From: Candidatus Proelusimicrobium volucris
Lineage (GTDB): Bacteria > Elusimicrobiota > Elusimicrobia > Elusimicrobiales > Elusimicrobiaceae
Reading direction: 5' to 3'
DNA: 64,000 nucleotides
Assembly: GCA_944324665.1 (NCBI GenBank)
Contig: CALUXD010000002.1
Location: 416,694 to 480,693, forward strand
Shown: piece by piece, positions 1-64,000 of the stretch
How the letters are laid out: every line of letters starts with the position of its first letter
How positions within the stretch are numbered: the first letter of the stretch is position 1
Translations under genes and position numbers: made by a program
Notes under the pieces: generated by a model
The model's database searches: none
What the model was told of the DNA's origin: nothing
What the model saw: the letters and a program-made list of their open reading frames with translations, nothing else

Positions 1-2
1 CA

Positions 3-1025
3 TATGTCCAAGCAGACAATTACGGCGCTCTTTTGCAGGCGTATGCTTTAAAAAAAGTAGTATTTATTTGTGGTGGGGAAGCGGTAGTATTAAATTTCAA
101 AGGCCTGCCTGGCAGAACTGATATGAAAGGAATTATTAAAAAGGTTTGTTTCCCCGTTTGGAATTTTAGAATAAAGAAAAATTTCAAATCTTTTAGAGAT
201 ATTATCTTAAAAAACTCCTTTCCGTTAAAGCGCGATAATTTGCCCGCCCTAAATGATAAATTTGATATTTTTATAACCGGCAGCGATCAAGTTTGGAATT
301 TCTTCGGCAACGGTTTTGACAGCAGTTATTTGTTGGATTTTGTAAGGGATAATAACAAGAAATATTCTTATGCGGCAAGTTTCGGAAGGCCGGAAATTAC
401 TCCTGAGGAAGAAGCTCTTTGCGCTCCTTTGCTTAAATTGTTTGCGGGGATTTCAGTCAGGGAAGACTGCGGCGTGCCATTGGCGGAAAGATTATCTTCA
501 AAATCCGTACGCAGGGATATAGACCCAACCTTGCTTTTGACTAAAAACGAGTGGCTTGAAGTCGCGCAAATGCCAGACAGGGAAAATTATGTATTGCTAT
601 ACCTTATGAGCCATAATGCCAAAATAATCGACTATGCCAAGAAACTTGGGCAAAAAAAAGGCTTGAAAGTTGTTATGATAACCACTTCTCCTATCCCAAG
701 AAAGGGAATAGAAGTGCTGACGGTTACTCCACAGCAATGGCTGGGCTACTTTTTAAAGGCAAAATATGTGGTGACGAACTCTTTCCACGGGTTGGCGTTT
801 TCAATCAATTTTAACAAGGATTTTTTTGTGGATTTGCTCCCCCCTCCGAGCAATGTCAATTCCAGATTGGAAAATCTGCTTGAATTAACAGGGCTAAAGG
901 GCCGCCTGATAGACAATATCTGCGATAATTACGAAGAGGAAATTTCTTGGGGAGAGGTCAACTCCATAATGGAAAAGGAAAGAGAAAAATCCAATAATTA
1001 CTTAAAGGAAATAATAACGAAATGA
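3..1025 (+). CDS. Polysaccharide pyruvyl transferase family protein, 5' end cut by window edge
   Basis: Probable transferase of the polysaccharide pyruvyl transferase family (PF04230), which adds pyruvate ketals or related groups to surface glycans in the cytoplasm. The reading frame is open from base 3 and already encodes the family's N-terminal DNYGALLQAYAL motif, so the true start lies left of the window; the TTG at 33 is internal. Later family signatures are FITGSDQVWN, SYAASFG, SVRED and the C-terminal VTNSFHGLAFSI, where the SFHG histidine lies in the nucleotide-sugar half of the fold. The stop overlaps the next start by 4 bases (ATGA), so the genes are translationally coupled. It heads the visible part of a polysaccharide operon. 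The family is secure; the acceptor sugar is unknown. Confidence 0.85.
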   Translation, partial: YVQADNYGALLQAYALKKVVFICGGEAVVLNFKGLPGRTDMKGIIKKVCFPVWNFRIKKNFKSFRDIILKNSFPLKRDNLPALNDKFDIFITGSDQVWNFFGNGFDSSYLLDFVRDNNKKYSYAASFGRPEITPEEEALCAPLLKLFAGISVREDCGVPLAERLSSKSVRRDIDPTLLLTKNEWLEVAQMPDRENYVLLYLMSHNAKIIDYAKKLGQKKGLKVVMITTSPIPRKGIEVLTVTPQQWLGYFLKAKYVVTNSFHGLAFSINFNKDFFVDLLPPPSNVNSRLENLLELTGLKGRLIDNICDNYEEEISWGEVNSIMEKEREKSNNYLKEIITK

Positions 1026-2218
1026 AAAACTGTTTAATAGCGATAGGCGCGGCAAAGTACAATATGGGTTCCCAAATGTTGCTTAGGGGGATAACCCAAA
1101 TCATTAAAGAAAACGGAGCGGAATATATAGCAGTATCATCTGCGGATATAAACGAGGGTGAAAGTTTAAATATCCCTTTTGCGGATAAATATGTTCCTAG
1201 ACAATTTAAATGGAGCAAATATTGGTTATTCTTAAAATTTAATGCCGTAATAAACAGATTTTTGCCTTTTTTAAGGATCTTTTGGGCAAGTATTCAATAT
1301 CGCCCTTTGATAAGGCAGTTCAAAAACTGCGATACCATAATACTTGTCGCGGCGGATAATTATGATTACGACAACAGAAAAAACATTCTTGATGTTTTGG
1401 CCGATTTTGCCGTAAGACAAAAAAACAAACCGACGGTAATTTTATATGATTTTTCCGTAAGCGAGAGGAACATCACCAAATACCTAAAAGAAACCTGCAC
1501 CAAGGTAGATGTTTTAAGCGCGCGCGACAGCCTCTCTTACGATAATTTGATTAAGGCGGGGATAGATAAAAATCTCTACTTGATACCCGATCCCGCTTTT
1601 ATTGTTCCCCCTTCGCAGACGTCTTTGCCCAGGGAATTGGAAGGCAAAAAGTTTGTCGGCGTGAATGTAAGCTCTTTGGTAACGGGCAAAACGGACGGCA
1701 AAAAAGGCCGAGCCGTCTTAAAAGCCTATGAGAGAATGATAGAAAAAATACTCTCCCACGAGGATTTGAACATATTACTTATCCCCCACGTAATGCGCGG
1801 GGCGGATTTAAAAGTTTTGAAGCTGCTCTTTGAGAAATTTAAAGACACAAACCGCGTCTTTTTGATTTCCGACGAAAGTTTAAACGGTCCCCAGCTTAAA
1901 TACATAATATCGAAATGTCAGTTTTTCGTTGGGGCGAGAACCCACGCCACAATAGCGGCATATAGCTCATGTGTGCCTACTTTGGTTTTGGGCTACTCCA
2001 TAAAATCGCTGGGTATAGCGAAGGACCTTTTCGGCTCTTATGAGGACTATGTCGTTAATCTTGATTTGTTAAACGATAATGCCGATATTTTGGCGCAGAA
2101 ATTCGACTTACTCTATTCTAAACACACGGAAATAAAGGCACGTTTGGAACAAATTATGCCGCGATATATGGAAGACGCCAAAAAAATAGGCAAAATTATA
2201 GCGGATTTTAGGAAATAA
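1022..2218 (+). CDS. Polysaccharide pyruvyl transferase family protein
   Basis: A 398-residue protein that appears to be a second member of the pyruvyl transferase family, diverged from its upstream neighbour. Visible signatures are MGSQMLLRG near the N-terminus, the central LSARDSLSYDNL segment followed by IPDPAF, GVNVSSL at the start of the C-terminal domain, LLIPHV, and FVGARTHATIAAYSS, the counterpart of the SFHG region with a TH in place of FH. The start ATG overlaps the previous stop, and the flippase gene begins two bases after its stop, so it lies inside a tightly packed operon. It probably modifies the repeat unit of a surface polysaccharide in the cytoplasm. Whether it transfers pyruvate or another group cannot be read from sequence. 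Confidence 0.8.
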   Translation: MKNCLIAIGAAKYNMGSQMLLRGITQIIKENGAEYIAVSSADINEGESLNIPFADKYVPRQFKWSKYWLFLKFNAVINRFLPFLRIFWASIQYRPLIRQFKNCDTIILVAADNYDYDNRKNILDVLADFAVRQKNKPTVILYDFSVSERNITKYLKETCTKVDVLSARDSLSYDNLIKAGIDKNLYLIPDPAFIVPPSQTSLPRELEGKKFVGVNVSSLVTGKTDGKKGRAVLKAYERMIEKILSHEDLNILLIPHVMRGADLKVLKLLFEKFKDTNRVFLISDESLNGPQLKYIISKCQFFVGARTHATIAAYSSCVPTLVLGYSIKSLGIAKDLFGSYEDYVVNLDLLNDNADILAQKFDLLYSKHTEIKARLEQIMPRYMEDAKKIGKIIADFRK

Positions 2219-2219
2219 A

Positions 2220-3749
2220 ATGAATCAAAGAAAAGCGGGTGCCATCTTATCTTATGCCGGTATAGCCTTAAATACCCTGGTGGGCTTTTTGTTTACCCCG
2301 CTGCTCATCTCCTTTTTGGGCAAGGATCAATACGGCCTTTATCAGTTAGTGGGCTCTTTGATAGCCTATCTAAACATAATGGATTTAGGGCTTTCCAATA
2401 CGACTACCAGATATTATTCTGGCTATAAAGCCGTAAATGACGAAACTTCCGCCGAAAATATTTTGGCGCTAAGCGGTATTTTATATGCGGGCGTTTCGGT
2501 TTTGATAGTAATTGCGGGTTTATTGCTGTTTCATTATTTTATTCCTTTGTATTACCATACTCTCTCCACGGAAGAAATTTCCTTGGTGCGGAATATGTTT
2601 TATGTTCTGCTGTTAAATTTGGCGGTAGTGATACCCTCCAATGTTTTTACGGCTATAATAAATGCACATCAAAAATTTATCTTTGCCAGGGGCTTGGTGC
2701 TGTTTACCACTTTCTTTAGGCCGCTTAGCGTAGTTGCGTTTTTGTTGCTTTTTAACTCGGTTATGACGGTGGTAATAGTACAGACGCTGTTTAATATTTT
2801 CGTGGCGATTTTAAGCGTGTGGTATGTGCTTTGCAAATTGAAAGTCAGGTTTAAATTCCATTATTGGAACGGCAAATTGGTAAAAGAGATATTGACGTTT
2901 TCTTTCTTTGTCTGTATCCCCGGTATAATCAGCATAGCGTATTGGAAAACGGGGCAGGTAATCTTGGGCGCGGTAGCGGGCGCGGGCGCGGTGGCGGTAT
3001 ACGCCACGGCTATACAGATAGCACAGGGGTATATGTCCTTATCAGTCGTAGGCGGTATATTTTTGCCCCAGCTTTCCGCCATTAACGCCAAAACGGACGA
3101 TATGACGGAAATTAACGCCATTTTCTTAAAAACGAGCCGTCTGCAATATTATCTTATGTCTTATATTTTTCTGGGTTTTGTTTTATACGGTCGGTCTTTT
3201 GTAAATTTATGGGTAGGGCCGGAGTTTAAACAAGTTTACCCTTACTCTTTGATATTGATGGCGGGTTTATTTGTATGTCTTGTGCAAACTACGGCGGTGC
3301 CAATTATACAGGCTAAAAACAAACACGCTTTCAGGGCGGTTTTATACGCGGTATTGGGGGTTATAAATATTATCGTCTGTATTCCCATGGCAAAGATATA
3401 CGGCGGTATGGGATGTGCGGTAACTACGGGAATATCCTTGCTGATAGGCCAAACGATAATAATAAACTTTTATTATCACAGACTTGGAATAAAAGTTATT
3501 GATTTGTTCAAAGATATGTTAAAAATTTTGCCGTATATGCTTATAGCGTTTTTGATATTTTTGTTTATCGGTTCGATATGGGACAATGGTAAAATAACGG
3601 GCTTTATTTTGCAGGGGACGATATTCTCGGCCGTATACGGGATTATTTTATGGTTTTTTGTATTTAACCGATACGAAAAGGACTTAGTGTTAAAACCGCT
3701 TAATTTAATTTTTGGGGGCGTGTATGATAGATTTAAAAAGGAAAGCTGA
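2220..3749 (+). CDS. Wzx-like polysaccharide flippase (MOP superfamily)
   Basis: A 509-residue integral membrane protein with about 12-14 hydrophobic segments, typical of the polysaccharide transport branch of the MOP exporter superfamily. It would flip an undecaprenyl-linked repeat unit across the inner membrane in Wzy-dependent synthesis. Supporting features are the N-terminal stretch with FTPLLISFLGKDQYGLYQL, the conserved MDLGLSNTTTRYYS segment, and the second-half transmembrane bundle. It starts one base after the preceding stop and overlaps the next gene by 26 bases, so it is part of the operon with the pyruvyl transferase-like and FrhB-like genes. A ligase/polymerase, Wza and Wzc lie just downstream on the other strand, completing the expected export set. 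Confidence 0.88.
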   Translation: MNQRKAGAILSYAGIALNTLVGFLFTPLLISFLGKDQYGLYQLVGSLIAYLNIMDLGLSNTTTRYYSGYKAVNDETSAENILALSGILYAGVSVLIVIAGLLLFHYFIPLYYHTLSTEEISLVRNMFYVLLLNLAVVIPSNVFTAIINAHQKFIFARGLVLFTTFFRPLSVVAFLLLFNSVMTVVIVQTLFNIFVAILSVWYVLCKLKVRFKFHYWNGKLVKEILTFSFFVCIPGIISIAYWKTGQVILGAVAGAGAVAVYATAIQIAQGYMSLSVVGGIFLPQLSAINAKTDDMTEINAIFLKTSRLQYYLMSYIFLGFVLYGRSFVNLWVGPEFKQVYPYSLILMAGLFVCLVQTTAVPIIQAKNKHAFRAVLYAVLGVINIIVCIPMAKIYGGMGCAVTTGISLLIGQTIIINFYYHRLGIKVIDLFKDMLKILPYMLIAFLIFLFIGSIWDNGKITGFILQGTIFSAVYGIILWFFVFNRYEKDLVLKPLNLIFGGVYDRFKKES

Positions 3750-4884
3750 TTGCTGCGGATGCGGTGCTTGCGTGAGCGCTTGCCCTAAAGATGCAATCTC
3801 TCTAAAATATGACGAGGAAGGTTTCTTATACCCTCAAACGGACAGGAACCTTTGCGTAGACTGCGGCCTTTGCAATAAGGTATGCCCCAAAGAGAACGAC
3901 TACAAAAGAAATCAAAGTTACTCTTACGGCTTTTTTGCCGCATACAATAAGGATAAGGCGCAAGCGAGGGACAGCTCCTCCGGCGGCATATTTTCGCTTT
4001 TGGCGGAATATATAATATCCCAAAAGGGGGCGGTATACGGTGTGGAACTGCTGGATAATTTTCAATTGGTTCACAGCCGTGCGGATTCTTTGGAAGGATA
4101 TGTAAAATTCAGGAAATCAAAATATTTGCAAAGCAATACCAACAATGTTTTCCGCCAAGTTAAGGAGGACCTTAACAAAGGCCTGAAAGTTCTTTTTACC
4201 GGTACCCCCTGCCAAGTAGCGGGCCTGCATTCCTTTTTGGGCAAGGAATATAAAAATCTATATACCTGCGACGTGGTTTGCCATGGAGTCCCCTCCAAAA
4301 TAGTTTTTGACAAATACATAGAGGAACTAAACCAAAAACAGAGATCCAAAGCCGTAAGCGCCTGCTGGCGTGATAAAGAAAACGGGTGGTATCCCAATAA
4401 AGTAACCGTATTGTTTGAAGACGGTTCCAAAAAAACTACTACTTCAATCAATAACCCTTATCAAGCTGGTTTCTTGCATAATTTATATCTTAGCCCTTCG
4501 TGTTATGTCTGTAATTGGGCAAAATTACCCCGAGTCGGCGACATTTCCCTGGCGGATTTTTGGGGATATAAGGGCCCGTTGCTTGAAGAAAACGAAAACG
4601 CCGGCCTTTCCATAGTGGCAATATCTTCCGATAAAGGCGCAGAGTTATTCGCCAAATGCAAAGATAAAATAAGCTGCCATAGCGTATCGGAAGAAGAGGT
4701 AAAACTCAGAAGCCGCCACATTTATAAACATCCAAAAGCCAAAATAGAGCGAACCCTTTTCTTTAGGGACTTTCGCAAGAACGGCTTTCACGCGGTTGCG
4801 GAAAAATATATATATTCCAAAGAATACGCCCCGCGCAGGTTTCTTTTTAGGGTAATTGATAAAATCGTGGATATTCTCAGATGA
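3724..4884 (+). CDS. FrhB/FdhB-like Fe-S protein (coenzyme F420 hydrogenase/dehydrogenase beta subunit family), first copy
   Basis: A 386-residue protein with an N-terminal pair of 4Fe-4S ferredoxin motifs (CCGCGACVSACPK and CVDCGLCNKVCPK, residues about 9-60) and an FrhB_FdhB C-terminal domain showing FTGTPCQVAGL and VVCHGVPS. I chose ATG 3724 (MIDLKRK) rather than TTG 3712, because the Fe-S motif then sits at the usual distance from the N-terminus. Family members in archaea reduce F420; bacterial copies beside polysaccharide pyruvyl transferases are common but mostly uncharacterised and may carry out a redox step on a sugar or its carrier. It overlaps the flippase gene by 26 bases and the second copy by 4. 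Family is confident, reaction unknown. Confidence 0.85.
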   Translation: MIDLKRKADCCGCGACVSACPKDAISLKYDEEGFLYPQTDRNLCVDCGLCNKVCPKENDYKRNQSYSYGFFAAYNKDKAQARDSSSGGIFSLLAEYIISQKGAVYGVELLDNFQLVHSRADSLEGYVKFRKSKYLQSNTNNVFRQVKEDLNKGLKVLFTGTPCQVAGLHSFLGKEYKNLYTCDVVCHGVPSKIVFDKYIEELNQKQRSKAVSACWRDKENGWYPNKVTVLFEDGSKKTTTSINNPYQAGFLHNLYLSPSCYVCNWAKLPRVGDISLADFWGYKGPLLEENENAGLSIVAISSDKGAELFAKCKDKISCHSVSEEEVKLRSRHIYKHPKAKIERTLFFRDFRKNGFHAVAEKYIYSKEYAPRRFLFRVIDKIVDILR

Positions 4885-6071
4885 TAAAGATTGAAGATAA
4901 AACCCAATGCAGCGGCTGCGGTGCCTGCCGCAATATCTGCCCGAAAAATGCCATTTCAATGAAGGCCGACGCGGAAGGCTTTTTGTATCCCAACGTTGAC
5001 GATAGTCTGTGCGTCAAATGCGGATTATGTCTTAAAGTATGCCCTATAATAAACAATACCCCCCCCTTTCATACCGGCAGGATTATGGCCGCTAAACATA
5101 AGGACGAAAATATAAGGAGTGCGGGATCTTCTGGCAGTATGTTTTCCTTATTGGCGCAATACGCCCTTAAACGCGGCGGCGTGGTATTCGGCGCGGCTTT
5201 TGACGGGAAGTGGAATGTAGTGCATCAAAGCGCGCAAGACGAACAAGAATTGGATAAACTGCGCCGCTCCAAATATGTGCAAAGCGATATGCAGGAATGC
5301 TTTAGGCTAGCCAAAAAATTTTTGCAAGAGGGTAAAACCGTCCTTTTTACCGGTACGCCTTGCCAAATAGCAGGCCTCAAAAATTATTTGGGAAGGGACT
5401 ATGCTTCGCTTATTACGGCGGATATTATATGCCACGGCGTGCCTTCCCCGTTGGTATGGCGCAGATTTTTGGAGGAAACACTCCCCCTTCAAGACATTTC
5501 GGCCATAGATTTCCGTTATAAACGCTTTGGCTGGGACGCCAGCTATCTCTGTATTAAAAAGAAGGACGGGGCTTCCCTTCCCGAAATAAAGGGCCTCTTA
5601 AAGCCTTTTAAATCCTTATTGTTAAGGTCAAAAGGGCGGTTGTTTAAGATTATTTATATTCTTCCTTTTACCATTTCAAATTTGTATGAAAGGCCCTCGT
5701 GCCACGCCTGTTCTTTCAAAGGCTGCGATAAATATTCGGATTTTACCATGGCCGACTTATGGGGCGTAAAGAATTTTATACCCGAAATGTACGACGTCAA
5801 AGGCGTATCCGTACTTATGTTAAATTCCCCGAAGGCCGAAGATCTTTTTGAGGAATTAAAGAATAATTTGATTTATAAGGATATTTCTTTTGAGAATATG
5901 TCCCAATACAATCCCTATTTTATGAAGTCTACCGAGCCCAGTCCTTTCCGCGCGCAGTTTTTTGACGCTTTGATAAACAAAAAAGGCTCTTTTTATTCGC
6001 TTATCAGAAACAAAAAAGGAATGAAGCCCCTTATCTTAAAGATAATTCGCTTCTTGGGCGGAGCAAGATAA
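4881..6071 (+). CDS. FrhB/FdhB-like Fe-S protein, second copy
   Basis: A 396-residue tandem paralogue of the preceding gene with the same layout: two 4Fe-4S motifs (CSGCGACRNICPK and CVKCGLCLKVCP) in the first 60 residues, then the FrhB_FdhB domain with FTGTPCQIAGL, IICHGVPSPLVW and a C-terminal ERPSCHACSFK cysteine motif followed by DFTMADLWG. The start ATG overlaps the upstream stop (ATGA). It is the last gene of the + strand polysaccharide operon and is followed by a strong bidirectional hairpin. Two adjacent but clearly diverged copies suggest either a heterodimer or two substrates rather than recent duplication. The reaction is unknown. Confidence 0.85.
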   Translation: MIKIEDKTQCSGCGACRNICPKNAISMKADAEGFLYPNVDDSLCVKCGLCLKVCPIINNTPPFHTGRIMAAKHKDENIRSAGSSGSMFSLLAQYALKRGGVVFGAAFDGKWNVVHQSAQDEQELDKLRRSKYVQSDMQECFRLAKKFLQEGKTVLFTGTPCQIAGLKNYLGRDYASLITADIICHGVPSPLVWRRFLEETLPLQDISAIDFRYKRFGWDASYLCIKKKDGASLPEIKGLLKPFKSLLLRSKGRLFKIIYILPFTISNLYERPSCHACSFKGCDKYSDFTMADLWGVKNFIPEMYDVKGVSVLMLNSPKAEDLFEELKNNLIYKDISFENMSQYNPYFMKSTEPSPFRAQFFDALINKKGSFYSLIRNKKGMKPLILKIIRFLGGAR

Positions 6072-6194
6072 AAGCGGATTGAAAGTAAATGCCGCGAAGT
6101 TAAAACGATAAACTGCCGTTTTCTCTTTATTGCTCCCCCAAAATAAGGTGACGTTATTATTTCTACGACTAAACAGGCATTAGTTTAAGCTATA

Positions 6195-6225
6195 AAAAAC
6201 CCCCGTTTTTGTACGGGGGTTTTTA
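6195..6225. terminator. Bidirectional intrinsic terminator
   Basis: A short GC stem (CCCCCG / CGGGGG) is flanked by an A-run on the left and a T-run on the right, so it can terminate both the + strand operon and the converging wzc operon. Confidence 0.9.
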
Positions 6226-6245
6226 GTTCGCAATAGGTTCGAGGG

Positions 6246-7967
6246 TTATTTTTTGTCTTCGTTATAGTAGCTGTAACTCTTTTTGTAATAACCGTATTTG
6301 CCGATAGCCATACCGCTTGGCTGATAGTGGCCTATTACCGCGCCGAGTATCTTTATATCCGCCTTATTTAGCTTATCAATGGCTATTTGGGCTACTCTGG
6401 TATTCGTCTGGCCGTATTTGACCACGAATACCGCATAGGGTATATACTTGCCCCAAAGCAGAGTATCGGATACCGGTACAATGGCGGGGCAGTCTATTAA
6501 TACTTGGTCGTAATTCTTTTTTGCCCAATCGATAAAATCCGCCAGTTTGGGCGTATTTAAAAGTTCAGCCGGGTTTGGCGGCCTTTGGCCCGCCGTCATT
6601 ACATAGAGGTTGGGCACGTCTTTTACGGCTTGTACGTTTGCGGCGTATTCCGCCTTTTCGCCTTCCGCCGTCCAAATATTGCTTAGCCCCAATTCGGGTG
6701 AAAGCCTAAAGGTTTTATGCAGGCGCGAACGCCTTAAATCGCCGTCTACTATCAGTACTTTCTTGCCCGTCTGGGCCAAAGCTACGGCTAAATTGGTAGA
6801 AAGATTGCTCTTTCCCTCACCCTGCAAAGAGCTGGTTATTAAAAGCGGCTCGTGCGGGGCCTGCGATTGTGCGAAAGCGAGCATCGTTCTTATATTGCGG
6901 ATATTTTCCGCCAAAAGGAAATTGCCCTGTTTCGTCATAAAGGCATATTCCGTTTCGTTTTTCTTGATTTTCTCTTTGGGTACAAATCCCAAGAAAGGCA
7001 GTCTTAGCTTCTTTTCCAAATCTTCAGAGCTTTTTACCGTTTGATCAAAGAAGTCCAATATAAAAGCAAATAATATGCCAAGCAGCGTACCCACGCACAG
7101 CCCTAAGGCAAGGTTAAACAGTTTTCTTGGCTTTATCGGTTTTTCCGGCATAACGGCATTGTCCACTATGCGGATATTGTTGCCGGAAAATTGCCCCGAA
7201 AGCTCTATTTTTATACTTTGCACCAGCCTTTGTGTTTCCAATGCTATTTTGTTTTGCACCGAGGAAAGCTGCCTTTTTACGGAAATAACTTCCGGGTGCA
7301 TGGCAGTATATTTGGAGGATAATTCAGCCTGTTTGTTCAATAAAGAGGTTTCCTGCAGTTTCAAATTCTTTATAAAGTCGCTGTTTACTATCTGCGGCAT
7401 TGAATTTAATAATTCCTCTTCACCTTCGCTTCTTTCCGTACTTTCAAGAGCTCTTATTACGTCTTGCCCCATAGATATGCGGTTGCTTATATTGTCGCGG
7501 ACGAAAGTTTCGGCTATATTATTGGCTACTTCCATCGAAAGGGCAGGGTCGAAACTGGTTACCGACAAGTTTACCAAACGGGATCTAGTTATCGGGGTAA
7601 TATCGATGGCTTTGAGCAGTTTTTTAACCCCGGCGGGGTTTGCAAATTCCTCGTATTTATTCAGCTCCATTTGGCGGTAGACTTTTTCAAGCAGGTTTCT
7701 GCTTTCCAAAAGTTTATATTGAGTTCTGTAATAATCTTCTTCCGCACTGAAGGAAGCATAAGGATTTGTGTTCAGTTTTCCCGCGTTTTCCTGATTAATC
7801 ATCATAAGCACGGTAGCTTGGTAAGCGGGCCTGGTGAAGGTATTAAACATTATCGCGCAAAACGCACCCAACGCCATAAAGGCGGCTATAACCCAAAAAT
7901 GTTTAAGAAGCACTTCTATATAGTAATTAAAGTCTATCTCTTCATTATTATTAAGTTCTTCACGCAT
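6246..7967 (-). CDS. Wzc-like bacterial tyrosine autokinase, polysaccharide co-polymerase
   Basis: A 573-residue inner-membrane protein controlling capsule or exopolysaccharide chain length and export. It has an N-terminal transmembrane segment (about 24-41), a periplasmic Wzz/GNVR domain with coiled coil, a proline-rich PEKPIKP motif (about 284-290), a second membrane segment (about 292-314) and a cytoplasmic BY-kinase domain. The kinase shows Walker A SSLQGEGKSN (about 379-388), Walker A' VLIVDGDLR (404-412), Walker B VLIDCPA (about 489-495) and a C-terminal tyrosine cluster (Y558, 560, 561, 565, 567, 568) that should be autophosphorylated. Wza is encoded directly upstream (11-base gap) and the cognate-type phosphatase lies at 10331. 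Length and architecture are those of a full fused Wzc. Confidence 0.93.
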   Translation of the reverse strand: MREELNNNEEIDFNYYIEVLLKHFWVIAAFMALGAFCAIMFNTFTRPAYQATVLMMINQENAGKLNTNPYASFSAEEDYYRTQYKLLESRNLLEKVYRQMELNKYEEFANPAGVKKLLKAIDITPITRSRLVNLSVTSFDPALSMEVANNIAETFVRDNISNRISMGQDVIRALESTERSEGEEELLNSMPQIVNSDFIKNLKLQETSLLNKQAELSSKYTAMHPEVISVKRQLSSVQNKIALETQRLVQSIKIELSGQFSGNNIRIVDNAVMPEKPIKPRKLFNLALGLCVGTLLGILFAFILDFFDQTVKSSEDLEKKLRLPFLGFVPKEKIKKNETEYAFMTKQGNFLLAENIRNIRTMLAFAQSQAPHEPLLITSSLQGEGKSNLSTNLAVALAQTGKKVLIVDGDLRRSRLHKTFRLSPELGLSNIWTAEGEKAEYAANVQAVKDVPNLYVMTAGQRPPNPAELLNTPKLADFIDWAKKNYDQVLIDCPAIVPVSDTLLWGKYIPYAVFVVKYGQTNTRVAQIAIDKLNKADIKILGAVIGHYQPSGMAIGKYGYYKKSYSYYNEDKK

Positions 7968-7978
7968 ATTCTATGTTC

Positions 7979-8623
7979 CTAAAAAATACTTTGCGGCACA
8001 AATACTACGTCGCCCGGTTTTAAGGGGATATCCAAAGCCTTGTTGCCTTGTTTGGTTATTTGGGTTATATCGACGTCTATGGAGGTTTGTTTGCCGTTCT
8101 CCATTCTCAAAACTCTTACCCTGGATACTGCCGCTATATCGGTAAACCCGCCTACGGAAGTTATGGCTTCCAATACCGTAAGAGGTTTTTCCGGCGGTAT
8201 TTGTATCGCGGCCGGTTTTGCCACTTGCCCCAGCACATATACGGTTTTATTGCCGTATTCCTGTATCAGCATGGATACTTGCGGGTTTTTTATGTATTTT
8301 TTCAAAGCGGAAGAAAGAATGTATTCCGCGTCGGAAACGGAGTATCCCGAAATCTTTATATTGCCTATCAACGGGTAAGTTATGGTACCGTTTGTGGCTA
8401 TGCGGAGAATACGTTTCATATCATCTTCCATAAAGACTTGTATTTCCACAAGGTCGCCGGGTTGCAAAATATAGTCGGAGTTTCCTTTCAAATCGTTAAG
8501 GTCTTGGGTGATATCTCCGTTATTTATTTCCGTAATCAAGCTGTTGTTTACTTTTGCGGGACTGCCGCAGCCGTTAAGTATCGCCGCAAAAGCCAAAAAT
8601 ATAATAATGCTGTAATATTTCAT
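7979..8623 (-). CDS. Wza-like polysaccharide export outer-membrane lipoprotein
   Basis: A 214-residue protein with a lipoprotein signal peptide (hydrophobic residues 5-16, cleavage before Cys19 in LNGCGS), a Poly_export domain beginning at YILQPGDLVEIQVF, and SLBB-type beta-grasp repeats in the C-terminal half (KTVYVLGQVAKP, PLTVLEAITSVGGF). The protein should be attached to the outer membrane and form the exit channel with Wzc below it. At 214 residues it is shorter than E. coli Wza, lacking the extra C-terminal helix; such short OPX proteins are common outside Enterobacteria. It is followed by wzc after 11 bases and preceded by the ligase gene about 40 bases upstream in the same direction. 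Confidence 0.92.
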   Translation of the reverse strand: MKYYSIIIFLAFAAILNGCGSPAKVNNSLITEINNGDITQDLNDLKGNSDYILQPGDLVEIQVFMEDDMKRILRIATNGTITYPLIGNIKISGYSVSDAEYILSSALKKYIKNPQVSMLIQEYGNKTVYVLGQVAKPAAIQIPPEKPLTVLEAITSVGGFTDIAAVSRVRVLRMENGKQTSIDVDITQITKQGNKALDIPLKPGDVVFVPQSIF

Positions 8624-8664
8624 AATAACTTTATTTTAGCAAATATGGAGCTAACATTAAAGGA

Positions 8665-10287
8665 CTAGAGAGTATTGATATAAAGGCGGGATAGTTCCTT
8701 CTCGCGCGGATATTTAATCAGATAAGATTGCGCTAAATCGTGGGCTTTGGTTTTTAAGGCTGATTTTTCTTCCGGGGATAGTTTTTTGTCCAAGCTTTTA
8801 TTATAATATTCCACCCCCAAGCGCAAAGCGTAGCGCGGCGATGGATAATAGCGCAATGCCTTTTGATAGTATTCCACTTTACCCTCGTATTTAAAACCGT
8901 TGGCGAAGTAATAATACCGCCAAGCTATCGCTTTTTGCAGAGTATAGTAAAAAGTTAGGCAGAAAACGGCTAATATTATAATCTTTAACCATAATTTTAT
9001 ACTTATTCTGGAATAATTTTCTCTGTAAAAAGATACTCCGCAAAGCATACCCGCCAAAATGAATACGACGCAAGCGCAGGCCGGTATAAACAACGGGAAG
9101 TCTATCGCACTGCTTATGCAAAAGGATATAAGGGCGCATATCAGCCCACTGTAGAAGACTTGCTTCTTTAAAGACAGGTATTTTAAGCGTTTTAAAGCCA
9201 ACAAGAAAAATAAAAGCGTAAGCAGAAACGGCGGAAGAGTGCCGGCTATCCCCGCGCCCAAAAGGATTTCCAGCGGGTCGCTGTGCAGGCGTTCTATGTA
9301 TTCTCTAAGGGGTTGGGTGTAATTGGTTATCATTATCGGCATAGCTCCTATCCCGGTGCCGAATAGCGGGCGCTCTTTTAACGCTTTTAAGGCGGAAGTG
9401 TACAAGTCTTTTCTTATGTCTACCGAGCGGGAAGACGTCCTATGCGCGAAGGCGTTAATATCTCCTTTCTCTTTCAAGGCGAAAAATACTCCCCCGAAAA
9501 ATAAAATTAGAACCATAATAATGGCTGTAATTTTGGCTGCCCTATTTTTTAAGAAAAAATACGCCAAGAAAAGGGAGTAAACAAAAGCGCCCGTAAACAA
9601 AGCCAGCATGGTCCCTCTTGAGCGGGTAAATACGGCCGCAAAAGCCAAAAAGAAGAATAAAAACAGGAATAAGATCTGCTTTGCGTAAAACTCATTTCTT
9701 TTATTTTCCGCGAGATATTTATTTTTCCCGGCAAAATGCACCGCCGATAAAGTCGCGCAGAGTATCGCGGAAACAGCTAAGAAACAGCCCCCATGGTTAC
9801 GGTTTATGAATGGGCCTATCCCCCCGTTAAAATCTATCAAAGTCTTAAGATATAGTCCCGGCACCGCTATATGCAGCAAGGTAGTTATGACGGCGGGAAT
9901 GATTATTATCCATATTATTACTTTATTGGATTTGAAGTCGCCCGCGATATTGCTTCCTATAACAAAAAGGGCCAACCAAGTGAGAAAAAGTGCGGCGTGA
10001 TCCAAAGTATAAAGGCGCATAAGGGTGGCCGGGAAATTGGGTACGGGATCCAAAATCGTCGTTGTAAAACAGGCTTGTATAAGAGTATAGACTATAAGAA
10101 ACAAAAAAGCCGCCGCCGCCGCTTTGAAGGGTTTTGTCAGGATTAGGCCCCGTCTGAAGAGGAGCATCGCCGATAATATAAATGCGCAGCCTTGAAAAAT
10201 GGAAAAAGCCCACGGAGTGGTGCCCGCAAAAGCAAATACCAAAAAGAAAAGTTGTATAGCAAAAAAGCCTTTAAAGAATAAATCCAT
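8665..10287 (-). CDS. O-antigen ligase/polymerase (WaaL/Wzy) family membrane protein with C-terminal helical repeats
   Basis: A 540-residue protein with about 12 hydrophobic segments and a large periplasmic loop in the second half, where RPLFGTGIGAMPIM and RLHSDPLEILLGAGI match the Wzy_C signature region. The last 80 or so residues (YYQKALRYYPSPRYALRLGVEYYNKSL onward, in TPR-like helical pairs) are soluble and probably periplasmic. The family either polymerises repeat units or ligates the polymer to its carrier. Its position upstream of wza and wzc and near a flippase fits the polymerase or ligase of the same polysaccharide. The promoter-like TACAAT ends 10 bases before the ATG. Ligase and polymerase cannot be told apart here. 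Confidence 0.85.
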   Translation of the reverse strand: MDLFFKGFFAIQLFFLVFAFAGTTPWAFSIFQGCAFILSAMLLFRRGLILTKPFKAAAAAFLFLIVYTLIQACFTTTILDPVPNFPATLMRLYTLDHAALFLTWLALFVIGSNIAGDFKSNKVIIWIIIIPAVITTLLHIAVPGLYLKTLIDFNGGIGPFINRNHGGCFLAVSAILCATLSAVHFAGKNKYLAENKRNEFYAKQILFLFLFFFLAFAAVFTRSRGTMLALFTGAFVYSLFLAYFFLKNRAAKITAIIMVLILFFGGVFFALKEKGDINAFAHRTSSRSVDIRKDLYTSALKALKERPLFGTGIGAMPIMITNYTQPLREYIERLHSDPLEILLGAGIAGTLPPFLLTLLFFLLALKRLKYLSLKKQVFYSGLICALISFCISSAIDFPLFIPACACVVFILAGMLCGVSFYRENYSRISIKLWLKIIILAVFCLTFYYTLQKAIAWRYYYFANGFKYEGKVEYYQKALRYYPSPRYALRLGVEYYNKSLDKKLSPEEKSALKTKAHDLAQSYLIKYPREKELSRLYINTL

Positions 10288-10330
10288 ATTAATTAATATT
10301 GTATAAAATTTGATATATTAAGATTATATT

Positions 10331-10783
10331 ATGAAAATATGTTTTATATGCCACGCTAATATATGCCGGAGTTTTGCCGCGGAACGCCTTTTAAAAGAGG
10401 CCGCGCTGAAAGCCGGACGGACGGATATAGAGGTCTTTTCCCGCGGATTGTACGCAAGCCCAGATTATGTCATTCCGGAGAAAATAAAGAACTTTCTTAA
10501 AGAAAACGGAGCCGATTTTGAGAATCATATTTCCACTCTCGTATCCGTAAAAGATTTGGAGCAGGCCGACTTGGTGCTTGTTATGACGCAGGATATATTG
10601 GATACGCTTTTGGACAGAGCACCGCAATATACCGATAAAATATTCCTTTTTTTGGATTATGCCTACGGCACTGAAAAGGATATGCCGGATCCTATCGCGC
10701 TTTCCGGCCGCCCGTTTGAAAAGATTATGACCGAACTTAAAAAAAACGTGGAAGTAGTTTTTAATAAGATAACGGCACGCTAA
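10331..10783 (+). CDS. Low-molecular-weight protein-tyrosine phosphatase (Wzb-like)
   Basis: A 150-residue cytoplasmic phosphatase of the LMW-PTP family, the usual counterpart of BY-kinases, which would dephosphorylate the tyrosine tail of the Wzc-like protein. The active-site loop is at residues 7-14 (CHANICRS: nucleophile Cys7, Arg13) and the general acid is Asp120 in MPDP. The loop deviates from the common CxGNxCRSP: the glycine is alanine and the proline after the serine is missing. Family length is normal. It is transcribed divergently from the ligase gene, separated by 43 AT-rich bases, and ends at a strong terminator. A YwlE-type arginine phosphatase role is the main alternative. Confidence 0.88.
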   Translation: MKICFICHANICRSFAAERLLKEAALKAGRTDIEVFSRGLYASPDYVIPEKIKNFLKENGADFENHISTLVSVKDLEQADLVLVMTQDILDTLLDRAPQYTDKIFLFLDYAYGTEKDMPDPIALSGRPFEKIMTELKKNVEVVFNKITAR

Positions 10784-10817
10784 GTTCTCCAAAAGAAAAG
10801 GCTTTTTTAAAAGACAT

Positions 10818-10847
10818 AAAAAATCCCCCCGTTACGGAGGGATTTTT
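10818..10847. terminator. Bidirectional intrinsic terminator
   Basis: The stem AATCCCTCC-type (ATCCCCCC / GGAGGGAT arms around a short loop) has an A-run on the left and a T-run on the right. It separates the phosphatase gene from the converging phage-like trio. Confidence 0.88.
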
Positions 10848-10851
10848 CATT

Positions 10852-11034
10852 TTATTCATTTCCGGCTTTTACCCCCAGCGCTTTTAGGGCGCTTTTTAGG
10901 GATTTGTATTCTTTCCAGCCTACATTTACCCCTTTGGGCCCCGTAGCTTTGGAGCATATAAGCAAATCATAATATTTGCCGTCTTGCTCTCTATAATATG
11001 GGCCTTGCGGGTTTTCCGAAAGTTGATACATCAT
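10852..11034 (-). CDS. Small protein of unknown function, last gene of a phage-like trio
   Basis: A 60-residue soluble protein, not recognised. It is rich in Tyr, Lys and Gly (YYREQDGKYYDLLICSKA, then GWKEYKSLKSALKALG) and has no signal peptide, membrane segment or cysteine motif. Its start codon overlaps the stop of the upstream 372-residue gene (ATGA), which argues for real translation, and it ends just before the terminator at 10818. In phage gene order a small protein after a tail-fibre-like gene is often a chaperone or attachment factor, but nothing in this sequence proves that. Confidence 0.55.
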   Translation of the reverse strand: MMYQLSENPQGPYYREQDGKYYDLLICSKATGPKGVNVGWKEYKSLKSALKALGVKAGNE

Positions 11035-12149
11035 TGCAGCACCTCCCAGCCTTTGTTTACGGCTATGGCTATATCTTCTTGGGTTAAATCAGCACTGCCG
11101 CTGGAACCCGTTATATTTATTTTTTGTCCCGCGCTTACCTGCGGCAGGCTTTCAAATAAACTTTTAAGGTTCTCTTTGTCCATACCCGTATAAGAAACAT
11201 CAATTTGCGGCGCACTTTGAGTAAACGGCCCTGCGGAAGATACCTTCAATCCTTTAAACCCGGTCATTGGTTTCTGAGAAGTCCCCGCACAGGTTATCCT
11301 TTCCAGCTTATCGCCCGAAGATAAATCCAGCATAGCCATATCCAAATTTGGGCAGTTGCCAAAGATATTAAAGGCATTGGTTAATGAGCCAAAATTTGAA
11401 TTTTCAAATATAACCCGACGCAGCGCTTGGGAGTTGTAAAACATATTTATGGTATCCTGGGGAGTAAAGTTTTTAAGCGTAACTTTGCTCAGTTTTGAAC
11501 AGTTCCTTAAAGAACAGTAATTCTTTGAGAGATAATTTCCGTAATTGATAACGGGCAGATAAGAAAGTTCTCCGCACTCGTTAAAAGCGCCGTATATGCT
11601 TTTTACTTTTATTTCTCCGCTTGAGGAAGTTACCGCCCGCAAATCTCTGTTACGGACTTTTTGGGTATCGTTGTCGTCCGAGAGCAAAAATCTTTCCATC
11701 AGGCAATCTGTGGCAAGGTGGACCCATAATACTCCTTGTTCTTGGGTTCCGCTCTCTTGGCTTCTTTCGCATTTGAAACCCGTTATATCCGCATTTTCGT
11801 TTACGGGCAAAAGAGTTAAGCTATAAGAAGTTAGGGCTTCGGGATAGTTTATAAGAATGCTTTCAAAATCCGCCAAATCGGCGATATTGATTACGCACTG
11901 CTGCCCATTTTCAAAGAGTGCGTATTCCCGTTGTCCCACAAGCACTTTATAGCCCCCTTCGCAATTGACGGAAAAAGAGAATACGGGATATTTGTCGCTT
12001 ATCAAAATGCCGATAGCTCCTTCAGGCGTCGTTTGGCGCAGTTCGGGCCAGGAAGAAGGCTTGGCCCAGTTGTACTCCGTAGGGATAAAGCCTTCCCCCG
12101 CCTTAAAACCCATATTCCCCTTAAGGGAAGTTAAAAGGGAAGTTTTCAT
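11031..12149 (-). CDS. Phage tail-fibre-like / BspA-type leucine-rich-repeat protein
   Basis: A 372-residue protein without a signal peptide. The C-terminal half contains irregular BspA-like leucine-rich repeats (SLRNCSKLSKVTLKNF, YNSQALRRVIFENS, FGNCPNLDMAMLDLS) and closes with a segment that I recognise from phage and prophage tail or receptor-binding proteins: IDVSYTGMDKENLKSLFESL, then KINITGSSGSADLT and the terminal AIAVNKGWEVLQ. The start lies one base after the stop of the upstream 101-residue gene and the stop overlaps the next start, so all three are coupled. No capsid, terminase, portal or integrase genes accompany it. It may be a prophage remnant, a domesticated adhesin or a tail-like accessory. 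Family assignment is by pattern recognition. Confidence 0.6.
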   Translation of the reverse strand: MKTSLLTSLKGNMGFKAGEGFIPTEYNWAKPSSWPELRQTTPEGAIGILISDKYPVFSFSVNCEGGYKVLVGQREYALFENGQQCVINIADLADFESILINYPEALTSYSLTLLPVNENADITGFKCERSQESGTQEQGVLWVHLATDCLMERFLLSDDNDTQKVRNRDLRAVTSSSGEIKVKSIYGAFNECGELSYLPVINYGNYLSKNYCSLRNCSKLSKVTLKNFTPQDTINMFYNSQALRRVIFENSNFGSLTNAFNIFGNCPNLDMAMLDLSSGDKLERITCAGTSQKPMTGFKGLKVSSAGPFTQSAPQIDVSYTGMDKENLKSLFESLPQVSAGQKINITGSSGSADLTQEDIAIAVNKGWEVLQ

Positions 12150-12150
12150 A

Positions 12151-12456
12151 TTACTGCACCGATACTTTAAGATCTTGGCTGGATATGCCAGTCAAATCGC
12201 ATTTTAAATAGAGATTGGCGAATTTGAGATATAGCGGCATATCGGCTTTAAGCAGGATTTGCACGCCGTTTTCATCGGTAAGCGGATAATAGTTTATATC
12301 GTCTTGGCTGACTTGCAGTTTTATGTCGCCCCCGCTGAAAGAGCCGGTGGCAAGCAGCATAATACATTCGCTCCTGCCGTTTGTGCAGGCGGCGATTTCC
12401 GTCAATTTTACGCTTTTGTTTATTTGTGGTGTTTGGGAGAGATCTGTTATAACCAT
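12151..12456 (-). CDS. Hypothetical protein, first gene of the phage-like trio
   Basis: A 101-residue, beta-rich soluble protein without a signal peptide or membrane segment. The central part (LLATGSFSGGDIKLQVSQDD, then YYPLTDENGVQILL) has the look of small phage structural or tail-associated proteins that describe a measured-value jelly-roll, but I cannot name the family. It heads a three-gene unit in which each gene starts within a few bases of the previous stop. Its ribosome-binding site (GAGG) lies inside the 3' arm of a perfect 8-bp hairpin described separately. Coding status is supported by coupling and a divergent asnA promoter upstream. Confidence 0.6.
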   Translation of the reverse strand: MVITDLSQTPQINKSVKLTEIAACTNGRSECIMLLATGSFSGGDIKLQVSQDDINYYPLTDENGVQILLKADMPLYLKFANLYLKCDLTGISSQDLKVSVQ

Positions 12457-12460
12457 TAAA

Positions 12461-12489
12461 AAAACCTCATATATAATTGAATATGAGGC
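12461..12489 (-). promoter_or_regulatory. Hairpin enclosing the ribosome-binding site of the phage-like trio
   Basis: Perfect inverted repeat: CCTCATAT at 12465-12472 and ATATGAGG at 12481-12488. Read on the - strand the 3' arm is followed by seven Ts and then AATGG, where the ATG is the start of the 101-residue gene. The GAGG of the arm is also the only plausible Shine-Dalgarno sequence. The element could block ribosomes, act as an intrinsic terminator, or both. Confidence 0.6.
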
Positions 12490-12556
12490 TCTCCCTAATT
12501 AAAAAGATACCAAAAAATGAGTATTTTGTCAATTTCCAATACTCGCTAGGATTTTA

Positions 12557-12562
12557 TACAAT
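12557..12562 (+). promoter_or_regulatory. -10 box of a probable leaderless asnA promoter
   Basis: TACAAT begins 12 bases before the asnA ATG and no Shine-Dalgarno sequence is present, so transcription should start at the ATG. Confidence 0.5.
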
Positions 12563-12568
12563 TTAATA

Positions 12569-13576
12569 ATGAAGAAATTGATAATACCAAAAGAATACAA
12601 AAGCTCTACCGATTTGAGGCAGACCCAAAAAGCCATAAAATTTATAAAAGACACTTTCCAAAAGAAATTGGCGCTGGCGCTTAATCTTGAAAGGGTTTCC
12701 GCCCCTTTGTTTGTGGAGGAGTCAAGCGGCCTCAACGACGACCTAAACGGTGTTGAGCGCCCCGTCAGTTTTGACCTTAAGCAAACAGGCGTCAAAGCCG
12801 TGATAGTACATTCTTTGGCCAAATGGAAGCGTATGGCCCTGAAACTTTATGATTTTAAGCCTGGACAAGGCCTTTACACCGATATGAACGCCATACGCCG
12901 CGACGAGGAAACCGATAATCTCCACTCCATATACGTAGATCAATGGGATTGGGAACTTATAATAACCCGCAAAGAACGCAATTTATCTTTCCTTAAGGAA
13001 ACGGTAAACAAAATAGCGGGCGTGCTTTGCGACACTTTGGCGGAACTTAAAAGGGAGTATCCGCAAGTTAAGACTGAAATAAAGCGGGACGTATTTTTTA
13101 TATCGGCCGAGGAATTGGAATCTTTATATCCCGCCCTATCGCCCAAAGAGCGGGAGACCGCAGTCTGCAAAGAACATAAGACTGTATTTATAATCGGCAT
13201 AGGCGGCGCTTTAAAAAGCGGCTTGCCGCACGACGGGCGCGCGCCAGATTATGACGATTGGTCCTTAAACGGCGATTTATTGGTTTATAATGATCTTCTG
13301 CGGGAAGCGTTTGAAATCTCTTCCATGGGCATTAGGGTTGATGCGGAGTCTTTGTCAAAGCAGTTGGAAGCGGCCTCCTGCCAAGAACGCAAGAAATATC
13401 ATTATCATAAACTGATTTTGGAGGACAAACTCCCCCTCACGATAGGCGGTGGGATAGGGCAAAGCCGCCTTTGCATGCTGCTTTTGGGCAAGGCGCATAT
13501 AGGGGAAGTGCAAGCCTCGCTTTGGCCTTCGGGCATGCGCGAGGAATGCTCGAAAAACGGCATCAATCTTTTGTAG
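12569..13576 (+). CDS. asnA: Aspartate-ammonia ligase (asparagine synthetase A)
   Basis: A 335-residue cytoplasmic enzyme that makes asparagine from aspartate, ammonia and ATP. It is a class II aminoacyl-tRNA-synthetase-like protein of normal AsnA length (E. coli AsnA is 330). Diagnostic stretches are the N-terminal IPKEYKSSTDLRQTQKAI, the substrate-binding APLFVEESSGLNDDLNGVE, KWKRMAL, LYTDMNAIRRDE, DQWDWE, and the C-terminal LPLTIGGGIGQSRLCM that forms the ATP site. The promoter-like TACAAT is so close to the ATG that the transcript is probably leaderless. An aldo/keto reductase gene follows after 9 bases and is probably co-transcribed. Confidence 0.97.
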   Translation: MKKLIIPKEYKSSTDLRQTQKAIKFIKDTFQKKLALALNLERVSAPLFVEESSGLNDDLNGVERPVSFDLKQTGVKAVIVHSLAKWKRMALKLYDFKPGQGLYTDMNAIRRDEETDNLHSIYVDQWDWELIITRKERNLSFLKETVNKIAGVLCDTLAELKREYPQVKTEIKRDVFFISAEELESLYPALSPKERETAVCKEHKTVFIIGIGGALKSGLPHDGRAPDYDDWSLNGDLLVYNDLLREAFEISSMGIRVDAESLSKQLEAASCQERKKYHYHKLILEDKLPLTIGGGIGQSRLCMLLLGKAHIGEVQASLWPSGMREECSKNGINLL

Positions 13577-13585
13577 GAGGGATAT

Positions 13586-14581
13586 ATGTATAAAGCTGAC
13601 GAAAGCAGATATTCTAAAATGAAGTACAATCGCAGCGGCAACAGCGGATTAAAGCTGCCGGCGGTTTCTTTGGGTTTGTGGCACAATTTCGGCACGAACG
13701 ACAATTTCGAGAATATGAAAGCGATATGTTTTACCGCTTTCGACAACGGCATTACCCACTTTGATTTGGCCAACAATTACGGCCCCGTGCCCGGCGCAGC
13801 GGAAGAGAACTTCGGCAAGATAATAAACGGCGATCTTAAACCTTACCGGGACGAGATTATCGTCAGCACCAAAGCGGGATACACTATGTGGCCCGGCCCT
13901 TACGGCGATTTTGGCGGCAGGAAGTATCTTTTGGCGAGTTTGGATCAAAGCCTTAAAAGAATGGGGCTTGAATATGTAGATATATTCTATTCCCACCGTA
14001 TGGACAAAGATACCCCCTTGGAAGAAACAATGGGCGCTTTGGACCAGACCGTAAAATCTGGCAAGGCCTTATACGCGGGTATTTCCAATTACGACGCTGA
14101 AACCACCGCCCAAGCCGCTTTAATACTTAAAGATTTGAAATGTCCTTTCGTAATCAATCAAATAAGGTATTCCATATTTGACAGGACGATAGAACGCAAC
14201 GGGTTAAAGAAATATGCCCGCAGAAACGGTATCGGTTTGATAGCGTTCAGCCCCTTGGCGCAAGGTCTTTTGACGAACAGATATCTAAACGGTGTACCGG
14301 AAGACAGCCGCATAGCCAAAGACGGACGCTTTTTAAAACGGGCGGATTTGACGCCCGAGCGTCTTTTGCAGATAATGGCCTTAAATGAAGTCGCCAAGAA
14401 ACGCAATCAGACTTTGGCGCAAATGGCTTTAAACTGGGTTTTGCGCGATGACTCGGTAACAAGCGTATTGATAGGCGCAAGCAGCCCGGAACAAGTCAAG
14501 GAAAATCTGGGGGTGATGGCGTTCCCCTCTTTTACGGAAGAGGAACTAAAGGCAATAGACAATATCGCCCCTATCGAGTAG
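13586..14581 (+). CDS. Aldo/keto reductase, YghZ (L-glyceraldehyde 3-phosphate reductase)-like
   Basis: A 331-residue NADPH-dependent (alpha/beta)8-barrel reductase. The catalytic tetrad is visible: Asp60 and Tyr65 in HFDLANNYG, Lys96 in STKAGYTMW and His127 in FYSHRMD. The N-terminal RYSKMKYNRSGNSGLKLPAV followed by SLGLWHNFG is characteristic of the YghZ/Gpr branch, which reduces L-glyceraldehyde 3-phosphate and methylglyoxal and relates to voltage-gated potassium channel beta subunits. The alignment of the first residues (ESRYSKM, equivalent to PERYGQM in YghZ) supports ATG 13586 as the start, preceded by AGGAGGG. It follows asnA by 9 bases and ends before a strong hairpin. Physiological substrate here is inferred. 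Confidence 0.93.
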   Translation: MYKADESRYSKMKYNRSGNSGLKLPAVSLGLWHNFGTNDNFENMKAICFTAFDNGITHFDLANNYGPVPGAAEENFGKIINGDLKPYRDEIIVSTKAGYTMWPGPYGDFGGRKYLLASLDQSLKRMGLEYVDIFYSHRMDKDTPLEETMGALDQTVKSGKALYAGISNYDAETTAQAALILKDLKCPFVINQIRYSIFDRTIERNGLKKYARRNGIGLIAFSPLAQGLLTNRYLNGVPEDSRIAKDGRFLKRADLTPERLLQIMALNEVAKKRNQTLAQMALNWVLRDDSVTSVLIGASSPEQVKENLGVMAFPSFTEEELKAIDNIAPIE

Positions 14582-14594
14582 ATTGCCAAGTATA

Positions 14595-14624
14595 AAAAGG
14601 CGGCTTTTGAGGCCGCCTTTTTTA
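14595..14624. terminator. Bidirectional intrinsic terminator
   Basis: The stem AAGGCGGC / GCCGCCTT with A- and T-runs on either side separates the aldo/keto reductase from the converging DUF805 gene. Confidence 0.92.
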
Positions 14625-14628
14625 TTGG

Positions 14629-14955
14629 TTATTTTGCTTTAGTGTGGGAAGTGGTCTTGCTTGGCAAAGCGCATAAAACGATAACGATCAACACACCTAT
14701 GCCGAAAATTGTGGTAAGCAGCCACCACGGGCTATGGCCGGCATCTCTAAGGCGCCTTGCCGATATGCTTAAAGACGGCAGTAATATAGCCAAGTTAAAA
14801 AGGCCCGCCAGCGGCGCAAATACAAGCCCTAAGACGAAACTTATTATAAAAGAGTACAAAACGAAATACCAAAATTCCGCCCTGTCCGCTTTTCCTTCGA
14901 AAGCTATATATTTTTTATTTACGACCTGTAAAAAATATTTTTTAAAAGACTCCAT
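14629..14955 (-). CDS. DUF805 family inner-membrane protein, copy 1
   Basis: A 108-residue membrane protein of the DUF805 (YhaH/YhaI) family. The N-terminus (FKKYFLQVVNKKYIAFEGKADRAEFWYF) has the family signature of aromatic residues followed by R.EFW, then three to four hydrophobic helices and the conserved SISARRLRDAGHSPWWLL motif. The C-terminal tail is lysine-rich and cytoplasmic. Function of the family is unknown. It starts after GAGAGGG, 78 bases downstream of a HAD hydrolase gene. The same HAD-DUF805 order recurs at 44633-45671. Confidence 0.88.
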   Translation of the reverse strand: MESFKKYFLQVVNKKYIAFEGKADRAEFWYFVLYSFIISFVLGLVFAPLAGLFNLAILLPSLSISARRLRDAGHSPWWLLTTIFGIGVLIVIVLCALPSKTTSHTKAK

Positions 14956-15033
14956 TTTTTACCCTCTCTTTTTTAATATAAAATATTTACTATATCTATA
15001 ATAATGCATAATGAGTATAAAAGCAAGAGAATT

Positions 15034-15636
15034 TTAATCTTTCAGCAGGATTGAGAGTTCGTTTTTAAGTTCTTGCGGGCTAGTGAAGTGAATTGCGGAA
15101 AAGCCAAGCTCTCGCGCGGCTTCCACATTTTTAATATTGTCGTCTATAAAAACGCAGTCCTCCGCTTTAAGATTATAGCGGGAGAGCAAAATTTGATATA
15201 TTTTCGGGAACGGTTTTATGCATTTTTCCTGTCCCGATACGACCATAGCGTCGAATAATGCAAAAAATTTAAAATTTTCTTTTGCCCAGGGGAATTTTTC
15301 GGCCGACCAATTTGTCAAAGCGTAAAGTTTATATCCCTTTTGTTTTAACTCTTTTAATATTTCCACCGTTCCTTGGAATATAGGGCCGAACATATGGTGC
15401 CAGCCCTCGTCGTAGAGTGCGATTTCTTTGGCGTATTCGGGGCAAGATTTTTGAGCGAGGGCGATATTCTCCTTAACGCTCATACCCGCGTCCATTTTCA
15501 AAATCCACTCGGAATTGCAACAGCGCGCCAAAAAGTCTTCCATACGATTGTCGTCGTTAAAGACTGCGCGGTAAAAATATCTGGGGTTCCAGTCGACAAG
15601 AACCCCGCCCAAATCGAATATTACGGTCTTTTTCAT
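15034..15636 (-). CDS. HAD-superfamily hydrolase, YihX-like
   Basis: A 200-residue phosphatase of the HAD superfamily in the branch of E. coli YihX, which dephosphorylates alpha-D-glucose 1-phosphate and other sugar phosphates. Motif I is IFDLGGVLVDWNPRYF with nucleophile Asp8; as in YihX the usual +2 Asp is a glycine. Motif II is ALTNWSAEKFP, motif III lysine in KCIKPFPKIYQILL, and motif IV CVFIDDNIKNVEAAR. The cap is a small helical insert. The -10-like TAGAAT preceded by TGA lies exactly 12 bases before the ATG, so the mRNA is probably leaderless. DUF805 copy 1 follows in the same direction. A haloacid dehalogenase role is less likely. Confidence 0.9.
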   Translation of the reverse strand: MKKTVIFDLGGVLVDWNPRYFYRAVFNDDNRMEDFLARCCNSEWILKMDAGMSVKENIALAQKSCPEYAKEIALYDEGWHHMFGPIFQGTVEILKELKQKGYKLYALTNWSAEKFPWAKENFKFFALFDAMVVSGQEKCIKPFPKIYQILLSRYNLKAEDCVFIDDNIKNVEAARELGFSAIHFTSPQELKNELSILLKD

Positions 15637-15642
15637 AGGGTT

Positions 15643-15651
15643 ATTCTATCA
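15643..15651 (-). promoter_or_regulatory. Extended -10 of a probable leaderless HAD gene
   Basis: On the - strand TGA-TAGAAT starts its hexamer 12 bases before the ATG at 15636. No Shine-Dalgarno sequence and no -35 box are visible. Confidence 0.55.
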
Positions 15652-15700
15652 TAAAAGAGGAATATTTAATAAAAAAGGATACCGTGTGCGAAAAATTTTA

Positions 15701-15706
15701 TATAAT
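15701..15706 (+). promoter_or_regulatory. -10 box upstream of tRNA-Arg
   Basis: TATAAT would set a start near 15713, 23 bases before the mature tRNA. No good -35 is visible. Confidence 0.4.
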
Positions 15707-15735
15707 ATTTATAGAAAATTTGTTGTAGAAAGTAC

Positions 15736-15807
15736 GCCCCCATAGCTCAATGGATAGAGCACCTGCCTTCTAAGCAGGGGATATAAGTTCGATTCTTATT
15801 GGGGGTA
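15736..15807 (+). tRNA. tRNA-Arg (anticodon TCT)
   Basis: The cloverleaf can be drawn by eye: acceptor GCCCCCA pairing with TGGGGGT at 15800-15806 (first pair a G-U wobble), D stem GCTC/GAGC, anticodon stem CCTGC/GCAGG with loop CTTCTAA giving TCT (AGA/AGG codons), T stem ATAAG/CTTAT with loop TTCGATT, and discriminator A at 15807. CCA is not encoded. A terminator follows at 15869. Confidence 0.95.
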
Positions 15808-15868
15808 TTTTATTTATAGTAAAAACTTTCCCCCGCTGCGCTTCTATGTTACAAAGACGACACGAATT

Positions 15869-15901
15869 TAAAAGCCCTCGTTTTAAAACGAGGGCTTTTT
15901 G
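15869..15901. terminator. Bidirectional intrinsic terminator
   Basis: A long stem AAAGCCCTCGTTTT / AAAACGAGGGCTTT ends in a T-run on both strands. It serves tRNA-Arg and the converging glycosyltransferase gene. Confidence 0.93.
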
Positions 15902-15928
15902 ATTATACAAAGCATTTAGCCGCGGGGG

Positions 15929-16696
15929 TTAGTCTTTCCTTACTACCGGCGTGGTGTTTTGCTGTTTCGTCCACTTGCCTTCGGCTTTGTCTATGTATTG
16001 GAAGTATTCATTGGTGAATCCCCCTTGGAAACAAGACTTGTAGTGGAAAGTGTTTACCTTGCCGCTGTCCAATAGTTTATTAAAAACGCCTGGGCCCGTC
16101 ATATTGAACACTCCTCCGATAGTATTTTCCTCTATATTGCGTTTAATTTGCTCGATAATTTTACCGATTATGGGGTTATTGGGCGCGGCGGCAATAAATG
16201 AATTGCATATTCTGCCGTCTTTAAGTTTAAGGAATTTTTCGGTATCTTCGGGTTTTATCAGTTTATCCAAGGATACTACGGTTGTGGCGTCGATATCCAA
16301 ATATACTCCGCCGTATTTGTACAATACCAGTACACGCCAAAAATCGGCTTGCGCGGCGCCTATTTGTATTCTGGAATATGCGTCATAAATATCCTGAGGA
16401 TAGTTTTCTTTTATGAACTCGGCCCTGGCCTCCGTAGATACGAAACGATGCTCATAAGTAGGCGACATATGTCTGTTTACCCAATAGTTGAAATATACGG
16501 GCAAAGTAAACTTATCGGTAAAATTGGTCTGCCAAATTATGCGCGGGATTTTCTGTTCGTATTTTGCTTTTTTCAAAGGTTGGGTATGGGGCGGAACAGT
16601 AAAGCGCTTCTTGGGAAAAAGATATTGATAGACATAGCATAGATGTTTAAAAATGTTACCGCTTAGCAGCAGCAGTCCCTTGTATACGGAAAGCAT
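15929..16696 (-). CDS. GT32-type glycosyltransferase with DXD motif
   Basis: A 255-residue glycosyltransferase of the Gly_transf_sug / OCH1-like group (GT32). Conserved features are IPRIIWQTNF, QADFWRVLVLYKYGGVYLDID, where the DID at the end is the metal- and nucleotide-sugar-binding DXD motif, and the later NSFIAAAPNNPII and TGPGVFNKLL. An N-terminal hydrophobic stretch (about 4-25) could anchor it to the membrane. It probably adds a sugar to a capsular or lipopolysaccharide glycan; donor and acceptor are unknown. It stands alone, about 5 kb from the polysaccharide locus, with a GAGGT ribosome-binding site and its own terminator at 15869. Confidence 0.85.
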   Translation of the reverse strand: MLSVYKGLLLLSGNIFKHLCYVYQYLFPKKRFTVPPHTQPLKKAKYEQKIPRIIWQTNFTDKFTLPVYFNYWVNRHMSPTYEHRFVSTEARAEFIKENYPQDIYDAYSRIQIGAAQADFWRVLVLYKYGGVYLDIDATTVVSLDKLIKPEDTEKFLKLKDGRICNSFIAAAPNNPIIGKIIEQIKRNIEENTIGGVFNMTGPGVFNKLLDSGKVNTFHYKSCFQGGFTNEYFQYIDKAEGKWTKQQNTTPVVRKD

Positions 16697-16855
16697 AGAA
16701 TATACCTCTTTTTCGTTTATGTTTTTGACGTAAAAACGTTGTCTTATGCCAAGATTATAATAAATAAGATTATTCTTTTCAATCGTAGAGATTATCTACG
16801 CGTGCGGAAAGAATTTGATTTGAGCGCGGGGTTTGTTTCTGATTATTATGCAGAA

Positions 16856-16884
16856 TAAAAAACCCCTCTTTTTGAGGGGTTTCA
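16856..16884 (-). terminator. Intrinsic terminator of the ferritin-VIT gene
   Basis: Arms AACCCCTC (16861-16868) and GAGGGGTT (16874-16881) around a T-rich loop give a T-run after the stem on the - strand. Confidence 0.85.
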
Positions 16885-16902
16885 GGGTCGTTAAAGCTAT
16901 TT

Positions 16903-17784
16903 CTATATATCGATATTTAAGAAATATCTCGCCAAAAGGCCGATGACGAAGGATATTATCGCCACGCCCAAGCTTATCCCCGCCATCTCGCCAAAGCGTT
17001 TAAAGAACGGCAGACTCTTTGCCACCGATACATAATAATTGAAGATGAATATTATCAGTATCATTATCGCCAGCATTGAAAATAAAGCGCAGAGGTACAT
17101 ATCCTGCGGGTAAATCAGATAAGGCGCTACCAGCAATACTACCGTTATAAGATAGGCTATGCCCGTATAAACGCTGGCTTTTAAAGCTTTATCGTTGCCG
17201 CTGGCTCGTTCGGCCAGATAGTTTGAAGCCGCCATAGATAAAGTGGCCGATATGCCCGTTATTATACCTGCAAGAGCGACCAGGCGGGTATTGGCCAAAG
17301 CCAGAGTAAGGCCCGCTATCGTGCCCGTAAGCTCGACAAGCGCGTCGTTAAGGCCAAGCACCATCGCTCCTACGTATTTAAGGCGTTCTTCGTCCAAAAG
17401 GTCTATCAGGGCGGCCTCGTGCGCCTTTTCCTGGGCGATTATATCGTTTATATTGCTTATTTTATCTTGCAGAAGGCGCATATCCTCTATGCCTTGATAT
17501 TCGTTTTTCTCCATCAGCTTTATGACGAATGTATACCCAAATAATATTGACATCAAACCGTAGCACAAAATTTTTGCTCTAGAGGGCTTGGCTTTTTCGC
17601 CGAGGTGTCTTTCCCACAACAATGCGTGTTCGTGTTCTTCGGAAGATATTTTTAAAAGGACTTCTTTATTCTTTTCGTTTTTTTCTCTCTTTGCTATGTT
17701 TTTGTATATTATCGAGGCGGTTATCTCGTCGCGCTGATATTTGCGCATAAGATTTTTTTCGTACGGAGTATATTGTTCTTGCAT
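16903..17784 (-). CDS. Ferritin-like/VIT1-CCC1 fusion membrane protein
   Basis: A 293-residue protein combining an N-terminal rubrerythrin-like di-iron helical domain (residues 1 to about 140, with EKNLMRKYQRDE, KISSEEHEHALLWERH and the later AQEKAHEAALIDLLDEE as probable iron-ligand helices) and a C-terminal VIT1/CCC1 membrane domain of about five helices starting at GAMVLGLNDALVELTG. VIT1 family proteins move Fe2+ or Mn2+, and ferritin-VIT fusions such as MbfA export iron under peroxide stress. The protein lies in the inner membrane and most likely removes excess iron or manganese. AGAAGG precedes the start and a hairpin follows. The transport direction is inferred from the family. Confidence 0.88.
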   Translation of the reverse strand: MQEQYTPYEKNLMRKYQRDEITASIIYKNIAKREKNEKNKEVLLKISSEEHEHALLWERHLGEKAKPSRAKILCYGLMSILFGYTFVIKLMEKNEYQGIEDMRLLQDKISNINDIIAQEKAHEAALIDLLDEERLKYVGAMVLGLNDALVELTGTIAGLTLALANTRLVALAGIITGISATLSMAASNYLAERASGNDKALKASVYTGIAYLITVVLLVAPYLIYPQDMYLCALFSMLAIMILIIFIFNYYVSVAKSLPFFKRFGEMAGISLGVAIISFVIGLLARYFLNIDI

Positions 17785-17818
17785 AGATTACCTTCTTAAA
17801 ATATGGAAATATATTAAA

Positions 17819-18250
17819 TTATATCTTTTTATGAAGGTTCCTTCTTCCTTTGTTTTTGCGATACCAATGCGTTTTTTGGGCGATTTTTTGAGCTAGTCTT
17901 TCCCGTATTAACGCCAAGTCTTTGTCTGAAGGGGACCAAGCCCCAAATAGATTGTGTTGCAGAAAAATATTTCTGGGGAATATACGCCTGGCATCAAGTT
18001 TGTAGCCTCGGCGTTTGAGTTCCTTTTTAAGGGCTTCGTATCTTTCGTCAAGGTATTTGCCTTTATCGTAGAAGAATTTCACGTGCCCACGCCCGAGCAT
18101 AAATTCTGGCGGGATATCTTCGGGTTTGAAGCCTCTTTTGCTCTTTAGGCTGCGCTTAAGTGCGGCGGGAATCATAAAGATTTCGCGGTATTCGGCCATA
18201 AGGTGCTGGTCGTAAAGTTCGCGCGGATTTAGCAAATTTATTCTTGTCAT
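17819..18250 (-). CDS. denV: Pyrimidine dimer DNA glycosylase / AP lyase, T4 endonuclease V-like
   Basis: A 143-residue DNA repair enzyme that would cleave the glycosidic bond of UV-induced pyrimidine dimers and nick the backbone. I set the start at 18250 (MTRINLL), not at 18292, because the active N-terminus is Thr2 after Met removal, as in phage T4 DenV. Thr2, Arg22 and Glu23 (MAEYRE) all fall at the same positions as in T4. Other matches are DQHLMAEYREI, LGRGHVKFFYDKGKYL, LKRRGYKL and the C-terminal RLAQKIAQKTHWYRKN. The start is preceded by GGGGGT. Homologues are found in phages and scattered bacteria, which suggests horizontal spread. It stands between an iron transporter and a MATE exporter with no visible SOS operator. 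Confidence 0.95.
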   Translation of the reverse strand: MTRINLLNPRELYDQHLMAEYREIFMIPAALKRSLKSKRGFKPEDIPPEFMLGRGHVKFFYDKGKYLDERYEALKKELKRRGYKLDARRIFPRNIFLQHNLFGAWSPSDKDLALIRERLAQKIAQKTHWYRKNKGRRNLHKKI

Positions 18251-18318
18251 ACTACCCCCGTAATAGTATAAGGGCGCGGGCGCGCTTTTCAATGGGCGAG
18301 GCAGGAGCCTTTCGGGAT

Positions 18319-18327
18319 TGATATAAT
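18319..18327 (+). promoter_or_regulatory. Extended -10 of a probable leaderless MATE gene
   Basis: TGA-TATAAT has its hexamer starting 12 bases before the ATG at 18334. No Shine-Dalgarno sequence lies between. Confidence 0.6.
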
Positions 18328-18333
18328 TTATAT

Positions 18334-19629
18334 ATGAACAGAGAAATCCTTCGCCTTGCTATCCCAAATATAATAGCCAATATAACTGTCCCTATTTTGG
18401 GTATGACCGATACGGCAATATCGGGGCATTTGTCATCTTCTCTGTATATAGGGGCGATAGCGGCCGCGGCGGTGATATTCAATTTTTTGTATTGGAATTT
18501 TTCTTTTTTGAGAATGGGCACCAGCGGTTTTACCGCCCAAGCGCTGGGCGCGCGCGATTTGAGAGAAACTACCGCCGTCTTGTGCCGCTCGCTTTTTACG
18601 GCTGTATCGGCCGGCGCGGTATTGATAATACTGCAAAGCCTAATCTTTGAGGTTGCGTTTTTCTTTCTTAAAGCTTCGGCCGAAGTAAAAGAGCTTGCCG
18701 CCCAATACTTCTACGTTTATATATGGTCAGCCCCGTTCGCTTTGGCGATGTTCGCGTTTTCGGGCTGGTTTATAGGAATGCAAAACGCCAAAGCGCCTAT
18801 GGCGATAGCGATAAGCGCGAACTTGGCTAATATTGCGGCCAGCCTAATATTCGTATTCGTTTTCGATATGGAAATTAAGGGGATAGCGTTAGGTTCGTTG
18901 GTGGCGCAAATACTTTCTTGCGCTTTGGCTGCTTTAATTTGGCTTAAATATTACGGCAAATTAAGGCGTTATATAAGCCTTGGGTGTTTGAAGTCAGCGC
19001 AAGGCTTCAAGGCGTTTTTCAAGGTAAACAGGGATATATTCATAAGAAGTTTCGGCTTGATTATGGTAACGGTGTTTTTTACTGGCATCTCGGCGCGGCG
19101 GGGCGATATTTTCTTGGCGGCGAACAGCTTGCTTATGCAGCTTTTTTTGTTGTTTTCCTACATTATGGACGGGTTCGCTTTCGCGGCGGAGGCTTTAAGC
19201 GGCAAATATTACGGCGCGAAGAACTATTTAAAACTTATAAAAATCGTAAAGAGGATATTTCTTTGGGGTTTTTGCCTTAGCGGAGTATTTGCTTTCCTCT
19301 ATCTTGGATTTACGTATCTCATTTTGAATATTCTTACCGATAAAACCGAAGTAATCGCCATGGCTATGAATTATAAATATTGGGCGGTATTGATCCCCTT
19401 TGCCGGCTTTGCGGCGTTTTTGTGGGACGGCGTATTCGTGGGAATAACTGCGGCGCGGCAGATGCGTAACTCGATGTTGTTTGCGGTGGGGATGTTCTTT
19501 GCGCTTTATTGGCTGCTTTCCCCTGCATTGGATAACAATGCCTTATGGCTGGCGTTTTTGGCTTATCTTTCCATACGCGGATTGGCGCAGTTTTCATACT
19601 TCGGCAAGATAAAGAAGCGGTTTAAATAG
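18334..19629 (+). CDS. MATE-family efflux transporter (DinF/NorM type)
   Basis: A 431-residue membrane protein with 12 hydrophobic segments in two homologous halves, typical of MATE exporters. The N-terminus (REILRLAIPNIIANITVPIL, then GMTDTAISGHL) and the later GFTAQALGARD are strong family signatures; the length and spacing point to the DinF-like branch. It would export toxic cations or drugs using a Na+ or H+ gradient. The gene is divergent from the pyrimidine dimer glycosylase gene, has an extended -10 almost touching its ATG, and no ribosome-binding site. The substrate is unknown. Confidence 0.92.
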   Translation: MNREILRLAIPNIIANITVPILGMTDTAISGHLSSSLYIGAIAAAAVIFNFLYWNFSFLRMGTSGFTAQALGARDLRETTAVLCRSLFTAVSAGAVLIILQSLIFEVAFFFLKASAEVKELAAQYFYVYIWSAPFALAMFAFSGWFIGMQNAKAPMAIAISANLANIAASLIFVFVFDMEIKGIALGSLVAQILSCALAALIWLKYYGKLRRYISLGCLKSAQGFKAFFKVNRDIFIRSFGLIMVTVFFTGISARRGDIFLAANSLLMQLFLLFSYIMDGFAFAAEALSGKYYGAKNYLKLIKIVKRIFLWGFCLSGVFAFLYLGFTYLILNILTDKTEVIAMAMNYKYWAVLIPFAGFAAFLWDGVFVGITAARQMRNSMLFAVGMFFALYWLLSPALDNNALWLAFLAYLSIRGLAQFSYFGKIKKRFK

Positions 19630-19693
19630 ACTTCCGCGAACGCGTTGGAAAAATCGAAAACGGAAAAAAGGGCGCTTTTCGCTCTCAAAAAAG

Positions 19694-19699
19694 TATAAT
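19694..19699 (+). promoter_or_regulatory. -10 box of the pfp promoter
   Basis: TATAAT predicts a start near 19706 and a leader of about 32 bases ending in AGGAGAG before the ATG at 19738. This is an ordinary leadered gene, in contrast to several neighbours. Confidence 0.5.
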
Positions 19700-19737
19700 A
19701 TTATTAACTTATATATTTAATATAGGAGAGTTACATC

Positions 19738-21438
19738 ATGGCCACTAAAAAGTGCAACAAGAAATGTGCGCCTCAAGAGTGCTCGCAGCTTCAGCAGCAC
19801 AGAGGCAAGTTTAAACCTGTACTTCCCAATATTTTAAAGAACGGGCCCGCGTCCGTTAAAGTGAAAGCGGGCAAACCGACTAAAAGCGTCGCCGATCAAG
19901 CAAAGGTAAAAAAGATTTTCCCCCATACTTACGGTATGCCGGAAATAGCTTTCGTCAAGGGCGCCAATTCGGCCGTATCAAAGAAACCCATTAACGCGGC
20001 GGTAGTGCTTTCCGGCGGGCAGGCTCCGGGCGGCCATAATGTTATAGCCGGCCTTTTGGACGGATTTAAAAAGGCCAATTCCAGAAATAAACTTTTCGGT
20101 TTCTTGGGCGGGCCCAGCGGCGTAATCGATTGCAACTTCATAGAGATTACCCCCACCTTAATGGATAAATTCAGAAATACCGGCGGATTTGACTTGATAC
20201 AGTCCGGCAGAACGAAAATTGAAACCGACGAACAGTTAAGCAAAGCCAAAGAAAATATCGTAAACAATAAAATTTCTGCCTTTGTGGTAGTCGGCGGTGA
20301 CGATTCCAACACCAATGCCGGCGTAATAGCCGAATATCTTAAAAAAGAAGGCGTGGACGCCAGCGTAATCGGCGTACCTAAGACGATAGACGGTGATTTG
20401 AAAAACGAACAGATAGAAACCTCCTTCGGTTTTGATACCGCCACCAAAATCTATGCGGAAATGGTCGGCAATATCTGCCGCGACGTAAATTCCGCCAGGA
20501 AATACTGGCACTTCGTGCGCCTTATGGGCAGGAGCGCCTCTCACATCACTTTGGAAGTGGCTTTAAAAACCCACCCCAATATTACTTTGATAGGCGAGGA
20601 AGTCCTGGCCAAAAAAATGACTTTGGCCCAAATCGTGGACTATTTGGCCAAAATCGTGGCGGCAAGAGCCAAAGACGGCAAAAACTTCGGCGTAGTATTG
20701 GTGCCGGAAGGTTTGATAGAGTTTATCCCGGAGATGAAAGAACTCATCGCCGCTTTAAACGACCTCTTGGCCGACAATGAGGAAGCCCTTTCCAAATTGA
20801 ACAAAGTTTCCGAAAAGAAAGAGTTTGTAATTTCCAAACTGCCCAAGAAACTGGCCGACTTGATGAAATCCCTGCCCGAAGGCATCGCCTCCCAGCTTAT
20901 GTTGGACAGAGATCCGCACGGCAATGTTCAGGTATCTTTGATAGAGACGGAAAAACTCTTAATCGAAATGCTTCGCGCCAGGCTTGCCCAACTCAAGAAA
21001 GAAGGCAAATATAACGGCAAATTTTCGGCCATTACGCACTTCTTCGGCTATGAAGGGCGTTGCGGCGTGCCTTCCAACTTCGACGCCAATTATACCTACG
21101 CTTTGGGCTACAACGCGGCGGTATTGGCTTTGAACAAATGCAGCGGGTATCTTTCTTCCGTAAGGAATTTGGTCAAAAGCCCCAAAGATTGGGCTTGCGG
21201 CGGCATTCCTCTGACCATGATGATGAACATTGAAAGAAGAAAGGGCAAGGAAAAACCCGTAATAAGGAAAGCGCTCGTAGACCTTAAAGGCGAACCGTTT
21301 AAGCAGCTTGCCAAGAACAGAGAGCTTTGGGCCAAAACCGAAAGCTATTTGTTCCCCGGCCCTATGCAGTTCTTCGGCCCGGAAGAGGTTACCGATATGA
21401 CTACCGAAACCTTAAAATACGAGCATAAAAAGAAATAA
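19738..21438 (+). CDS. pfp: Pyrophosphate-fructose 6-phosphate 1-phosphotransferase (long type)
   Basis: A 566-residue glycolytic enzyme that reversibly phosphorylates fructose 6-phosphate with pyrophosphate. The PPi signature GGDDSN (residues 186-191) has Asp where ATP-dependent enzymes have Gly, and PKTIDGD (214-220) holds the catalytic Asp and the lysine typical of PPi-PFK. Also visible are SGGQAPGGHN (92-101) and MGRSASH (273-279). The length, about 550, fits the long group II PPi-PFKs of plants, spirochaetes and many anaerobes. An unusual N-terminal leader (C6, C10, C15 in the first 15 residues) precedes the fold. AGGAGAG precedes the start, and a strong hairpin follows the stop. Confidence 0.95.
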   Translation: MATKKCNKKCAPQECSQLQQHRGKFKPVLPNILKNGPASVKVKAGKPTKSVADQAKVKKIFPHTYGMPEIAFVKGANSAVSKKPINAAVVLSGGQAPGGHNVIAGLLDGFKKANSRNKLFGFLGGPSGVIDCNFIEITPTLMDKFRNTGGFDLIQSGRTKIETDEQLSKAKENIVNNKISAFVVVGGDDSNTNAGVIAEYLKKEGVDASVIGVPKTIDGDLKNEQIETSFGFDTATKIYAEMVGNICRDVNSARKYWHFVRLMGRSASHITLEVALKTHPNITLIGEEVLAKKMTLAQIVDYLAKIVAARAKDGKNFGVVLVPEGLIEFIPEMKELIAALNDLLADNEEALSKLNKVSEKKEFVISKLPKKLADLMKSLPEGIASQLMLDRDPHGNVQVSLIETEKLLIEMLRARLAQLKKEGKYNGKFSAITHFFGYEGRCGVPSNFDANYTYALGYNAAVLALNKCSGYLSSVRNLVKSPKDWACGGIPLTMMMNIERRKGKEKPVIRKALVDLKGEPFKQLAKNRELWAKTESYLFPGPMQFFGPEEVTDMTTETLKYEHKKK

Positions 21439-21455
21439 AAATTCTTTGAACTCAC

Positions 21456-21489
21456 AAATCCCCGCCTTTTTATATGGCGGGGATTTTTA
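21456..21489 (+). terminator. Intrinsic terminator after pfp
   Basis: The arms AAATCCCCGCC and GGCGGGGATTT flank a T-rich loop and are followed by a T-run. Confidence 0.92.
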
Positions 21490-21499
21490 TTTTCTATTT

Positions 21500-21508
21500 T
21501 GATATTAT
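21500..21508 (+). promoter_or_regulatory. Extended -10 of a probable leaderless rmuC promoter
   Basis: TGA-TATTAT; the hexamer begins 12 bases before the ATG at 21515. No Shine-Dalgarno sequence is present. Confidence 0.55.
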
Positions 21509-21514
21509 GTAACT

Positions 21515-22858
21515 ATGTCAATAATTATAATTCTTATTTTGGCGGTTATAGCCGCCGCTCTTACGGCGTGGGTTTTCCTCCTGAAAAAGGAAAACGACGC
21601 CAAAAACAAAGATTTCGCCGATATATCTGCCAAAGCTGCCGTTTTGGAGAACGAGAACAAAAACCTTTCCGCCCTCAACCAAAAATGTGAAAGCGAACTT
21701 AAAGACACTCAAAACTTGAACGAGAGCCTCAAAAATGAGCTTTCCGCCCTCAAAGCCAAAGAGGCCGAACTAAAGGCCGTAAAACAAAATTTGGAAGATA
21801 ATTTCGCCCGCCAACAGGCCTCCTTTGACAAACTTCAGGCTTCTGCTAAGGATAACTTCCGCCAGCTGGCCGACGAAGTTTTTAAAACAAAAATATCGGA
21901 GCTCAAAACCGAAAGCAAAGAAATCGTAGCCCCTTTAAACACAAATTTGGAGAAACTGCAGGATAAACTTTCCAGAATGCAGAACTTAAACGAAAACCTG
22001 CAAAAAGAAGCCGCTAACCTTACCAAGGCGCTTCAGTTCAGCGGGAAAACTCAGGGCAACTTCGGGGAAATGATATTGGAAGAAGTTCTGGAAGCTTGCG
22101 GCCTTAAAAAGGGTGTAAATTATGAGGTGCAGGCCACCTTGCATTCCGACGAGGGCAAACCTTACCGCCCTGATTGCATAGTAAATTTGCCCGACCAACG
22201 ATATATAGTAATAGACTCTAAAATGTCTTTAACGGCTTACACGAAATTTGTTTCAGAAGAAGATTCCGAACTAAAAGCCAAATATTTGCAGGACCATATA
22301 GAATCCATCGAAAAACACATCAAAGAATTATCGGCAAAAAAATATCAGGATTTAAAAGAAATCAAAGGCCGCACGCCGGATTTTGTAATGATGTTCGTAC
22401 CCATAGAATATGCCTATATGGCCGCTTTGGACGCCAAACGCGATTTGGGCATTTTCGCGGGCGGCAAGCGCATAGCGGTGGTGACGGCCTCCTCCCTTAT
22501 ACCTATCCTTAAAACGGTGGAAAGCCTATGGCGCATAAGCACCAGCCAAAAAGAAATGGACGAGATAATTAGAATAGGCTCTGCAATACATACCCAAGCC
22601 GCATCGTTTTTAGAGAATATGCAGGAGCTTAGAAACGGCATAAACAAAGCGGGGCAGGCCTTTAACAAGTCGATGACGTCGCTAGACGGCGGAAGAGGTA
22701 TTTTGCTCTACGCAAAAAAACTTGAAGAGCTGGGCGTTAAAGGTAAAAAGAACCTGCCGCAGGACAAATCGGCGGGAGTTAAAGTCCCCCTTCTGGGACA
22801 GCCCGAAGAGAATACAACAGACGAAACCTCCGACAGTTTGTTTGAAGACGTGGACTGA
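21515..22858 (+). CDS. rmuC: RmuC family DNA recombination protein
   Basis: A 447-residue protein of the RmuC family, which limits inversions at short inverted repeats. It has an N-terminal membrane anchor (about 2-23), a long coiled coil (about 28-170) and the RmuC nuclease-like core from about 175: GNFGEMILEEVLEACGL, YRPDCIVNLPDQRYIVIDSK (the PD-(D/E)XK-like site, with D and K at the end), DFVMMFVPIEYAYMAAL and SSLIPILKTVESLWR. The acidic C-terminal tail is variable. The gene is monocistronic, between the pfp terminator and a converging disrupted gene, and its -10 box touches the ATG, suggesting a leaderless message. Confidence 0.94.
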   Translation: MSIIIILILAVIAAALTAWVFLLKKENDAKNKDFADISAKAAVLENENKNLSALNQKCESELKDTQNLNESLKNELSALKAKEAELKAVKQNLEDNFARQQASFDKLQASAKDNFRQLADEVFKTKISELKTESKEIVAPLNTNLEKLQDKLSRMQNLNENLQKEAANLTKALQFSGKTQGNFGEMILEEVLEACGLKKGVNYEVQATLHSDEGKPYRPDCIVNLPDQRYIVIDSKMSLTAYTKFVSEEDSELKAKYLQDHIESIEKHIKELSAKKYQDLKEIKGRTPDFVMMFVPIEYAYMAALDAKRDLGIFAGGKRIAVVTASSLIPILKTVESLWRISTSQKEMDEIIRIGSAIHTQAASFLENMQELRNGINKAGQAFNKSMTSLDGGRGILLYAKKLEELGVKGKKNLPQDKSAGVKVPLLGQPEENTTDETSDSLFEDVD

Positions 22859-22860
22859 TA

Positions 22861-23888
22861 CTACTCTTCGTCAGATATATTATCGTTGCTCATCGGGATA
22901 TTGTTAGGATTTGTTTCTTTCAATATCAGCGGTATGTAAATATCGTCTATTTTTAAGCCATGGTCAAACCCGTAGGAAGGCAAGTCTTTGCTTTGTAAAA
23001 GGTTATTTTGCCAAAAAGAATCGTCCAGCAAAAACTTTTCCCTAAAAGAATCGTATCCTTTAAAAAGCCCCGCGTTATAGAATATATTATTGTCAAAATA
23101 GGGGTCAGAAAGCCGAGTCTTATCGTCTTTTTAAGGAAGCTCTTGATAGTCAAGGTCGGTATAAAAAAGGAATTTATTTTTCCGCCGATATGTGCTATAC
23201 CAGCCACGCCGTCGTGCCCCTTTTGATCTGCGGGCAACATTAAAGGCGAACCTGAAGTGCCGCCAAGTACAGAAGGCAAAACGTTTATAAGAGGATATTT
23301 TGACGTCTTATCTTGTTCAAACATAAGCAAGGGCTTTTTTATGAAACGAAAACCGTTGCCCGGATATCCTATTGTATATAGTCCCCCGCCGGTTTGAGGC
23401 ATAGGCTTCAAAGACAAAGGCAAAGGTTTATATCTATCCAAAACACGGATATCCTTGGGGAGCAGCAAAGCCAAATCCATTCCTTCCCTATCGGTAGTTT
23501 TGGCAATTACGTCGGCCTCAAACATATTGAAATCGCTGTCAAAAAGATGGACTTGGCTGGCTTTTCCTACGGCATGCCTGTTGGTAAGAAGAAACTTCAT
23601 TCCCAAATATTCCGTTAGGAAAGCGGTGGCATTATATCTGTTGTTCAACCATAGAGAAAAGACACTCTTTCTGTAAGGAGATACATCATATGAGCTCATT
23701 TTGCTGCGCCAAGAATCAAGATAGTTCGTAGTGCCGAATATATCCGACAAATCTAATTTTATAAGATTATAGAAAATTTGCTTTTCCGTTTTGTCGTAGG
23801 GCACATGGGATAAAGATCTTGCCGTCATATTAGGGATCATACTTTCGTCGCTTCCCTTAAAATTTCCCAGAAAAGGATTGGTATAGAC
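22861..23888 (-). pseudogene. Trypsin-like serine protease segment, frameshifted and separated from the large secreted protein by TAG
   Basis: This reading frame continues directly from the TAG of the upstream 1325-codon gene in the same frame, with 16 open codons (VYTNPFLGNFKGSDES) before the first ATG at 23840. From that ATG, the chymotrypsin-fold triad can be seen: His89 in LTNRHAVG, Asp122 in EGMDLALLL, Ser196 in LGGTSGSPL. At the five-T run 23128-23132 the frame that looks biological shifts by one base: the continuing frame gives a hydrophobic tail of about 55 residues ending at 22953, whereas the -1 frame reads KDDKTRLSDPYFDNN and on to SNDNISDEE at TAG 22861. The C-terminal segment in the -1 frame has normal amphipathic composition. 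Either an inactivated gene, an assembly homopolymer error, or programmed recoding. Confidence 0.7.
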
Positions 23889-26800
23889 CTAATGAAATTT
23901 TTCTGTTTGACCAGCCGCGAAATCGGGCCCCGTTCCCCCGTTATCCTCTATCGGCTTTAAGCCGTCTTTAGAGTTTGAAAGGTAATAAATATCAGACTCC
24001 CCCTCATAGTTTTGAGGCGCGGTCTTGTCCCAATCCATATTTTCTTTATTTATAAGGACACCCTTGGACGTCATATAGGCGATAGGATCCTGTATGATAT
24101 CTTTAAATGCATCCGACGGAAGCATATCCTGACTAAACCAGGAATAATTATAATTTATCGGGCCTATCCAGCTGCCGTCTACGGCGTTGCGATATTCCAA
24201 GTGGAGATGGAAATTTATCTTTCTGCCCAGCAAAAGTTCATGCCCGCCGACTCTTATTCTGGATTGTCCGTCGTGGCTGTATATAAAGAAAGTCCCTTCA
24301 GAATTTTCAAACCATACAGCCGGGGACGCCTTGGAAGCGCCCAATACATTTATAAGCCATTCTTTATATTTCGAAAGCAGAACGGAATATTTTACCTTTC
24401 CTTTGGCGGCGGATAATTCTTTATACAAATCTTTCTTTATTTCTTTGCCTAAAGCCATCTGAAGCACATTGTCATTTGAAAAATTTTCCCATTCATAAGT
24501 ATCGCCGCTTAACCCTACCAAATAAGAATGTTTCGGCGCGCCCGCCTCGTTTGAGCGGAGCTTTATTTCTATTAAATTTCTTAATACGTCCTTCTGTTTG
24601 GCCGCACTGAACGTTAAAGCTCTTTGTAAGGCGGATTTAACCATAAAATTGGTTGAGGAACTTACATATTCAAACATATCCTGCAGGGGGCTGTCTTCTA
24701 TCACTAAAGACTTTATTACTTGCCAATCTTCCAGCGGTCCATACTTTAGGGATGGTATTCTATATCCTGAGAGGGCTATCATCTGCCCGCTTTCAAGAGA
24801 TTCGATCGCGCCCGCGATTTCGTCCATATACATATCAAATGTCTGATGGCCGTATGGATTTTGGTCGATAATATTCAACAATTCGGCAGTCAGTTTGGGC
24901 GAAAGGTATCTGGCGGCAGCCTGCAGCTGCTGATAGCGGCCCTTATTTGCCTTGGGGATGCTGCGTTTCTTTAGAAGTTGAGAAGCAAAGTAAGAAAATT
25001 CGTCATAGCCGATAATTTCCGGCAGAGATGATTCTTCCTGGTTGACTATTGAGAGTATCGATTTCTGCGGCTGGGTTACAGCCGGCAAACTACCCGTTGG
25101 GGAATGGTCAAAATAATAGTTGCCTGCGTAATTGACTTTAAATCTCGCGCTCGGCCCGCCGTGGAATTCATTCAAAATTCCCTCTATTTTAGGCAGGGCA
25201 AAAATAGAGAATATCTGTTTTGTTCCCGCCGTTCCTTTCTGCAGGCCGTTGGCTACCGTTGCCGCCGTTTTTGAAGTGTTTGAGAAAACCTCAACCGTAG
25301 TTAAAGTCGGCGTTACTTTTGTGATATTAAAAGCTGTTCCGAAGGCGTCAGACAAATTATAAGCCGTTTTAATCGCCGTCTGCGGCGCTTGCGAAACTGG
25401 CGCCACGATTACTGTCGGGCTAAAGAGATTTACGCTAGGCGCTCCGGTAAGAGTCAAGCCCGAAAAAGCTTTGCCCGGATTGCGTATCGATCCTCTGGCT
25501 ATTTGTTCGCTTATATCCCAAGAGGGCAATATCCACGAGAAATATTGATCGGCGATAAAACGTTTCCATTTAGGAAGTTCTTTATACGGCTTATTAAAGA
25601 ACCAGCCCGGTTTAAACGGTTGGGAAACGATCGGCTGAGACATTTCCAACGCTTCTTCCGCTATTTTCATTTCGGTTTCGGCTTCGCTCTTGGATATGCG
25701 CAATCTTTGCTGACGGGTAAGTTTCCCCGTCCCTTGCGCCGCCGCACCGCCGCCGCCTTCCCCCACCGTTGCGGTAAGAACGGTTTTTTCGCCTTCTATC
25801 GCGGGAGTGGCTTTAACGGTTTGTCTGCTTAAAACCACTTGAGCAGTACCCTCATTTAAAGGCGTTTTTTCGGCTGAGGCGACAACTTTTTGTGATGAGG
25901 AAGTATTTGTCGCTTTCCTGTGTTTTTCGGCCATTGAGGAAAGTGCTTTTTGGGCATCTTTGCCTTTTTGGGCCGCATTTTTTGTATTTTTGGCAGACGC
26001 ACCTATCGAAGAGCCCTGTTTAGCAGGTGGTGCCGCCGTTCGTTTTACCGGGGTTCCCCCGCCTTTCTTTATATTTGAGTGTACTTTCTTTAGCAAAGCG
26101 CCTTTGCCCGCACCTCTGATTTTGGCGATGCGCGCGCTTCTTACCGCTCTGGAAGTACGGAAACTCTTTATAAAAGAGGAGGTACCCCTCGCCAAAGAAG
26201 GCAGACTTACTACAAATGATGTAATCAATACCGCGCTTACCAATATATCGCCCCATACGGCCAGCTGAGCTATTTTTTGGTTCTTTTCCGCCCTAGATAT
26301 TTTTATGGCGTCTTTGGTCTTTTCCGGTCTATAACCGGCATTATAACTTTTTGATACACGCGCCATTATATTATTGACACGGCGTTGGGTGCCTTCGTTT
26401 AAATCCCACCAGTCCAAGCTGTAAAGTTTTCCTATTACATAGGCAGAATTCCCGCCTTTTACCCCGCCGCCTTTTATCGCACCGGTAACCAAAGGTATAT
26501 GCACCGCCGAATATCCGGTGTTTGAAGATCTTAAAGCAAAAGCGTAATTGTTTACCGCTTTGTTCGCTATCGCGCGGGCGCGGTTATCGGGCCATTGGCT
26601 TAACAATACTCCGATATCTTCCAAAAGATTGCCGTAAGGCATATTGTAGCCGCTGTGTCCGTCTTTAGCCATACTTATGCCGAAATTGCTATACCCGTAT
26701 TCTTTTGCGGTTTCTTCGTCTATATATTGGAACCTTAAACCGACTTCGTTTAAATATCTTCCGCCGCGGCCTCTTATCCTATTATTTATATCGGTGCTTT

Positions 26801-27866
26801 TGTCCACCCAGGCTTTTATTGAAATAATGTCAAATGCGCGTCCGAGTATTTGCCAAACGCTGCCCACCCTCAAACCGTCGGACAAACTGTCTTTAAGAAG
26901 GAATTTCTCCAAAAGCTGATAAGCCCTATTGTTGGCAGTCAGCAATAAGGCGGTAACATAATTGCCCAATACCAAGGCGCCGTAATCTTCCCTGTAATTA
27001 TTTTTTAATTGTTTGTAGAGAAGCTCGGCGTTTGCGTTTTTATCGGCGGCGGAAAGATCGTCAATCATACCGAGCGAAAGCGCTATATATCCCAATTTTT
27101 CACAAGCGGAGCGGCGTTCTTCTTTTCCTTTCCTGGCGTCGGCCCGCCCATCTCCGCCGGCAAGACCGGGCATTATATCTGCCATATAGACGTCATTATC
27201 GCAATAATCGCCGGTTTTATTTATCAGCTGTCTAAAATACTTCTGCGCTAACCCCGCATCGCCGACGCTTATCCCGTATTCCGATATGGTATTGTAAATG
27301 TCTTTGGCGGGTGCTAGCATAAGTTCATTGTTCCAACGCCATTTTTTATTCGTTTCGTCGACGCCTGCCCCATACCTTAAAAGCGCCCTAAGCAGGCCCC
27401 TATTATATATTAGAGGGTCGAAGCATTTTCCGTTATCGCAGATATCGCCGTTTTTATTTCTGAATTTGGAACTGTTGGCGATATATACGGCGTCATCGGG
27501 GCCATATTTGTGAGTTTTATTTATATGGTTATATGCGGCGGAAACCGCATCTTCTTCGGCGACAACGGCTTTTTTGTATTCAAAATATAAATCCTGCCAC
27601 TCTTTTTCGCTTAAAGAACGAAAAGATTTTAAATCTTTATCGAAACTCATCGCGAATTTATAGTTATCAAAGGAGAGGGTGTTGCCAATCATTAAGAATT
27701 TTGCGTTTATGGCAAATTTTTCCTCGTCAAAAGAAAATCGTTTTTCCTTATTTTGAGCCCAAAAAGGGGTGGCCGTATAAGCCTGCGCATAAGTGGGAAG
27801 CGAGCTCTGCGCCAGCATAAACAGTGAAAGAAGTACAGATGTATATTTAATCAAGTGCGCTTTCAT
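23889..27866 (-). CDS. Very large secreted protein of unknown function, probably originally joined to the trypsin-like segment
   Basis: A 1325-residue protein with a clear Sec signal peptide (hydrophobic 10-22, cleavage after AQA near residue 29). The first 500 residues are helical with several tetratricopeptide-like stretches and a few cysteines (GDICDNGKCFDP, GDYCDND). About residues 535-560 are hydrophobic, followed by an alanine/lysine/threonine-rich linker (about 570-720), then a long unrecognised region with many aromatic residues. I found no catalytic motif in this part. Its stop TAG is followed in the same frame by the trypsin-like segment, so an ancestral product of about 1,660 residues is plausible. 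The -10-like TACTAT begins 12 bases before the ATG, with no Shine-Dalgarno. Confidence 0.75.
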   Translation of the reverse strand: MKAHLIKYTSVLLSLFMLAQSSLPTYAQAYTATPFWAQNKEKRFSFDEEKFAINAKFLMIGNTLSFDNYKFAMSFDKDLKSFRSLSEKEWQDLYFEYKKAVVAEEDAVSAAYNHINKTHKYGPDDAVYIANSSKFRNKNGDICDNGKCFDPLIYNRGLLRALLRYGAGVDETNKKWRWNNELMLAPAKDIYNTISEYGISVGDAGLAQKYFRQLINKTGDYCDNDVYMADIMPGLAGGDGRADARKGKEERRSACEKLGYIALSLGMIDDLSAADKNANAELLYKQLKNNYREDYGALVLGNYVTALLLTANNRAYQLLEKFLLKDSLSDGLRVGSVWQILGRAFDIISIKAWVDKSTDINNRIRGRGGRYLNEVGLRFQYIDEETAKEYGYSNFGISMAKDGHSGYNMPYGNLLEDIGVLLSQWPDNRARAIANKAVNNYAFALRSSNTGYSAVHIPLVTGAIKGGGVKGGNSAYVIGKLYSLDWWDLNEGTQRRVNNIMARVSKSYNAGYRPEKTKDAIKISRAEKNQKIAQLAVWGDILVSAVLITSFVVSLPSLARGTSSFIKSFRTSRAVRSARIAKIRGAGKGALLKKVHSNIKKGGGTPVKRTAAPPAKQGSSIGASAKNTKNAAQKGKDAQKALSSMAEKHRKATNTSSSQKVVASAEKTPLNEGTAQVVLSRQTVKATPAIEGEKTVLTATVGEGGGGAAAQGTGKLTRQQRLRISKSEAETEMKIAEEALEMSQPIVSQPFKPGWFFNKPYKELPKWKRFIADQYFSWILPSWDISEQIARGSIRNPGKAFSGLTLTGAPSVNLFSPTVIVAPVSQAPQTAIKTAYNLSDAFGTAFNITKVTPTLTTVEVFSNTSKTAATVANGLQKGTAGTKQIFSIFALPKIEGILNEFHGGPSARFKVNYAGNYYFDHSPTGSLPAVTQPQKSILSIVNQEESSLPEIIGYDEFSYFASQLLKKRSIPKANKGRYQQLQAAARYLSPKLTAELLNIIDQNPYGHQTFDMYMDEIAGAIESLESGQMIALSGYRIPSLKYGPLEDWQVIKSLVIEDSPLQDMFEYVSSSTNFMVKSALQRALTFSAAKQKDVLRNLIEIKLRSNEAGAPKHSYLVGLSGDTYEWENFSNDNVLQMALGKEIKKDLYKELSAAKGKVKYSVLLSKYKEWLINVLGASKASPAVWFENSEGTFFIYSHDGQSRIRVGGHELLLGRKINFHLHLEYRNAVDGSWIGPINYNYSWFSQDMLPSDAFKDIIQDPIAYMTSKGVLINKENMDWDKTAPQNYEGESDIYYLSNSKDGLKPIEDNGGTGPDFAAGQTEKFH

Positions 27867-27872
27867 ATTTAA

Positions 27873-27878
27873 ATAGTA
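27873..27878 (-). promoter_or_regulatory. -10 box of a probable leaderless promoter for the large secreted protein
   Basis: TACTAT on the - strand starts 12 bases before the ATG at 27866; no Shine-Dalgarno sequence is visible. Confidence 0.4.
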
Positions 27879-27959
27879 ATAATATAGAGGAAACTAAACA
27901 AGTGAAAAAGGCCCTATCACTCTTTAGGACTAAGGACCTATATAAAATATTGATAATTA

Positions 27960-27968
27960 TGCTATAAT
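27960..27968 (+). promoter_or_regulatory. Extended -10 promoter upstream of the phosphate uptake operon
   Basis: TGC-TATAAT on the + strand predicts a start near 27975, about 170 bases before the DUF47 start codon. No gene lies between, so it drives either a small RNA or a structured leader. Confidence 0.5.
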
Positions 27969-28033
27969 TTTTTTAGAAACTTTTAGTTATGGATTATTAT
28001 AAGCGTAGAATATCTAAATTTAAAAATGAAAGA

Positions 28034-28063
28034 AGTCCTTTGTCCAGGACTATAAATTTTTTT
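28034..28063 (+). terminator. First terminator-like hairpin in the phosphate-operon leader
   Basis: AGTCCT (28034-28039) pairs with AGGACT (28046-28051) and is followed by ATAAA and seven Ts. The stem is only 6 bp, so termination may be partial. Confidence 0.5.
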
Positions 28064-28071
28064 GCGTATTG

Positions 28072-28102
28072 AAGAGCAGACTTTTTAGTCTGCTCTTTTT
28101 TT
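28072..28102 (+). terminator. Second, strong terminator-like hairpin in the phosphate-operon leader
   Basis: A perfect 10-bp stem AAGAGCAGAC / GTCTGCTCTT with a 6-base loop is followed by five more Ts. It ends only about 40 bases upstream of the DUF47 ATG, which points to attenuation or to the end of a small RNA. Confidence 0.75.
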
Positions 28103-28143
28103 ACGAATTTCAAATAAAGATTAAAAAAAGGAGAAACAAAACT

Positions 28144-28767
28144 ATGTTATTTATGCCAAAAGAAGTAAAATTCTTCGATCTGTTCGACAAGCAGGCCGAA
28201 AATCTGTTGGAAGGAGCCCAGTTGCTTAATAAAATAATCAACACTCCCGAGATAAACAGAGACAATGTTGACAAAATGCACGCAATAGAACACCGCGGCG
28301 ACGAGATAAACCACAATATATTGAATATGTTAAACGAAAGTTTCATCACCCCCTTTGACCGCGAAGATATTTTTACCCTTGCCCAAAATATGGATAATGT
28401 AATAGACGGTATTTATATGATAGCCAACCGCTTTTACCTATATAAAATAAATACTCCTTCGGAAGAGAGCAAAAAACTGGCTTCCATAATAGAAAATTCC
28501 GTAAGCGCGGTATGTAAAGTGGTAAATTCATTAAGAAACAATAAAAATATAAAAGAAACCCTTAAACAATGCGTAGAGATAAATCGTCTTGAAAATATGG
28601 CCGACGAAATCCGCGATGAGGCCATATCCCGTATCCTCAATGACGATAAAGCAAACCCCATATTGGTTATTAAACAGAAAGAACTTTTTGAAGAAGCTGA
28701 AAAAGTTACCGATATGTGCGAACACGTAGCCAATGTTGTGGAATCAATTATAGTCAAGAATAACTAA
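28144..28767 (+). CDS. DUF47 (PhoU-like) protein, partner of the Pit phosphate transporter
   Basis: A 207-residue helical protein of the DUF47/PhoU_div family, which accompanies Pit-type phosphate permeases in bacteria and archaea and probably regulates them at the cytoplasmic membrane face. I chose ATG 28144 because of the AAAAAGGAG 8-10 bases before it; the upstream in-frame codons lie within the terminator. Family features are EVKFFDLFDKQ, EHRGDEINHNIL, TPFDREDIFTLAQNMDNVID, and ENMADEIRDEAI. It is followed after 11 bases by the pit gene and thus forms a two-gene operon behind a hairpin-bearing leader. Confidence 0.92.
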   Translation: MLFMPKEVKFFDLFDKQAENLLEGAQLLNKIINTPEINRDNVDKMHAIEHRGDEINHNILNMLNESFITPFDREDIFTLAQNMDNVIDGIYMIANRFYLYKINTPSEESKKLASIIENSVSAVCKVVNSLRNNKNIKETLKQCVEINRLENMADEIRDEAISRILNDDKANPILVIKQKELFEEAEKVTDMCEHVANVVESIIVKNN

Positions 28768-28778
28768 GAGGTATCAAT

Positions 28779-29837
28779 ATGGATATTATTTGGATAATTT
28801 TTCTTATAGTTCTGGCATTGTTTTTCGACTATCTCAACGGTTTCCACGATGCCGCCAACTCAGTGGCTACGGTAGTATCAACCAGAGTACTCTCGCCTAG
28901 GGTAGCGGTATGGTGGGCGGCGTTTTTCAACTTTGCAGCGCTGTTTGTGTTTCATACGGGAGTGGCAAAAACGATAGGCAGCGGGATTGTCGATATATCG
29001 ATAGTGGATACAAACCTTGTTTTCGGCGCGCTTATGGGCGCATGCGTATGGAATTTGCTTACCTGGTGGTGGGGATTGCCTTCAAGCTCCTCGCACGCTT
29101 TGATAGGCGGGCTTATCGGGGCGGCTTTAGTGAAAGCGGGGCCTTCCAGCTTGGTAAGCGCGGGTATAATCAAGACCGTGGCTTTTATAGTAATAGCGCC
29201 GATAATGGGCGTGTTCTTCAGCATAGTAATAGCCAGCGTAGTCTTTAGGATATTCGCCCACAGCAACCCGTTTAAAGTGGACCATATCTTTAGGAAGGGG
29301 CAGCTGCTTTCGGCGGCGGCTTATAGCTTGGGGCACGGCGGAAACGACGCCCAAAAAACCATGGGTATAATAACGATGCTGTTATTTGGCGGAGTTTCAG
29401 CCGGTACGGGCGACATATCGGTAATAAGGGATTTCTTTATGACAAACCACGAAGCGGCCCGTTTCGCCGCGGGTGATACATTCTTCATTCCCATATCGAT
29501 AGTGATATTATGCCATTTGGCAATAGCGTTCGGAACGCTTAGCGGCGGCTGGCGCATAGTAAAAACCATGGGACAAAAAGTTACTCGCCTAAAACCGGTG
29601 GACGGCTTCTGCGCGGAATCGGGCGCGGCGGCTTCTTTGTTCATATCATCTTGGTTGGGTATACCGGTAAGCACGACTCATACAATAACCGGCGGCATAG
29701 TGGGGATAGGTTCTTTCAGAAGATTCTCCGCCGTACGCTGGGGCGTAGCCAGGAAAATAGTTTGGGCTTGGGTGGTGACCATACCCGCCGCGGCCTTAAT
29801 TTCGGCCGTTTCCTACTGGGCAAGCACCTTGTTTTAA
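28779..29837 (+). CDS. pit: PiT-family inorganic phosphate permease
   Basis: A 352-residue inner-membrane transporter of the PiT family (PF01384), taking up phosphate (or metal-phosphate) with cations. The duplicated signature is visible in both halves: LNGFHDAANSVATVVSTR near the N-terminus and YSLGHGGNDAQKTMGII in the middle, with GLPSSSSHALIGG and GIPVSTTHTITGGIVG as the paired S/T-rich loops. It has about 9-10 hydrophobic segments. AAGAGG precedes the start; DUF47 is directly upstream and a terminator follows. The short length, without a large cytoplasmic insert, is normal for bacterial members paired with DUF47. Confidence 0.95.
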   Translation: MDIIWIIFLIVLALFFDYLNGFHDAANSVATVVSTRVLSPRVAVWWAAFFNFAALFVFHTGVAKTIGSGIVDISIVDTNLVFGALMGACVWNLLTWWWGLPSSSSHALIGGLIGAALVKAGPSSLVSAGIIKTVAFIVIAPIMGVFFSIVIASVVFRIFAHSNPFKVDHIFRKGQLLSAAAYSLGHGGNDAQKTMGIITMLLFGGVSAGTGDISVIRDFFMTNHEAARFAAGDTFFIPISIVILCHLAIAFGTLSGGWRIVKTMGQKVTRLKPVDGFCAESGAAASLFISSWLGIPVSTTHTITGGIVGIGSFRRFSAVRWGVARKIVWAWVVTIPAAALISAVSYWASTLF

Positions 29838-29854
29838 AAGTTTGTTTGGCACAA

Positions 29855-29887
29855 CAAAACCGCCGTTATAAAAAAACGGCGGTTTTA
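29855..29887 (+). terminator. Intrinsic terminator of the phosphate operon
   Basis: The arms AAAACCGCCGTT and AACGGCGGTTTT around an A-rich loop end in a T-run. Confidence 0.92.
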
Positions 29888-29955
29888 TTTTGCCTAAAAT
29901 AGCTAATATTTAAATATAAAATGTTAGAATATAAAAAGATTCCCCGGGAGATTTT

Positions 29956-31146
29956 ATGGCTGGCAAATTAAGTTTTTCTTATTCCAAAATGACGCTCTAC
30001 AAAGAGTGTCCTCAAAAATACAAATTTCGATATATTCTAAAAATACCGGAAAAGCCGAAATATTATTTCGCTTTCGGGACGGCTCTGCACAAAGTTATGG
30101 AATATTTATATTCCTCCCTTAAGCCGCCCTTTCCCCCCTTGGAAACGGTTTTGGCGTTTTTCAAGACTGATTGGGAATCTTCCACCTACGAGGAAAAGGG
30201 ATATCCCTCCAAACTTAAGGAACAGGAAGGCTATTTGGAAGGCGTAAAAATAATAGAGGCCTATTACAAAAAACATCTTAAAGACGAACTTTCACCCCTG
30301 GCTACGGAGTTTAGAACTACGGTTGATATAGACGGTCTGTCTGTCATCGGCATTGTAGACCGCATAGATTATCTTGGCGAAGGGAAAGTGTCGATAGTGG
30401 ATTACAAAACGGGCAAAAAAATCAACCGCGAACCCGACCAGCTGATGATGTATCAAAAGCTGATGAAAGGCAATAAAGAGTTGGAAAATATCGTCAAAAC
30501 CCGCTATCCTCAGGCTGACGGGATAGAAGTATCCAATATGCTTTTTTATCATTTACCGTCTTTAGACTCGCAGACTTTTGAGCCTGCCTCGGAAGAGGAG
30601 ATAAAAGAATTTTGGTCGCGCGTGCTGGCCGTTGCGGCCGATATAAAAGCAGGCAATTTCGCGCCGGACCCGGGCGAAACCAAGTGCCGTTTCTGCGACT
30701 ATAAGGATATGTGCCCGGTATGGAAGCTTTCCCCCTCCGAAATGCAAGAACTTCAGGCTCAGCCCGCGGAAAAAGAAAGCGCAAAAAACCCGATGGATAT
30801 TCTTTCCGATAAAGTTGATGCTTACGGCAAAGCTTTGCGGGAAGTAAAAAACCTCGAGCGGGAAATTATAGCCGCTATGCAAAAAGAGGATATAAACCGT
30901 CATTTCGGCAAGGAATTTGAAGTGTCTTTGTCTAAAGAGGAAACCCTAGATTTTACAGACAGACAAAAGGTTGTGGAAATTTTAAAGGAATTTAATTTGT
31001 TGGGCAAGACTTTGGTACCTACTCTGGGGAAGATAAAGGCGCTGCTTGAAAGCGATTTTATCAAGCCCGAGCAGCGCGATGCGCTGTTAAAATTGGCGCG
31101 GTATTCGACGCAGTACAAACTAAATTGTTCAAAAACGGAAGAGTGA
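29956..31146 (+). CDS. RecB/Cas4-like PD-(D/E)XK nuclease with probable Fe-S cluster
   Basis: A 396-residue stand-alone exonuclease of the PDDEXK_1 (RecB-like) family. Motifs are SYSKMTLYKECPQKYKFRY at the N-terminus with Cys18, FGTALHKVMEYL (motif I His), VIGIVDRIDYL (catalytic Asp), and VSIVDYKTGKK (D-x-K). A C-terminal CRFCDYKDMC provides three cysteines which with Cys18 would bind a 4Fe-4S cluster, as in AddB and Cas4. A region after about 280 carries a coiled-coil tail of unknown role. No helicase or cas genes are nearby. It begins after GGGAG and is followed after one base by the sulfatase gene, so it heads a four-gene operon. Confidence 0.88.
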   Translation: MAGKLSFSYSKMTLYKECPQKYKFRYILKIPEKPKYYFAFGTALHKVMEYLYSSLKPPFPPLETVLAFFKTDWESSTYEEKGYPSKLKEQEGYLEGVKIIEAYYKKHLKDELSPLATEFRTTVDIDGLSVIGIVDRIDYLGEGKVSIVDYKTGKKINREPDQLMMYQKLMKGNKELENIVKTRYPQADGIEVSNMLFYHLPSLDSQTFEPASEEEIKEFWSRVLAVAADIKAGNFAPDPGETKCRFCDYKDMCPVWKLSPSEMQELQAQPAEKESAKNPMDILSDKVDAYGKALREVKNLEREIIAAMQKEDINRHFGKEFEVSLSKEETLDFTDRQKVVEILKEFNLLGKTLVPTLGKIKALLESDFIKPEQRDALLKLARYSTQYKLNCSKTEE

Positions 31147-31147
31147 T

Positions 31148-33109
31148 ATGATATACAGGCCGATAAAATTGGCGCGCAGGAGCGCCGCAATGCAGTTAAG
31201 ATTTAAGAGCGCGATATTTTTTATTTTCATGTTTTTTGCTTTGTTCAGTTTCGCGAGGTTATTGCTTTTATGCTTTAACTATTCATTTTTCGACAAACTT
31301 TCTTTCGGGCAGACGGCTTTTGCTTTTCTAAGCGGGCTCAGGTTTGACTTCGCGGCGATAGCGATATTCGTATTGCCTTTGGTGTTTATGCTCAGTCTGC
31401 CGGTACGGTCAATCAAGTGGTTAAAGTTTTGGAGTTTCCTCTTATCGGCGGAATTTGTATTGTTCGGGGCTTTGCTCAGCGCGGATCTGATATACTTCGG
31501 ATACGTCAAACGGCATATGGGCGAGGAACTTTTAAGCCTGGGCAACGATTTTTCCTTTATCGTCGGTTATGCTTTCGGGCCGGGCCTTTGGATTTTGATA
31601 CTGCTCATTTTGGGGCTGTTGTTTTTGTTATGGCTGGTAAATTTGATAATAAAAATCTTTTATCAAGAGCCCACTTTCCGCGGTGGGAAGGAAATCGTCT
31701 ATTATATCGTTTTTATCGCTTTGATATTATTGGGAATATACGGTAAAGCCAGCCGTACCCCCTTGAACATACCCGATGCTTACAGGGCCGCCGACAGCGG
31801 TATGGCCGCCGATTTGGCCCTAAACGGGATATTTACTTCCTACCGGGTAATAAGCCAAGGCGACTATATGGCCGAAAACGAGAAAGATTTACTTTTATCG
31901 ATAGAAGAAACGGTGGGAAACGTCCTGATGGAGCGGGAAGACGCGCCTATGCCTTATCAATATCCGCTTCTGCGCACCCTAAATGACATAAGGCCATATA
32001 AAAAACCTCTCAATTTAGTGATAGTGGTAATGGAATCTTGGGTGCCTAATTATATAGATTCCGTCGCAGGGACGGAATATGGAGTAACCCCCAATTTTGA
32101 CAAATTGGTAAGATACGGCGATTATTTTAACAATTTCTACGCCTTTGAACTAAGAAGTTTGCCCGGCATTACGGCGGTGCTTACGGGTATCCCAGCTTTG
32201 CCCAAACTGCCGAAACTCGGCTACGGGCTGGAGAAAATTAATATGACAAAACTCCCCCAAATCTTGAAAGACAAGGGTTACAGAACGATATTCGCGCAGA
32301 CTTCCCAACGCTCTTCTTTCAATCTGGATAAGACCGCGGATATGCTCGGTTTTGAGGAAATCTACGGCATGGAAGATATGCCAAAACAGTTCAACTACGT
32401 CAAAGCCGAGGGCTACGGCTACGACTACGATATGTTCAGCCTGCTAAATGAAAAACTGAAAGGCGAAACAAAACCTTTCTTCCTCTTCGCTTTTACCGGG
32501 ATAACCCATACCCCCTATTTAGGGTATCTGGAAGGTTTTGATAAATATCCCAATACTACGGAAGAAAACAAATACCTCAATTCTTTGATGTTCGCCGATT
32601 ATTCCCTAGGCTATTTTATGGACGAACTTAGAAAGGAACCCTGGTTCTATGATACTGTTTTCATATTTGTCGCTGATCATACTTTTAACAGGAACGGCAG
32701 CATAAAAGAAAAGTACAATATTCCGTTTTTGATTTACGCGCCCAGATACGTCAAAGCGCAAAGAAGCGAAACGCTGGGCTCTCAGCTGGACATATTGCCG
32801 ACGGTTTTTGATCTTCTTCGCCTCCAGGAGCCTTACTCTGCGGCGGGTAAAAGTCTTGTTTCCGATTCCGAAAAGAGGAACGCTATTTTTGCCGACGGCT
32901 ATACAATCGGGATAATACAGCCTGACGGCGCCCTTAGACATACGCGGGAAAAAGCCTTGGAACAAGAGAAATATTCCGCTTCCTTCGATAAGGACGCGGC
33001 GGAACAAACTTTGCTTTCTTTAGATAAGGCGTTTTTTACTTTGATAAAGGAAAACCGCTGGCACCCCTCCGAAGAAGAGCAAAACGGCGGGACCGAGGCG
33101 GAAAACTAA
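31148..33109 (+). CDS. LtaS-like membrane sulfatase / phosphoglycerol transferase family protein
   Basis: A 653-residue protein with five N-terminal membrane segments and an extracytoplasmic alkaline-phosphatase-fold sulfatase domain from about 290. Metal-site motifs include VVMESWVPNY (Glu), the catalytic Thr in LPGITAVLTG (about 340) and VADHTFNRN (Asp-His, about 510). This architecture belongs to LTA synthase, OpgB and related phosphoglycerol or phosphoethanolamine transferases, so the product probably transfers a phospho-alcohol to a periplasmic glycan or lipid. In a two-membrane organism lipoteichoic acid is unlikely. An FGGY kinase follows after 12 bases, which may supply a phosphorylated polyol. 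Substrate unknown. Confidence 0.86.
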   Translation: MIYRPIKLARRSAAMQLRFKSAIFFIFMFFALFSFARLLLLCFNYSFFDKLSFGQTAFAFLSGLRFDFAAIAIFVLPLVFMLSLPVRSIKWLKFWSFLLSAEFVLFGALLSADLIYFGYVKRHMGEELLSLGNDFSFIVGYAFGPGLWILILLILGLLFLLWLVNLIIKIFYQEPTFRGGKEIVYYIVFIALILLGIYGKASRTPLNIPDAYRAADSGMAADLALNGIFTSYRVISQGDYMAENEKDLLLSIEETVGNVLMEREDAPMPYQYPLLRTLNDIRPYKKPLNLVIVVMESWVPNYIDSVAGTEYGVTPNFDKLVRYGDYFNNFYAFELRSLPGITAVLTGIPALPKLPKLGYGLEKINMTKLPQILKDKGYRTIFAQTSQRSSFNLDKTADMLGFEEIYGMEDMPKQFNYVKAEGYGYDYDMFSLLNEKLKGETKPFFLFAFTGITHTPYLGYLEGFDKYPNTTEENKYLNSLMFADYSLGYFMDELRKEPWFYDTVFIFVADHTFNRNGSIKEKYNIPFLIYAPRYVKAQRSETLGSQLDILPTVFDLLRLQEPYSAAGKSLVSDSEKRNAIFADGYTIGIIQPDGALRHTREKALEQEKYSASFDKDAAEQTLLSLDKAFFTLIKENRWHPSEEEQNGGTEAEN

Positions 33110-33121
33110 ACGGCTAATAAT

Positions 33122-34564
33122 ATGGAAAACGGCATAATAATATCTTTGGATCAAGGCAGTTCATCTTCAAAAGCGGCGGCGGTTACCGTCGGCGGCAGGA
33201 TTTTGAAGGAAATACGGATTCCTGTCCCCTTCAAAGCGCAAGGCAATATTTTCGAATATAAGGCCGAAGATTTGCTTAATACGCAGATAAAGGTTTTAGA
33301 CGATATTTTGTCGTCTCTAAGGGCGAGCGATAAAATTTTGTCCATAGCGCTGTCCTGCCAGCGTTCCACGATTGTCCTTTGGGATAAAGAAACGGGTTCG
33401 CCTTTATGCCCCGCTTTAAGCTGGGCCGACGGCAGGGCGGGCGCGATATCTTTCGCCAATCCGCTAAGCCAAGATGTTTTCCACGCCAAGACGGGTCTTT
33501 ACAATACGCCGTTTTTCTCCGCTCCCAAAATAGCCTGGTGCCTGCAAAATTACCCCGCTGCCGCGCAAGCTTTAAAGGAAGGCCGCTTATTGGCGGGCCC
33601 CGTTGGCAGCTACATAATATGGCATTTGACGGGCGGCAAAAAATTCGTCTGCGATTATGCCTGCGCCCAAAGAACTTTGCTTTTTAATATCCATACTCTT
33701 AAATGGGACGACGACATTTTAAAATCTTTCGATATACCTTTGGCTATTCTGCCCGAGGTTACGGCCTCAAGCGGGGACTTCGGGGAGTATAAAGGCATAA
33801 AAATAACGGTGTGTACGGGCGATCAGCAGGCGGCCGCGCTGGCCTGCGGATTGGACAAGCAGGGCCAAGGCTGCATAAATTACGGGACGGGCGCTTTCTT
33901 TTTGCTTAATATAGGCGCGGAGCCAAAAGAACTTAAAGGGATTTTAACTTCCGTTTCCGCCGCGGGCGCAAATCAAAAACCGTCTTTTCTGCTGGAAGGA
34001 CAGATAAACGCGGCCGGATCTTTTTTTACTTGGCTAAAAGCGATGGATATCAATTTTGATTTGCCTTTGCTTGACGAATACGGCAAGAAGTCAAAAAATC
34101 CGCTTTGGATATTGCCTGCTTTGGGCGGACTAGGCGCACCGTATTGGGATTTTAACGCCAAGCCCGTAATGGCGGGTTTTAAGATAGAAACAAAAACGGA
34201 AGACATAATATACGGCGCATTGCGCTGTTTGTGCTTCCTTATGGCGGATATTATATTCTATATAGGCAAAGCGGGCTTTGAGATTAAAGGGATAGAATCT
34301 GGCGGAGGGCTAAGCCTAAACGACATACTTCCGCAAACGCAGAGCGATATTTTGGCCATGCCTTTACGTCAAAGCCGTATGCTTAACACGACTATGATAG
34401 GATCCGCAATGCTGGCCGCCCGCCGAGAAGGCATTGATACTACAACTTGGCGCGGAGCGGAATATAAGGACTTCAGCCCAAAGTTCTCCAAAGAAGAGTC
34501 TTTGGCGCTTTACGCACGTTGGCGCGCTTTCTTTGATTGGGCGATAAAATCGCCCGATATTTGA
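33122..34564 (+). CDS. FGGY-family carbohydrate or polyol kinase
   Basis: A 480-residue two-domain ATP-dependent kinase of the FGGY family (glycerol, xylulose and related kinases). Domain I begins with IISLDQGSSSSKAAAV, the phosphate-binding loop; later matches are ALSCQRSTIVLWD, CPALSWADGRA, the FGGY-N/C junction TVCTGDQQAAALACGL with INYGTGAFFLLN, and the C-terminal ESGGGLSLNDILPQTQSDIL, which closes the ATP site. The catalytic Asp is in the WADGRA motif. The length fits, but I cannot decide between glycerol and pentulose as substrate. It sits after the LtaS-like gene and before a small membrane protein in one operon. Confidence 0.9.
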   Translation: MENGIIISLDQGSSSSKAAAVTVGGRILKEIRIPVPFKAQGNIFEYKAEDLLNTQIKVLDDILSSLRASDKILSIALSCQRSTIVLWDKETGSPLCPALSWADGRAGAISFANPLSQDVFHAKTGLYNTPFFSAPKIAWCLQNYPAAAQALKEGRLLAGPVGSYIIWHLTGGKKFVCDYACAQRTLLFNIHTLKWDDDILKSFDIPLAILPEVTASSGDFGEYKGIKITVCTGDQQAAALACGLDKQGQGCINYGTGAFFLLNIGAEPKELKGILTSVSAAGANQKPSFLLEGQINAAGSFFTWLKAMDINFDLPLLDEYGKKSKNPLWILPALGGLGAPYWDFNAKPVMAGFKIETKTEDIIYGALRCLCFLMADIIFYIGKAGFEIKGIESGGGLSLNDILPQTQSDILAMPLRQSRMLNTTMIGSAMLAARREGIDTTTWRGAEYKDFSPKFSKEESLALYARWRAFFDWAIKSPDI

Positions 34565-34581
34565 TTTATTTTGGGGGTAAT

Positions 34582-34731
34582 ATGAAAAGGCATCACATAA
34601 TAATAACGGTATTAGTGTTAATCTGCGCGGCGGCATTGGTCGGGTTCTTCGCGCTCCAAAACAGGGAGGAGCTGCAAGACGATCCCGCTATCGAATACAA
34701 TGCTGCCGACGCCGACGCTTTGGCGAAGTAG
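34582..34731 (+). CDS. Small single-pass membrane protein
   Basis: A 49-residue protein, too small to classify. It has one transmembrane segment (about 6-23, HIIITVLVLICAAALVGFFA) followed by an acidic tail (EELQDDPAIEYNAADADALAK) that would be outside. The start at 34582 is preceded by GGGGG and lies 17 bases after the FGGY kinase stop, so it is the fourth gene of the operon. A terminator follows directly. Confidence 0.6.
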   Translation: MKRHHIIITVLVLICAAALVGFFALQNREELQDDPAIEYNAADADALAK

Positions 34732-34763
34732 CCGATCTTGATTGGCGAATGCTTTTAACCGAT

Positions 34764-34793
34764 AAAAAACCCCGCTTATAAAAGCGGGGTTTA
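34764..34793. terminator. Intrinsic terminator
   Basis: The arms AACCCCGCTT and AAGCGGGGTT are flanked by an A-run on the left and a T-rich tail on the right; the converging ferredoxin gene uses the same hairpin. Confidence 0.9.
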
Positions 34794-34812
34794 AAGTTTT
34801 CGCCTGTAATTA

Positions 34813-34986
34813 TTAGTTCTGGGCGATCGCGCTTACCGGGCAAGTTCCGGCGCAGGAACCGCAATCGATGCATTTGGCGGCGTCGATAGCTCTCTTATCG
34901 TTCTGCTCGGATATAGCGCCGACGGGGCAAGCGGATTCGCAAGCGCCGCAGTTTACGCAAACGTCAGGATTGATTTTGTAAGCCAT
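34813..34986 (-). CDS. 2[4Fe-4S] ferredoxin
   Basis: A 57-residue clostridial-type ferredoxin, a small soluble electron carrier. Two complete cluster motifs, each CxxCxxCxxxCP, are visible: CVNCGACESACPVGAI (residues about 10-25) and CIDCGSCAGTCPVSAI (39-54). The start ATG at 34986 is preceded by AAGGAGAAGT. The gene is monocistronic with a strong ribosome-binding site, as expected for an abundant protein, and shares the terminator at 34764. It may donate electrons to the radical SAM, FrhB-like or nitroreductase proteins, but no direct link can be seen. Confidence 0.97.
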   Translation of the reverse strand: MAYKINPDVCVNCGACESACPVGAISEQNDKRAIDAAKCIDCGSCAGTCPVSAIAQN

Positions 34987-35048
34987 ATTACTTCTCCTTA
35001 TAAATGAATATTTTCCTCAGTTATTATTATACTATTTTCAAACTAAAT

Positions 35049-35681
35049 TCAGACGTTAATTTTATCTTCCGCAAGCAATCCCCGCGCCGTAGCCACTTTT
35101 GATTTTACCGCGGCTTTAAGGCCGGCTCGTTCGGCAAGGCGCGCGGCGAACGCTTTAAAAGAGGACATTTTCCCATTTTTAAACTCAAATTCCGCCTCCA
35201 ACATTCTTTGGCGGCGTCGCGCCTTAATCAGGCAATCGTCAAATGAAAGTTCCGCCTCAAAATCTTTCGCTCTGATATACCAAACCCTGCGCTTGTTCTC
35301 TATTGAAAATATCGGCTTTAAGTTTACGGCTTTAGGGTTCAATGCGGACGCTTCGGCGCGAAACTTTTTTAAAGCCTCTTTGCGATTGGCGCAATTTAGA
35401 GGCATTGTTATCTCCCGCCTGCGGGCTAAGCCGTCCACTATTGAAGAAGCGCTTTTAAAAGTAAGTTCGTATCGGGTTCGCCCGGCAAGTTTTATTCTCC
35501 TTAATCTGAGGGCGGACTTCTCCGCGCTCAAAGCCGAATCGGGCGTATCAAAATAGGTATCAAGCAAATTTGGCGCGCTCAGCGCGCAGGAATAATCAAA
35601 AGAAGACAAAGCCTCTTTAATCCCTTCGAAATCGGCTTGGCTCGCTATTTGCCATTTGTATTCTGTTTCTTTATCGCTCAT
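35049..35681 (-). CDS. CYTH domain protein
   Basis: A 210-residue soluble protein of the CYTH family (triphosphate tunnel metalloenzymes; inorganic triphosphatase or class IV adenylate cyclase). The signature ExExK is ETEYK at residues 5-9. Other typical strands are LLDTYFDTPDSAL, ALRLRRIKLAGRTRYELTFKS, and FEAELSFDDCLI. The CHAD domain often fused in YgiF-like proteins is absent. Inorganic triphosphatase activity is the most likely, thiamine triphosphatase and cyclase being alternatives. An extended -10 (TGC-TATCAT) starts its hexamer 13 bases before the ATG without a Shine-Dalgarno. The thioesterase gene is divergent after 50 bases. Confidence 0.88.
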   Translation of the reverse strand: MSDKETEYKWQIASQADFEGIKEALSSFDYSCALSAPNLLDTYFDTPDSALSAEKSALRLRRIKLAGRTRYELTFKSASSIVDGLARRREITMPLNCANRKEALKKFRAEASALNPKAVNLKPIFSIENKRRVWYIRAKDFEAELSFDDCLIKARRRQRMLEAEFEFKNGKMSSFKAFAARLAERAGLKAAVKSKVATARGLLAEDKINV

Positions 35682-35688
35682 TTATTAA

Positions 35689-35697
35689 ATGATAGCA
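35689..35697 (-). promoter_or_regulatory. Extended -10 of a probable leaderless CYTH gene
   Basis: TGC-TATCAT on the - strand; the hexamer starts 13 bases before the ATG at 35681. Confidence 0.55.
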
Positions 35698-35731
35698 AAA
35701 TATAATATACTTAAATAAAGGAGAGTGAAAT

Positions 35732-36208
35732 ATGAATAAGAAACGCCAGCCCACTTCCTGCGGCTGTTTTTTATGCGGGAAGGATAATCCCTTGGGCTTG
35801 AAAATAGTTTGGTTTAACAATAATGACAATAACACCGCGGAAGCTGAGGTAACCGTATCTGAAAATTACCGATCCTATCCCGGTGTGGTGCATGGTGGAA
35901 TAGTTGCCGCGCTTTTAGACGAAACTTCGGGCCGCGCCATAATGACTAACGGCGATTTTGACAATCTTATGGTAACTTTAAAACTTGAAGTAGTATATAA
36001 AAAAGTTACCCCCACCAATACGCCGCTGAAACTTGTCGGAAGGGTAATCAGGGGCGGGACATCAAAAGCGGTAGTCGAGGCGGAAATAATCCTGCCCAAC
36101 GGCGATATAAGCGCCAAAGGTACGGCCCTGCTTTACAAAATGCCCGAAGAAGTAAAAAACAACTGGGCGGAAGAAGCAGAGGAATGGGAAAGAACAAAAC
36201 ATCTTTAA
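35732..36208 (+). CDS. PaaI-like hotdog-fold thioesterase family protein
   Basis: A 158-residue single-hotdog protein of the acyl-CoA thioesterase (PaaI-like) group. It has an N-terminal CGCFLCGKDNPLGL cysteine/NPLGL motif characteristic of the subgroup, the helix-start YPGVVHGGIVAALLDETSG, where the HGG and later Asp-Glu form the active-site environment, and the strands LKLEVVYKKVTPTNTPLKL. AAAGGAG precedes the start. It is divergent from CYTH and followed by a terminator. Substrate unknown; a housekeeping acyl-CoA hydrolase is likely. Confidence 0.9.
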   Translation: MNKKRQPTSCGCFLCGKDNPLGLKIVWFNNNDNNTAEAEVTVSENYRSYPGVVHGGIVAALLDETSGRAIMTNGDFDNLMVTLKLEVVYKKVTPTNTPLKLVGRVIRGGTSKAVVEAEIILPNGDISAKGTALLYKMPEEVKNNWAEEAEEWERTKHL

Positions 36209-36219
36209 TATTTTCCCCA

Positions 36220-36252
36220 TAAAAAACCCCGCTTTTTAGAGCGGGGTTTTTA
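36220..36252. terminator. Bidirectional intrinsic terminator
   Basis: Arms AACCCCGCT / AGCGGGGTT, with A-run and T-run, between the thioesterase and the converging RDD gene. Confidence 0.92.
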
Positions 36253-36270
36253 TTTGTATTCGGAATTAAA

Positions 36271-37119
36271 TCATTCTTTTTTATTGTTGATCGTAACGAT
36301 GGTTTCTTCCCTGTCTTTGGCTATGGCGCTTATCTGGTAGCCTTCGGAGTTTATGCCGATGCTGAACCCGCGCCGCCTTAAATTCTTTTGTATATCCCTT
36401 TGCAGCTGCACGGGATCGCCGCTTATCAATGCCAAACGCAGCAAATCGGAGGTATAACGCCCGAAGTGCTGTTTATGAACTTCTTCCAAATAGGCCAGCT
36501 TGTTAAGCTGCTCTCGTGCGTTTTCCACCAGTTCTTTTTGATATACGCTCGGCGCCATAAAAAATATGTAATATACATAGAAAATTATTCCGCCTATTAT
36601 CATGGTGCCCAATGCGGAAATGGCGATATATTCGTTTGGCGTCTTTTCCCTGACGGAAATTACTTCACTGCCGGCTATATAATCTTCTAAAGTCAAGCGC
36701 CTTTTGTTAAGGAAAGCCAATCCAAAACCGATAAACATCGTGAAGATATTAATAAAATAGCCCAAACCTCTAAGCAAAGCTTTTTTGAAGCTCAGCCCTT
36801 CGCCTGTTTGGCGGTCTACTACTTTTAGCCCGACTAAAAATTTGCCCAAAGTCTGCCGTCCGCCGCTTTGGAATATTCCGCAGTAAAGGATAAAAAGCAG
36901 ATAGAAAATGACAAGAAGTATCCAATAGTTTTCGGAAGAAAAAAGCCCCATTTTAGTGATAAATATATATCCGGCTATGTATATGACGACAAAAAGACCT
37001 AATATATCTAGCGCGAAAGCCACCGCCCTCTCAAAAATACTAGCCAGCGGATAGGACTGCTGCTCTTGCTGAGTAGCTTCACTTTCCGGCTGAGCATAAT
37101 ACTGGGGTTGATTGAACAT
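36271..37119 (-). CDS. RDD-family membrane protein
   Basis: A 282-residue inner-membrane protein of the RDD family. The N-terminal tail is glutamine-rich and cytoplasmic, then ASIFERAVAFALDILGLFVV (the RDD motif variant with conserved Arg and Asp) starts the first of about four hydrophobic segments; LGKFLVGLKVVDRQTGEGLSFKKALLRGLGYF is the conserved C-terminal hallmark. The last 100 residues form an extracytoplasmic or cytoplasmic helical domain with a GDPVQLQRDIQKNLRRRGF stretch that I do not recognise. Members are thought to act in ion exchange or as membrane accessory proteins. GGAGG precedes the start. Confidence 0.88.
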   Translation of the reverse strand: MFNQPQYYAQPESEATQQEQQSYPLASIFERAVAFALDILGLFVVIYIAGYIFITKMGLFSSENYWILLVIFYLLFILYCGIFQSGGRQTLGKFLVGLKVVDRQTGEGLSFKKALLRGLGYFINIFTMFIGFGLAFLNKRRLTLEDYIAGSEVISVREKTPNEYIAISALGTMIIGGIIFYVYYIFFMAPSVYQKELVENAREQLNKLAYLEEVHKQHFGRYTSDLLRLALISGDPVQLQRDIQKNLRRRGFSIGINSEGYQISAIAKDREETIVTINNKKE

Positions 37120-37210
37120 AAGGATATCCTCCCTAAAGATAAATCTTTCCGTTTATTATTATATATATTTTTTATAAAATATTCTCAAGTAAAAGTTAAA
37201 GGAAAAGTAT

Positions 37211-38389
37211 ATGGAAAAAGCTAAAAAGCAGTTTAAAGTGCCGCTATTGGCGGCCGTAATAGCGGCTATTATTGCCGGTATTCTCGGCGGGATTGTCCTG
37301 CCTGACGGAATTATAAGAATATTTATCACTTTTAATTCTTTGTTTAGTTCGTTTTTGGGTTTTGTAGTGCCTTTGCTCATTTTGGGGCTAATCGCCCCCG
37401 GAATTGCGGATTTGGGCGCCAAAGCGGGTAAATTGCTGTTAATCACGGTAATTCTGGCTTACGGATTTACGTTGTTTTCGGGCTTTTTTACCTATTTCGT
37501 ATGCAAATATTCGTTCCCCTATCTATTGGGCTCGATAGCGGGCAACGCCGATTTGCTTGATACGGCGGCGGCTTCCTCTTTAAAACCTTTCTTTACCATA
37601 GATATGTCGCCGATTATGGGCGTTACGTCCGCGCTCATATTGGCTTTTATGCTTGGCTTGGGGATAGCGGCCTGCGACGCGAAAAGCCTCAAGAAAGTAA
37701 TGGAAGAGTTTAAAGATATTATCTATAAGACGATTTATAAAATAATTATCCCCCTTTTGCCGATTTATATCTTCGGCATATTTATGGATATAACGGTATC
37801 GGGGCAGGTGGCTGGAGTATTGAGCGTATTCATAAAATTGGTCGCGCTGATATTCCTGATAACGATAGTAATGCTGATGATACAATTTGTTATAGCGGGA
37901 TTGGTATCGGGCAAAAATCCTTTCCTTGCGCTTAAAAATATGCTTCCAGCCTACGCTACGGCGCTTGGTACGCAGTCTTCCGCCGCTACCATACCCGTAA
38001 CCTTAAAACAAACTATCGAGAACGGCGTATCGGAAAATGTGGCTTCTTTCGTGGTTCCTTTATGCGCGACGATACACTTATCGGGCAGCACGATGAAGAT
38101 CGTCGCCTGCTCCTTGGCCATAATGATGATTTCCGCCATGTCGTTTGATCTATACACCTATTCGGGCTTTATTATGATGCTTGGTATAACCATGGTCGCT
38201 GCGCCGGGAGTGCCGGGCGGCGCAATTATGGCTGCCTTGGGAATTTTGGCTAGTATGCTCGGCTTTGACGATAAAGCCCTGGCCTTAATGATAGCTTTAT
38301 ATATCGCTATGGACAGCTTCGGCACCGCCTGCAATGTAACCGGCGACGGCGCCATAGCTTTGATAATAAATAAGATATATAAACCCTAA
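37211..38389 (+). CDS. Dicarboxylate/amino acid:cation symporter (DAACS family)
   Basis: A 392-residue transporter of the GltP/DctA family that imports C4-dicarboxylates, glutamate, aspartate or similar amino acids with Na+ or H+. Characteristic motifs are FSSFLGFVVPLLILGLIAPGI in the N-terminal half, the serine-rich reentrant loop TQSSAATIPVTL, CATIHLSGSTMKI and the C-terminal APGVPGGAIMAALGIL and AMDSFGTACNVTGDGAIALI. About eight hydrophobic segments and two hairpins, as expected. AAAGGAAAAG precedes the start; a strong terminator follows. Confidence 0.94.
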   Translation: MEKAKKQFKVPLLAAVIAAIIAGILGGIVLPDGIIRIFITFNSLFSSFLGFVVPLLILGLIAPGIADLGAKAGKLLLITVILAYGFTLFSGFFTYFVCKYSFPYLLGSIAGNADLLDTAAASSLKPFFTIDMSPIMGVTSALILAFMLGLGIAACDAKSLKKVMEEFKDIIYKTIYKIIIPLLPIYIFGIFMDITVSGQVAGVLSVFIKLVALIFLITIVMLMIQFVIAGLVSGKNPFLALKNMLPAYATALGTQSSAATIPVTLKQTIENGVSENVASFVVPLCATIHLSGSTMKIVACSLAIMMISAMSFDLYTYSGFIMMLGITMVAAPGVPGGAIMAALGILASMLGFDDKALALMIALYIAMDSFGTACNVTGDGAIALIINKIYKP

Positions 38390-38405
38390 GACATTTTTCG
38401 CGAAC

Positions 38406-38435
38406 AAAAAAGCCCCGTTTTATGCGGGGCTTTTT
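38406..38435 (+). terminator. Intrinsic terminator of the symporter gene
   Basis: The stem AAAAGCCCCG / CGGGGCTTTT has a T-run after it. Confidence 0.92.
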
Positions 38436-38536
38436 GTTTAGACTGATATATAACTAAAAGATAGCGGCTTTGCCCAAGCAAAAAACCTCGGTTGGGGCTT
38501 ATCTTGTTTAGGAGCTTTTTCCAAAAAATTTAGAAC

Positions 38537-38567
38537 AAAAAAATCCCTCCGTTTAAGAGGGATTTTA
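38537..38567. terminator. Intrinsic terminator of the HD protein gene
   Basis: The stem AAATCCCTC / GAGGGATTT; an A-run on the + strand gives the T-run on the - strand, right after the converging HD gene. Confidence 0.88.
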
Positions 38568-38588
38568 ATAATAGTCTTTTAATTTCAA

Positions 38589-39176
38589 TTAAGCAAGGTT
38601 TTGCATTTCCGCATTTACGGCGTCCTCGCATTCCCGCATGGCTTTTATAGTTTCTTCCATAAGTTTCGGCAAATCCCAGCCGAGCATCTGCGCACCTTGC
38701 TCTATAACTTCCCTGGAGCAACCCGCGGCAAATTTTTTGTCTTTAAACTTCTTTTTAAGGCTGGAAACTTCCATATCCTTGACGCTTTTGGAAGGCCTCA
38801 TTCTCGCGGCCGCGCCTATAAGACCGGTAAGTTCGTCTACGGCAAAGAGCACCTTTTCCATTTGATGTTTAGGCTTGATATCGCTGCACAGGCCATAAGC
38901 GTGGGAACAAATGGAGTTTATCATATCCTCCCCCACTCCTGCGGCGGATAAAAGCTCGGGCGCTTTTTTACAATGTTCGTTAGGGTACATCTCAAAATCT
39001 ATGTCGTGCAGAAGGCCTGTTATCGCCCAATAATCCGCTTCTTGAGCATAGCCCAAGCTGACGGCAAAGTAACGCATAACGCCTTCAAGCGTAAGCGCGT
39101 GATATATGTGGAAAGGCTCTTTATTATATTTTTTTAATAAATTCAAAGCCGCGGCTCTGTCTATTTTGCTTTGCAT
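38589..39176 (-). CDS. HD-domain (HDIG-type) metal-dependent phosphohydrolase
   Basis: A 195-residue soluble protein with an HD domain of the HDIG branch. Metal ligands visible are His26 (YHALTLEG), the His57-Asp58 doublet in LLHDIDFEMYP, His92 (CSHAYG) and Asp114 (FAVDELTGLI). The conserved AVDELTGL pattern matches small HD proteins predicted to be phosphohydrolases acting on nucleotides. The preceding AGAAGGGGGG is a strong ribosome-binding site. No fused regulatory domain, so its substrate cannot be assigned. Confidence 0.85.
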   Translation of the reverse strand: MQSKIDRAAALNLLKKYNKEPFHIYHALTLEGVMRYFAVSLGYAQEADYWAITGLLHDIDFEMYPNEHCKKAPELLSAAGVGEDMINSICSHAYGLCSDIKPKHQMEKVLFAVDELTGLIGAAARMRPSKSVKDMEVSSLKKKFKDKKFAAGCSREVIEQGAQMLGWDLPKLMEETIKAMRECEDAVNAEMQNLA

Positions 39177-39242
39177 ATTCCCCCCTTCTACTTTATATTA
39201 TAAAATAAATGCTTCTCTCGAGAAAAGTGCAAAAGGTTTAAA

Positions 39243-39277
39243 AACATATTGATAGATATAGATATGTTTGCTATAAT
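39243..39277 (+). promoter_or_regulatory. arsR promoter overlapped by a probable ArsR operator
   Basis: TTGATA (39249-39254), a 17-base spacer and TATAAT (39272-39277), the latter also preceded by TGC, form a near-consensus promoter. The inverted arms AACATAT (39243-39249) and ATATGTT (39262-39268) and the half-site ATATAGATA (39256-39264) lie across the -35 and spacer, where a bound repressor would block the polymerase. Confidence 0.7.
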
Positions 39278-39294
39278 TTCCCAAAGGAAAACTT

Positions 39295-39567
39295 ATGGAT
39301 ATTAAACAAAGCGTAAAAATTCTTAAGGCCCTATCCGACGAAAATCGTTTAAACATTATTATGTTTTTGCAAGACGGAGAAAAATGTGCCTGCAATCTTT
39401 TGGATTTGCTAAATATTGGGCAATCGACGCTTTCTCACCATATGAAAATATTATGTGACAGCGGGATTGTATCTGCTCGCAAAGAAGGAAAGTGGACACA
39501 TTACTCTCTCAACAAGAAAGCTTTTGACCATATAAAGGAAATTTCCGCTTTGTTTGAAAAAAAGTAA
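39295..39567 (+). CDS. ArsR/SmtB-family transcriptional repressor
   Basis: A 90-residue winged-helix regulator of the ArsR/SmtB family that releases DNA when metal or metalloid binds. The recognition helix region is LDLLNIGQSTLSHHMKIL and the wing VSARKEGKWTHYSL. The CAC in EKCACNLLDLL sits where the classical ArsR inducer site (ELCVCDL) is, so arsenic, antimony or a soft metal is a likely inducer; the second Cys pair is intact. The downstream permease with a cysteine-rich loop supports that. The gene has AAAGGA and a consensus promoter. Confidence 0.94.
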   Translation: MDIKQSVKILKALSDENRLNIIMFLQDGEKCACNLLDLLNIGQSTLSHHMKILCDSGIVSARKEGKWTHYSLNKKAFDHIKEISALFEKK

Positions 39568-39584
39568 AAAATTTTTGCCAAATA

Positions 39585-39610
39585 TATCTATATATTTAGA
39601 TATATAGATA
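39585..39610 (+). promoter_or_regulatory. Inverted repeat between arsR and the permease gene, probable second ArsR operator
   Basis: The 10-base arms TATCTATATA (39585-39594) and TATATAGATA (39601-39610) are perfectly inverted around a 6-base centre. The right arm shares ATATAGATA with the arsR promoter. It lies before the permease ribosome-binding site. Confidence 0.65.
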
Positions 39611-39636
39611 CATAATTTAAGCTAAAGGAGAATTTT

Positions 39637-40623
39637 ATGTTTCAAATATTTACCAAACTTGCCGATTGGAGCGTACTAGCCTTGGGCCTTGATCTAAACG
39701 AGAAATTTACCGGCGCCCTGCATTTTTTTATTGAAGACACAACAAAGATATTTATTCTAATTTATCTTTTGATTTTTATTATATCATTGTTTAGGGAACA
39801 GCTTTCCCCCGAAAAGATTCGCCGATATTTAAAGGGTAAAAATCTTTGGTACGGTTATTTTTTAGCCGCGCTTTTAGGTATAATAACGCCTTTTTGTTCA
39901 TGTTCTTCGATACCTCTGTTTATAGCTTTTTTAACTGCCGGGATTCCTTTTGGTATTACAATGGCATTCTTGATAAGCTCTCCACTGATAAGCGAAATCG
40001 CCGCCTTCTTGCTTTTTACAATGGAAGGGGCAGGCCCCAAAACCGCCTTTGCGTATATAGCGGCCGGCGTAATGATATCGGTAATCGGCGGATATTTGGC
40101 GGATAGGTTTTCTTTGGATAAGTTGCTTAATTTTCAGTTTGTTGAGCCAAATAAAAGCTGTTCATGCAAATGTTCCTGCGGATGCAAAAAAAATACAAAG
40201 CAAAAGGCCGTAAACCTTATAAAAAATGCCCATTTTTTTGCCTGGGAAACAATTAAACAGCTTTATTTATATATTATCTTTGGTTTGATAATAGGCGCGG
40301 CAATACACGGATATGTTCCGATAGAGTTGATAGGTAAGTATTTAGGGACAGAAAACCCTTTTGCCGTACCTCTCGCCGCGATAGCGGGTGCGCCCATATA
40401 CGCAAATCACGCAGGCGTTATACCTATAATTCAGGCGCTTTTACTAAAGGGCGTTCCAATAGGTACGGCAATGGTAATACTAATGAGCATTACAGCCATT
40501 TCTTTACCCGAAATGATGATGCTTAAAAAAGTTTTGTCTTTAAAGCTGATAGCCCTGTTTTTGGGATATCTGATAGTTTCTTTTATAACCGTCGGCTATA
40601 TGCTTAATTGGATAATGGGTTAA
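39637..40623 (+). CDS. PF03773-family permease with cysteine-rich loop (ArsP-like)
   Basis: A 328-residue inner-membrane permease of the PF03773 (DUF318) family, whose members such as ArsP export organoarsenicals and others move copper or zinc. About eight to nine membrane helices in two halves. The membrane motif TPFCSCSSIPLFIAFLTAGIP and the second-half ANHAGVIPIIQALL are the family signatures. The cytoplasmic loop between the halves carries SCSCKCSCGCKK, which would bind soft metal ions. The preceding arsR gene and inverted repeat argue for metal- or metalloid-induced expression. AAAGGAG precedes the start. Substrate is not certain. Confidence 0.9.
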   Translation: MFQIFTKLADWSVLALGLDLNEKFTGALHFFIEDTTKIFILIYLLIFIISLFREQLSPEKIRRYLKGKNLWYGYFLAALLGIITPFCSCSSIPLFIAFLTAGIPFGITMAFLISSPLISEIAAFLLFTMEGAGPKTAFAYIAAGVMISVIGGYLADRFSLDKLLNFQFVEPNKSCSCKCSCGCKKNTKQKAVNLIKNAHFFAWETIKQLYLYIIFGLIIGAAIHGYVPIELIGKYLGTENPFAVPLAAIAGAPIYANHAGVIPIIQALLLKGVPIGTAMVILMSITAISLPEMMMLKKVLSLKLIALFLGYLIVSFITVGYMLNWIMG

Positions 40624-40629
40624 AAATCC

Positions 40630-41994
40630 TTACTTTAAAAAGATTTTAAGGAACTTTAACGCATGTTTTGAATAAGGCTGATATCTTAAAGCGATATCTA
40701 TCAGGGTGCTCTTGTGCAAAATGCTTTTTTTGCGGGAAAATGTTTCAAAACCGAATTTTCCGTGATAGCACCCCATACCGCTTTCCCCCACTCCGCCAAA
40801 GGGCAGATAAGGCGTGGCGAGATGTAAAATAACGTCGTTTACGCAGCCGCCGCCGTAGCGGCAATGTTCGGTTATGTTTTTTATATTGGCTTTGTTTTTG
40901 GAAAATATATAAAGCGCCAAAGGGTGAGGTTTATCCTCAATACTCTGTATAACTTCATTTAAATTCTTATAAGACAAAATAGGCAAAATAGGGCCGAAAA
41001 TTTCCTCTCTCATAACGGCGTCGCTCCAGGAAACATCCGTCATCAAAGTAGGTTCTATTTTTAAGGAATTTTCGTCACTTTTCCCCCCAAGTATAACTTT
41101 ACGCCAGTCGATCAAAGACAATATGCGTTTAAAATGCTTGTCATTAACTATTTTGCCGTAATCGGGATTGAGAAGCGGCTCTTTGCCAAATTGTTTTTCC
41201 GTTTCCGCTTTCAGGGCCGCGGTTAAAGCGGGCAGAATACTTTCTTGGCACAATATATAATCGGGCGCGACGCACGTTTGCCCGCAGTTCAGGAATTTGC
41301 CGAAAACAATCCTCCTGGCCGATAGCTTTATATCTGCACTTTCGTCTACGATACATGGGCTTTTGCCGCCAAGCTCTAAAGATACAGGCGTTAGATTTTC
41401 GGCCGCGCGGCGCAAAACTTCTTTGCCTACGGCACTGCTGCCGGTAAAGAATATATAGTCGAATTTTTCAGAAAGCAGATTTTTGTTTTCTTCCCTTCCG
41501 CCCGTAATTACGCTGACATATTCCTGTGCGAATATTTCGCCCAACATATTTTTAATTAAACTGCTTGTATTTGGGGAATACGCGCTCGGTTTTAAAACGA
41601 CGGTATTGCCCGCGGCAAGAGCTTCTATTAAAGGCTCTACGGAAAGCAAAAAAGGATAGTTCCACGGGCTTAGTATCAGCACATTGCCCATTGGAACGGT
41701 TTTTATAACACTCTTAGAATAAAAATTGGAAAGCGGCGTAGGGACGGTTTTATCTTTGGAAAGTTTTTTCAAATTCTTTAGGAAGTAATCTATTTCCCCC
41801 AAACACAAGGATATTTCGCACATATACGATTCTGTTTCGCTTTTGCCCAAATCTTTATAAAGTGCGGAGCAAATGCGACTTTCATAGTTTTTTATGGCGG
41901 ACTTCAATTTTCTCAAAGAGTCAAGCCTAAAAGCCGGCGGCAAGGTCGCGCCGCGTTTAAAGAACTCCCGCTGTTTTTGCAATATTTCTTTCAT
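40630..41994 (-). CDS. Aldehyde dehydrogenase (class 3-like)
   Basis: A 454-residue NAD(P)-dependent aldehyde dehydrogenase. The catalytic Cys is in FLNCGQTCVAPDYI and the general base Glu in VSLELGGKSPCIV; the cofactor loop is FFTGSSAVGKEVLRRA, with NYPFLLSVEPLIEALAAGN upstream. The lack of an N-terminal domain extension and the C-terminal hydrophobic-basic tail (LIDIALRYQPYSKHALKF) resemble class 3 and fatty aldehyde dehydrogenases, which associate with membranes. The start is set at 41994 because GGGGTAGGA lies before this ATG; an upstream ATG at 42027 lacks one. The substrate may be a long-chain or aromatic aldehyde. Confidence 0.93.
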   Translation of the reverse strand: MKEILQKQREFFKRGATLPPAFRLDSLRKLKSAIKNYESRICSALYKDLGKSETESYMCEISLCLGEIDYFLKNLKKLSKDKTVPTPLSNFYSKSVIKTVPMGNVLILSPWNYPFLLSVEPLIEALAAGNTVVLKPSAYSPNTSSLIKNMLGEIFAQEYVSVITGGREENKNLLSEKFDYIFFTGSSAVGKEVLRRAAENLTPVSLELGGKSPCIVDESADIKLSARRIVFGKFLNCGQTCVAPDYILCQESILPALTAALKAETEKQFGKEPLLNPDYGKIVNDKHFKRILSLIDWRKVILGGKSDENSLKIEPTLMTDVSWSDAVMREEIFGPILPILSYKNLNEVIQSIEDKPHPLALYIFSKNKANIKNITEHCRYGGGCVNDVILHLATPYLPFGGVGESGMGCYHGKFGFETFSRKKSILHKSTLIDIALRYQPYSKHALKFLKIFLK

Positions 41995-42269
41995 TCCTAC
42001 CCCCATCAACAGGATTTTATTATTCAAATATATTATGACATAAAAATATCAAGTTACCGCACAAGCCCTTTTACGCACAAGTACCATATCTGATATTTTC
42101 AGAAAATTTATCAACTTATTTACTATCAGTTGTCTTTATTCTACTTAGGCAGGGAATATATTTTTCCGCAGGGCGCACACTCTCTTTTATTTTCCGAAGA
42201 AAGATTATTCTCCACATCTCTGAGTTTTTATCCGTCAAATGTTTCAAAACACCTTTTTATTAAGGAGAA
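41995..42269. other. Intergenic stretch without recognised feature
   Basis: About 275 bases upstream of the aldehyde dehydrogenase and downstream of tRNA-Val, AT-rich. I see no RNA gene, repeat or credible reading frame; a short open frame that runs into the tRNA is a shadow. Confidence 0.5.
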
Positions 42270-42301
42270 TAAAAAAGGCACCTCTTACGGGGTGCCTATA
42301 A
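42270..42301 (-). terminator. Intrinsic terminator of tRNA-Val
   Basis: The arms AGGCACC and GGTGCCT are followed on the - strand by a T-run directly after the tRNA 3' end. Confidence 0.88.
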
Positions 42302-42304
42302 AAA

Positions 42305-42381
42305 TGGTGGGCCGAATAGGACTCGAACCTACAACCTTCCGCGTGTAAGGCGGACGCTCTAACCAGTTGAGCTATCAGCCC
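42305..42381 (-). tRNA. tRNA-Val (anticodon TAC)
   Basis: Read on the - strand: acceptor GGGCTGA with TCGGCCC, D stem GCTC/GAGC, anticodon stem TCCGC/GCGGA with loop CTTACAC (anticodon TAC), T stem GTAGG/CCTAT with TTCGAGT loop, discriminator A and an encoded CCA (42305-42307). Confidence 0.96.
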
Positions 42382-42410
42382 CTAAATGGGTTATTTTTTA
42401 CTTCATAAAT

Positions 42411-42439
42411 ATTCTATCAAAAAATTTATTCTTTGTCTA
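42411..42439 (-). promoter_or_regulatory. Promoter of tRNA-Val
   Basis: On the - strand TAGACA (42439-42434), 17 bases, then TGA-TAGAAT (hexamer 42416-42411) predict a start near 42404, some 20 bases before the tRNA. Confidence 0.6.
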
Positions 42440-42447
42440 TTATATTT

Positions 42448-43680
42448 CTATTTCGACTCGCAGGCAAAAGCAAGAAGCATTTCCAAAGCCTTTATAGACG
42501 CTTTGCCGATATTGCGCTCTCTCACAGCGGAAAATACAAAGCGTTCCGCTTTGCTCCCTTTTGGGCCGCTTACCGCAATCCAGACCGTCCCGACCGGTTT
42601 TTCTGCACTCCCCCCCGACGGCCCCGCTATACCCGTGGTGGCAACCCCCCACTCCGAACCCGTCAAAGCCCTAATGCCTTGCGCCATTTCCAGGGCGACG
42701 GCTTCGCTGACGGCGCCGTAACGCTCCAAACTCTCTCGTTTGACTCCTAATAGTTTCTCCTTAACGTCGTTGGAATACGCCGTAACGGAACCCAGATAAT
42801 ACTTTGAAGCTCCCGCGCGGGAAGTTATCATCGCCGAAATATTCCCCCCCGTACAGCTTTCAGCCGCCGAAAGCGTGCCTATCTGAGCTATTTTCTCCAA
42901 CAAATCGTCCAAGGCATTGCTGCCGCAGATAACGGAATATTTTAAGCCAGAAAGCTCTTGTTTTAATTTGTCGAAATACTTTTCCAGGTCATCAGGCTCT
43001 ACGCCTTTGCCCGTAAGCCTTAATCTTACATAAGCGGGCGATGGCAAGTATGCCAAGGAAAGGCCTGCGGGTAAATTATCTTCATAATCCGCCAAGCGGT
43101 TGGCCAAATCCGATTCCGCGATATCGTATACCCCAAGCATTTTATAGGATATTTCCCCGCAGTTAAATTTACCTTTTATCCGCGCAAGGATATCCCTTGA
43201 GATTAAATCTTCCAATTCGAAAGGGACTCCGGGCATTGAAACCAATACTTTGCCGTCTTTCTCAAACCACATCGCACAGGCAGTACCTTTTTTGTTTTCT
43301 ATCGCGGTGCAGCCTGCGGGTATATAGGCTTGCCCCATATTGCAGCCTTTAAGTTTTTCTTCTTTGCCCTTAAAATACCGCTTTACCCAGTTATAGACCT
43401 GTTCGTCATAGACTAACCCCACGCCGAAATATTCCGCCAAAGCGTTTTTTGTTATATCGTCTTTCGTCGGGCCGAGTCCGCCGCTAACCAAAATCAGATC
43501 GGCGGCTTCGAAACCTTCTTTTACGGCTTTTTTTATTTCTTCTTTATTATCTGCGACGGACAGCATTTTCGCCGTCGCTATCCCCAGCGAGGCCAATGCC
43601 CCCGCCATATAGCGGGAATTGGTATCCAAAATTTGGCCGAGCAATATTTCGTCGCCGATAGTTATTATGCAGGCTTTCAT
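42448..43680 (-). CDS. cinA: CinA family protein, nicotinamide-nucleotide amidohydrolase
   Basis: A 410-residue two-domain CinA protein: an N-terminal MoCF-like domain (residues 1 to about 170, with IITIGDEILLGQILDTNSRYM and LVSGGLGPTKDDIT) with COG1058 ADP-ribose pyrophosphatase-type activity in some species, a middle linker, and a C-terminal PncC domain (from about 250) that deamidates NMN, with TLSAAESCTGGNISAMITSRAGASKYYLG and the terminal ATTGIAGPSGGSAEKPVGTVW. Function is in NAD salvage and repair. The -10-like TAAAAT starts 12 bases before the ATG, so the mRNA is probably leaderless. An alpha/beta hydrolase gene is divergent 51 bases away. Confidence 0.95.
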   Translation of the reverse strand: MKACIITIGDEILLGQILDTNSRYMAGALASLGIATAKMLSVADNKEEIKKAVKEGFEAADLILVSGGLGPTKDDITKNALAEYFGVGLVYDEQVYNWVKRYFKGKEEKLKGCNMGQAYIPAGCTAIENKKGTACAMWFEKDGKVLVSMPGVPFELEDLISRDILARIKGKFNCGEISYKMLGVYDIAESDLANRLADYEDNLPAGLSLAYLPSPAYVRLRLTGKGVEPDDLEKYFDKLKQELSGLKYSVICGSNALDDLLEKIAQIGTLSAAESCTGGNISAMITSRAGASKYYLGSVTAYSNDVKEKLLGVKRESLERYGAVSEAVALEMAQGIRALTGSEWGVATTGIAGPSGGSAEKPVGTVWIAVSGPKGSKAERFVFSAVRERNIGKASIKALEMLLAFACESK

Positions 43681-43686
43681 AAGTTT

Positions 43687-43692
43687 ATTTTA
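43687..43692 (-). promoter_or_regulatory. -10 box of a probable leaderless cinA promoter
   Basis: TAAAAT on the - strand starts 12 bases before the cinA ATG. No Shine-Dalgarno is present. Confidence 0.5.
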
Positions 43693-43718
43693 CAATTTTA
43701 ATTTCTCTTTATATAACC

Positions 43719-43724
43719 TATAAT
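43719..43724 (+). promoter_or_regulatory. -10 box of a probable leaderless hydrolase promoter
   Basis: TATAAT starts 13 bases before the ATG at 43732, with no Shine-Dalgarno between. Confidence 0.55.
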
Positions 43725-43731
43725 ATTATCT

Positions 43732-44559
43732 ATGAAAAAATTTACTTTTTTAATAGCCGTCCTTTTGGTTGTTGCCCTTTTTATCAATCATTTTTCAGAC
43801 AGGGCGATATATCACCCGATAAAAGAAGTCGCTCCTCTGCCCGCGGATTTTGAGGAATTATGCTTTGACAATGCCGCCAATCAAAAATTATGTGCAGCCT
43901 ATAAACCCGCCCCGCAAGGCAGGCCGACAATTCTCCTGTTCCACGGCAACAGCGGCAATATAAGTTATTATAATACCTTTGCCAGGCTCTACTCGCATTA
44001 CGGTTACGGGGTTTTTATGTTCGATTATCAAGGTTTCGGCAAAAGCGAAGGGAAATTAAATCAGGCAAATTTCTTTGAGGACGCCCGCTCCGCTTTGGAT
44101 TTCCTTATAACAAAGGAGAATATTCCGCCAAACGATATTATCCTTTTCGCCCATTCTCTGGGCAACACCGCCCTTATAGAGGCCGCCCTCGCCTATAATG
44201 ACCTGCCCTTTAAAGCCGTCATTATGCAAAGCCCTTTTACCAATACGCCCGATATGGCGGCCTCTTTCTTTATGGGTGATCCATATAAGCACAATTCTTT
44301 TTACAGAAAGGTTTTATCGGCCGTATTTCGCCCGCTTTTGGCAAATAAGCTGTTTGACAATATCTCCAAAATAAGCGAACTTAAACACCCCGTATTTATG
44401 CTTTACAGCCGCCAGGATATGCTTATACCTTGGCAGATGTCGGACGCTTTATTCCAAAAGGCTCCGCAAGGAAGCATAAACTTTATATCGCCCTACGGCG
44501 GGCACAATGATTTCGAATGGGGTGTGGACGCAGTAAACGACTATATCAAATCGCTGTAA
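43732..44559 (+). CDS. Alpha/beta hydrolase, membrane-anchored (YfhR/Bem46-like)
   Basis: A 275-residue serine hydrolase with an N-terminal membrane anchor (about 3-20) and an alpha/beta-hydrolase fold. Motifs are ILLFHGNSGNISYY (oxyanion loop), FDYQGFGKSEG, the nucleophile elbow FAHSLGNTA with Ser142, a late Asp in LYSRQDMLIPW and His in YGGHNDFEW. The order and the HGNSGN motif match the YfhR/Bem46/ABHD13 branch, enzymes with largely unknown substrates. Its promoter lies in a 51-base region shared with cinA. A strong hairpin follows. Confidence 0.9.
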   Translation: MKKFTFLIAVLLVVALFINHFSDRAIYHPIKEVAPLPADFEELCFDNAANQKLCAAYKPAPQGRPTILLFHGNSGNISYYNTFARLYSHYGYGVFMFDYQGFGKSEGKLNQANFFEDARSALDFLITKENIPPNDIILFAHSLGNTALIEAALAYNDLPFKAVIMQSPFTNTPDMAASFFMGDPYKHNSFYRKVLSAVFRPLLANKLFDNISKISELKHPVFMLYSRQDMLIPWQMSDALFQKAPQGSINFISPYGGHNDFEWGVDAVNDYIKSL

Positions 44560-44584
44560 TAAACAATGTTTTATAAAAAACGAA

Positions 44585-44618
44585 CCGCCGTCCCGTTTTA
44601 TGCGGAACGGCGGATTTT
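44585..44618. terminator. Bidirectional intrinsic terminator
   Basis: The arms CCGCCGT.CCG and CGG.ACGGCGG with one internal mismatch, A-run before and T-run after. Confidence 0.9.
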
Positions 44619-44632
44619 TATTGGATAAAGCC

Positions 44633-45007
44633 CTATATATCGTATTGATTTTTGCCCGGAGTCGGCGGAAGAAGCCCAAATATGATGTTCATCGGGGCAA
44701 ATATGACGCTTACCATTATAAGCCACCCCGTTAAACCCGCGTCATGCAAACGGCGCACCGTAAGCGCGATTACGGGTATAAACACCCCCAAATTGATAAG
44801 CCCTATCACAATCCCGACCAATGTGGATAGTAACCCAAAAAAGCGGTCCCCGTCCATGGCCGCAAAATATAGGCCGAAAAATACCATGGCCAAAACAAAT
44901 ATCGTCAAAGCGTACCATAAATGGAAAAACCAAAATTCTTTCCTTGAAGCACGCCCGCTGAAAACGGCATATTTATGTCTTATGATATCCCAAAAATATT
45001 TTTTCAT
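44633..45007 (-). CDS. DUF805 family inner-membrane protein, copy 2
   Basis: A 124-residue membrane protein of the DUF805 family, longer than copy 1. The N-terminus (KKYFWDIIRHKYAVFSGRAS, RKEFWFF) carries the RxEFW signature, and TVRRLHDAGLTGWLIM is the counterpart of the conserved RRLRDAG motif in copy 1. About four hydrophobic helices. It starts 13 bases after the stop of a HAD phosphatase gene on the same strand, with GAGAGG before it. Function unknown. The gene order repeats that at 14629-15636. Confidence 0.9.
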   Translation of the reverse strand: MKKYFWDIIRHKYAVFSGRASRKEFWFFHLWYALTIFVLAMVFFGLYFAAMDGDRFFGLLSTLVGIVIGLINLGVFIPVIALTVRRLHDAGLTGWLIMVSVIFAPMNIIFGLLPPTPGKNQYDI

Positions 45008-45020
45008 TTAACTGTCCTCT

Positions 45021-45671
45021 CTATATTTTCTTTATCAAATCCAATATTTCGGCGGGCGTATCGGCAAAGATTGTAGCGCCCAGCTTTTCCAGCTCCGCCC
45101 GCTCCCTAAAACCCCACGTTACGCAGATGCAAGGCAAACCCGAATTAAGCGCCGTATTGTAATCGACTTCACTGTCGCCTATATATACGGCGTCCTCTTT
45201 GCTTGCACCCAGCTCCGCCAGCGCTTTTAATACTCCGTCTGGCGCAGGCTTTTTGCGGACGGAGGGGCCCTCCCCTATCGCCACGTCAAAGAGGCCTTTA
45301 AAATATATGTCGCACAACTTGCTTACCGCACTGTCAAATTTATTTGATACCACCGCCAAACGGTATCCCGCTTTCTTCAAATCGGAACATAATTTTATTA
45401 TGCCGGGATAAGGCGCCGTTTTTACGTACATATGCTCGGAATAATATTCTTTAAATATTTCAAGACATTTCCGTCTTTCGCTCTCGCTTAGGCCCTGTGG
45501 AGCGGTTTCTCTTATCAAAGCTTCCACCCCGTTGCCTAAAGCCTTTTTTATCTCGCTCTGCGTTCTTGCGGGATAACCGCAAACGCTCAAAGCGTAATTT
45601 ACCGAGGCCGCCAAATCCGACAAAGTATCCAAAATGGTGCCATCCATATCAAAAACCGTAGTTTTTCTCAT
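45021..45671 (-). CDS. gph: HAD-family phosphatase, phosphoglycolate phosphatase-like
   Basis: A 216-residue HAD hydrolase of the Gph/PgmB branch. Motif I is VFDMDGTILDTLSDLAASVNYAL with the canonical DxD; motif II AVVSNKFDSAVS, motif III Lys in KKPAPDGVLKALAELG and motif IV YIGDSEVDYNTALN. The alpha-helical cap between motifs I and II is of the C1 type. The likely role is hydrolysis of 2-phosphoglycolate formed during DNA repair, but close relatives act on other phosphates. It is divergent from the C_GCAxxG gene over 26 bases and followed by DUF805 copy 2. Confidence 0.9.
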   Translation of the reverse strand: MRKTTVFDMDGTILDTLSDLAASVNYALSVCGYPARTQSEIKKALGNGVEALIRETAPQGLSESERRKCLEIFKEYYSEHMYVKTAPYPGIIKLCSDLKKAGYRLAVVSNKFDSAVSKLCDIYFKGLFDVAIGEGPSVRKKPAPDGVLKALAELGASKEDAVYIGDSEVDYNTALNSGLPCICVTWGFRERAELEKLGATIFADTPAEILDLIKKI

Positions 45672-45685
45672 ATCCGCTTAAATTG

Positions 45686-45691
45686 TATAAT
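45686..45691 (+). promoter_or_regulatory. -10 box of a probable leaderless C_GCAxxG gene
   Basis: TATAAT starts 12 bases before ATG 45698, with no Shine-Dalgarno. The - strand ATTGTA/TACAAT of gph overlaps it (45682-45687), so the two promoters face each other. Confidence 0.55.
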
Positions 45692-45697
45692 ATTTTT

Positions 45698-46153
45698 ATG
45701 ACTGATAAATCCAAATATGCAAAAGAGCTGTTCTTAGACGGCTATGGCTGTGCTCAGGCGGTTTTGCTCGCTTTCCGCGAGGAGCTTAACATAAACAAAG
45801 AAACTGCCCAGCTTATAGCCTCTTCCTTCGGCGGCGGAATGGGCAGAATGAGAGAAGTCTGCGGCTGTGCCAGCGGTATGTTTATGGTCGCCGGTCTTAA
45901 ATGCGGGCCTTTAGACCACAAAAACCTTAAAGCCAAAGAGGAACATTACCGCCTGATACAGCTTTTGGCAGAAGATTTTAAAAAGGAAACGGGTTCTTTA
46001 ATCTGCCGAGAATTGTTGGGAATATCAAATAAAGCCCCCTCAGATCCGGCTCCTCAGCCCAGAACACCGCAATATTACAAAAAACGCCCGTGCGCCGATA
46101 TGGTGGCCTTGGCGGCGGAAATTCTGCAAAAAAGACTCTTTAAAGAAAACTAA
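45698..46153 (+). CDS. C_GCAxxG_C_C family redox-type protein
   Basis: A 151-residue soluble protein of the C_GCAxxG_C_C family, a cysteine-rich group found mostly in anaerobes and often associated with metal or redox proteins. Conserved cysteines are visible in FLDGYGCAQAVL, in the VCGCASGMF motif, in GLKCGP, and in LICRELLG and RPCADMV near the end. The start is set at 45698, because the upstream in-frame ATG at 45683 would overlap the -10 box. The ankyrin-repeat gene follows after 17 bases, so they are probably co-transcribed. Function unknown; iron-sulfur or redox roles have been guessed for the family. Confidence 0.86.
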   Translation: MTDKSKYAKELFLDGYGCAQAVLLAFREELNINKETAQLIASSFGGGMGRMREVCGCASGMFMVAGLKCGPLDHKNLKAKEEHYRLIQLLAEDFKKETGSLICRELLGISNKAPSDPAPQPRTPQYYKKRPCADMVALAAEILQKRLFKEN

Positions 46154-46170
46154 CCCAAAGAGGCAAACTT

Positions 46171-47178
46171 ATGAAAAAAAGCGTATTTTTTATACTTTTC
46201 CTTTTCTTCATTCTTATACTCTTGGCTTTGTTTAACTTAAAACCGGAAAATTATAATGAAAATATGCTCCTTCAAGCGCTTGAAAACGGCAATACGGCCA
46301 AAGCCGAAAAGCTGCTAAATAAAATAAACGATCCCGATATAACTGCCGTAGACGGAAGCACGCCCTTAATAATTGCCGCAAAAAAAGGCTATAACAACTT
46401 TATAGTAAAATTGATAAATAAAGGCGCTGATATAAACAAACGCAATTACGACGGCTATGACGCCGTAATGCAGGCCGTGCAAAGCAATAATATTTCAACT
46501 TTAAAACTCCTTCTTAAATACGGACCCAAATTCAAATCTATTTTGGAAGGCGGAGATACCGCCTTTACCCTAGCCGCAAAAAACAATAATGCGCCAGCCC
46601 TTAAATTATTGCTTAACGCCATACGCGATTACAGGGGCGCTTCCGAGTATATAATAAGCCTGCACCTGGGCAAAACCATACAGACGGCCGCGCAGAACGG
46701 GGATATAAATACAATAAACGTTATTCTTTCAAGTTTGGGCGATCATAAAATTTCTTTAATAGAAGCCTTTACCGCCATGAACATTGCCATGGATAACGGC
46801 AAGCCCGAAATCGCCAATCTTATCGCAAGTAATGAGGAAGACCTATATTTCCAGGATAAAAGAGCGGCTTCGGCGGTGTTGTTGGAATCTACCAAAAGAG
46901 GATATTTCCGCCTTATAACCGCGCTGATAAAAAATAAAGCCGACGTAAACTATCAAAACCCGCAGGGTATCACGCCGCTTATGGCTGCGGCTCAAGGCGG
47001 ATGGGATTACAGCGCAAAGATGTTGCTTGAAAACGGCGCGGATAAAAACCTAAAGTCCGAAGACGGCTTAACCGCCGCGGACTATGCCCGATCAAACGGG
47101 CACGAGGATTTAGCGAAAGATATAGAAAACTTCCGCCCAAATAACGGGCCTACATTAAATAGTCAAAATAAGGCTTAA
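46171..47178 (+). CDS. Ankyrin-repeat protein with N-terminal membrane anchor
   Basis: A 335-residue protein anchored by an N-terminal hydrophobic segment (about 5-22), then about seven ankyrin repeats. Clear ones are GSTPLIIAAKKGYNNFIVKLINKGADIN, GYDAVMQAVQSNNISTLKLLLKYG, DTAFTLAAKNNNAPALKLLLN and, near the end, GITPLMAAAQGGWDYSAKMLLENGADKN and DGLTAADYARSNGHEDLAKDI. Middle repeats are degenerate. The repeats would be periplasmic if the anchor is uncleaved. It follows the C_GCAxxG gene after 17 bases with AAAGAGG before the start. Ankyrin repeats bind other proteins; the partner is unknown. Confidence 0.9.
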   Translation: MKKSVFFILFLFFILILLALFNLKPENYNENMLLQALENGNTAKAEKLLNKINDPDITAVDGSTPLIIAAKKGYNNFIVKLINKGADINKRNYDGYDAVMQAVQSNNISTLKLLLKYGPKFKSILEGGDTAFTLAAKNNNAPALKLLLNAIRDYRGASEYIISLHLGKTIQTAAQNGDINTINVILSSLGDHKISLIEAFTAMNIAMDNGKPEIANLIASNEEDLYFQDKRAASAVLLESTKRGYFRLITALIKNKADVNYQNPQGITPLMAAAQGGWDYSAKMLLENGADKNLKSEDGLTAADYARSNGHEDLAKDIENFRPNNGPTLNSQNKA

Positions 47179-47189
47179 AAGCAAAACTT

Positions 47190-48845
47190 TTATCGTGAAG
47201 GAAGAGAATTCCTCTCAGAGGTTGCTTCCCGTATTTCCTTGGCCAAAGTATTCCGATAGACACCCTGAGGATAGTACCCGTTAAACTCTTTATACAAAGC
47301 CAGCGCCCGCTCTGCCAAAGCGGAGCCTTTAAGCAAACGTTTGTCTATTAAAGAAAGTATTTCCCCTTCTTCTTTGGAGTTATACCTGTTAAGCTGAAAA
47401 GAACCGTATTTGTTGCGGGTTTGCGTCAAAAAATCGACATTAAGAACTTTCTTAGAGTTTGAAGGCCGGCGTGTACCCGTTTTATAGAGGCCTTTTTTCT
47501 TCGATATTTCCCTGGATACGGCTTCGCCTTCGTTATAATATTCCGCCCTAAAAGGCTCATAAGAACCGTATTTGTAATAAATCACGCTTAAAGCTCCGCC
47601 TTTATTATCGGCTTGAGCAAGCAAAATATCTGTATCTCTAAAGATAATGCGCGTAACTTTTACGCTGTCGCCTTTGCGCTCGTTTTCGTATACTTCGGTG
47701 GCGTCAATCTCTTGATACAAAAATTTGCCGTCTTTGGCATAGTCGGTAGCGAGCTGCGCGCAAACACCGTCGCTTTTCTGCAAAGTATAACTTAAAAGAT
47801 TTTCTTCGTTTAAAGCGTCTACGGCTATAACAGTGCGGAAAGTTTCGAGGGCGGAGTTCCAGCTCTTGGGGAAATAATCGGCGGAATGTTCCTCGCCTCC
47901 TTTAAAGGAGTATATCCTCACCCCGTCCGATATGCCGCTTGAAACCTCTACAACACCATCTTCATTCTTCGTAAATCCGTAGGGTGTGGCTTTATAATCC
48001 GCATAAACGTCAAAACCTTTTCCGGCTCCGTTTGCCGCCTTTGACGCTTTGAGGATTTTCTTCTTGCGGCCGCCTCCGTCGTATATCGGCAGTAATATTT
48101 TATCGGAGCCGCCTTCAAAAAAGTTTTCGGTCCTTTTAATCTTGCAGTTTTCTATTTCAACGTTTCTGGCGCACAGGCTTTGCCAGCCTTGCCACCTGCT
48201 TCTTGATTTGCCAGCATTCAATACACAGTCAAGCAGATATATGGCGCCGTCGGCTTCGTCGCAGGTAATAGAGTCCGCCACCAAAGCCATAAGGGAATTT
48301 TCTTTTATAGAACTTTCCGACAAATCCCCACGCGCGTTCCAAAGGCCCTGTTTGTATTGGTCGGCCAAACCAAAAGCGTGGCCGAGTTCGTGCAGAACGG
48401 TTCTCTGTTCAAAAGGAACGGGCAATAATATATAACCTTTAGGAGAACAAGCAATACTGCCTTGCCCGCAGCGGCGTTCTATTTCCTCTTTGCTCAACAA
48501 TACAAAAGTAACGTCGGGGCTTTTATCGGCCCCCACAAGTATAAAATTGTCAAATTCCAAATAAGGCTTTAAATCTTCAAACTCGCTTTGGCGGGTTTGC
48601 GGGATAAAACGCCATATATCGCCCCAGTTCTTTAAGCAGTTTTCTATCATTGACAAATAGGCGGCCTTTTCCGAATCGGGAAGATTGTAATCCGCTTCAA
48701 AGCGTACGGCGTAATTCACTTCCCCTCGTTGAATAATTGCGGAATACAAAGTATCTTGCGAGGAGCGATCGTTGAGCGGGGCAAAGGGTGCGGCAAATGC
48801 CGTACTCCCTATGAACAGTAATATTAGAATATAAATGTATTTCAT
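47190..48845 (-). CDS. Secreted metzincin-like zinc metalloprotease
   Basis: A 551-residue protein with a signal peptide (hydrophobic 4-16, cleavage near AFA) followed by a metalloprotease domain. The zinc-binding motif HELGHAFGLADQ (about residues 153-164) has the extended HExxHxxGxxD form of metzincins, the last D being the aspzincin/metzincin third-ligand position. Residues in front (RTVLHELGHAFG) and a CGQGSIACSPKG cysteine pair support a folded secreted enzyme. The C-terminal 300 residues are beta-rich and not recognised, perhaps a substrate-binding part. GGGGCT precedes the start. It converges with the ankyrin gene without a terminator between. Confidence 0.84.
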   Translation of the reverse strand: MKYIYILILLFIGSTAFAAPFAPLNDRSSQDTLYSAIIQRGEVNYAVRFEADYNLPDSEKAAYLSMIENCLKNWGDIWRFIPQTRQSEFEDLKPYLEFDNFILVGADKSPDVTFVLLSKEEIERRCGQGSIACSPKGYILLPVPFEQRTVLHELGHAFGLADQYKQGLWNARGDLSESSIKENSLMALVADSITCDEADGAIYLLDCVLNAGKSRSRWQGWQSLCARNVEIENCKIKRTENFFEGGSDKILLPIYDGGGRKKKILKASKAANGAGKGFDVYADYKATPYGFTKNEDGVVEVSSGISDGVRIYSFKGGEEHSADYFPKSWNSALETFRTVIAVDALNEENLLSYTLQKSDGVCAQLATDYAKDGKFLYQEIDATEVYENERKGDSVKVTRIIFRDTDILLAQADNKGGALSVIYYKYGSYEPFRAEYYNEGEAVSREISKKKGLYKTGTRRPSNSKKVLNVDFLTQTRNKYGSFQLNRYNSKEEGEILSLIDKRLLKGSALAERALALYKEFNGYYPQGVYRNTLAKEIREATSERNSLPSR

Positions 48846-48910
48846 TATTCTTAGCCCCTGGAGATTAAGACGTATTAAATATATTTTATCAACCGCACAG
48901 AGATATTAAA

Positions 48911-48949
48911 AGAGCAAAAAGTCCCGTTTTTAAATAGGACTTTTTGCTC
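48911..48949. terminator. Intrinsic terminator with 13-bp perfect stem
   Basis: GAGCAAAAAGTCC (48912-48924) pairs with GGACTTTTTGCTC (48937-48949), followed by a T-run on the - strand. It ends the transporter gene at 48972. Confidence 0.9.
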
Positions 48950-48971
48950 ATAACTAAATAACTTTAAACTT

Positions 48972-50297
48972 TTACTTGGCTTTTATCGTTTTATCCTCAA
49001 CTCGGAACATAAACAGAGCCGCTATAAACAGAAACAATCCGCCCACACCGACCGCAGCGACCGCGCTTGAGCCCAAAAGGTGCTTCATTATCGGGCCGAA
49101 GAATAAGTTTACGCATATCTGCGGTATGACGATAAAGAAGTTAAATACCCCCATATAAAAGCCCATTTTCTCCGCCGGTATCGAATTGGACAGCAAAGCG
49201 TAAGGCATAGCCAAAATACTGCTCCAGGCCACGCCGACGCATACCATCGGCAAAAACAGCATATATTTGCTGAAAGTTACCCCGAACAAGGTCAGCCCCA
49301 GCGAACCCAGCCCCAAAGCCCCTATCATAAGCGATACTATATGTATATATTTGGCGGAATATTTGGTGGTAAGCCAAATCAGCAGAAAAGCGACTGCAAA
49401 AGCCACCCCGTTATATACGCTGAAGCAAGTACCCGCCCAGTTGGAAGCGGTTTCGTATTCCGGCGTGCCGGGTACGGCGTGGAACACTTCCGACGCTATG
49501 CCGACACTGAAATACACCCACATAATCATAAAAGCCGCCCAGGTAAAGAACTGCACTACGGCAAGGCGCCTCATCGTAACGGGCATGGTAATAAAAGCGC
49601 TGCCCATTTCTTTAATGGATTTTAAGGGATTGAAAGGCTCTTTCTTCATAGCTTTAAACGCTTCCATATCCGCGGGCGGATATTCGGGCGTGGTCTTGAT
49701 GGTCGTTAAAATAGCAATCAATAACACCGCAGAACCGATATAAAAAGAATACCTTACGCTTGGCGGTATCGTACCGGGGGCGGCTTGAGTGCTGACGCCA
49801 AACTGCGTCAAAATATAAGGCAAAGATGACGCTATTACCGCACCTGCGCCTATCATTACGCTCTGCATGGCATAACCCGTCTTGCGCTGGCTTTCGGGCA
49901 GAATATCGCCAACAAAAGCTCTAAACGGCTCCATACTGACGTTTACCGAAGTATCCAATACCCACAGAGATATTACCGCCATCCATACCGCCGAAGCCTG
50001 CGGCATAAATATCAAGGCTAAAACCGAAAATATCGCCCCGCCCAAAAAATATGGACGCCGCCGACCCAAGCGACACCATGTCCTGTCGCTGAAATAGCCC
50101 ACCAAAGGCTGTACCAATAACCCCGTAACCGGCGCCGCCAGCCATAAAAGCGGTATTTGATCTTCCTTCGCGCCCAAACGTGCGTATATGGTACTCATAT
50201 TGCTCATCTGTAAAGCCCACGCGAATTGTATGCCGAAAAAACCCAAACACATATACATAATCTGGGTAAGACTCTTCTTAGCGTTCTCAGCTGCCAT
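48972..50297 (-). CDS. MFS transporter, SLC45-like sugar:cation symporter
   Basis: A 441-residue major facilitator with 12 helices of the SLC45 / glycoside-pentoside-hexuronide-type. It has GIQFAWALQMSNMSTIYARLG at the N-terminus, then VQPLVGYFSDRTWCRLGRRRPYFLGG, a highly conserved SLC45 loop (D-R-T-x-x-R-x-G-R-R-R-P), and FRAFVGDILPESQRKTGYAMQ later. Bacterial relatives take up sucrose, maltose or related disaccharides. GGGAGG precedes the start. No sugar-hydrolase gene is adjacent in the window, so the substrate is not resolved. Confidence 0.9.
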   Translation of the reverse strand: MAAENAKKSLTQIMYMCLGFFGIQFAWALQMSNMSTIYARLGAKEDQIPLLWLAAPVTGLLVQPLVGYFSDRTWCRLGRRRPYFLGGAIFSVLALIFMPQASAVWMAVISLWVLDTSVNVSMEPFRAFVGDILPESQRKTGYAMQSVMIGAGAVIASSLPYILTQFGVSTQAAPGTIPPSVRYSFYIGSAVLLIAILTTIKTTPEYPPADMEAFKAMKKEPFNPLKSIKEMGSAFITMPVTMRRLAVVQFFTWAAFMIMWVYFSVGIASEVFHAVPGTPEYETASNWAGTCFSVYNGVAFAVAFLLIWLTTKYSAKYIHIVSLMIGALGLGSLGLTLFGVTFSKYMLFLPMVCVGVAWSSILAMPYALLSNSIPAEKMGFYMGVFNFFIVIPQICVNLFFGPIMKHLLGSSAVAAVGVGGLFLFIAALFMFRVEDKTIKAK

Positions 50298-50344
50298 TGT
50301 TCCTCCCTAAATTATCGTCCGTCTTAAGTTTTATCTTAAAATAA

Positions 50345-51685
50345 TTACAAAGCTATATCAACCTTTTTAGAGGGTTCCTCTTTTTTAGGTTCCTCATTTT
50401 GCATGAAGAAGGCCAATCCGAAGGTGATTACCCCTATCCTGCCAACAAACATCGCGAATATCAGCACCAGTTTCCCAAATGAGGTCAAATGTTCCGTAAG
50501 ACCCACGCTAAGCCCCGCCGTGCTTAATGCGGCCAAACTGTCAAAAAGTATTTCCGACATTGGTGCATTCTCGCTTATCGTAAGCAAAATCACAACCAAA
50601 TACAGGACTATCATATAAAATATCAGTGTGGAAGAGGCGATGAAGACTTTATCCATAGATATGTCTTTATCGTCCAGACGTACATTTTTACGCCCTTTAA
50701 GACGGCTTACCAATACCGCAAACAAAATTACGGCCGTAGTCGTTTTGATACCGCCCGCCGTACCAGCCGGCGCACCGCCTATAAACATAAGCAGCATCAG
50801 CGCGGATAATGCCGTCATCGAAGATACCGATAAATCTATATTGTTATAGCCCGTGGTCGTCATGGCGTTTATCGCCTGGGCAAACGCGCCGTATACCCTG
50901 GTAGAAAAGTCATAATTCTTTAACGAGGGTTCAAAAATTACCAACATTATCCCGCCAAACATTATCAAAGCTAAGAATGAGAAGAATATTGAACGCGAAG
51001 TATATGATATCTTTTTGGCTTTGCCCATCATATTTTCCGCTATTTCCGTTATGGGGATAAACCCGAAAGCGCCCAAAAGCGAAAGTATGGAAGTCAATTC
51101 CGTAACAAAGGGGACTTTAAGAAAGCTTGACATACTGTCCGGATACAAGGTAAGGCCGGCCGTACAAAAAGCCGATACCGCATGGAAAATACCGCTCCAT
51201 AACGACTCAAAAAAACCGCCCCCGCTGAAGTAAAACGCCAAAAACAGGAATAATGCGCCGAAACCTTCGGCAAAAATGGTAAAAAAGATAATGGATTTTA
51301 TGAAAAGACTTAAATCAAACCCCTGCGGGACGGAAAACTCCGCCCTCATTACTTCCTGTCTAGCGCGAGGCAGAGTAGAGTGCCCCTGTAAAAATAGAAA
51401 AGAGCTGAAGCTCATGTAGCCAAAACCGCTAAACTGCATTAACAAAACTATAATAAACTGGCCTAAAAAAGTATAGGAGGCCCCTGTCGGGACCGTCGCC
51501 AAACCCGTGGTGGAAGCGGCGGAAGCCGACGTAAATAAATTGTCTATGAAGCTTATCGGCGTTTTTTGACATAACGGAAGGCTTAAAAAAACTACCCCCA
51601 TCAACATATATAGCAAAAATATTATTACCAGCTTCTGCTGGGGCAACAATATCCTATAGTGCCGCAATATTTTTTCAATCAGCAT
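50345..51685 (-). CDS. TrkH/KtrB-family potassium uptake channel subunit
   Basis: A 446-residue ion-conducting subunit of TrkH/KtrB with four M1-P-M2 repeats. Selectivity-filter regions include ASAASTTGLATVPT (first), FHAVSAFCTAGLTLYPDS (second), NAMTTTGYNNIDLS (third) and DSLAALSTAGLSVGLTE (fourth), each with the pore glycine. The fold requires a cytoplasmic RCK/TrkA partner, which is not seen in the window. The C-terminal tail is lysine/glutamate-rich. Its start overlaps the stop region of the upstream MFS gene by 11 bases, so it is co-transcribed. Confidence 0.93.
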   Translation of the reverse strand: MLIEKILRHYRILLPQQKLVIIFLLYMLMGVVFLSLPLCQKTPISFIDNLFTSASAASTTGLATVPTGASYTFLGQFIIVLLMQFSGFGYMSFSSFLFLQGHSTLPRARQEVMRAEFSVPQGFDLSLFIKSIIFFTIFAEGFGALFLFLAFYFSGGGFFESLWSGIFHAVSAFCTAGLTLYPDSMSSFLKVPFVTELTSILSLLGAFGFIPITEIAENMMGKAKKISYTSRSIFFSFLALIMFGGIMLVIFEPSLKNYDFSTRVYGAFAQAINAMTTTGYNNIDLSVSSMTALSALMLLMFIGGAPAGTAGGIKTTTAVILFAVLVSRLKGRKNVRLDDKDISMDKVFIASSTLIFYMIVLYLVVILLTISENAPMSEILFDSLAALSTAGLSVGLTEHLTSFGKLVLIFAMFVGRIGVITFGLAFFMQNEEPKKEEPSKKVDIAL

Positions 51686-52868
51686 ATTTTTCCGTAAAAA
51701 CAGTTCTCTTTAACACTTTTATATACAAAATTATACCAATTATCAAAGCCGCCGTTAGCATAAAAGAAAAAGCGCTTATCCCCGTTTTGGACAATAGCGC
51801 ACCCTCAAGCCACGATATTACAGCCAAAGATCCCCACGATACCAAAGTTACCGTACTGCCTATTACCGTACGGTCCTGCGCGTTTTTAAAGATGTCGGGT
51901 ATAAATATCAGCAGGAGCATATTGTATATTCTGTCAGTCATCGCGAAAAGCCCTATCATAAACACCGCCCACCATACCGGCAATATCCCCCATATAAACA
52001 ATACGAAGAACAAACTGTTGCCCGCGACTGAAACATAAAACAGCTTTTTGGGGCCCGCTTTCATCAAAAAGGGAACTATAAAATTTATAGCCGTTTCACA
52101 TATACCGATAATCATAAGCGGTTTGGCAAGGCCTTCGGTACTGAAGCCGTAACGGTCTATAAACCATATCCCCAGCATACTGTAAAAACCGAAGTAGCAC
52201 AAACGATTGATAAACATCGCGGCAAAAAAAGTCTTTAAAAACGGAGTGCGCAGCATATCGGCATACACCCCCGCGGCAGAAGAAAAATTGAGAGCGACAG
52301 TTTGCTTTTCGTATTTAGGCGAAGCCCAAATGAAAAATATCATCGCCAATACTATCAATATCCCCGCCGCACCGAACGCCGTCTGCCACCCGCAGAAAGA
52401 CGATCCGTACAATACCAGCGGCACGCCCGCCGCTACCGCCATAGGGCGGCTTGCGGTTAGTACGGTTATCATAGGGGTATAGAATTTTTTGTCTATACTC
52501 TCGTAAGCCAGCCACCATAAAACCGTGCTGACAAAGCCCGCCCCCAGCCCGAATATAAAGCGGAATACCAAACCGACGCAGAAATCGCCCGTCCCTATAA
52601 AGCCGCCCAAACCCGCCGCCATCATAGCCGCAGAAGCCGCACTAACGGGCCAAGCCTTATAGCTCCTTATAAAAAAAGGCCCCGTAAACAGGCCAGCCAA
52701 TATCCCCGCCGTACAGGCGGTAATAAACCAAAGCGCTTTTTCCTGATCTACGCCGAAAGCGCTTTTCAATACCTCCACCATCGGCGATATGGCGTGGTCG
52801 ACAGTGCTGAACGCAAACACTATCACGAACGCCGCTATTACCAATGTCCACCCTTTTACAGCTCGCAT
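51675..52868 (-). CDS. MFS transporter
   Basis: A 397-residue major facilitator with 12 hydrophobic helices. The N-terminal half has ITACTAGILAGLFTGPFFIRSYKAWPVSA, and the loop between helices 2 and 3 has FIRSYKA in place of the canonical GRxxDRxGRR; the second half has the usual six helices. I cannot assign a substrate. It lies upstream of trkH, overlapping it by 11 bases, and downstream of a divergent-unrelated methyltransferase gene on the same strand. No clear ribosome-binding site before the ATG. Confidence 0.82.
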   Translation of the reverse strand: MRAVKGWTLVIAAFVIVFAFSTVDHAISPMVEVLKSAFGVDQEKALWFITACTAGILAGLFTGPFFIRSYKAWPVSAASAAMMAAGLGGFIGTGDFCVGLVFRFIFGLGAGFVSTVLWWLAYESIDKKFYTPMITVLTASRPMAVAAGVPLVLYGSSFCGWQTAFGAAGILIVLAMIFFIWASPKYEKQTVALNFSSAAGVYADMLRTPFLKTFFAAMFINRLCYFGFYSMLGIWFIDRYGFSTEGLAKPLMIIGICETAINFIVPFLMKAGPKKLFYVSVAGNSLFFVLFIWGILPVWWAVFMIGLFAMTDRIYNMLLLIFIPDIFKNAQDRTVIGSTVTLVSWGSLAVISWLEGALLSKTGISAFSFMLTAALIIGIILYIKVLKRTVFTEKYAD

Positions 52869-52883
52869 ATCAAGATATTTCCG

Positions 52884-53549
52884 CTATTTCTGGGATATTA
52901 TAGTACACATAAAGCAAGTTATCGTGTTAACCCTCTTTATGTGGAACCGACCGTGTAAAAGGCGGTTTATCATCTTTGATAAATCGCAAGGCAGTTCCGC
53001 ATACATAGTGGTAAAGAAAGCGTCTTTAAAACTTTCCCACCTTTCCCCGTAATATTCGGCGGCTTCGGCCTCTATAAGAGGACGGAACTCGTCTTTAAGC
53101 CTAAACTCGAAGGAAGTTATCATATCTTCCACTATAAAAAGGCCTCCGGGCTTGAGCCACTTGAACACTTTATCTATCATAATGCTTTTTTCGTGATTGG
53201 TGAGATGGTGTATCGCCTTGCGCATGGATACTTTGGTAAAACTCTCCGCGGGGAAATCTACCTCCTGCAAAGTCGCGCGCACAAGCTCGGCGTTGGGGAA
53301 ATCCGCCAAAGCAGCTTTGGCCCTGGCGAGCTGTTCATCAGATATGTCAACGCCGCAAACTTTGCCGCAAAGCGGCGCGGCTATCTTTAACAATGTGGCG
53401 TCGCCGCAGCCCAAATCCAGCAAACTGTCTTCCTTATTGAAAGCGAACAATTTGGCGTATTCGTACAAATCGGCGGAGTTCTTCATATTCTTGTTGTACC
53501 ACTCCGGCAAAGCCGAGTTTTGCCAGTTGGTGATTGTTCCGTCATTCAT
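52884..53549 (-). CDS. Class I SAM-dependent methyltransferase
   Basis: A 221-residue methyltransferase with Rossmann fold. Motif I is LLDLGCGDATLL (about residues 40-51), followed by VCGVDISDEQLARAKAAL, motif II ELVRATLQEVDFP, the RKAIHHL motif and PGGLFIVEDM. The C-terminal part (LSKMINRLLHGRFHIKRVNTIT) is a lid. The pattern is of the UbiE/methyltransferase-25 group, with an unknown small-molecule substrate. AGAGG precedes the start. The MFS and TrkH genes follow 16 bases after its stop, suggesting co-transcription, and the radical SAM gene diverges from it. Confidence 0.88.
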   Translation of the reverse strand: MNDGTITNWQNSALPEWYNKNMKNSADLYEYAKLFAFNKEDSLLDLGCGDATLLKIAAPLCGKVCGVDISDEQLARAKAALADFPNAELVRATLQEVDFPAESFTKVSMRKAIHHLTNHEKSIMIDKVFKWLKPGGLFIVEDMITSFEFRLKDEFRPLIEAEAAEYYGERWESFKDAFFTTMYAELPCDLSKMINRLLHGRFHIKRVNTITCFMCTIISQK

Positions 53550-53692
53550 AATAAACCTCTGTAATCGTCAAATATCGGGGATTTTTATATTATACTATCT
53601 TTCCCGCCTGTTAATAAACGCCAAACTATTAACATATTGCCCAATGTTTTACTATAATTTATATTTAGGTTAAGAAGCATAAGGATAATTAT

Positions 53693-54646
53693 ATGGAAAA
53701 CAAAAAAACTTTTTTCGTTCCGGGTTGCCTGGGAACCTGCTGGTACGGCAAATATCATTACCTCGAACCTTTTACGGGCTGCGAGCATAATTGCACATAC
53801 TGCTACGGCAAGGGAAGAAGCGACGTCTTGAATATATTAAAAGAACTTAAAAACGACTTTGATAAACCCGAAATCGGTTGTTCGCAGCAAGAAGCTCTGC
53901 GTCAAATCAAGGCCGAAATCGACGCCGATGCAAATATCCATACGATAAAACTTTCCAGATATACCGATATTTTCAGCAAAAAGTTTGTCGATAACGGATA
54001 CTCCTACGCAGTGCTTAAACTGCTGGCGGAACATCCGCAGATAAAAAGAATAATAATAACGACAAAAGGCGTCCCGAATGAAGAAATTATGGGGCTTATA
54101 AGGAAGTATCCTCAAAAATTCTCCTATAACGCGGCCGTAAAGCCGGAGGCGGAAATATGTATGGAAAACAATGTCCCCCCGCGCGAAGAACGCCTAAACT
54201 GGGCACTGAAAGCCAAAGAAGCCGGCGCTCTTACAACCATACATATGGACCCGCTTATCCCCGGAGTTGAGGACAAGCCCGAAGTCGTGGAACCTTTTAT
54301 CGCTCATCTTAAGCAGATCGGCCTGGACAGGGTTATGTTTTCCTACCTGCTTTACGATTACACCATAGCAAAGAATATTACCGAGCAGTTTGGGGAGCAG
54401 TTTTTCCTTACTCTTAAGGAAAAATATTTGGACGATAACCGGCAAATTCTGCCCAAGCAGTCGGAAACCACCTACTACGCCCTAAAGCACGAAGTAAAAC
54501 TTGAAAGCGTAAAGAATATCACCGCCATATTGAAAAAATACGATATGCAATTTGTGATATGCGGTTTGAAATCTTCGGAAAAGGACGACATTTTATCCAT
54601 AAAGGCGTGCGGGTGCAATGTCTGCGACGGTAAATTCTATGCCTAA
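53693..54646 (+). CDS. Radical SAM protein, spore photoproduct lyase-like
   Basis: A 317-residue radical SAM enzyme. The cluster motif is CxxxCxxC (Cys30, 34 and 37 in TGCEHNCTYCYG). The layout after it (KLSRYTDIFSKKF, IIITTKGVPNEEIMGLI, LTTIHMDPLIPGVED) is that of the SPL-like COG1533 group, which includes spore photoproduct lyase and Rv2578c-type proteins. The C-terminus has a further CGCNVCDGKFYA cysteine triplet that could bind an auxiliary cluster. Sporulation genes are absent, so a DNA-photoproduct role is not supported. The next gene, an ATP-grasp ligase, overlaps its 3' end by 8 bases, pointing to a joint pathway. AAGGATAATTAT precedes the start. Confidence 0.88.
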   Translation: MENKKTFFVPGCLGTCWYGKYHYLEPFTGCEHNCTYCYGKGRSDVLNILKELKNDFDKPEIGCSQQEALRQIKAEIDADANIHTIKLSRYTDIFSKKFVDNGYSYAVLKLLAEHPQIKRIIITTKGVPNEEIMGLIRKYPQKFSYNAAVKPEAEICMENNVPPREERLNWALKAKEAGALTTIHMDPLIPGVEDKPEVVEPFIAHLKQIGLDRVMFSYLLYDYTIAKNITEQFGEQFFLTLKEKYLDDNRQILPKQSETTYYALKHEVKLESVKNITAILKKYDMQFVICGLKSSEKDDILSIKACGCNVCDGKFYA

Positions 54647-55847
54647 TAAGATCTGGGTTTTAAATATGGACGACTTTATGTTTAAGGATAAGGCTTTTTA
54701 TGCCCTTAAAAAGCACTCCCTTAAATATATCCAAATTTTAAAACCCAACGATATAGCCATAGTATCGCCCCTGGTGGAAAAAGACAAGGATTTTATCGAT
54801 TATACCGCCAGGATAAAAAAGTTTACCAATAAAGAATGGCTGCTAAGCCCTGCCAAGCAGGAAGAAGGAAAAACACTTGTAGAATCGATAGCGCAGGATA
54901 AAGAACTGCTTCAAAAAATAAAAAAGCTATGCAAAAACGATTACGTTATGATCCCCTTGATTTACAGCGACGGTTTTGCCAAGCTGAGCAAAAAAGCATC
55001 AAACAACCTTCTTAACAACGCCATAGCGGTATCTAAGGCCAACGACAAACTGCTGTTCAAAAAACTTTGCAAGAAGTTCGACATACAGACAATTCAGCCC
55101 GCAGTGCAGAGCGAAAAGAACAGAAAGACGAGAATATTAAGATTCCTTAACTTTAACGAAACTTATTTGCTAAGAAGGCCGTTTTCCGCCGGCGGATACG
55201 GTAATACTAAAGGCAAACTCTTTGACCTTCTTAAAAAAATGCGCCAATATCATAAAGAAGGCGATTTTTACATAGAGCCTTTTAAGGAAATATACAAAAC
55301 CTTAGGTACCCTTTGCATGCTTAAGGACGACGGCGTACACTTTGCGGGTATTGATTGCCAAATAGTACATAAAGAAGCGTGGGAAGGCTGTTTTTTCCCC
55401 TTCAAAAAGCTTGATAAAGACATTCTGCAAGAAGTGGAAGACAAAACAATGCAGCTGGCCAGTTATTACTATTCTAAAGGAGTAAGAGGGCAAATCAATT
55501 TTGATTGGGCCATACGCATAAAAAACGGCAAACTGCTCGTACGCGCCTTGGAGTGCAACAGCCGATATAACGGTTTTGGCCTCTGCCTAAGGTTGGCCTC
55601 GGCGCTGGGGATCCCCAAGGAAAAGCTTCACTTTTATCTGGATACAAATATCCCTCTGCCGGCAAAACTCACCACAAAGAAACTTATCTCCCAGATAGAG
55701 AAGATAAATAAATCTCTCAAGTATAATGGCGGGATAATATTAACGTCCTCCATTAAAGAGGGGCGGGCGGGCTTTTGCTTTATGGCCGAAAACGAAAAAG
55801 ACGTTAAAGAATTAAGGAGCAAATTCAAAAAGGCAATATTTGCGTAA
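54639..55847 (+). CDS. ATP-grasp domain protein coupled to the radical SAM gene
   Basis: A 402-residue protein with an ATP-grasp fold. The start is taken as ATG 54639 (MPNKIWVLN), inside the radical SAM stop region; an ATG at 54618 is an alternative. The N-terminal 110 residues are a pre-ATP-grasp Rossmann-like domain. Residues about 130-330 carry the ATP-grasp signature: NDKLLFKKLCKKFDIQT (substrate/ATP contact), YLLRRPFSAGGYG (phosphate loop), FYIEPF with the adenine-binding Glu, and GQINFDWAIR plus LRALECNSRYNGFG with the metal-binding Glu/Asn. This is a carboxylate-amine ligase of unknown substrate. No other biosynthetic gene follows. Confidence 0.84.
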   Translation: MPNKIWVLNMDDFMFKDKAFYALKKHSLKYIQILKPNDIAIVSPLVEKDKDFIDYTARIKKFTNKEWLLSPAKQEEGKTLVESIAQDKELLQKIKKLCKNDYVMIPLIYSDGFAKLSKKASNNLLNNAIAVSKANDKLLFKKLCKKFDIQTIQPAVQSEKNRKTRILRFLNFNETYLLRRPFSAGGYGNTKGKLFDLLKKMRQYHKEGDFYIEPFKEIYKTLGTLCMLKDDGVHFAGIDCQIVHKEAWEGCFFPFKKLDKDILQEVEDKTMQLASYYYSKGVRGQINFDWAIRIKNGKLLVRALECNSRYNGFGLCLRLASALGIPKEKLHFYLDTNIPLPAKLTTKKLISQIEKINKSLKYNGGIILTSSIKEGRAGFCFMAENEKDVKELRSKFKKAIFA

Positions 55848-55938
55848 TATGCTTTAACAGGAAAAGTTATCCGCGTCTCGCTACGAAATAAATTCCATCT
55901 AAATCACCAGACGAAACAACAAAACTTTTGTAAACAAA

Positions 55939-55963
55939 AGGCCCGCTTTTAAAGAAGCGGGCC
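55939..55963. terminator. Bidirectional intrinsic terminator
   Basis: The arms GGCCCGCTT and AAGCGGGCC around a TTAAAG-like loop have A-rich and T-rich flanks; it separates the ATP-grasp gene from the converging DksA-like gene. Confidence 0.88.
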
Positions 55964-55984
55964 GATTTATGAAAACCTTTTTGT

Positions 55985-56632
55985 TTATCTTTTAATGCCT
56001 TCGTTGGAACTTTGGCATCTTATGCAATATCTGGCGAAGGGTAATGCCAAAATCCTCTTTTTGGGGATCTGGCAACGGCAATATTCGCAAGTGCCGTAAA
56101 TGCCTTTGCTTATTCTTCTTAAAGCCGATTCTATTTGGTCCAAAAGCGCTTGGGCGTTTCCGTTGAGTTCAAACAGAACTTCCTTATCCAAACTCTGCGA
56201 GGCGATATCGGCCTCGTCGCCTACTTCCGTTTCCGGCATTTCGTGTTCTTTTTTGGATTTTATCCTGTTTTGCACTTCCTCGCGCATCTCAAGAAGGTGC
56301 TTTTCTATATCTTTAATTTCCTGAGGCGTCAATTTGTCAGAATTTTGTTCTTTAGCGGAAACTTTTGCCACAGATACGCTCTTAACGGGCGCAGGCTTTT
56401 TGCTTATTTCTTTTACCGCTTTTTCCGCTGAGGCCGCCGCCTTCTTAACGGTTTTCTTGCCCGCAGAGACGATTTTCTTTTCGACTTTCTTGGCCGCCTT
56501 TTTGGCCGATGAGATTATTTTCTTTTCCGCTTTCTTTACGGCTTTAGCTTTTTGCGCCGCCGCTTTTACAATTTTCTTTTCTACTTTCTTTACTGATTTT
56601 ACTTTGCTCTTTACAGCTTGTTTGGTTTTCAT
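55985..56632 (-). CDS. Lysine-rich (histone H1-like) tail fused to DksA/TraR zinc-finger domain
   Basis: A 215-residue protein whose first 95 or so residues are almost only Lys, Ala, Val and Ser (repeats of VKKVEKK, KKAEKK, SAKKAAKK), the composition of histone H1-like bacterial DNA-binding tails. The second part (about 100-215) is a DksA/TraR domain: a coiled-coil (LTPQEIKDIEKHLLEMREEV) followed by the C4 zinc finger CEYCRCQIPKKRILALPFARYCIRCQ, with Cys182, 185, 203 and 206. The domain resembles small DksA-like proteins that bind RNA polymerase in its secondary channel. The gene is monocistronic with GGAAGG before the start. Function of the combination is unknown. Confidence 0.85.
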   Translation of the reverse strand: MKTKQAVKSKVKSVKKVEKKIVKAAAQKAKAVKKAEKKIISSAKKAAKKVEKKIVSAGKKTVKKAAASAEKAVKEISKKPAPVKSVSVAKVSAKEQNSDKLTPQEIKDIEKHLLEMREEVQNRIKSKKEHEMPETEVGDEADIASQSLDKEVLFELNGNAQALLDQIESALRRISKGIYGTCEYCRCQIPKKRILALPFARYCIRCQSSNEGIKR

Positions 56633-56666
56633 AAATTCCTTCCGTAACTTGATGATATAAGAAGAA

Positions 56667-56687
56667 AGAAACGGTCGTCCCGTTTCT
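56667..56687 (-). terminator. Probable terminator of the opp operon
   Basis: The arms AGAAACGG (56667-56674) and CCGTTTCT (56680-56687) with a 5-base loop, followed by TTCTTCTT on the - strand. Confidence 0.6.
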
Positions 56688-56750
56688 CTCCATTGATTTA
56701 ATCTAGCATATTTTATCTTTTACTTCAATATGGCAAAAAAACTGTTCGTT

Positions 56751-57629
56751 TTATGCTTTCCTCGACGAAGTATCCAATATATCTCTAAAGGCGTCGCCCA
56801 GCAAATTCCAGGCCAGGACAAACAAGAGCAAAGCGCCGCCGGGCACCGCTATCGTGTACCAATAGGCGAAAGGATTGCCGTGCCCGCCAAGTATCCAATT
56901 GCGCGATAAGGCAACCAACTGCCCCCAATCCGCCGTTCCCACCGGAGAGCCCAACCCCAAGAAACTTAAAGAAGCCGCCGTAAGCACTATATAACCTATA
57001 TCGAGGCTTGCCATAATCACTACGGGATAAATGGCGTTAGGCATTATGTGTTTGGCAAAAATCCTCAAAGGACTTGCGCCCAAAGCGCGCGCAGCCAAAA
57101 CAAATTCCCGTTCCTTAACGCTAAGCACTCCCCCGCGCACCAAACGCGCATAAGAAGGCCAGGATACAACCGTCAAGGCTATCATCATATTATCCAAATC
57201 CCGCCCCAGCATAGCCGCTATCACCATAGCCAGCACCATGCTTGGCACCGCAAAGATAATATCTGTCAGGCGCATAAGTATTTCGTCCGTCCAGCCGCCA
57301 GCAAAGCCCGCCGCGCCGCCTATTATTATCCCTATAAGCAGGGCGAAAAACACCACCGTTATCCCCACTTTAAACGCCATACGGCTACCCCATACTATGC
57401 CGTAATACAAATCGTATTGATTTTCCGTAGTGCCGAAATAGTGCTGGGCATTGGGAGCCTGCGGCTCTATGCTGTATCCGCCCTGCGGCATTTGATAAGC
57501 GTCGCGCCCGCTTGAGGGCGCCAATATCGGCGCGAACAAGGCCACAAGCCCGAACAAAACAACTATTATCAAGCCCGCCGCCGCATTCTTGCTGCCCAAT
57601 GCTTTGGATATTATGTCTTTTATGTTCAT
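56751..57629 (-). CDS. oppC: Peptide ABC transporter permease, OppC/DppC-like
   Basis: A 292-residue inner-membrane permease of the BPD_transp_1 family, the last gene of the oppDFBC operon. It has an N-terminal helix, a periplasmic segment with GGYSIEPQAPNAQHYFGT, and the conserved EAA loop ALGASPLRIFAKHIMPNAIYPVV that contacts the ATPases. About six helices. The stop and start of oppB and oppC overlap by four bases (ATGA). With OppB it forms the membrane pore of a di- or oligopeptide importer, but the periplasmic binding protein gene is missing here. Confidence 0.93.
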   Translation of the reverse strand: MNIKDIISKALGSKNAAAGLIIVVLFGLVALFAPILAPSSGRDAYQMPQGGYSIEPQAPNAQHYFGTTENQYDLYYGIVWGSRMAFKVGITVVFFALLIGIIIGGAAGFAGGWTDEILMRLTDIIFAVPSMVLAMVIAAMLGRDLDNMMIALTVVSWPSYARLVRGGVLSVKEREFVLAARALGASPLRIFAKHIMPNAIYPVVIMASLDIGYIVLTAASLSFLGLGSPVGTADWGQLVALSRNWILGGHGNPFAYWYTIAVPGGALLLFVLAWNLLGDAFRDILDTSSRKA

Positions 57630-58651
57630 TTTAGTCTTATCCTGGGGTCTATCGCCGTATACAATATGTCCGCCGCCAAATTGCCCAAAACAAACAGTAC
57701 GGCCACCATAAGCGAAAACCCCATAACCCCCGCTATATCAAGCTGTTGGGCGCATTCCACTCCCCAGCGCCCTATCCCGGGGTAATCAAACACCGTTTCC
57801 ACTATTACCGTACCGCCCAAAAGGCGGATAAACTGTATGCTGGCAAGCGTAACTACGGGTATCATCGCGTTAAGGCCCGCGTGTTCGTAAATCACTTTAA
57901 ATTCACTTAGACCGCGAGCACGAGCACTGCGTACATAATCTTTGTTAAGTTCCTCCAACATTGAGGATCGCATAACCCTCACCATCAGCGCGAAGGACCC
58001 TATACATAAAGTTACCGCCGGCAATACCAGATGTTTCAACACATCGAAAAACACGTAAAAATTAAGATTAAGCAAACTGTCTATCAACAAAAAGCCGGTA
58101 TAGGTCTTAAAATTCGGGCTATGTATTATCATATCGGCGGTAAAGGAATACTCACCCGGCGCGAACCAGCCCAGCTTGCCGTAAAATATCATCAGCAAAA
58201 TAAGCCCCAGCACGAAAATCGGCAGGGAAAACCCCGCCAGCACAAAAAATCTTATCAGATTATCCGTAAAACCGTCTTTATACTTTGCCGATATTATACC
58301 CAGCCACACCCCGAACAATACCACCAATATTATCGCCGCGACCGCCAGTTGGATAGTAGCTGGCAAATAGGCTTTTATGGCGGAAGTTACGGGCATATTC
58401 GCGCTTTCGCTGTACCCCAAATCCCCTTTTACAGCCCCTTTAAGCCAGCGGAAATACTGTACGGGCATAGGATCGTTAAGGCCGTATTTTTCTATTACCT
58501 CTTCCAAAGAATCCATCTGGCGCGGGTCCTGTATATATAAAGAAGCACGCATCTCGGGCGAGAGCCTCTGCGTCAGAAAGAACAGGAAAAACGTTACCCC
58601 CAGCATAACCAGCGGCAGCATTAAAAGTCTTCTTAGTATATACCTAAACAT
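57626..58651 (-). CDS. oppB: Peptide ABC transporter permease, OppB/DppB-like
   Basis: A 341-residue permease with six helices. Family hallmarks are RYILRRLLMLPLVMLGVTFF at the N-terminus, YGLNDPMPVQYFRWL, the EAA loop region SMLEELNKDYVRSARARGLSEFKVIYEHAGLNAMIPVVT, and TVIVETVFDYPGIGRWG near the C-terminus, all typical of OppB/DppB. It begins 18 bases after the oppF stop and overlaps oppC by 4 bases. Paired with oppC it would transport peptides, nickel-like complexes or sugars; peptides are the most likely. Confidence 0.94.
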   Translation of the reverse strand: MFRYILRRLLMLPLVMLGVTFFLFFLTQRLSPEMRASLYIQDPRQMDSLEEVIEKYGLNDPMPVQYFRWLKGAVKGDLGYSESANMPVTSAIKAYLPATIQLAVAAIILVVLFGVWLGIISAKYKDGFTDNLIRFFVLAGFSLPIFVLGLILLMIFYGKLGWFAPGEYSFTADMIIHSPNFKTYTGFLLIDSLLNLNFYVFFDVLKHLVLPAVTLCIGSFALMVRVMRSSMLEELNKDYVRSARARGLSEFKVIYEHAGLNAMIPVVTLASIQFIRLLGGTVIVETVFDYPGIGRWGVECAQQLDIAGVMGFSLMVAVLFVLGNLAADILYTAIDPRIRLK

Positions 58652-58669
58652 TTTTTTATCGTCCTATAT

Positions 58670-59443
58670 TCAGTTAAGAGGCAAAACCGCCTCCAAAAGC
58701 GTTTGGGCCGCCGCGCTTTTTGGCGAAAGCAATACTTCTTCGGTTTTGCCCAGCTCCGCTATTTCGCCTTTATGCATTACGGCCGCTTTGGAACATAAAA
58801 ACTTGCACAGCGCCAAATCGTGCGAGATAAACACCAAACTCAGGCCGTATTCTTCCTTAATATCCGCCAATAAATTTAATATCTGCGCCTGAACGGATAC
58901 GTCAAGCGAAGAAAGCGGTTCGTCGGCTATAATCAGCTTGGGCTTGAGGGCCAAGGCGCGCGCTATCGCTATGCGCTGGCGCTGACCGCCGGAAAATTCG
59001 CTCGGATATTTCCTTAGAGAATTTTCCCCAAGCCCGACTTGGCTTAAAAGTTTCTTCAAATCGCTTTGGCGGTATTTTTCGCCGTGTACGATAAAAGGCT
59101 CGGCCAAAATATCGGATACGGTCATTCTCGGGTTAAGGGAGCTGTACGGATCTTGGAATACGGGCTGGACTTTCCTTCTAAGCGCTTTAAGTTCCCTGCC
59201 TTTTAGGGAAAAGATGTCCTGCCCCTCTATAAAGATTTTGCCGCTGTCGGGCCTTTCCAAAGCCAGCATAAGGCGCGCAAGGGTGCTTTTGCCGCAGCCA
59301 GAAGACCCCAAGAGGCCGAAACTCTCACCGGCGTCAAAGGAAAAATTTATATTTTTTAGTACGGCGATTTTCTCCCCGCCCCCGAACGCTCCGCCGGAAA
59401 CATAACTCTTTGCGATATTTTCCGCCCTTAATAATTCAGCCAT
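58670..59443 (-). CDS. oppF: Peptide ABC transporter ATP-binding protein, OppF-like
   Basis: A 257-residue ABC ATPase. Walker A is GLLGSSGCGKSTLARL, the signature FSGGQRQRIAIARALAL, Walker B PKLIIADEPLSSLDVSVQAQILNLL and the H-loop VFISHD. The C-terminal oligopeptide-binding extension is short compared with typical OppF. It overlaps the oppD stop by 8 bases and is followed by oppB after 18 bases. It would form a heterodimer with OppD on the permease. Confidence 0.94.
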   Translation of the reverse strand: MAELLRAENIAKSYVSGGAFGGGEKIAVLKNINFSFDAGESFGLLGSSGCGKSTLARLMLALERPDSGKIFIEGQDIFSLKGRELKALRRKVQPVFQDPYSSLNPRMTVSDILAEPFIVHGEKYRQSDLKKLLSQVGLGENSLRKYPSEFSGGQRQRIAIARALALKPKLIIADEPLSSLDVSVQAQILNLLADIKEEYGLSLVFISHDLALCKFLCSKAAVMHKGEIAELGKTEEVLLSPKSAAAQTLLEAVLPLN

Positions 59444-60398
59444 TAGACTTACCCTCGTAACGCCAGCATTTTACCAAGCGTCCGCCTTCCAAATTTAATA
59501 TCGGCGGTCTTTCATTTTTGCACCGCTCTTGAGCGTAAGGGCAGCGCTCGGCGAATTTACAGCCCTTAAAATCTTTACCCGCCGCAGGCGGTGCGCCTTC
59601 TATCGTTTTAAGCCTGGCTTTGCTTTGCGAAAGCCGCACCACGGAATTTAGCAAGCCCTCGCTATACGGATGCAAAGGTTTTTTAAACAAATCCTCTTTG
59701 GGACATTCCTCCACCTTTTCGCCCGCGTAAAGCACCAAAACTCTATCGGCTATATTATTGACTATCGCCAAATTGTGCGTAATAAAAATGACTGAAGCGG
59801 AAAACTCTTTTTGCAGTTTCTTTATAAGCTCCAAAATCTGCCTTTGTACGGTTACGTCCAAGGCGGTGGTAGGCTCGTCAGCTATAAGAATATCGGGGTT
59901 AAGGCACAAAGCCAGCGCCGTCATAACCCGCTGGCGCATTCCCCCCGAAAGCTGATGCGGATAAGAATTTAAAAATTTTTCGTCTATACCCACTTTCTTT
60001 AAAAGCGACGCAGCCTTCTCAAGAGCTTCCTTTTTGCTTATTTTAGAGTGTGCACGCAAAGTCTCCGTCAAATGGAAAGCCACCTTAAAAACGGGGTTTA
60101 AAGACATCATCGGGTCTTGAAATATCATACCTATCCCCGCGCCGCGCACATCACGCAATTGGGGCTCGTTCATTTTGACGATGTCCTTATCCTTATAAAT
60201 AATTGAGCCGGAAGTTATTTTCGCCCCGGGCGGCAAAAGGCGGGTAATAGCCAAGCTGTGAATGGTCTTTCCGCAGCCCGATTCCCCCACTACGGCCAAA
60301 ACCTCGCCCTTTTCCAGGCGGTAGCTGAGATTATCAAGAACTTTTATCCGCCCCTGCGGCGTATCGAAACAAACGGAAAGATTATTTATGTTAAGCAC
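59436..60398 (-). CDS. oppD: Peptide ABC transporter ATP-binding protein, OppD-like
   Basis: A 320-residue ABC ATPase, first of the operon. Walker A VVGESGCGKTIHSLAI, signature LSGGMRQRVMTALAL, Walker B PDILIADEPTTALDVTVQRQILELI and H-loop VIFITHN are complete. The C-terminal extension holds the 4Fe-4S-like cysteine motif of OppD/DppD (CKFAERCPYAQERCKNE). The start codon is GTG at 60398, preceded by the extended -10 TGA-TATAAT, whose hexamer starts 11 bases before it, so the mRNA is probably leaderless with a GTG start. The DUF192 gene diverges 51 bases away. No oppA-type gene is in the window. Confidence 0.94.
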   Translation of the reverse strand: MLNINNLSVCFDTPQGRIKVLDNLSYRLEKGEVLAVVGESGCGKTIHSLAITRLLPPGAKITSGSIIYKDKDIVKMNEPQLRDVRGAGIGMIFQDPMMSLNPVFKVAFHLTETLRAHSKISKKEALEKAASLLKKVGIDEKFLNSYPHQLSGGMRQRVMTALALCLNPDILIADEPTTALDVTVQRQILELIKKLQKEFSASVIFITHNLAIVNNIADRVLVLYAGEKVEECPKEDLFKKPLHPYSEGLLNSVVRLSQSKARLKTIEGAPPAAGKDFKGCKFAERCPYAQERCKNERPPILNLEGGRLVKCWRYEGKSNG

Positions 60399-60403
60399 AA
60401 TAA

Positions 60404-60412
60404 ATTATATCA
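60404..60412 (-). promoter_or_regulatory. Extended -10 of the oppD operon, probably leaderless
   Basis: TGA-TATAAT on the - strand; five bases separate the hexamer from the GTG start of oppD. Confidence 0.6.
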
Positions 60413-60433
60413 AATGATAAAAATCTCTTAAAT

Positions 60434-60442
60434 TGCTAAAAT
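60434..60442 (+). promoter_or_regulatory. Extended -10 of a probable leaderless DUF192 gene
   Basis: TGC-TAAAAT; the hexamer begins 13 bases before ATG 60450 and no Shine-Dalgarno is visible. Confidence 0.6.
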
Positions 60443-60449
60443 GATACTG

Positions 60450-60884
60450 ATGAAAAGACTTATCCTCCTATTCGCCGCTATGTTAGTATTCTGCGCCTGC
60501 GGGCCGAAGACTACGGACATTACTCTGCCCGACGGCTTCACCGTTAAAGCCGAATTGGCCATAACGCCCGAAGAAACGGAAAAGGGCCTAATGTACCGCA
60601 CCGAATTGCCGGAAGGAAGCGGAATGCTTTTTGTTTTTGAAGACAATGCTCCGCGCTACTTTTGGATGAAAAACACCCTTATAGATTTGGATATTATCTT
60701 TATCACGTCCGATTTAAAAGTATTTTCTTACGAGGAACACGTTCCCCATTCATATCTTTACACGCCTGACAGCCAAGTGGCTACGGCGGCGGGGTTCGGC
60801 CAGTATGTTTTGGAACTGCCCGCGGGCAGCGTAAAGAAACACAAAATAGAAGAAGGCTCGTTTTTGGAGTTTGATTTACAATGA
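60450..60884 (+). CDS. DUF192 family lipoprotein
   Basis: A 144-residue secreted protein of the DUF192 family. The first 14 residues are a signal segment (RLILLFAAMLVF), with Cys15 or Cys17 as lipid attachment site in VFCACGPK. The core shows AELAITPEETEKGLMYRTELPE, GMLFVFEDNAPRYFWMKNTLIDLDIIFI and VLELPAGSVKKHKIEEGSFLEF, all typical. Family function is unknown. The start is set at 60450 because an upstream ATG (60441) overlaps the -10 box. The stop overlaps the next start by 4 bases (ATGA), so it is co-translated with the M20 peptidase. Confidence 0.9.
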   Translation: MKRLILLFAAMLVFCACGPKTTDITLPDGFTVKAELAITPEETEKGLMYRTELPEGSGMLFVFEDNAPRYFWMKNTLIDLDIIFITSDLKVFSYEEHVPHSYLYTPDSQVATAAGFGQYVLELPAGSVKKHKIEEGSFLEFDLQ

Positions 60885-62425
60885 AACAGGTTTTATATCT
60901 TTTTGCGGCTTTTGTTTTAGCCTGCTCGCTAAACGCCCAGCAGCTGGATTTCGACGCGTTGAACCAAACGGCCAAAGACCATCTTATAAACTTGATAGAG
61001 ATTGACACCTCCCAACCCGAGCCCGAGGAAATAAAAGCCATACGCTATATATACAAAGTATTGAACAAATACAAAATAGACTGGGATATTTACAGGATAG
61101 AAAAGCCGCGCGGCAATCTTATAGCGGTGCTGAAAGCGGATAAAGAATTGGCCGATCCGCAAAACAAGCCGCTTCTGCTTATAGCACATTTGGACACCGC
61201 CGCCATACAGGAAGGCTGGACCTTACCCCCCGCCAAAGCAACTTTAAAGGACGGCAGGATATACGGGCTGGGCTCCACTGACGCCAAAAATTACGCCGCC
61301 ATAAACCTTACCATTCTGACAAGGCTTGCCAAAGGCGACATAAAACTTAAACGGGATATAATATTCCTCTTTACGGCCGACGAGGAAAGCGGCAGCGAAA
61401 AGGGAATAAAATATCTTTACGACCAACATGGCGATAAACTCCAGGCCGCCTATGCCCTAAACGAGGGCGGCGGCATAATGAAAGGCGATGACGCCAAAAT
61501 GCCCAGCGATATTCTGTTTATAGAAGCGGGTACCAAGATGTATATGGACATTCTTTTAAGCGCGAAAGGCGACGGCGGGAATTCTTCCGCGGTGGGGCAG
61601 AACAATGCCATATATAAACTTTCGCAGGCGCTTTCTATAATAGAAAGTTATCAGCCGCTGTATAAATTTTCCCCGTTGACGAGGATTTTCTTCGAAAGGA
61701 TTTTCCCCTTCCAGGACGCCGACGCACAAACCACTTTGAAACTGTTGGAATCAGACGATCCCGCCCAATCCCAGCAGGCGGCAAAAATAATCAGCGAAGA
61801 CGAGTTTTTCAAGACGCAGATAACTGATACCATAACCCCCACTATTCTGTCTTCGGGTACGGAAGCCAATACCGTTCAGAATGAAGCCTCGGCCAATTTA
61901 AACTGCAGGCTTCTTCCGCAAAGCGATCCTATGCTTTTTGTAGACGAACTCAGCGCGCTTTTTGCCAACGACGAAAACGTAACCCTTACCGTAATAGAAA
62001 GACCGGAAACACCCTTTCCCCAGCCGCCGACAGATTTGAACGACCAGCTCTTTAAAGCGATAGAAAAAGCCGCCCGTCAAACTTTCGGCAAGATTTTGGT
62101 ATTGCCCGGCCTCACGCCCGCATCAAGCGAGAGCGAATTTTTAAGAAGGCACGGCGTAATAACCTACGGCATCGGCCCGCTTATCCAAAAGAACGGCAAC
62201 GGCCCCCACGAACCGGATGAAAGCATAACGGAAAAGGACTTATTTGACCAATTGAAACTTACTTTTAATATCGTTATGAATTTGGTAACAGATACGCCAG
62301 ATCTCCCCGAAGAAGAGCCCGCCGTTGCGCAAGAGGGCGAGAGTCAATCTCAAGAGGGGCAAACCCCGCAAGACGAGTTCCTGCCCGTAATTGAGCGGGA
62401 AGACATTGCCCAAACGGCAAAATAA
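60881..62425 (+). CDS. Secreted M20-family metallopeptidase
   Basis: A 514-residue zinc peptidase with a signal peptide (hydrophobic 4-16, cleavage near LNA). Zinc ligands of the M20 fold are visible: His in LLIAHLDTAA, the bridging Asp in GLGSTDAKNY, the catalytic Glu and zinc Glu in TADEESGSE, a further Glu in ALNEGGG and a terminal His in NGNGPHEPDES. A dimerisation domain lies in between. The last 40 residues are acidic and glutamine-rich. It would act in the periplasm or be exported, hydrolysing peptides or N-acyl amino acids, and could supply amino acids or peptides to the Opp importer across the divergent promoter. Confidence 0.9.
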   Translation: MKQVLYLFAAFVLACSLNAQQLDFDALNQTAKDHLINLIEIDTSQPEPEEIKAIRYIYKVLNKYKIDWDIYRIEKPRGNLIAVLKADKELADPQNKPLLLIAHLDTAAIQEGWTLPPAKATLKDGRIYGLGSTDAKNYAAINLTILTRLAKGDIKLKRDIIFLFTADEESGSEKGIKYLYDQHGDKLQAAYALNEGGGIMKGDDAKMPSDILFIEAGTKMYMDILLSAKGDGGNSSAVGQNNAIYKLSQALSIIESYQPLYKFSPLTRIFFERIFPFQDADAQTTLKLLESDDPAQSQQAAKIISEDEFFKTQITDTITPTILSSGTEANTVQNEASANLNCRLLPQSDPMLFVDELSALFANDENVTLTVIERPETPFPQPPTDLNDQLFKAIEKAARQTFGKILVLPGLTPASSESEFLRRHGVITYGIGPLIQKNGNGPHEPDESITEKDLFDQLKLTFNIVMNLVTDTPDLPEEEPAVAQEGESQSQEGQTPQDEFLPVIEREDIAQTAK

Positions 62426-62439
62426 CCCTTTTCGAGCTA

Positions 62440-62468
62440 TTGATTTTTGTCCCTTGCTAAGCTATAAC
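62440..62468 (+). promoter_or_regulatory. Promoter of the nitroreductase gene
   Basis: TTGATT (62440-62445), a 17-base spacer, then TATAAC (62463-62468). Start near 62475 and a short leader with AAAGGAGG before the ATG: an ordinary leadered gene. Confidence 0.65.
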
Positions 62469-62492
62469 TTATTATAGAGAAAGGAGGACCCA

Positions 62493-63086
62493 ATGGACTT
62501 TTTTCAAGCCGTACGGAAAAGACGCAGCATATACACTTTAACCGCTAAATCTACTTTGGAAGAAAAAGAAATAACCGACTTTTTGGAATTGGCGCTCGCT
62601 AATTCGCCCTCGGCTTTCAACAGCCAAAGCGCAAGGCTCTTGGCCGCATTCGGGGAAAGCCATAAAAAAATATGGGATATAGCCAGGAAAGCGCTTAAAG
62701 AAATTATTCCTTCGGAAAAATTCCCCCCGACCGAAGCTAAAATAAAATCTTTCGCCGACGCTTTCGGCACCGTATTGTTTTTTGAAGAAACAAAAACGGT
62801 AGCGGAACTGCAAAGCAAATTCCCTGCCTATAAAGATAATTTTCCCCTATGGTCGCAGCAAGCCAACGGTATGCTCCAATATATCGTATGGACAGGCTTT
62901 GCCGCTTTGGGCATGGCGGCCAACCTTCAGCATTACAACCCGCTTATAGACGGGGAAATCGCCAAAACTTTTAAAATACCGCCCTCTTGGAAACTTGTGG
63001 CGCAAATGCCCTTTGGAATATCGCCTGAGCAGGCGCCCGACAAAGAAATTATCCCGCCCGCACAGAGATTAAAAGTTTACCGATGA
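62493..63086 (+). CDS. Nitroreductase family flavoprotein (fatty acid repression/Frm2-like)
   Basis: A 197-residue FMN-dependent oxidoreductase of the nitroreductase family. The N-terminal AVRKRRSIYTL gives the FMN phosphate contact arginines, ALANSPSAFNSQSARLL is a conserved dimer and cofactor-binding strand, and the later QANGMLQYIVWTGFAALGMAANLQHYNP is the hallmark of the Frm2/HBN1-like branch. The length is typical. A strong AAAGGAGG lies before the start. It may reduce nitro compounds, quinones or fatty-acid-related substrates. Downstream are tandem terminators. Confidence 0.9.
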   Translation: MDFFQAVRKRRSIYTLTAKSTLEEKEITDFLELALANSPSAFNSQSARLLAAFGESHKKIWDIARKALKEIIPSEKFPPTEAKIKSFADAFGTVLFFEETKTVAELQSKFPAYKDNFPLWSQQANGMLQYIVWTGFAALGMAANLQHYNPLIDGEIAKTFKIPPSWKLVAQMPFGISPEQAPDKEIIPPAQRLKVYR

Positions 63087-63115
63087 GGCATATCCCAAGA
63101 TAAAAACCTTTATCA

Positions 63116-63229
63116 AAAAAACCGGGTTAAAGCCCGGATTTTTGTGTATATTATGGAAATCCCCGCCTAGGCTGGGGGGCTTTTTATTTTTGTGTATATG
63201 GAAATCCCCGCCCAAAGCTAAGGGGATTT
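63116..63229. repeat. Three consecutive terminator hairpins with a direct repeat
   Basis: The first hairpin CCGGG/CCCGG (63122-63137) ends the nitroreductase gene. Then a 26-29-base unit starting TTTTTGTGTATA and ending AAATCCCCGCC is present twice, at 63139-63167 and 63187-63212, the first with three extra bases. Each copy starts a C-rich hairpin; the second (AAATCCCC / GGGGATTT, 63202-63229) is nearly perfect. Confidence 0.75.
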
Positions 63230-63293
63230 GTCGTTAAAAATATTTCGGATTATATACGGGCTTTACGCTTAAAATCGGGCAGGATATTTTAAG

Positions 63294-63999
63294 TTAAGAG
63301 TTCATTATGCTTTCCAATTCTTCCGAAAGCTGTTCCCATTCCTTTTCCGCGTCGGAAATTTCCTTATTGACGAACGCCAGCTCTATACTTACGGAGGAAT
63401 CATAGCCGCGTATCAAGCGGTTTTCCAAATTCTCTTTTTGGGAGGACAAAACCTCCAGCTTGCGCTCTATGGCTTTTATTTTGTTCCTTAAAGGAGCGGT
63501 CTGCGCGCGCAGTTTGGCGGCGTTTTTGCGTTTTTCTTTGCGGTTGTCCTCCCCCTCTTGAGAGCCTTCATCGGCGGAAGAACGCGAAGAGTGAAGAACA
63601 TAATTTTTATAATCTTCCAAATCGCCGTCGTAAGATTTAACCGTTCCGCCTTCCACCAAAAGCAGGCGGTCGCAGACCGATTCCAATATGTGAAAATCGT
63701 GCGTCACCAATATTACCGCGCCGTCATAATCGTTTAAAGCCTCTATCAAAGCGCGGCGGCTGGTTATATCCAGGTGGTTTGTCGGTTCGTCCAAAATCAA
63801 AATATTGGGCTTTTCTATCGTGATTAAAGAGAGCAAAAGGCGGCTTTTTTCCCCACCCGAAAGTTTCCCTATCTGCGTATCGGCTTTATTCTTTTCCAAA
63901 CCGAAACACGCCAAATGGGTGTATACTTCCGTTTCTTTGGCTTCGGGCATGGCGGCTTTGGCCGTTTCGTAAGGGGTGGATTCCAGGTCAAATTCTTCC
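63294..63999 (-). CDS. ABC-F family ATPase, C-terminal part, gene cut by window edge
   Basis: The C-terminal half of a duplicated ABC-F protein (Uup/YdiF/EttA type), a soluble ribosome-associated ATPase. The frame is open to the window edge, so the first nucleotide-binding domain lies beyond base 64000. Visible are LSGGEKSRLLLSL (signature), NILILDEPTNHLDI (Walker B), ILVTHD (switch His) and SYDGDLEDYKNYVL, then a lysine-rich linker and a coiled coil (LRNKIKAIERKLEVL) typical of Uup/YdiF C-terminal domains. Members act in translation quality control or in precise DNA-strand transactions. Subfamily cannot be fixed without the N-terminal half. Confidence 0.9.
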   Translation of the reverse strand, partial: EEFDLESTPYETAKAAMPEAKETEVYTHLACFGLEKNKADTQIGKLSGGEKSRLLLSLITIEKPNILILDEPTNHLDITSRRALIEALNDYDGAVILVTHDFHILESVCDRLLLVEGGTVKSYDGDLEDYKNYVLHSSRSSADEGSQEGEDNRKEKRKNAAKLRAQTAPLRNKIKAIERKLEVLSSQKENLENRLIRGYDSSVSIELAFVNKEISDAEKEWEQLSEELESIMNS

Positions 64000-64000
64000 G

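What the first reader, a model, noticed from the sequence alone, without database searches (positions are those of the whole stretch)
53693..55847. Radical SAM (SPL-like) and ATP-grasp ligase encoded as an overlapping pair
A COG1533-type radical SAM enzyme with an extra CGCNVC cysteine cluster at its C-terminus overlaps a stand-alone ATP-grasp ligase by 8 bases. The pair has no precursor peptide, transporter or sporulation gene beside it and no obvious match to known pterin, F420 or RiPP pathways. ATP-grasp enzymes join a carboxylate to an amine; a radical SAM partner could activate or modify the product. This is the best candidate in the window for an undescribed two-enzyme pathway.
Basis: partly seen in the sequence, partly recalled or inferred. 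Interest (0 to 1): 0.6.

Follow-up and report, generated by a model that had tools for sequence, protein, structure and literature searches.

The report
Four-gene radical-enzyme and ligase export cassette
Two enzymes noticed side by side in a gut bacterium belong to a conserved four-gene set (methyltransferase, radical enzyme, amide-forming ligase, membrane exporter) found across one bacterial phylum, which probably makes and exports a small molecule nobody has described.

Summary
The pair is real. A SPL-like radical SAM enzyme (53693-54646) overlaps an ATP-grasp ligase (54639-55847) by 8 bp (ATGCCTAA). It is not a two-gene unit and it does have a transporter. In 25 of 341 Elusimicrobiota genomes (11 of 100 genera) the radical SAM gene is always followed by the ligase. 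In 19 of the 25 a class I methyltransferase and an MFS transporter are adjacent as well. One more lies at a contig edge. Five carry the pair alone, and in four of those the methyltransferase and MFS genes sit together elsewhere in the genome. Distant relatives have one tight operon, MT>rSAM>ligase>MFS. The ligase model matches PGM1, a Streptomyces peptide ligase and BesA best (Z 30-33). The radical SAM model matches spore photoproduct lyase (Z 20) but keeps no Cys at the lyase's hydrogen-donor position. The 'CGCNVC cluster' is not conserved; only its last Cys is, in an invariant C-terminal C[D/N]GxFYA. Most likely this is a small-molecule (dipeptide or amide) biosynthesis and export cassette, ancestral in the class and repeatedly lost. 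The product is unknown, and occurrence outside the phylum could not be tested.

The parts
53693..54646 (+). Radical SAM enzyme of spore-photoproduct-lyase fold, 317 aa; CX3CX2C at residues 30-37; invariant C16, C290, C311; invariant C-terminal C[D/N]GxFYA
   Evidence: AF2 pLDDT 88.7; SPL Z 20.3; Pfam Radical_SAM 1.2e-6, just under cut-off
54639..55847 (+). ATP-grasp amide/peptide ligase of PreATP-grasp (PGM1/BesA) type, 402 aa; start codon overlaps the radical SAM stop by 8 bp
   Evidence: AF2 pLDDT 89.8; PGM1 Z 32.6, 8ynd 31.3, BesA 30.2
52884..53549 (-). Class I SAM-dependent methyltransferase, 221 aa; divergent neighbour here, first gene of the same-strand operon in distant relatives
   Evidence: Pfam Methyltransf_25 3.8e-18; conserved adjacency
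51675..52868 (-). MFS transporter, 397 aa; last gene of the operon in distant relatives
   Evidence: Pfam MFS_1 1.8e-17; conserved adjacency and co-occurrence; a relative scores best against drug-efflux MFS models, below their cut-offs
53550..53692 (.). Divergent intergenic region with a promoter-like site for each arm (+: 53629-53658 TTAACA-18-TATAAT, 11/12; -: 53614-53587, 9/12)
   Evidence: consensus match only, 13 sites found against 8.4 expected in the region

Best explanation
The locus is a self-contained four-gene cassette (MT, SPL-like radical SAM, PGM1/BesA-type ATP-grasp ligase, MFS) that makes a small, probably amino-acid-derived amide or dipeptide and exports it. Proposed steps: the ATP-grasp enzyme activates a carboxylate as acyl phosphate and joins it to an amine (inferred from fold and conserved ATP-grasp residues). 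The radical SAM enzyme makes the 5'-deoxyadenosyl radical and carries out an unreactive C-H or bond-rearranging step on the building block or the amide (inferred). The class I methyltransferase caps an N, O or S (inferred). The MFS protein exports the product (inferred from its family and from co-inheritance). Shown here: the four genes form one conserved, co-inherited unit with overlapping or abutting genes in distant relatives, under purifying selection, without a nearby precursor peptide, old in the class and repeatedly lost. The order of the chemical steps and the substrates are unknown.
For: Pair conserved in 25 of 25 genomes, down to about 40% (radical SAM) and 21-29% (ligase) identity. 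MT and MFS adjacent in 19, and in four of the five genomes where they are not beside the pair they sit together elsewhere. MFS and radical SAM families co-occur in 24 genomes with one exception each way out of 341 (p=1.4e-34, phylogeny not corrected). Ligase found in the 25 plus one. Operon versions have 8-bp, 4-bp or 1-bp overlaps. Pairwise distances of the four families correlate 0.88-0.97, consistent with joint inheritance. Ligase nearest to PGM1, 8ynd peptide ligase and BesA by profile and fold. SPL fold for the radical SAM enzyme. A MFS member scores best against efflux models. Low dN/dS.
Against: No substrate or product is known. MFS direction cannot be read from sequence, and the window's own MFS matches no efflux model above cut-off. 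MT is kept alone or apart in six genomes without the radical SAM gene, the ligase in one and the MFS gene in one, so single members may have other uses or be relics. Identity of the ligase to characterised enzymes is only 13-16%, so 'dipeptide' is a fold-level guess.
Confidence: 0.55

Rival explanations
1. Uptake and use: the MFS protein imports a precursor or vitamin-like compound, and the three enzymes convert it into an intracellular cofactor or modified metabolite.
For: MFS direction is unproven; the best PDB profile matches include exchangers such as SLC37A4 (E 1.5e-5) as well as NorA. Patchy distribution in small gut genomes fits scavenging.
Against: Family-level hits of a member are to drug-efflux models. 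Cofactor genes would be expected to be less often lost than seen (present in 25 of 341 genomes).
Confidence: 0.17
2. Envelope or peptidoglycan-related modification: the ligase acts on a cell-wall or lipid-linked amino acid (D-Ala-D-Ala-ligase-like), with MT and radical SAM as tailoring enzymes and MFS as flippase or exporter.
For: ATP-grasp ligases often act in wall synthesis; one member has a weak D-Ala-D-Ala ligase hit (3.5e-5, below cut-off).
Against: Closest folds are PGM1, 8ynd and BesA. No wall gene is conserved next to the cassette.
Confidence: 0.1
3. Protein- or peptide-carried chemistry: the invariant C-terminal tail C[D/N]GxFYA of the radical SAM protein, or an unlinked peptide, is the scaffold on which the ligase works, as in PGM1 (ribosomal core peptide) or PEARL (scaffold peptide) pathways.
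For: The tail ends the protein in all 25 genomes, even in the two where the gene overlap that could constrain the codons is absent. It lies beyond the part that aligns to SPL (ends at residue 292).
Against: A conserved tail is more simply a structural, substrate-lid or metal-binding element. In the other 23 the 8-bp overlap itself constrains the Tyr-Ala codons. No small conserved ORF was found beside the cassette.
Confidence: 0.07
4. Chance or local synteny only: neighbouring genes without a joint function.
For: Radical SAM, MT and MFS are each large superfamilies.
Against: 25 of 25 conservation across class-level distance, overlapping gene order, and MT-MFS found together elsewhere when not beside the pair.
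Confidence: 0.03

Closest known systems
PGM1 / pheganomycin pathway (3wvq, 3wvr; PMC8939145 and Noike et al. 2015 cited there)
   Same: Nearest fold of the ligase (Z 32.6, 388 residues, 3.7 A, 13% id). PMC8939145 says the pheganomycin genes include a radical SAM enzyme and a C-methyltransferase besides PGM1.
   Different: Pheganomycin uses a ribosomal core peptide and several further genes, including an NRPS. Here three enzymes and one MFS gene, no precursor ORF found, and an SPL-fold radical SAM enzyme. Whether the pheganomycin radical SAM enzyme is SPL-like was not tested.
BesA, L-propargylglycine--L-glutamate ligase (8yi6)
   Same: Same ligase class (profile E 6.5e-11; Z 30.2).
   Different: 16% identity; the bes pathway context (halogenase, PLP enzymes; own knowledge) has no SPL-like radical SAM enzyme.
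ATP-grasp peptide ligase from Streptomyces (8ynd, 8ynq)
   Same: Strongest profile match (1e-23) and Z 31.3.
   Different: 15% identity; no published context found in the library searched.
Spore photoproduct lyase (4fhc; B. velezensis SplB, L080)
   Same: Nearest fold of the radical SAM enzyme (Z 20.3, 264 residues, 3.4 A); CX3CX2C.
   Different: 13% identity; no Pfam SPL match. The SPL hydrogen-donor Cys (FEASCTSD in SplB) has Ser/Cys88-Arg89 at the corresponding place (KLSRYTD), not an invariant Cys (alignment by eye and a weak hhalign). Extra C-terminal 25 residues.
Bacilysin-type amino-acid-ligase pathways (BacD + BacE exporter; own knowledge)
   Same: ATP-grasp L-amino acid ligase plus dedicated MFS exporter; a Bacillus L-amino acid ligase appears lower in the fold list (3vot Z 21.9).
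   Different: Different ligase clade; no radical SAM enzyme or MT of this type (own knowledge).

Membership tests
Spore photoproduct lyase (functional family) | Radical SAM core with CX3CX2C and SPL fold | tested here: met
   CEHNCTYC; SPL is the best fold match, Z 20.3 against 15.0 for the next family
Spore photoproduct lyase (functional family) | Conserved hydrogen-donor Cys (C140/C141) | tested here: not met
   SplB FEASCTSDIVG against KLSRYTDIF: Ser or Cys at 88, invariant Arg at 89; no invariant Cys there; the alignment is weak
Spore photoproduct lyase (functional family) | Match to the curated SPL domain model PF20903 | tested here: not met
   Pfam scan gives only Radical_SAM; the genome's PF20903 hit is a different gene, L079
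PreATP-grasp / PGM1-BesA peptide ligases | PreATP-grasp domain (PF18604) in front of an ATP-grasp fold | tested here: met
   7 of 10 members match PF18604, best 6.5e-14, though the window's own protein does not reach it; fold Z 30-33 to the clade, 25.4 to PurK
PreATP-grasp / PGM1-BesA peptide ligases | Intact ATP-grasp residues (Gly-rich loop, D and E-x-N metal ligands) | tested here: met
   Invariant G185 G186 G188, E213, D289, E305, N307, R309; N189 nearly invariant
PreATP-grasp / PGM1-BesA peptide ligases | Forms an amide or peptide bond | not testable with these tools
   Needs enzyme assay
RiPP / graspetide pathway | Precursor peptide gene in the cluster | tested here: not met
   Genes overlap or abut, leaving no room inside; no conserved small ORF within 1.5 kb beyond shadow ORFs of long neighbouring genes; a remote precursor is not excluded
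RiPP / graspetide pathway | SPASM-type maturase or RRE partner | tested here: inconclusive
   No SPASM or RRE domain in Pfam/NCBIfam scans; structural absence not tested
MFS small-molecule exporters (DHA type) | MFS_1 domain | tested here: met
   PF07690 1.8e-17
MFS small-molecule exporters (DHA type) | Efflux direction | not testable with these tools
   Hits of one relative to efflux models are below cut-off; needs transport assay

The most novel reading that the evidence does not exclude
The cassette makes a new class of exported metabolite in which an SPL-fold radical SAM enzyme, used away from DNA repair, does new chemistry tied to its own invariant C-terminal C[D/N]GxFYA tail. The tail could be a cysteine-based acceptor or carrier for the ligase, or together with C16 and C290 an auxiliary metal site.
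Probability: 0.1. Interest if true: 0.82.

Novelty: new variant of a known kind. Interest (0 to 1): 0.5.

Why it matters
Only one activity, DNA photoproduct repair, is well known for the SPL-like radical SAM fold (own knowledge). A conserved operon placing such an enzyme between an amide ligase, a methyltransferase and a transporter makes new SPL-family chemistry directly testable with four small genes. It would also give a natural-product-like pathway to Elusimicrobiota; the searches of the held library found none reported for this phylum. The 13 same-strand operons and the genomes where the pieces were lost or separated give ready-made natural controls.

Tried and rejected
Single-sequence PDB searches with both proteins gave nothing; the radical SAM profile still gave none, and its later hits to haemoglobin chains are noise. 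Plasmids and phages hold no relative of the radical SAM protein, plasmids none of the ligase, and viral contigs none of the radical SAM profile, so a mobile or phage origin has no support; in situ losses beside conserved neighbours argue for vertical inheritance. The M20 hydrolase next to MT in some distant lineages was considered as a fifth member and left out: it stays when the cassette is lost and is not beside the cassette in the window's family. Paper searches for 8ynd, BesA and this gene combination found no describing paper.

Full report
Observation. The two ORFs are present as described. The radical SAM gene runs 53693-54646 (317 aa, GCEHNCTYCY). The ligase starts at ATG 54639 inside the end of the first gene (TTC TAT GCC TAA), an 8-bp overlap, and ends at 55847 (402 aa). 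Pfam sees the first protein only as Radical_SAM just under the cut-off and the second not at all; no NCBIfam model reaches its cut-off for either. Against the 95-97% identical relative G007, dN/dS is 0.029 and 0.024 for the pair and 0.059 for MT and MFS, so all four are maintained genes.

Is the pairing conserved? A first search of 60 related genomes found the radical SAM protein in 11, and in all 11 the ligase follows at once. A profile search of 341 Elusimicrobiota genomes found it in 25, in 11 of 100 genera, again always with the ligase next to it. A separate ligase profile search found the same 25 plus one genome (G018) with a lone ligase. The 8-bp overlap is kept in 23 of 25; two have gaps of 5 and 10 bp.

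The unit is larger than the pair. In the distant relatives (other genera, another family of the order, and two other families of the class) the order is methyltransferase, radical SAM, ligase, MFS on one strand in 13 genomes, with the ligase and MFS genes usually overlapping by 4 bp and MT and radical SAM within -4 to 69 bp. In the window and five near relatives the same MT and MFS genes lie next to the pair but face the other way: MT 52884-53549 and MFS 51675-52868 on the minus strand, with 143 bp between MT and radical SAM. That makes 19 genomes with all four genes adjacent. G232 shows radical SAM-ligase-MFS at a contig edge. Five genomes of one genus (G035, G102, G107, G113, G124) carry the pair alone; in four of these MT and MFS sit together at another place in the genome, and in G124 no good MT or MFS was found. 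Across 341 genomes the MFS family is present in 25, 24 of them with the radical SAM protein (Fisher p=1.4e-34, not corrected for phylogeny). The exceptions are G124 and G009, which has an MFS gene alone.

Gain or loss. The MT profile is found in 29 genomes: 23 of the 25, plus MT genes without the radical SAM gene in G018, G042, G046, G132, G058 and G128. In G042, G046, G132, G058 and G128 the lone MT keeps the M20-hydrolase neighbour that intact cassettes have in L047-L051 (in G128 the hydrolase and MT are both near a contig end); G132 also shares a transporter gene with L047. The three other genes are gone. Together with correlated pairwise distances (0.88-0.97) and no hit in the plasmid, phage and viral collections searched, this fits an old cassette of the class that is repeatedly lost, with MT often last to go. 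I infer vertical descent; no reconciled tree was built.

What the proteins are. The ligase profile finds an ATP-grasp peptide ligase from Streptomyces (8ynd, 1e-23), BesA (8yi6, 6.5e-11) and PGM1 (3wvq, 5e-7) in the PDB. The AF2 model (pLDDT 89.8) aligns best to PGM1 (Z 32.6, 388 residues, 3.7 A), 8ynd (31.3) and BesA (30.2); PurK follows at 25.4. Seven of ten members match the PreATP-grasp domain PF18604. The Gly-rich loop and metal ligands are invariant. The radical SAM model (pLDDT 88.7) aligns best to spore photoproduct lyase (Z 20.3, 264 residues, 3.4 A), well above RlmN (15.0). At the SPL hydrogen-donor position the family has Ser/Cys-Arg rather than a fixed Cys (the alignment is weak), so SPL activity is unlikely. 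The genome has another gene that does match the SPL domain (L079).

The cysteine cluster. CGCNVC occurs in the window, but relatives have HSHVC, SFCPVC, EGEHLC, KRNMIC and so on. What is invariant is C16, C290 and C311, the last in the tail C[D/N]GxFYA, which ends the protein in every genome, including the two without the gene overlap that might constrain the codons. This tail lies beyond the SPL-aligned part. It may be a lid, a metal ligand or a substrate; nothing here decides.

Mechanism. The best reading is a small exported amide or dipeptide: ligase joins, radical SAM modifies, MT methylates, MFS exports. Shown: the unit, its conservation, the predicted folds, the lack of a nearby precursor peptide. 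Inferred: every chemical step and the direction of transport. The nearest described mix is pheganomycin, whose genes include PGM1, a radical SAM enzyme and a C-methyltransferase (PMC8939145), but that pathway uses a ribosomal core peptide and more genes.

Limits. Phyla other than Elusimicrobiota could not be searched. Statistics ignore phylogeny. Many genomes are drafts in many contigs, so missing genes may be assembly gaps.

Noticed in passing
G018 (L082:7706-8932 and L083:6542-7213): A single-contig 1,643,562-bp genome of the same family keeps a lone ligase and a lone, divergent MT at two distant places, without radical SAM or MFS. The size matches what I recall for Elusimicrobium minutum, a cultured species; identity not tested.
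   Followed up: partly
L047-L051 and L022; L084-L088: A PRK13983-type M20 hydrolase lies directly upstream of MT (one gene further in L022) in several genera of another family and one other family of the class, and stays next to MT where the rest of the cassette is lost.
   Followed up: partly
L079 (G000:C1:114012-114851), protein 1201-2502: The same genome encodes a separate SPL-domain (PF20903, 8.1e-28) protein of 433 aa outside the cassette; this phylum is not known to sporulate (own knowledge), so its role is unclear.
   Followed up: no
window 50345-51685: A TrkH-like potassium transporter gene overlaps the end of the MFS gene by 11 bp and is kept next to it in G007 and G017, but was not seen there in the other genera examined.
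   Followed up: no
window 56751-60398: An oligopeptide-type ABC importer (two permeases, two ATPases) lies on the minus strand beyond the ligase gene, with a DksA-like gene between, and is conserved there in G007 and G017; no binding protein was seen beside it.
   Followed up: no
G009:C44 (L076:6602-7981): Lone cassette-type MFS gene in an 88% complete genome without ligase, radical SAM or MT; could be a relic, or protection against a neighbour's product.
   Followed up: partly
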